Part shown: in pieces, positions 1-11,127 of the stretch
Numbering within the stretch: the first letter of the stretch is position 1
Layout of the letters: every line of letters starts with the position of its first letter
Assembly (NCBI GenBank): GCA_015234045.1
Contig: JADFWU010000075.1
Coordinates: 1-11,127, forward strand
DNA: 11,127 nt
Direction: 5' to 3'
Source of the DNA: Magnetococcales bacterium
GTDB lineage: Bacteria > Pseudomonadota > Magnetococcia > Magnetococcales > JADFWU01
Program-made: the position numbers and the translations under genes
Notes under the pieces: generated by a model
What the model saw: the letters and a program-made list of their open reading frames with translations, nothing else
Told to the model about the DNA's origin: nothing
Database searches by the model: none

Positions 1-1528
1 CTGCCATGTTCATCGGTGGCAATTGAACATCCTCATGCTGATGCTCATCTTGATGGCGATTGTGTTCGGCATAGCCTTGGGTTTTGATCAGGCGCTCTTC
101 ATCCAGGTGATTGCCGAATGATCGGTTCAAGCGATTCAACCAGTGCTTCACCTCAGCCATAAGCGTTTCATTGCTCATTTTGGTCATGTTGAGAACAATA
201 TCCTGACGTTCGGTCATATTGGCCAGAAACTGCTCTACATCGTCAATATGGCCGTTTTCAATGGCATGCTGCCACATTCCTGTTTCCGGTAACGGCAATA
301 AAAAGCCAACGCTGGGATATACGCCAGCCTGTTCGCACATCTGCATGGTTTCGGCGATTGTCTGTTTTGTTTCGCGAGGATAGCCCAGAACCAGACTGGT
401 GTTGTTGATCAATCCGACATCGCTGAAAAGCCGTGCCTGTTCAGCGAAGTGTTCGGCTTTCATATGTTTATTCATGTCGTTGAGAATCTCATCGCTGCCG
501 GATTCCAGGGAGTAGCCCAATGCAATGGCACCTGCTTTGATGAATTTTTCCACTACGCGCCGTCTATCAGCATAAGGCACCTCTTTTTTTCCAAACAAAT
601 CCGCCCTTACCGCAGCGGTCCAATGGACACCAAGATCTGCTTCCAGCAACACATCAACAAAACGTTCGGCAGGCTTCATTTTATAAAATGACAACTCATC
701 CCAAAAGTCGATATAGTTTGCGCCATATTTGTTTTTGTTACGCTTAATCTCAGCAACAACAGACTCCGGCGAACGATGACGATATGGATCATGCCAAAAC
801 ACATGGTGACAAAATGTACATTTGAACACGCAACCACGAGCAGTATTGACCGGCATCACCCGTGCCTGATCGGCAGGGTAGAAGGTGGTATCATGGGCCA
901 TGCCTTTTTGGACTTTGAAGTACTGTTCAACATCAAAGAGATCCCAATCTGGAAAAGGCAGATCATCGATATTTTTAATGCCTGGACGCAATCCGTTATG
1001 AATAATGCGTCCTTGTTGATCCCGAAACACGATGCCTTTGATCCCCTCCCCACGCCAACTGGACGGTAGATCACCATTGGTGTGTGACACTTTTTCCAAA
1101 GGCTCTACCAGAGTGCCCAACGGTTTTCCCGCCTCAAGGGTTTTCACCACATCGACAAAAGTCAGATCCGCTTCGCCAAGAATCACCACATCTACGGGCG
1201 TATGCTGAAAAAGGACCTCTGAAATGGAAGAACCAACCGAATTTCCAACTATTAACTGACAGTCCGGTTGAATTTCGCGCGCTTTATGAAGGAAACGGCG
1301 AATCCATTTATAGTGTGTAACGATGGCACCGATGGCAATCACATCATAACGATGCTTTCTTAGATGAGACTCAACCGCTTGATCTGATAGAACATTGATA
1401 TCCATGTCCAACAGATCAAAATCTATCCCTTTTTGAGCCGCCACGGTGATGACATATCCCAGTCCAACAGGAAGGTAGCGGTGCGGCGCTTCCGGACGCA
1501 GGCAAGGATTAAGAAACAGTACCTTCAT
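1..1528 (-). CDS. B12-binding-type radical SAM protein, 3' end cut by the window edge
   Basis: The reverse strand reads open without a stop from an ATG at 1528 to the window edge, giving 509 codons of a longer protein. Residues about 1-150 look like the Rossmann-type cobalamin-binding domain of B12-dependent radical SAM enzymes: it opens MKVLFLNPC, contains a VGNSVG loop near residue 95, and a LGEAD segment matches the usual GEGE region. I see no DxHxxG base-on motif. The radical SAM core follows, with the cluster motif CVFKCTFC (C233, C237, C240) and a later LGYSLESGSDEIL segment typical of the fold. The visible C-terminus is rich in histidine (H489, H492, H496, H498). The start codon overlaps the pseI stop as ATGA, so the two are almost certainly co-translated. 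The family includes methyltransferases and ring-modifying enzymes; the substrate here is unknown, and a nonulosonic acid or its carrier is an inference from context only. Confidence 0.85.
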   Translation of the reverse strand, partial: MKVLFLNPCLRPEAPHRYLPVGLGYVITVAAQKGIDFDLLDMDINVLSDQAVESHLRKHRYDVIAIGAIVTHYKWIRRFLHKAREIQPDCQLIVGNSVGSSISEVLFQHTPVDVVILGEADLTFVDVVKTLEAGKPLGTLVEPLEKVSHTNGDLPSSWRGEGIKGIVFRDQQGRIIHNGLRPGIKNIDDLPFPDWDLFDVEQYFKVQKGMAHDTTFYPADQARVMPVNTARGCVFKCTFCHHVFWHDPYRHRSPESVVAEIKRNKNKYGANYIDFWDELSFYKMKPAERFVDVLLEADLGVHWTAAVRADLFGKKEVPYADRRRVVEKFIKAGAIALGYSLESGSDEILNDMNKHMKAEHFAEQARLFSDVGLINNTSLVLGYPRETKQTIAETMQMCEQAGVYPSVGFLLPLPETGMWQHAIENGHIDDVEQFLANMTERQDIVLNMTKMSNETLMAEVKHWLNRLNRSFGNHLDEERLIKTQGYAEHNRHQDEHQHEDVQLPPMNMA

Positions 1529-2601
1529 GGCGTATCTCCAAGTGTCTTTGCACCCAATAGATCAATTGAGAGTGGTGTGCCTTTCTTTACACTCTGTCCC
1601 ACTGGACGACCGATAAACAGGTCATAATAGCGTGGCGGCAAACCATAGCCGGGTCGGATGGCACGGAGATTTTTATCGGTAAAAATCTCTCCGGCGACCA
1701 TATCTTCGGCAATATAGAGTGAACGGCGAAAGCGCCAGGAGTCCGATTCCTGATCAACCGGTCCTAAGTGGACCGTGCCTAACGCCTGTGCAGCCCGTCC
1801 GGTTTCAACAACCAGTTGAGCCATTTCCGCCGGTTCCATGGAGAAAGCAGAATCCACACCGCCCTCTTGCCGATCAAGACAAAAATGCTTTTCTATAACT
1901 GTTGCACCAAGAACTGTCGCGGCAACCGCCACACCAATCCCCAAAGTGTGATCACTCAGACCGGATTGACAGTGAAAGAGTTGAGCCAACTGTGGAATGG
2001 TTTTCAAATTGGCCTGTTCCGCTGGTGCCGGATACGCACTGGTACATTTCAACAGGATGATATCGTCACACCCCGCTTCACGTGCCGTTTTTACCGCCTC
2101 TTCCAACTCTCCAGCCGTTGCCATACCTGTAGAGATGATCAACGGTTTACCGGTAGCGGCAACTTTGCGGATCAATGGCAGATCGGTATTTTCAAACGAA
2201 GCGATTTTATAGAGTGGTACATTCAGTTTTTCAAGAAAATCCACCGCTGTGGCATCAAACGGTGTTGAGAACCCGATGATACCGTGTTCTTTACAGCGAT
2301 TCAGCAACGGTTCATGCCATTCCCAAGGCGTATGGGCTTGTTCATAGAGCTGATAGAGCGATTTTCCCTTCCAAAGCGAATCTTCTGATTCGATAAAGAA
2401 ATCCCCTTCATTCAGATCCAGAGTCATGGTCTCAGCGGTATAGGTCTGCAACTTCAGCGCATGAACGCCCGCTTCAGCAGCCGCATCCACAATAGCCAAC
2501 GCCCTATCCAGGGATTGATTATGGTTGCCGGACATCTCAGCAATAATCCAAGGTGCATGCCCAGGACCGATAAGATGTTTACCTATTTGAATTTGTTTCA
2601 T
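1525..2601 (-). CDS. pseI: Pseudaminic acid synthase (NeuB family)
   Basis: PseI condenses phosphoenolpyruvate with 6-deoxy-2,4-diacetamido-L-altrose to give pseudaminic acid in the cytoplasm. The 358-residue length is about normal for the family. Residues about 35-275 form the NeuB TIM barrel, with AEMSGNHNQSLDRA near the N-terminus, the FSTPFDATAVDFLE and KIASFENTDLPLIRK segments, SDHT (H218) and EKHF (H239), the last two supplying the metal-binding histidines known in the family. Residues about 293-350 form the SAF (antifreeze-like) domain beginning FRRSLYIAED. The SGNHN and SFENTDLPLIR wording favours PseI over NeuB or LegI. The ATG is fixed by an in-frame TAA directly upstream; the ribosome binding site is weak. 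The stop overlaps the radical SAM start. No pseG or pseH is next to it. Confidence 0.95.
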   Translation of the reverse strand: MKQIQIGKHLIGPGHAPWIIAEMSGNHNQSLDRALAIVDAAAEAGVHALKLQTYTAETMTLDLNEGDFFIESEDSLWKGKSLYQLYEQAHTPWEWHEPLLNRCKEHGIIGFSTPFDATAVDFLEKLNVPLYKIASFENTDLPLIRKVAATGKPLIISTGMATAGELEEAVKTAREAGCDDIILLKCTSAYPAPAEQANLKTIPQLAQLFHCQSGLSDHTLGIGVAVAATVLGATVIEKHFCLDRQEGGVDSAFSMEPAEMAQLVVETGRAAQALGTVHLGPVDQESDSWRFRRSLYIAEDMVAGEIFTDKNLRAIRPGYGLPPRYYDLFIGRPVGQSVKKGTPLSIDLLGAKTLGDTP

Positions 2602-2994
2602 TTATATCGCTTTCGCTCAAGGAAATGACGGTATTCGTCTGGTCGATATCATCAGAAATCATCCATTATTCAGACGCTCAACGGTGAAAAATCATATGAA
2701 TTCTGACAGCACATACTCTGTTTATCGGTATTTTGACATTTTACATAATGGTTTCTTTTTTGACGGACGGAAACCAACCGATTTTGGTACCTGTTTATTT
2801 AACCATAATATAGACCCTGTTTTTATATTAAAATATCAACATGTTATCACTTTACACACTAAATAATTGTGTTGAAAATTCATTATTTTACAGGCCATTT
2901 ATTTCAGTTGGCACACTGGCTGCAATCCCCTATTTGACATAAAGAACTATATAAAAGCACTGAAGCACCCATTTCAGATAGATGGAGTAAAATA
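2602..2994. other. AT-rich divergent intergenic region
   Basis: This 393-base gap separates pseI (minus) from the transglycosylase-like gene (plus). It is clearly richer in A and T than its neighbours, especially from 2700 to 2900. The clear signal in it is the sigma-54-type promoter near its right end. On the minus strand an ACCGATAA-like octamer (2722-2729) resembles a flagellar sigma-28 -10 box, but no good -35 box sits 15 bases upstream. A 60-codon plus-strand frame from a GTG at 2684 lacks a ribosome binding site and is not called. Confidence 0.6.
2909..2924 (+). promoter_or_regulatory. Sigma-54 (-24/-12) promoter
   Basis: The sequence TGGCACACTGGCTGCA matches the consensus TGGCAC-N5-TTGCA at all but one of the specified bases. 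The invariant GG and GC are exactly ten bases apart. Transcription would begin near 2935, leaving a leader of about 60 bases before the ATG at 2995. Sigma-54 commonly drives mid-class flagellar genes in polarly flagellated proteobacteria, which would tie the downstream gene to motility; that link is inference. No enhancer-binding-protein site could be assigned. Confidence 0.7.
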
Positions 2995-3702
2995 ATGAGC
3001 TTGATGAGCATGACAGAACTGGCCCGGTTTGCCGAGACACCAAAGGATAACCAACCCAAGGTTGGCTCCATGGGACGGCTCTCCCGTTTTCAGGATATGC
3101 TGGATCAGGCCATGGTTAATGGCCAAGGCATGTATGAAGATGATGGCAAACTTCCCATCCTTCATCGTCATTTAGTGAATCAGCTGTCCACTGCGATGCG
3201 CTCTGCCGTTATGCGTGCGGAACAGCTTTGGCAAGGCTCTGCCTTTGCCCATATGAATAGCGCTAAGGAAACCAGCAACACAGGCGCACAAAATAGCAGT
3301 CCGGTTCATGGGAGCGACTATCCCTTCTCTGATATGATCCGCAAAGCGTCCATGGAACATGGTATCAAAGAGCATCTGCTCCGCGCTGTTGTGGAAGTTC
3401 AGAGTAACTTTGATCCGAACGCAACCACAGCAGACGGTGCCAAAGGATTGGTGCCTCTGCAACCTGAAACGGCACAAGCACTGGGTGTCACTGACCTCAA
3501 CAGTGCCGAACAGAACGTCAATGCCGGTGCCAACTACCTCAGCCAACTGCTAAACCGCTATCAGGGTGAAGAAGACCTGTCGCTGGCTGCGCTCAACTGG
3601 GGTGTGAAAAATCTGGAACAGCGTCCTGGAGAAATTCCCTATGATACACGGAACTTCCTGGGCAGAGTGACCAAACTGATGGATCAGTACAGCGCCGCTT
3701 GA
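2995..3702 (+). CDS. Lytic transglycosylase (SLT) domain protein with substituted catalytic residue
   Basis: The protein is 235 residues long. Residues 1-105 form an unrecognised, mostly polar N-terminal part with no signal peptide or membrane segment. Residues about 113-230 match the SLT (goose-lysozyme-like) fold, with IRKASMEHGIKEHLLRAVV, then NFDPNATTADGAKGL, then QNVNAGANYLSQLL. In active enzymes the first block leads into an E-S pair; here it reads Q136-S137 (codon CAG at 3400-3402). The usual GLMQLMP is GLVPLQP and the usual AYNAG is ALNWG. The protein is therefore probably not a classical lytic transglycosylase and may bind peptidoglycan or act structurally. The start has a good ribosome binding site (TGGAG, seven bases before ATG). 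Its sigma-54 promoter suggests a flagellar role, perhaps with export by the flagellar secretion system as for the signal-less FlgJ; this is inference. Confidence 0.85.
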   Translation: MSLMSMTELARFAETPKDNQPKVGSMGRLSRFQDMLDQAMVNGQGMYEDDGKLPILHRHLVNQLSTAMRSAVMRAEQLWQGSAFAHMNSAKETSNTGAQNSSPVHGSDYPFSDMIRKASMEHGIKEHLLRAVVEVQSNFDPNATTADGAKGLVPLQPETAQALGVTDLNSAEQNVNAGANYLSQLLNRYQGEEDLSLAALNWGVKNLEQRPGEIPYDTRNFLGRVTKLMDQYSAA

Positions 3703-3759
3703 TTGATGATTCAATAACGGATGGACTGTCTGAATTGCCCATCATCTGTGTAGTGAATC

Positions 3760-3781
3760 AAGCATGACGCTAAAGCATGAC
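3760..3781. repeat. Short tandem 9-base direct repeat
   Basis: AAGCATGAC occurs at 3760-3768 and again at 3773-3781, a period of 13 bases, in the gap between two convergent genes. It may be a chance repeat or a small protein-binding site; nothing else supports a function. Confidence 0.3.
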
Positions 3782-3813
3782 CCGAATGTGTCCCTCAAAA
3801 CGCTTTCGGAATT

Positions 3814-3843
3814 GGATCATGACATAGTTATGGTACATGATCC
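3814..3843. repeat. Inverted repeat between convergent genes
   Basis: GGATCATG (3814-3821) and CATGATCC (3836-3843) are perfect 8-base inverted arms around a 14-base loop. No T-run follows on either strand, so this is a possible RNA hairpin or operator rather than a clear terminator. Confidence 0.4.
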
Positions 3844-3853
3844 TTAGGGAAAG

Positions 3854-3872
3854 CCCGGCACTTTGTGCCGGG
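3854..3872 (-). terminator. Hairpin terminator downstream of mobB
   Basis: CCCGGCAC and GTGCCGGG form a perfect 8-base stem with a 3-base loop, 12 bases past the mobB stop. On the minus strand the stem is followed by CTTTCCCT, a weak T tract. It may serve both convergent genes, but the T tract is poor on the plus strand. Confidence 0.6.
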
Positions 3873-3884
3873 TATACCCTGTGC

Positions 3885-4448
3885 TTACGTATCTGAACGC
3901 TGAAAATAGTCTTGAATAAACTGGGCCACCTGTGCCGGTGCATTCAATGACAACACGGGCAATTGATCCCAGCCCTCCTCCCCTTTGGGCGGGTCTGGCC
4001 ATATTTCCATTGCCTCATCTACAGCAACAGCAACAATGTGAGACAGATTTTTAAACGCTGTCTGTTTTGTTACGCCTTTTCTCACCACTGCAATCTTCGG
4101 GTGGTTCTCGTTTTTATACCCTTCAATCAAAATCAGATCATAACCGCCTAAGTCACGCAACAGTTGAACCTGTTGTTGAAGGTCTGGTGCTTTTTTCTGG
4201 GGTAGTTCTTCAATTAAGAACCAGCGCTCAGGACCTGAAAAAATCACTGCATTGGCACCTGCTGTTCGAAATCTTTGTGAATCCTTACCCGCTTTATCCA
4301 CATCCGCAGCGTGATGACCATGTTTGATGGCCGCAACCCGTACGCCCATTTGTGACAATGCATTAATCACCTGCGCCATCAGTGTCGTTTTGCCTGTCCC
4401 ACTGGGCGCACAAAATCCCATAATCGGTAGCACACTTTGCTCACTCAC
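3885..4448 (-). CDS. mobB: Molybdopterin-guanine dinucleotide biosynthesis accessory protein MobB
   Basis: MobB is a P-loop GTPase that helps MobA attach GMP to molybdopterin when the bis-MGD cofactor is made in the cytoplasm. The protein has an APSGTGKTTL P-loop near residue 14 (the first glycine of the usual GPSGSGKT is alanine), the hallmark KHGHHAADVDKAGKDSQRF block at 42-60 and TAGA at 62-65, and LILIEGYK at 105-112. The longest frame begins at a TTG at 4466, but that codon lies inside a GAGGAG ribosome binding site; the GTG at 4448 ten bases downstream is the better start and gives 187 residues, a normal length. It stands alone, with no mobA or moe gene beside it, and implies that the organism makes molybdoenzymes. 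It has no evident link to the sugar genes. Confidence 0.9.
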   Translation of the reverse strand: MSEQSVLPIMGFCAPSGTGKTTLMAQVINALSQMGVRVAAIKHGHHAADVDKAGKDSQRFRTAGANAVIFSGPERWFLIEELPQKKAPDLQQQVQLLRDLGGYDLILIEGYKNENHPKIAVVRKGVTKQTAFKNLSHIVAVAVDEAMEIWPDPPKGEEGWDQLPVLSLNAPAQVAQFIQDYFQRSDT

Positions 4449-4554
4449 CAGATTTATACTCCTCAATCAATCAGTTAAGAAAAATATGTTGATTAAATAA
4501 GCCAAATATCCGATAGATTAAATACTGAGCTCACCTTAACGTCGAGAGATATTC

Positions 4555-5715
4555 ATGATCCCGTACGGACGCCAAGAGATCAATCAGTCGGACATTGATG
4601 CCGTTATCAATGCACTTCAATCCGACTATATTACCCAAGGCCCGCGCGTTGATCAGTTTGAACGCGCGGTAGCAGCCTACTGTGACACACCACACGCAGT
4701 AGCTGTTAACAATGGTACCGCAGCGTTGACTATGGCCTGCAACGCCTTGGGTGTTAATTCTAACAGTGTGGTATGGACATCGACCAATACTTTTACCGCT
4801 TCCGCCAACTGTGCCCGCAGCCTGGGCGCGCGCATTGGCTTCGTTGATGTGGAACCAGGCACATTCAACATGTGCCCAAACGACCTGCAAAAACGGCTTG
4901 AGCAATCTCAACACACCCATGAACCACTGCCAGATGTGGTGATTCCAGTCCACTTTGCCGGCCACTCCTGTGATATGCAGGCAATTCACGCACTCAGCAT
5001 TAAATACGGCTTTAAGATCCTTGAAGACGCATGCCACGCCATTGGTGGCCGCTATGAGGGTAAACCCGTAGGTCACGGACACCTTAGCGACATCACAGCA
5101 TTCAGCTTTCATCCGGTCAAACATATCACCACCGGTGAAGGCGGCATGGCCGTGACGCGCGACAGTACGCTTTACGAAAAAATGCAACTCATCCGAACCC
5201 ACGGTATTACCCGCGATCCTGACAAAATGATCAATCCGTCACATGGACCTTGGTACTATGAACAGATTCTGCTGGGCACCAACTATCGTATCACCGATAT
5301 TCAAACGGCGTTGGGTATCAGTCAACTGAAACGATTGGATGATTTTTGTGAACGCCGCCGTTCACGGGTTGCCCGTTACCGACAAGCACTGGCAGAGCTA
5401 CCGCTCAGCTATCTTGAAGAAAAAGAGTATGCTCAATCCGCTTGGCATCTGTTTGTGATTCAATTGGATCTTGAATCCATCTCGCTGGATCGGCGTACTG
5501 TTTTTGAAAAACTGCGTGAAGCAGGTATTGGTGTGAATGTTCACTATATTCCGGTTCATCTTCAACCCTACTATCACACACTCGGTTTCAATCCCGGCGA
5601 CTTTCCAGTGGCAGAACACTATTATCAACGCGCGATCACCCTGCCCCTTTTTCCCGGCCTGTCTGAGCAGGATCAAGATACGGTCATCAACGCATTGAAA
5701 AAGATCCTTGCATGA
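4555..5715 (+). CDS. pseC: UDP-4-amino-4,6-dideoxy-N-acetyl-beta-L-altrosamine transaminase
   Basis: PseC transfers an amino group from glutamate to the 4-keto sugar made by PseB, the second step of the pseudaminic acid pathway. The 386 residues form a complete DegT/DnrJ/EryC1/StrS aminotransferase. The N-terminus MIPYGRQEINQSDIDAV is typical of PseC. NNGTAALTMA (52-61) binds the cofactor phosphate, LEDACHA (156-162, D158) contacts the PLP ring nitrogen, and FHPVKHITTGEGG (185-197) holds the Schiff-base lysine K189. The C-terminal domain includes GIGVNVHYIPVHLQPYY. The ATG is preceded by GAGAG. The stop overlaps the start of the cytidylyltransferase by ATGA, so the pair is coupled. pseB, normally the partner, is not adjacent. 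Confidence 0.94.
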   Translation: MIPYGRQEINQSDIDAVINALQSDYITQGPRVDQFERAVAAYCDTPHAVAVNNGTAALTMACNALGVNSNSVVWTSTNTFTASANCARSLGARIGFVDVEPGTFNMCPNDLQKRLEQSQHTHEPLPDVVIPVHFAGHSCDMQAIHALSIKYGFKILEDACHAIGGRYEGKPVGHGHLSDITAFSFHPVKHITTGEGGMAVTRDSTLYEKMQLIRTHGITRDPDKMINPSHGPWYYEQILLGTNYRITDIQTALGISQLKRLDDFCERRRSRVARYRQALAELPLSYLEEKEYAQSAWHLFVIQLDLESISLDRRTVFEKLREAGIGVNVHYIPVHLQPYYHTLGFNPGDFPVAEHYYQRAITLPLFPGLSEQDQDTVINALKKILA

Positions 5716-6461
5716 GCACCACGGTCATTATTCAAGCCAGAATGGGTTCCAGTCGTCTGCCGGGTAAGATCCTCTTGCCACTTGGCACCGACACGGTTCT
5801 GGCCCAAGTGATCAAGCGCGTTTCAGCAGCTAAAGGTGTAGATCGGATCGTCATTGCCACCACGGACCAACCAAACGATGATGCGGTGGTTGCAGAAGCG
5901 CAGCGTATTGGGGTTGATTTTTTTCGGGGCAGTGAGTCTGATGTATTGGCAAGATATTACGATGCAGCCCGTCACTTTAACTGTGACATAATTGTTCGTG
6001 TCACTTCAGATTGTCCGCTGTACGATCCAACCCTTTTAACGAAGATGCTCAAAAAATTCAACAACTGGATTGAGACCAAAGCACCCGTGGATTACTTCAG
6101 CAACACGCTAACCCGCAGCTATCCAAGAGGATTGGATACCGAAATCTTTCGCATGGGTGCGTTGGAAAATATATATCAAAGCGCAACATCACTTGCAGAA
6201 CGTGAACATGTTACGCCCTATTTCTATCGTAACCCTGCGCTATTCAACATAGAAGAACAGATTGGTACGCCCGATCTATCCAACCATCGTTGGACGTTGG
6301 ACACCGATGAGGATTACCGGTTTATTCAAACCGTCTTTAAAAAACTGGAAGACCCATCTGGTACCTTATTCTCCACAAATCAACTTCTTGAACTTCTGGA
6401 ACAGAGACCAGATATCATGGTCATCAATTCAAAAGTCCAACAGAAACCTATTTCTCATTGA
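5712..6461 (+). CDS. SpsF-type cytidylyltransferase, probable CMP-pseudaminic acid synthetase
   Basis: This 249-residue protein belongs to the SpsF/CMP-KDO synthetase-like nucleotidyltransferases. It opens with VIIQARMGSSRLPGKIL, the nucleotide-binding loop, followed by RVTSDCPLYDP (96-106, with the metal-binding aspartate D100), EREHVTPYFY (163-172) and RWTLDTDEDY (193-202). The C-terminus ends with the usual LLELLEQRPDI...IN...QQK pattern, so it looks full length. Coupling to pseC by an ATGA overlap indicates that it activates Pse with CTP, the PseF step. It differs from the classical NeuA-like PseF, so the exact substrate is inferred from context. The gene that commonly follows in such clusters, pseG, is missing and a transposase remnant lies there instead. 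Confidence 0.85.
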   Translation: MSTTVIIQARMGSSRLPGKILLPLGTDTVLAQVIKRVSAAKGVDRIVIATTDQPNDDAVVAEAQRIGVDFFRGSESDVLARYYDAARHFNCDIIVRVTSDCPLYDPTLLTKMLKKFNNWIETKAPVDYFSNTLTRSYPRGLDTEIFRMGALENIYQSATSLAEREHVTPYFYRNPALFNIEEQIGTPDLSNHRWTLDTDEDYRFIQTVFKKLEDPSGTLFSTNQLLELLEQRPDIMVINSKVQQKPISH

Positions 6462-6542
6462 TGGCCATCCCATAGCCTCGCTGAAAATGATTCAGAAAAG
6501 CCATCAAGATGGATGAAAAAACGGTCAATGTAATGAACGTAA

Positions 6543-7056
6543 CCACAACAGAATGCTGTTGTTTATAAAAAACTTTGCAAACTGATGCACGAGCATACCA
6601 AACAACATATTGTTTACTTTGATAAAAGCGGATTAATTGAAGAAGTTGTCCGCATAAATGCTTGGTTAAAGAGAGGCAATCAAGTCTATGGCACCATACC
6701 AGAGAAAAGGCAAAAACGTACAAATTTGATTATGGCCCAAAGAGGTAAAAAACTGGATTACCCCAATGCTGTTCGAGGGTACATGCAATTCGATTGTTGT
6801 TAATAGTTGGGTTGAGAAAATGTTGTTTCCTGAGCTTGAGCAACCACGTGTCGTCGTTACGGACAATGCCAGTTTCCATAGCAAACGAGTTATCCACTCA
6901 ATTCTAGAAAAGCTTGGTCACATACTCTTACCATTGCCACCATATAGCCCAGATCTCAATCCTATAGAAGAGTCATTTGTCATCATCAAAAAGAGCCGCT
7001 TATCATCAATACCAAGCGGCTCTGTCGAAGAAGCAATAATGTTCAATTATGATTAG
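6543..7056 (+). pseudogene. IS630-family transposase remnant, frameshifted and 5'-truncated
   Basis: Two overlapping frames together give most of an IS630-type DDE transposase. The first, open from 6543, contains HIVYFDKSGL with the first catalytic Asp, then KRGNQVYGTIPEKRQKRTN and LIMAQRGKKLDYP. The second starts at 6766 with MLFEGTCNSIVVNSWVEKML and continues through VVVTDNASFH (second Asp) and LPPYSPDLNPIEE (catalytic Glu), ending at 7056. One extra base at about 6765, after a CCC codon, separates the frames. The N-terminal helix-turn-helix part is absent. Some IS630 members use programmed frameshifting, but the missing N-terminus argues for a dead copy. Terminal inverted repeats are not clear: ATAGCC at 6472 and the reverse complement of GACTAT at 7061-7066 could be decayed ends, but similarity beyond six bases is poor. 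Confidence 0.85.
6987..7023 (-). terminator. Rho-independent terminator for the GT2 gene, inside the transposase remnant
   Basis: AGAGCCGCTT (6992-7001) and AAGCGGCTCT (7014-7023) make a perfect 10-base stem with a 12-base loop. Read on the minus strand the stem runs directly into a run of T (the plus-strand A run just before 6993). It lies about 80-115 bases past the stop of the GT2 gene and would stop its transcription before the pse genes. It overlaps the last codons of the transposase remnant. Confidence 0.75.
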
Positions 7057-7105
7057 AAATGACTATACCTGTCAATTGTCCAACGGAAATATTATTTCCT
7101 TCTTC

Positions 7106-8074
7106 TTATTTCTTTTCACTCTCTGAGGTATGCTTCATCTGAGTCTCAATCTCTTTGACCTTTTCCAAGGTACTTTCAATCAATTGTCTATTGAATGAGA
7201 TCAAATCAGCCACCACGCCGATCATACTAATCAGCACACCAATCACCAGAAGAACACCGCCCAGAATGAGCGATTGGATATGACCACTGCCAGCATCTAC
7301 TAAATAAAAATAGAAAAAACGAAGGATGGGAAAAAGCCCTACAATGCCGAAGAACAATCCAACAGTCACAAAAAAACGCAACGGTGTCAGCATGGCGTAA
7401 ATACGCATCAATGTAAGACCAGAAAAGGCCAGAAATTGAGGTATGCTTTTAAACAAACGCGATTCTCTCAACTTCTCATTGGTGCCCACCGGAACAGAGA
7501 CGATGCTCATCTGTTTTCGACCCGCTTGGAGCAACATTTCAATGGTGTAACTGAATGAGGACACGATATGAATTTTGAGTGCGGCATCCCTTGAAATCGC
7601 TCTAAAACCACTCACAGCATCGGGCACATCGGTTTTTGACGCTCTACGCACAACCGCACTGCCCAAACGTGAAATAAACTTCTTTACCGGTGAGAAATGG
7701 GCGATTTTCTGCACCTGTCGGTCACCGATGACAATATCCGCTTCTCCGTCAATAATCGGCTGAACCAACCGCTGCACGTCACCACCGGCATATTGATTGT
7801 CACCATCGGTATTGACAATGATATCTGCACCGTTAAGCAAGGAATGATTCAATCCGGTCCGAAAAGCGGAAGCCAAACCTCGATTCCTACGATGCCGCAC
7901 CACATGATGCACACCCAACTCACGTGCCAACTCAGAGGTGTTGTCTTTGCTACCATCATCAATCACAAGATACTCAACAGTATCCACACCTTCCAGCGAA
8001 ACCGGCAGGTCCGCGATGGTGGCAGCAAGGGTCTTACTTTCGTTAAAGCAGGGAATTTGGATGATGACCTTCAT
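7106..8074 (-). CDS. GT2 glycosyltransferase, DPM1/GtrB-like, membrane anchored
   Basis: This is a family 2 glycosyltransferase that probably moves a sugar from a nucleotide donor to undecaprenyl phosphate at the inner membrane. Residues 1-215 form the GT-A domain, with IIQIPCFNESKTLAATI (4-20), VIDDGSKDNTSELA (37-50), the metal-binding TDGD (D90, D92) and a GDRQ loop near 117. Two C-terminal hydrophobic segments (about 232-260 and 267-292) would anchor it, and a charged tail rich in Glu and Lys ends the protein. The longest frame starts at a TTG at 8101, but the ATG at 8074 has a GGAAGGA ribosome binding site seven bases upstream and fits the family start MKVIIQIPCFNE, giving 322 residues. 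It faces away from the amidotransferase operon. Its sugar is unknown; a role in glycan or lipid-carrier assembly is inferred. Confidence 0.87.
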   Translation of the reverse strand: MKVIIQIPCFNESKTLAATIADLPVSLEGVDTVEYLVIDDGSKDNTSELARELGVHHVVRHRRNRGLASAFRTGLNHSLLNGADIIVNTDGDNQYAGGDVQRLVQPIIDGEADIVIGDRQVQKIAHFSPVKKFISRLGSAVVRRASKTDVPDAVSGFRAISRDAALKIHIVSSFSYTIEMLLQAGRKQMSIVSVPVGTNEKLRESRLFKSIPQFLAFSGLTLMRIYAMLTPLRFFVTVGLFFGIVGLFPILRFFYFYLVDAGSGHIQSLILGGVLLVIGVLISMIGVVADLISFNRQLIESTLEKVKEIETQMKHTSESEKK

Positions 8075-8272
8075 TGACCTGTCCTTCCAGGTTTGTCTCA
8101 ATAACGTTAAAGTCCATTGAGAAAAGCGACGATAATAAGTACAGGCTATTCTTTCAGCGCAGTGCTGTCCACACCTGGTCCACGACTGTTTAGATTTTGC
8201 AGGATAGCCTAAAAAACGCTGCTGCCGATGATTTATTTCTGTAACTATACTGGAAGGTAACGGATTCCGACC
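8075..8272. promoter_or_regulatory. Divergent promoter region of the GT2 gene and amidotransferase operon
   Basis: This 198-base gap must carry promoters for both directions. On the plus strand a good -10 hexamer, TATACT, lies shortly before the amidotransferase start, but the -35 region 17 bases upstream matches poorly. AGGCTAT (8143-8149) and ATAGCCT (8204-8210) are inverted arms 54 bases apart and could be an operator pair or chance. No clear riboswitch or sigma-54 site is visible. Confidence 0.4.
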
Positions 8273-9424
8273 ATGCTCACCTATTGTAAATCCTGCGTGA
8301 TGCCCTCAACCAAGCCGGATCTCGTTCTTGATGAGGCGGGCATCTGCAATGCGTGCCGCAGCTTTGAAAACCGGGAAACCATTGACTGGCAAAGCCGCCG
8401 GAAGGAACTTGAAACCATTTTACAACGCTTTCGAAGCAAAGACGGTGCCCACTGGGATTGTGTGGTTCCGGTCAGTGGCGGCAAGGATAGCGCCTATCAG
8501 GTTATCCGTATGTTGCAGCTGGACATGACACCTCTGGCGGTGGTTTCCACCACCTGTCATCAGTCGGAATTGGGCAGAAAAAATATTCAGAATTTGAAAA
8601 ATCTTGGCGTGGACATGGTGGAGATGTCGCCCAATCCGGTTGTTCGACGCAAACTGAACCGCATTGGCTTAACCCAAGTTGGCGATATATCTTGGCCCGA
8701 ACATGTTGGTATCTTCACAATTCCGGTCAATATGGCTGTCCGATTCAAGATTCCACTGATCATCTGGGGCGAGAACTCCCAAAACGAATATGGCGGTCCT
8801 GCTGCGGCCAGTGAGAACAATGTGCTTAACCGGCGATGGCTGGAAGAGTTCGGCGGCCTGCTTGGGTTGCGTGTGTCTGACATGATCGGGATGGAAGGTC
8901 TGAGTCGTCGTGATCTGGTGCCCTATCACTACCCTCAGGACGACGATTTGCAGCGGGTTGGCGTAACTGGGTTATTCCTTGGCTACTACCTGCCTTGGGA
9001 TGGTTATGCCAATGCGCTACTGGCTCAAGCACATGGTTTTCAAACCTTTGATTCAACCGTTGAGGGCTCTATTGTCAACTATGAAAATCTGGATAACCAT
9101 CAAACCGGAATTCACGACTATTTTAAATTTTTGAAGTTTGGTTTTGGACGCGCCACCGACATTGCCTGCCTGCATATTCGTCGCAATCGCATCACACGTG
9201 CGGATGGTCTCGAACTGATCGGCAAACATGATGGCAAATTTCCATGGACCTATCTTGGTAAACCCATTGAGGACATTCTTGAACCCCTGGATCTGAGTTT
9301 GGATCAGTTCATCAAAATCTGTGATCGATTTACCAATAAAAAAATCTTTAAACGCGATGCCAGAGGCAATTTGGTCAAAGATCGTTTTGGCAACCTCTCC
9401 AAACTCAATGATGACAACCCATGA
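8273..9424 (+). CDS. N-acetyl sugar amidotransferase (PseA/WbpG family)
   Basis: Enzymes of this family turn an acetamido group of a sugar into an acetamidino group, using ATP and ammonia supplied by a glutaminase partner. The 383-residue length is normal. Residues 5-28 hold two CxxC pairs (C5, C8, C25, C28) that probably bind zinc. The PP-loop VSGGKDSAYQV (67-77) activates the substrate with ATP. Later family blocks include LIIWGENSQNEYGGP and LGYYLPWDGY. PseA in Campylobacter is linked to the acetamidino form of pseudaminic acid, and WbpG in Pseudomonas acts with HisH2 and HisF2 on a diacetamido uronic acid. The pse genes close by favour the PseA role, but the substrate is not proven. The start is fixed by an in-frame stop 15 bases upstream, and the stop overlaps hisH as ATGA. 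Confidence 0.92.
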   Translation: MLTYCKSCVMPSTKPDLVLDEAGICNACRSFENRETIDWQSRRKELETILQRFRSKDGAHWDCVVPVSGGKDSAYQVIRMLQLDMTPLAVVSTTCHQSELGRKNIQNLKNLGVDMVEMSPNPVVRRKLNRIGLTQVGDISWPEHVGIFTIPVNMAVRFKIPLIIWGENSQNEYGGPAAASENNVLNRRWLEEFGGLLGLRVSDMIGMEGLSRRDLVPYHYPQDDDLQRVGVTGLFLGYYLPWDGYANALLAQAHGFQTFDSTVEGSIVNYENLDNHQTGIHDYFKFLKFGFGRATDIACLHIRRNRITRADGLELIGKHDGKFPWTYLGKPIEDILEPLDLSLDQFIKICDRFTNKKIFKRDARGNLVKDRFGNLSKLNDDNP

Positions 9425-10035
9425 CGGCCCTGATCATCGACTATGGTATGGGCAATCTCGGTTCAGTGCGGCGCTCTTTGGAAGAGTGCGGTGCTGATGT
9501 TGTCATTTCCCGCAATCCCAGTGATTTGGATCAGGCCAGCCATGTTGTTCTGCCCGGTGTTGGTGCGTTTCAAGATGGTATGAAACGCCTGACAGAATCC
9601 GGTTGGCCGGAGGCAATCCGTAAAACCGCACTGGATGAAGGCGTGCCCTTCCTTGGTATCTGCCTTGGCATGCAACTGCTGGCTACCACAGGCAGCGAAG
9701 GCGGCACGACATCGGGACTCAATTTAATTCCAGGACATGTAATCCGGTTTGAGACCGATGATCCAGAGATACGCATTCCGCATGTGGGATGGAATGAGGT
9801 TCATTTTTCTGAGCAAACATACCCTTTTGAAGAGATCCCCTCGGGCGGGGATTTTTATTTTGTCCATAGCTTCCATTTTCAACCAGACAATGCCGAATCC
9901 ATCGCCGCGACCACACCCTATTGCGGTGAATTTGTCTCAGTTGTTCGGAATAATCTCATTGTTGGTACTCAATTTCACCCTGAGAAGAGCAGTCGCTATG
10001 GACGTCAGCTTCTCAACAATTTTTTAGCGCTTTGA
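9421..10035 (+). CDS. HisH-type glutamine amidotransferase, ammonia donor for sugar amidination
   Basis: This is a 204-residue class I glutaminase of the HisH family, about the usual length. The nucleophile is C81 in GICLGMQLL; the catalytic pair is H186 and E188 in QFHPEKS. The N-terminal IDYGMGNLGSV and the LPGVGAF loop are also intact. It should hydrolyse glutamine and pass ammonia to the HisF-like partner encoded next. It is coupled to the amidotransferase by ATGA and is separated from the hisF-like gene by a single base. No other histidine genes are near, so it is most likely the HisH2-type paralog for surface sugars rather than the histidine pathway enzyme. Confidence 0.92.
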   Translation: MTALIIDYGMGNLGSVRRSLEECGADVVISRNPSDLDQASHVVLPGVGAFQDGMKRLTESGWPEAIRKTALDEGVPFLGICLGMQLLATTGSEGGTTSGLNLIPGHVIRFETDDPEIRIPHVGWNEVHFSEQTYPFEEIPSGGDFYFVHSFHFQPDNAESIAATTPYCGEFVSVVRNNLIVGTQFHPEKSSRYGRQLLNNFLAL

Positions 10036-10036
10036 T

Positions 10037-10810
10037 ATGCTTAAGACTCGATTGATACCAACACTGCTTTGGAAAAACTTTGGCTTGGTCAAAGGTGTAT
10101 CCTTCGACAGTTGGCGGCGGATTGGCACTGTTCTTCCTGCCATCAAAGTCTACAATACCCGTGATGTGGATGAGCTTGTTTTACTGGATATTGCAGCCAC
10201 TGATGAAGGACGGGAACCAGACTATGAGTCCATTGAAGAGCTGGCCGCAGAATGTTTTGTACCGTTCACCATCGGCGGAGGCATTACTGAAACAGCCCAT
10301 ATCCGCAATCTGCTCAAAGCCGGTGCGGATAAAGTGGTGATCAATAGCGCTGCCTATGAAAATCCACAATTGATTCAACAGGGTGCTAACCAGTTCGGCG
10401 CACAGTGTATCGTTGCCAGCATTGATGCCAAACGCACACCAGACGGTTCATATCGCTGTTTCAGCCATTGCGGGAGCAAAAAAACAAACCAACATCCTGC
10501 CAATTGGGCACAAACCCTGGAACAACTCGGCGCTGGCGAAATCCTGATCACTTCTGTGGATGAAGATGGTGTCATGAATGGCTATGACCTCCCTTTGATC
10601 AAAGCAATATCACAACGGGTTTCCATTCCGGTCATCGCCTCAGGCGGAGCCGGACACTATTCCCATTTTGTTGAAGCGATTCAACAAGCTGGAGCCTCAG
10701 CTGTAGCAGCGGCGAGTATGTTTCATTTTACCGAACAAACCCCAGCTGAAGGCAAACAACATATGGCTGAAAAGGGTATTGCAGTTCGCAATATTCGAAT
10801 TATTGGTTAA
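10037..10810 (+). CDS. HisF-like ammonia-channel subunit, paralog without histidine-cyclase active site
   Basis: This is a 257-residue TIM barrel closely related to HisF. In true HisF the first strand reads PCLDVKDG with the catalytic Asp11; here it reads PTLLWKNFG, so position 11 is leucine. The other catalytic aspartate, D130 in SIDAKR, is present. Residues R5, E46 and K99 match by position the charged gate described in Thermotoga HisF, and E168 the fourth (E167 there). The phosphate-binding ends INSAAY and ASGGAG are kept. The gene is therefore best read as the WbpH/HisF2-type subunit that receives ammonia from the HisH partner and hands it to the PP-loop amidotransferase. It is the last gene of the operon. 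Confidence 0.9.
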   Translation: MLKTRLIPTLLWKNFGLVKGVSFDSWRRIGTVLPAIKVYNTRDVDELVLLDIAATDEGREPDYESIEELAAECFVPFTIGGGITETAHIRNLLKAGADKVVINSAAYENPQLIQQGANQFGAQCIVASIDAKRTPDGSYRCFSHCGSKKTNQHPANWAQTLEQLGAGEILITSVDEDGVMNGYDLPLIKAISQRVSIPVIASGGAGHYSHFVEAIQQAGASAVAAASMFHFTEQTPAEGKQHMAEKGIAVRNIRIIG

Positions 10811-10884
10811 AAACCACTGAAAACGCATCCACCATCACTGTAAACAGTGTAATCACCGAGGCCGTCCTCTTTTGATATGGTCAT
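10807..10884 (-). CDS. Candidate 25-residue small protein
   Basis: On the minus strand a near-perfect Shine-Dalgarno sequence, TAAGGAGGTG, is placed six bases before an ATG at 10884. The frame runs 25 codons, begins MTISKEDG, includes YTVYSDGGC and ends VFSGF before a TAA whose bases overlap the stop of the hisF-like gene. The peptide is acidic, with one cysteine and no membrane segment. The upstream minus-strand sequence is AT-rich, with TTGTTC and TATACC 16 bases apart as a possible promoter. I do not recognise it; it could be a real small protein, a leader peptide or the decayed start of a longer gene. Such a good ribosome binding site seldom occurs by chance. Confidence 0.5.
   Translation of the reverse strand: MTISKEDGLGDYTVYSDGGCVFSGF
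10836..10849. repeat. Short palindrome CACTGTAAACAGTG
   Basis: Six-base arms CACTGT and ACAGTG flank two bases, inside the candidate small ORF and just past the hisF-like stop. It could be a regulator-binding site or part of a hairpin after the operon; there is no T-run. Confidence 0.35.
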
Positions 10885-11024
10885 TTTCCGCACCTCCTTA
10901 TAGCCATGGAACTTCTACAACCAAACGTACAGGATTTTACACACAAATGGTATATTTATTAATATGTTATGAACAATCCAAGCTGAAATTCAGACATAAT
11001 CTTAGACTGAGATTTGAAAAAAAC

Positions 11025-11055
11025 AAAAAAAGCCGCCCATAGGACGGCTTTTTTT
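11025..11055. terminator. Bidirectional rho-independent terminator
   Basis: Seven A bases, GCCGCCC, a 3-base loop, GGACGGC and seven T bases form a stem with one C-A mismatch, flanked by A and T runs. It would work on both strands. It lies 15 bases past the stop of the partial minus-strand gene, and can also stop plus-strand read-through from the amidotransferase operon. Confidence 0.85.
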
Positions 11056-11070
11056 ACACCGGGGAAACAA

Positions 11071-11127
11071 TTATTTTTTATAGTGATAAAATCTCTCATT
11101 AAGATATTCTGTCACTTGATCCACTTC
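11071..11127 (-). CDS. C-terminal end of an unidentified gene, partial
   Basis: From the right edge the minus strand reads 18 codons ending ERFYHYKK and a TAA at 11073-11071, followed closely by the strong terminator. That arrangement suggests the true end of a gene entering from the right. The tail is charged and aromatic and gives no clue to family. Confidence 0.5.
   Translation of the reverse strand, partial: EVDQVTEYLNERFYHYKK

Follow-up and report, generated by a model that had tools for sequence, protein, structure and literature searches.

What remains of a lytic transglycosylase when its catalytic glutamate is gone? The question is raised by a gene in an 11,127-nucleotide stretch of DNA (hereafter, the window) from a 3.65-Mb Magnetococcales genome. 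The layout of the gene and its product is as follows:

2984–2987, + strand: ribosome-binding site GGAG, read from the sequence
2995–3702, + strand: ORF of an SLT-domain protein lacking the catalytic Glu and a signal peptide, 235 aa, ATG start
3088–3111, + strand: N-terminal FQDMLDQA motif (family form FxxxLxxA; alignment A1)
3151–3246, + strand: second N-terminal helix, residues 53–84, 59% identical to the ortholog in genome G002 and thus above the SLT part
3334–3618, + strand: SLT domain (Pfam PF01464), by profile match and by a fold match to MltF

The SLT domain is the sole recognised domain (residues 114–208, E = 2.5e-15, 56.5 bits for a cut-off of 21.3). Hydropathy peaks at 0.35 within the first 60 residues (15-residue sliding window) and no signal peptide is apparent, in agreement with the first-pass annotation. 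F32 and L36 of the FxxxLxxA motif are invariant across the 21 proteins of alignment A1. In the AlphaFold2 model, which was built from a 51-sequence alignment, the SLT helices are mostly above 90 pLDDT, and the two N-terminal helices are less certain. The SLT part superposes on MltF (4oxv; Z 15.4, 2.1 Å, 130 residues) and also on Slt. Confidence is weak in the loop following Gln136, which could be read as a sign of decay, but this reading was discarded because a Glu-form control is also low there.

The differences from active enzymes include these elements of the SLT part:

3400–3402, + strand: codon CAG, Gln136 at the catalytic Glu position (sequence, family, and structure alignments)
3445–3465, + strand: GLVPLQP instead of GLMQLMP (family alignment)
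3589–3603, + strand: ALNWG instead of the family AYNWG (family alignment)
3655–3657, + strand: Phe221 replacing the invariant Tyr of ETRxYV, Phe also in both other Glu-less lineages (see following)

The catalytic domains of MltF, Slt, and MltC have the same fold as the window protein, which nevertheless lacks the Glu and several motif residues. The catalytic Glu of solved transglycosylases falls in the Q136 column (three alignments are displayed). This column is Glu in 80 of 80 related GTDB loci, recovered with a two-sequence alignment query (a single-protein query gave none), and in all the Magnetococcales order-mates checked, with the exception of G010 and G023. The placement of Q136 at the catalytic-acid position in the first-pass annotation is therefore borne out. 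SLT proteins of genus g17 also matched the window protein; these were put aside as a separate AYNAG type with an intact Glu.

Among 50 Glu forms, 47 columns reach 96% conservation or more; of these near-invariant positions the window protein has lost 12 (136, 144, 145, 153, 154, 156, 171, 176, 200, 205, 217, and 221), while the Glu-bearing relatives lose at most one each (mean 0.14, n = 50). The substitutions include M153V, Q154P, Y200L, and Y221F in the motifs, and further S145T, M156Q, G205K, and E217D. The sequence hallmarks of an active lytic transglycosylase are thus altered: the Glu of the ES motif, GLMQ, AYN, and the C-terminal Tyr. Taken by itself, the tendency of these losses to fall in the textbook motifs does not reach significance (Fisher p 0.22). 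The SLT part also forms a long branch in the gene tree (0.94 changes per site) and looks relaxed, evolving clearly faster than usual. In view of this, the early description of the rest of the fold as well kept was too generous, since no Glu-bearing relative examined has lost as many conserved positions. The changes to GLVPLQP and ALNWG were correctly seen, although against AYNAG as the norm; the family norm is AYNWG, and therefore only Y200L is unusual in ALNWG. We infer that the window SLT domain does not cleave glycan.

Judged from the alignments, E136Q is a lineage-specific change and not an ancient one, because same-locus orthologs keep Glu. The closest full-length ortholog, that of G002, has it; the gene of G005, which has the gene order of the window, is interrupted by a contig end and retains AYNWGMGN and the Tyr. 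Such orthologs had initially been named as counter-evidence, showing either a recent or a sequencing change. They do exist, and they mark the change as specific to this lineage; a sequencing artifact is nevertheless very unlikely, given the 11 other losses.

The protein belongs to a family of signal-less SLT proteins, a grouping defined in the present analysis from Magnetococcales, Mariprofundus, and Geobacter. It is found order-wide in Magnetococcales and also in Mariprofundus, with a similar layout in Geobacterales and some Bacilli. In this layout a signal peptide is lacking, a short N-terminal region carries FxxxLxxA, and a variable linker leads to a C-terminal SLT domain that bears the motifs ES, GLMQLMP, AYNWG, and ETRxYV. 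The window protein has the layout (alignments A1 and A3) and an upstream sigma-54 site. The promoter and the neighbors that bear on function are:

2909–2924, + strand: sigma-54 −24/−12 site TGGCACACTGGCTGCA, score 13.5 of 14.5, 70 nt before the ATG
1525–2601, − strand: NeuB-family nonulosonate synthase, a neighbor with a flagellin-sugar context
4555–5715, + strand: DegT-family aminotransferase, directly 3′ of the SLT gene in G005 and adjoining it in G002
5712–6461, + strand: cytidylyltransferase of the same sugar pathway, synteny retained in G005

With a threshold score of at least 12.5 of 14.5, sigma-54 sites are present upstream of 25 of the 30 family genes scored, all from Magnetococcales and Mariprofundaceae, versus 7.8% of 166 control regions from neighboring genes (Fisher p 2e-17), and they mostly lie 40–100 nt from the gene start. 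The promoter proposed in the first-pass annotation is thus a shared feature of most orthologs, and the flagellar connection that it raised gains from the neighborhoods as well. Flagellin-type sugar genes adjoin the SLT gene in the window, in G002, and in G005 (L056); the order in G005 is SLT, aminotransferase, cytidylyltransferase, amidotransferase, hisH, and hisF. Flagellar genes themselves are close by in other genomes. In G054, FliW is upstream and FliS, FliD, and flagellin are downstream, and flagellin, FlaG, and FliS accompany the SLT gene in G009 (these genes being named by sequence inspection). PilZ-like genes occur at several loci, and the SLT gene of Geomonas has CheA/CheW/CheR-like genes and a sigma-54 activator nearby (again by sequence inspection). 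Gene context and promoter together support a tie between this family and the flagellum.

Other elements were observed in these neighborhoods. In the window, a mobB-like gene (3885–4466, − strand) lies between the SLT gene and the aminotransferase and is missing there in G005. A cut-down DDE_3 transposase (6766–7056, an IS630-like remnant) separates the cytidylyltransferase from a glycosyltransferase of the sugar cluster. Positions 8273–10810 hold an N-acetyl sugar amidotransferase-like ORF, for which Pfam gave no match, and after it hisH- and hisF-like genes, in the same order as at L056. Among the 21 loci compared, a macro-domain-like gene is near the SLT gene in nine (e.g., L040 7098–7640; cluster c2) and a PanE-like gene in 11.

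Two other lineages of the family have lost the Glu. G010 (which we take to be probably Magnetococcus marinus MC-1) and G023 have Gly in the catalytic column, together with Y200M, M156K, E217R, and Y221F. In the Mariprofundaceae G054 (L033 847–2016) and G080 (L206 880–2043), tandem SLT proteins have a first domain with Gln in the catalytic column, N201T, and Y221F, and an intact second domain. The change of Tyr221 to Phe is therefore common to all three Glu-less lineages.

One may ask whether the window and G010/G023 lost the Glu together, or by transfer. The gene tree joins them (support 98/94, falling to 94/62 once the motif columns are removed), with long branches. The tree of rpoB and dnaK contradicts this grouping: Glu-bearing G018 adjoins G010/G023, and the window as sister of G010 and G023 to the exclusion of G018 is rejected (AU p 7e-6). 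Moreover, the N-terminal helix of the window protein is 59% identical to that of G002 and only 19% to that of G010. The gene tree itself rejects neither the window with G002 (AU p 0.19) nor G018 with G010 and G023 (p 0.17). Because the species tree and the N-terminal similarities disagree with the gene-tree grouping, a common origin was not retained; separate losses are the simpler reading, and a loss that was shared or acquired by transfer is less likely.

Both other lineages preserve the Glu-less domain. The SLT part of G010/G023 (L011/L012) has a pN of 0.097 for a pS of 0.83, the latter saturated. Both tandem domains of G054/G080 are under purifying selection, with an omega of 0.057 for the Glu-less domain 1 versus 0.127 for the Glu-bearing domain 2, on small numbers. 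Since purifying selection acts in both pairs, an SLT domain of this family can evidently be maintained without its Glu. The window lineage is represented by a single genome, and its maintenance would follow from the intact ORF, the intact promoter, and the conserved N-terminal helix. With respect to G002, this helix is 59% identical and the SLT part 50%; whenever G002 is compared with a Glu form, the SLT part is instead the better conserved of the two. The maintained pseudoenzyme first proposed is partly supported: the loss of the catalytic acid and the maintenance of Glu-less forms in two other lineages are upheld, and the form in the window lineage may likewise be maintained.

The window gene might instead be decaying, a flagellar transglycosylase that became dispensable after another enzyme took over, with drift at its catalytic site and a pseudogene as the eventual outcome. 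The fast SLT branch, the loss of 12 of 47 conserved positions, the representation of the lineage by one genome, and the presence of other Glu-bearing SLT enzymes on contigs C37, C38, and C11 all fit this scenario. On the other hand, the ORF and ribosome-binding site are intact, the sigma-54 site is close to consensus, the N-terminal helix is conserved with G002, the structural core is retained with high model confidence, and the loss of Glu has been maintained in two other lineages. Decay is the chief competitor of the best explanation given below, though we hold it less likely.

A wall lectin is unlikely. Such a protein would bind glycan strands uncut in the E136Q groove, by analogy with MltE and Slt, whose Glu-to-Gln mutants hold their ligand in crystals. 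The fold is retained, and the folds closest to the window model do include ligand-bound mutants of this kind (4hjy and 6fcq). Yet M153, Q154, M156, Y200, and G205 are lost as well, and because of these losses of conserved motif residues the groove has probably been remodelled; the ligand contacts of Cj0843 (PMC5951611) served as the reference for the groove residues concerned. That the protein is still an enzyme, with E134, D140, or D217 replacing Glu136 as the acid, is very unlikely: these acids are nearby in sequence, but E134 and D140 cannot be taken as compensating because the Glu form of G002 has both, D217 replaces an invariant Glu, and the Gly form likewise lacks an acid close before the catalytic position. 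An error in sequencing or assembly could account for codon 136 by one base (G to C, between a Glu and a Gln codon), but is unlikely in the extreme, because 11 other near-invariant positions are lost in an otherwise intact frame.

The best explanation, to which we give about an even chance, is that the window protein is non-catalytic, flagellum-linked, and maintained. Under this explanation, a sigma-54-controlled member of the family would have lost glycan cleavage through E136Q and several other losses in the catalytic motifs, would have kept the N-terminal helices and the core of the SLT fold, and would most likely serve as an accessory protein without catalysis. Its N-terminal part would bring it to the flagellar basal body, either once the flagellar secretion system has exported it or through attachment to a partner that is itself exported, for which the single-domain rod cap FlgJ is an example. 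There the SLT fold would act as a platform onto which the wall, or an active lytic transglycosylase from another locus of the genome, could dock. This docking mechanism, taken by itself, is tentative and on the unlikely side. The FlgJ of the window genome is a 136-residue rod cap lacking a hydrolase domain, and the glucosaminidase domain PF01832 has no match in this genome. The window protein matches neither PF10135 nor PF01832, and it is not a dual-domain FlgJ.

Several known systems provide points of comparison. The best NCBIfam match of the window SLT domain is NF047373 (BB0259_flg_lyt), the flagellar assembly lytic transglycosylase BB0259 (LTase-Bb) of Borrelia burgdorferi, with 45.6 bits, well below the 234-bit cut-off of a model of about 700 positions. 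BB0259 has a flagellar role, as is likely for the window protein, and is separate from a single-domain FlgJ, as in the window genome. However, it depends on Glu580, for which the window protein has no equivalent: E580Q acts like a deletion, and hooks are trapped under the wall (PMC8517470). Because BB0259 needs its Glu, the window protein is unlikely to take on the same task; a different transglycosylase would be required, and Glu-bearing candidates are present on C37, C38, and C11. CwlQ (YjbJ) of Bacillus subtilis, an SLT protein listed under SigD, is similar by description; it is cited as needed for swarming and not for flagellar assembly. SLT proteins of Bacilli occur among the relatives of the window protein, but CwlQ, unlike the latter, is an active enzyme. 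Finally, DipM and other LytM-domain factors contain an inactive wall-hydrolase domain, which in the regulator DipM docks and stimulates lytic transglycosylases (PMC10336132); they differ from the window protein in having an unrelated fold and a role in division. A non-catalytic role is the most likely one remaining for the window protein. In the open-access literature searched, no SLT-domain transglycosylase without its Glu is described.

The three lineages suggest a more general hypothesis, which we hold at somewhat less than even probability: in magnetotactic cocci and marine iron oxidisers, a flagellum-linked transglycosylase may have repeatedly and independently become a maintained non-enzymatic part of the flagellum, dropping the catalytic Glu and the C-terminal Tyr each time. 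In Mariprofundaceae, one polypeptide pairs a Glu-less SLT domain with an intact one. If the Glu-less forms are indeed maintained, a protein presumed to cut holes in the wall would have a second, non-cutting role at the flagellum, one that is able to outlive catalysis.
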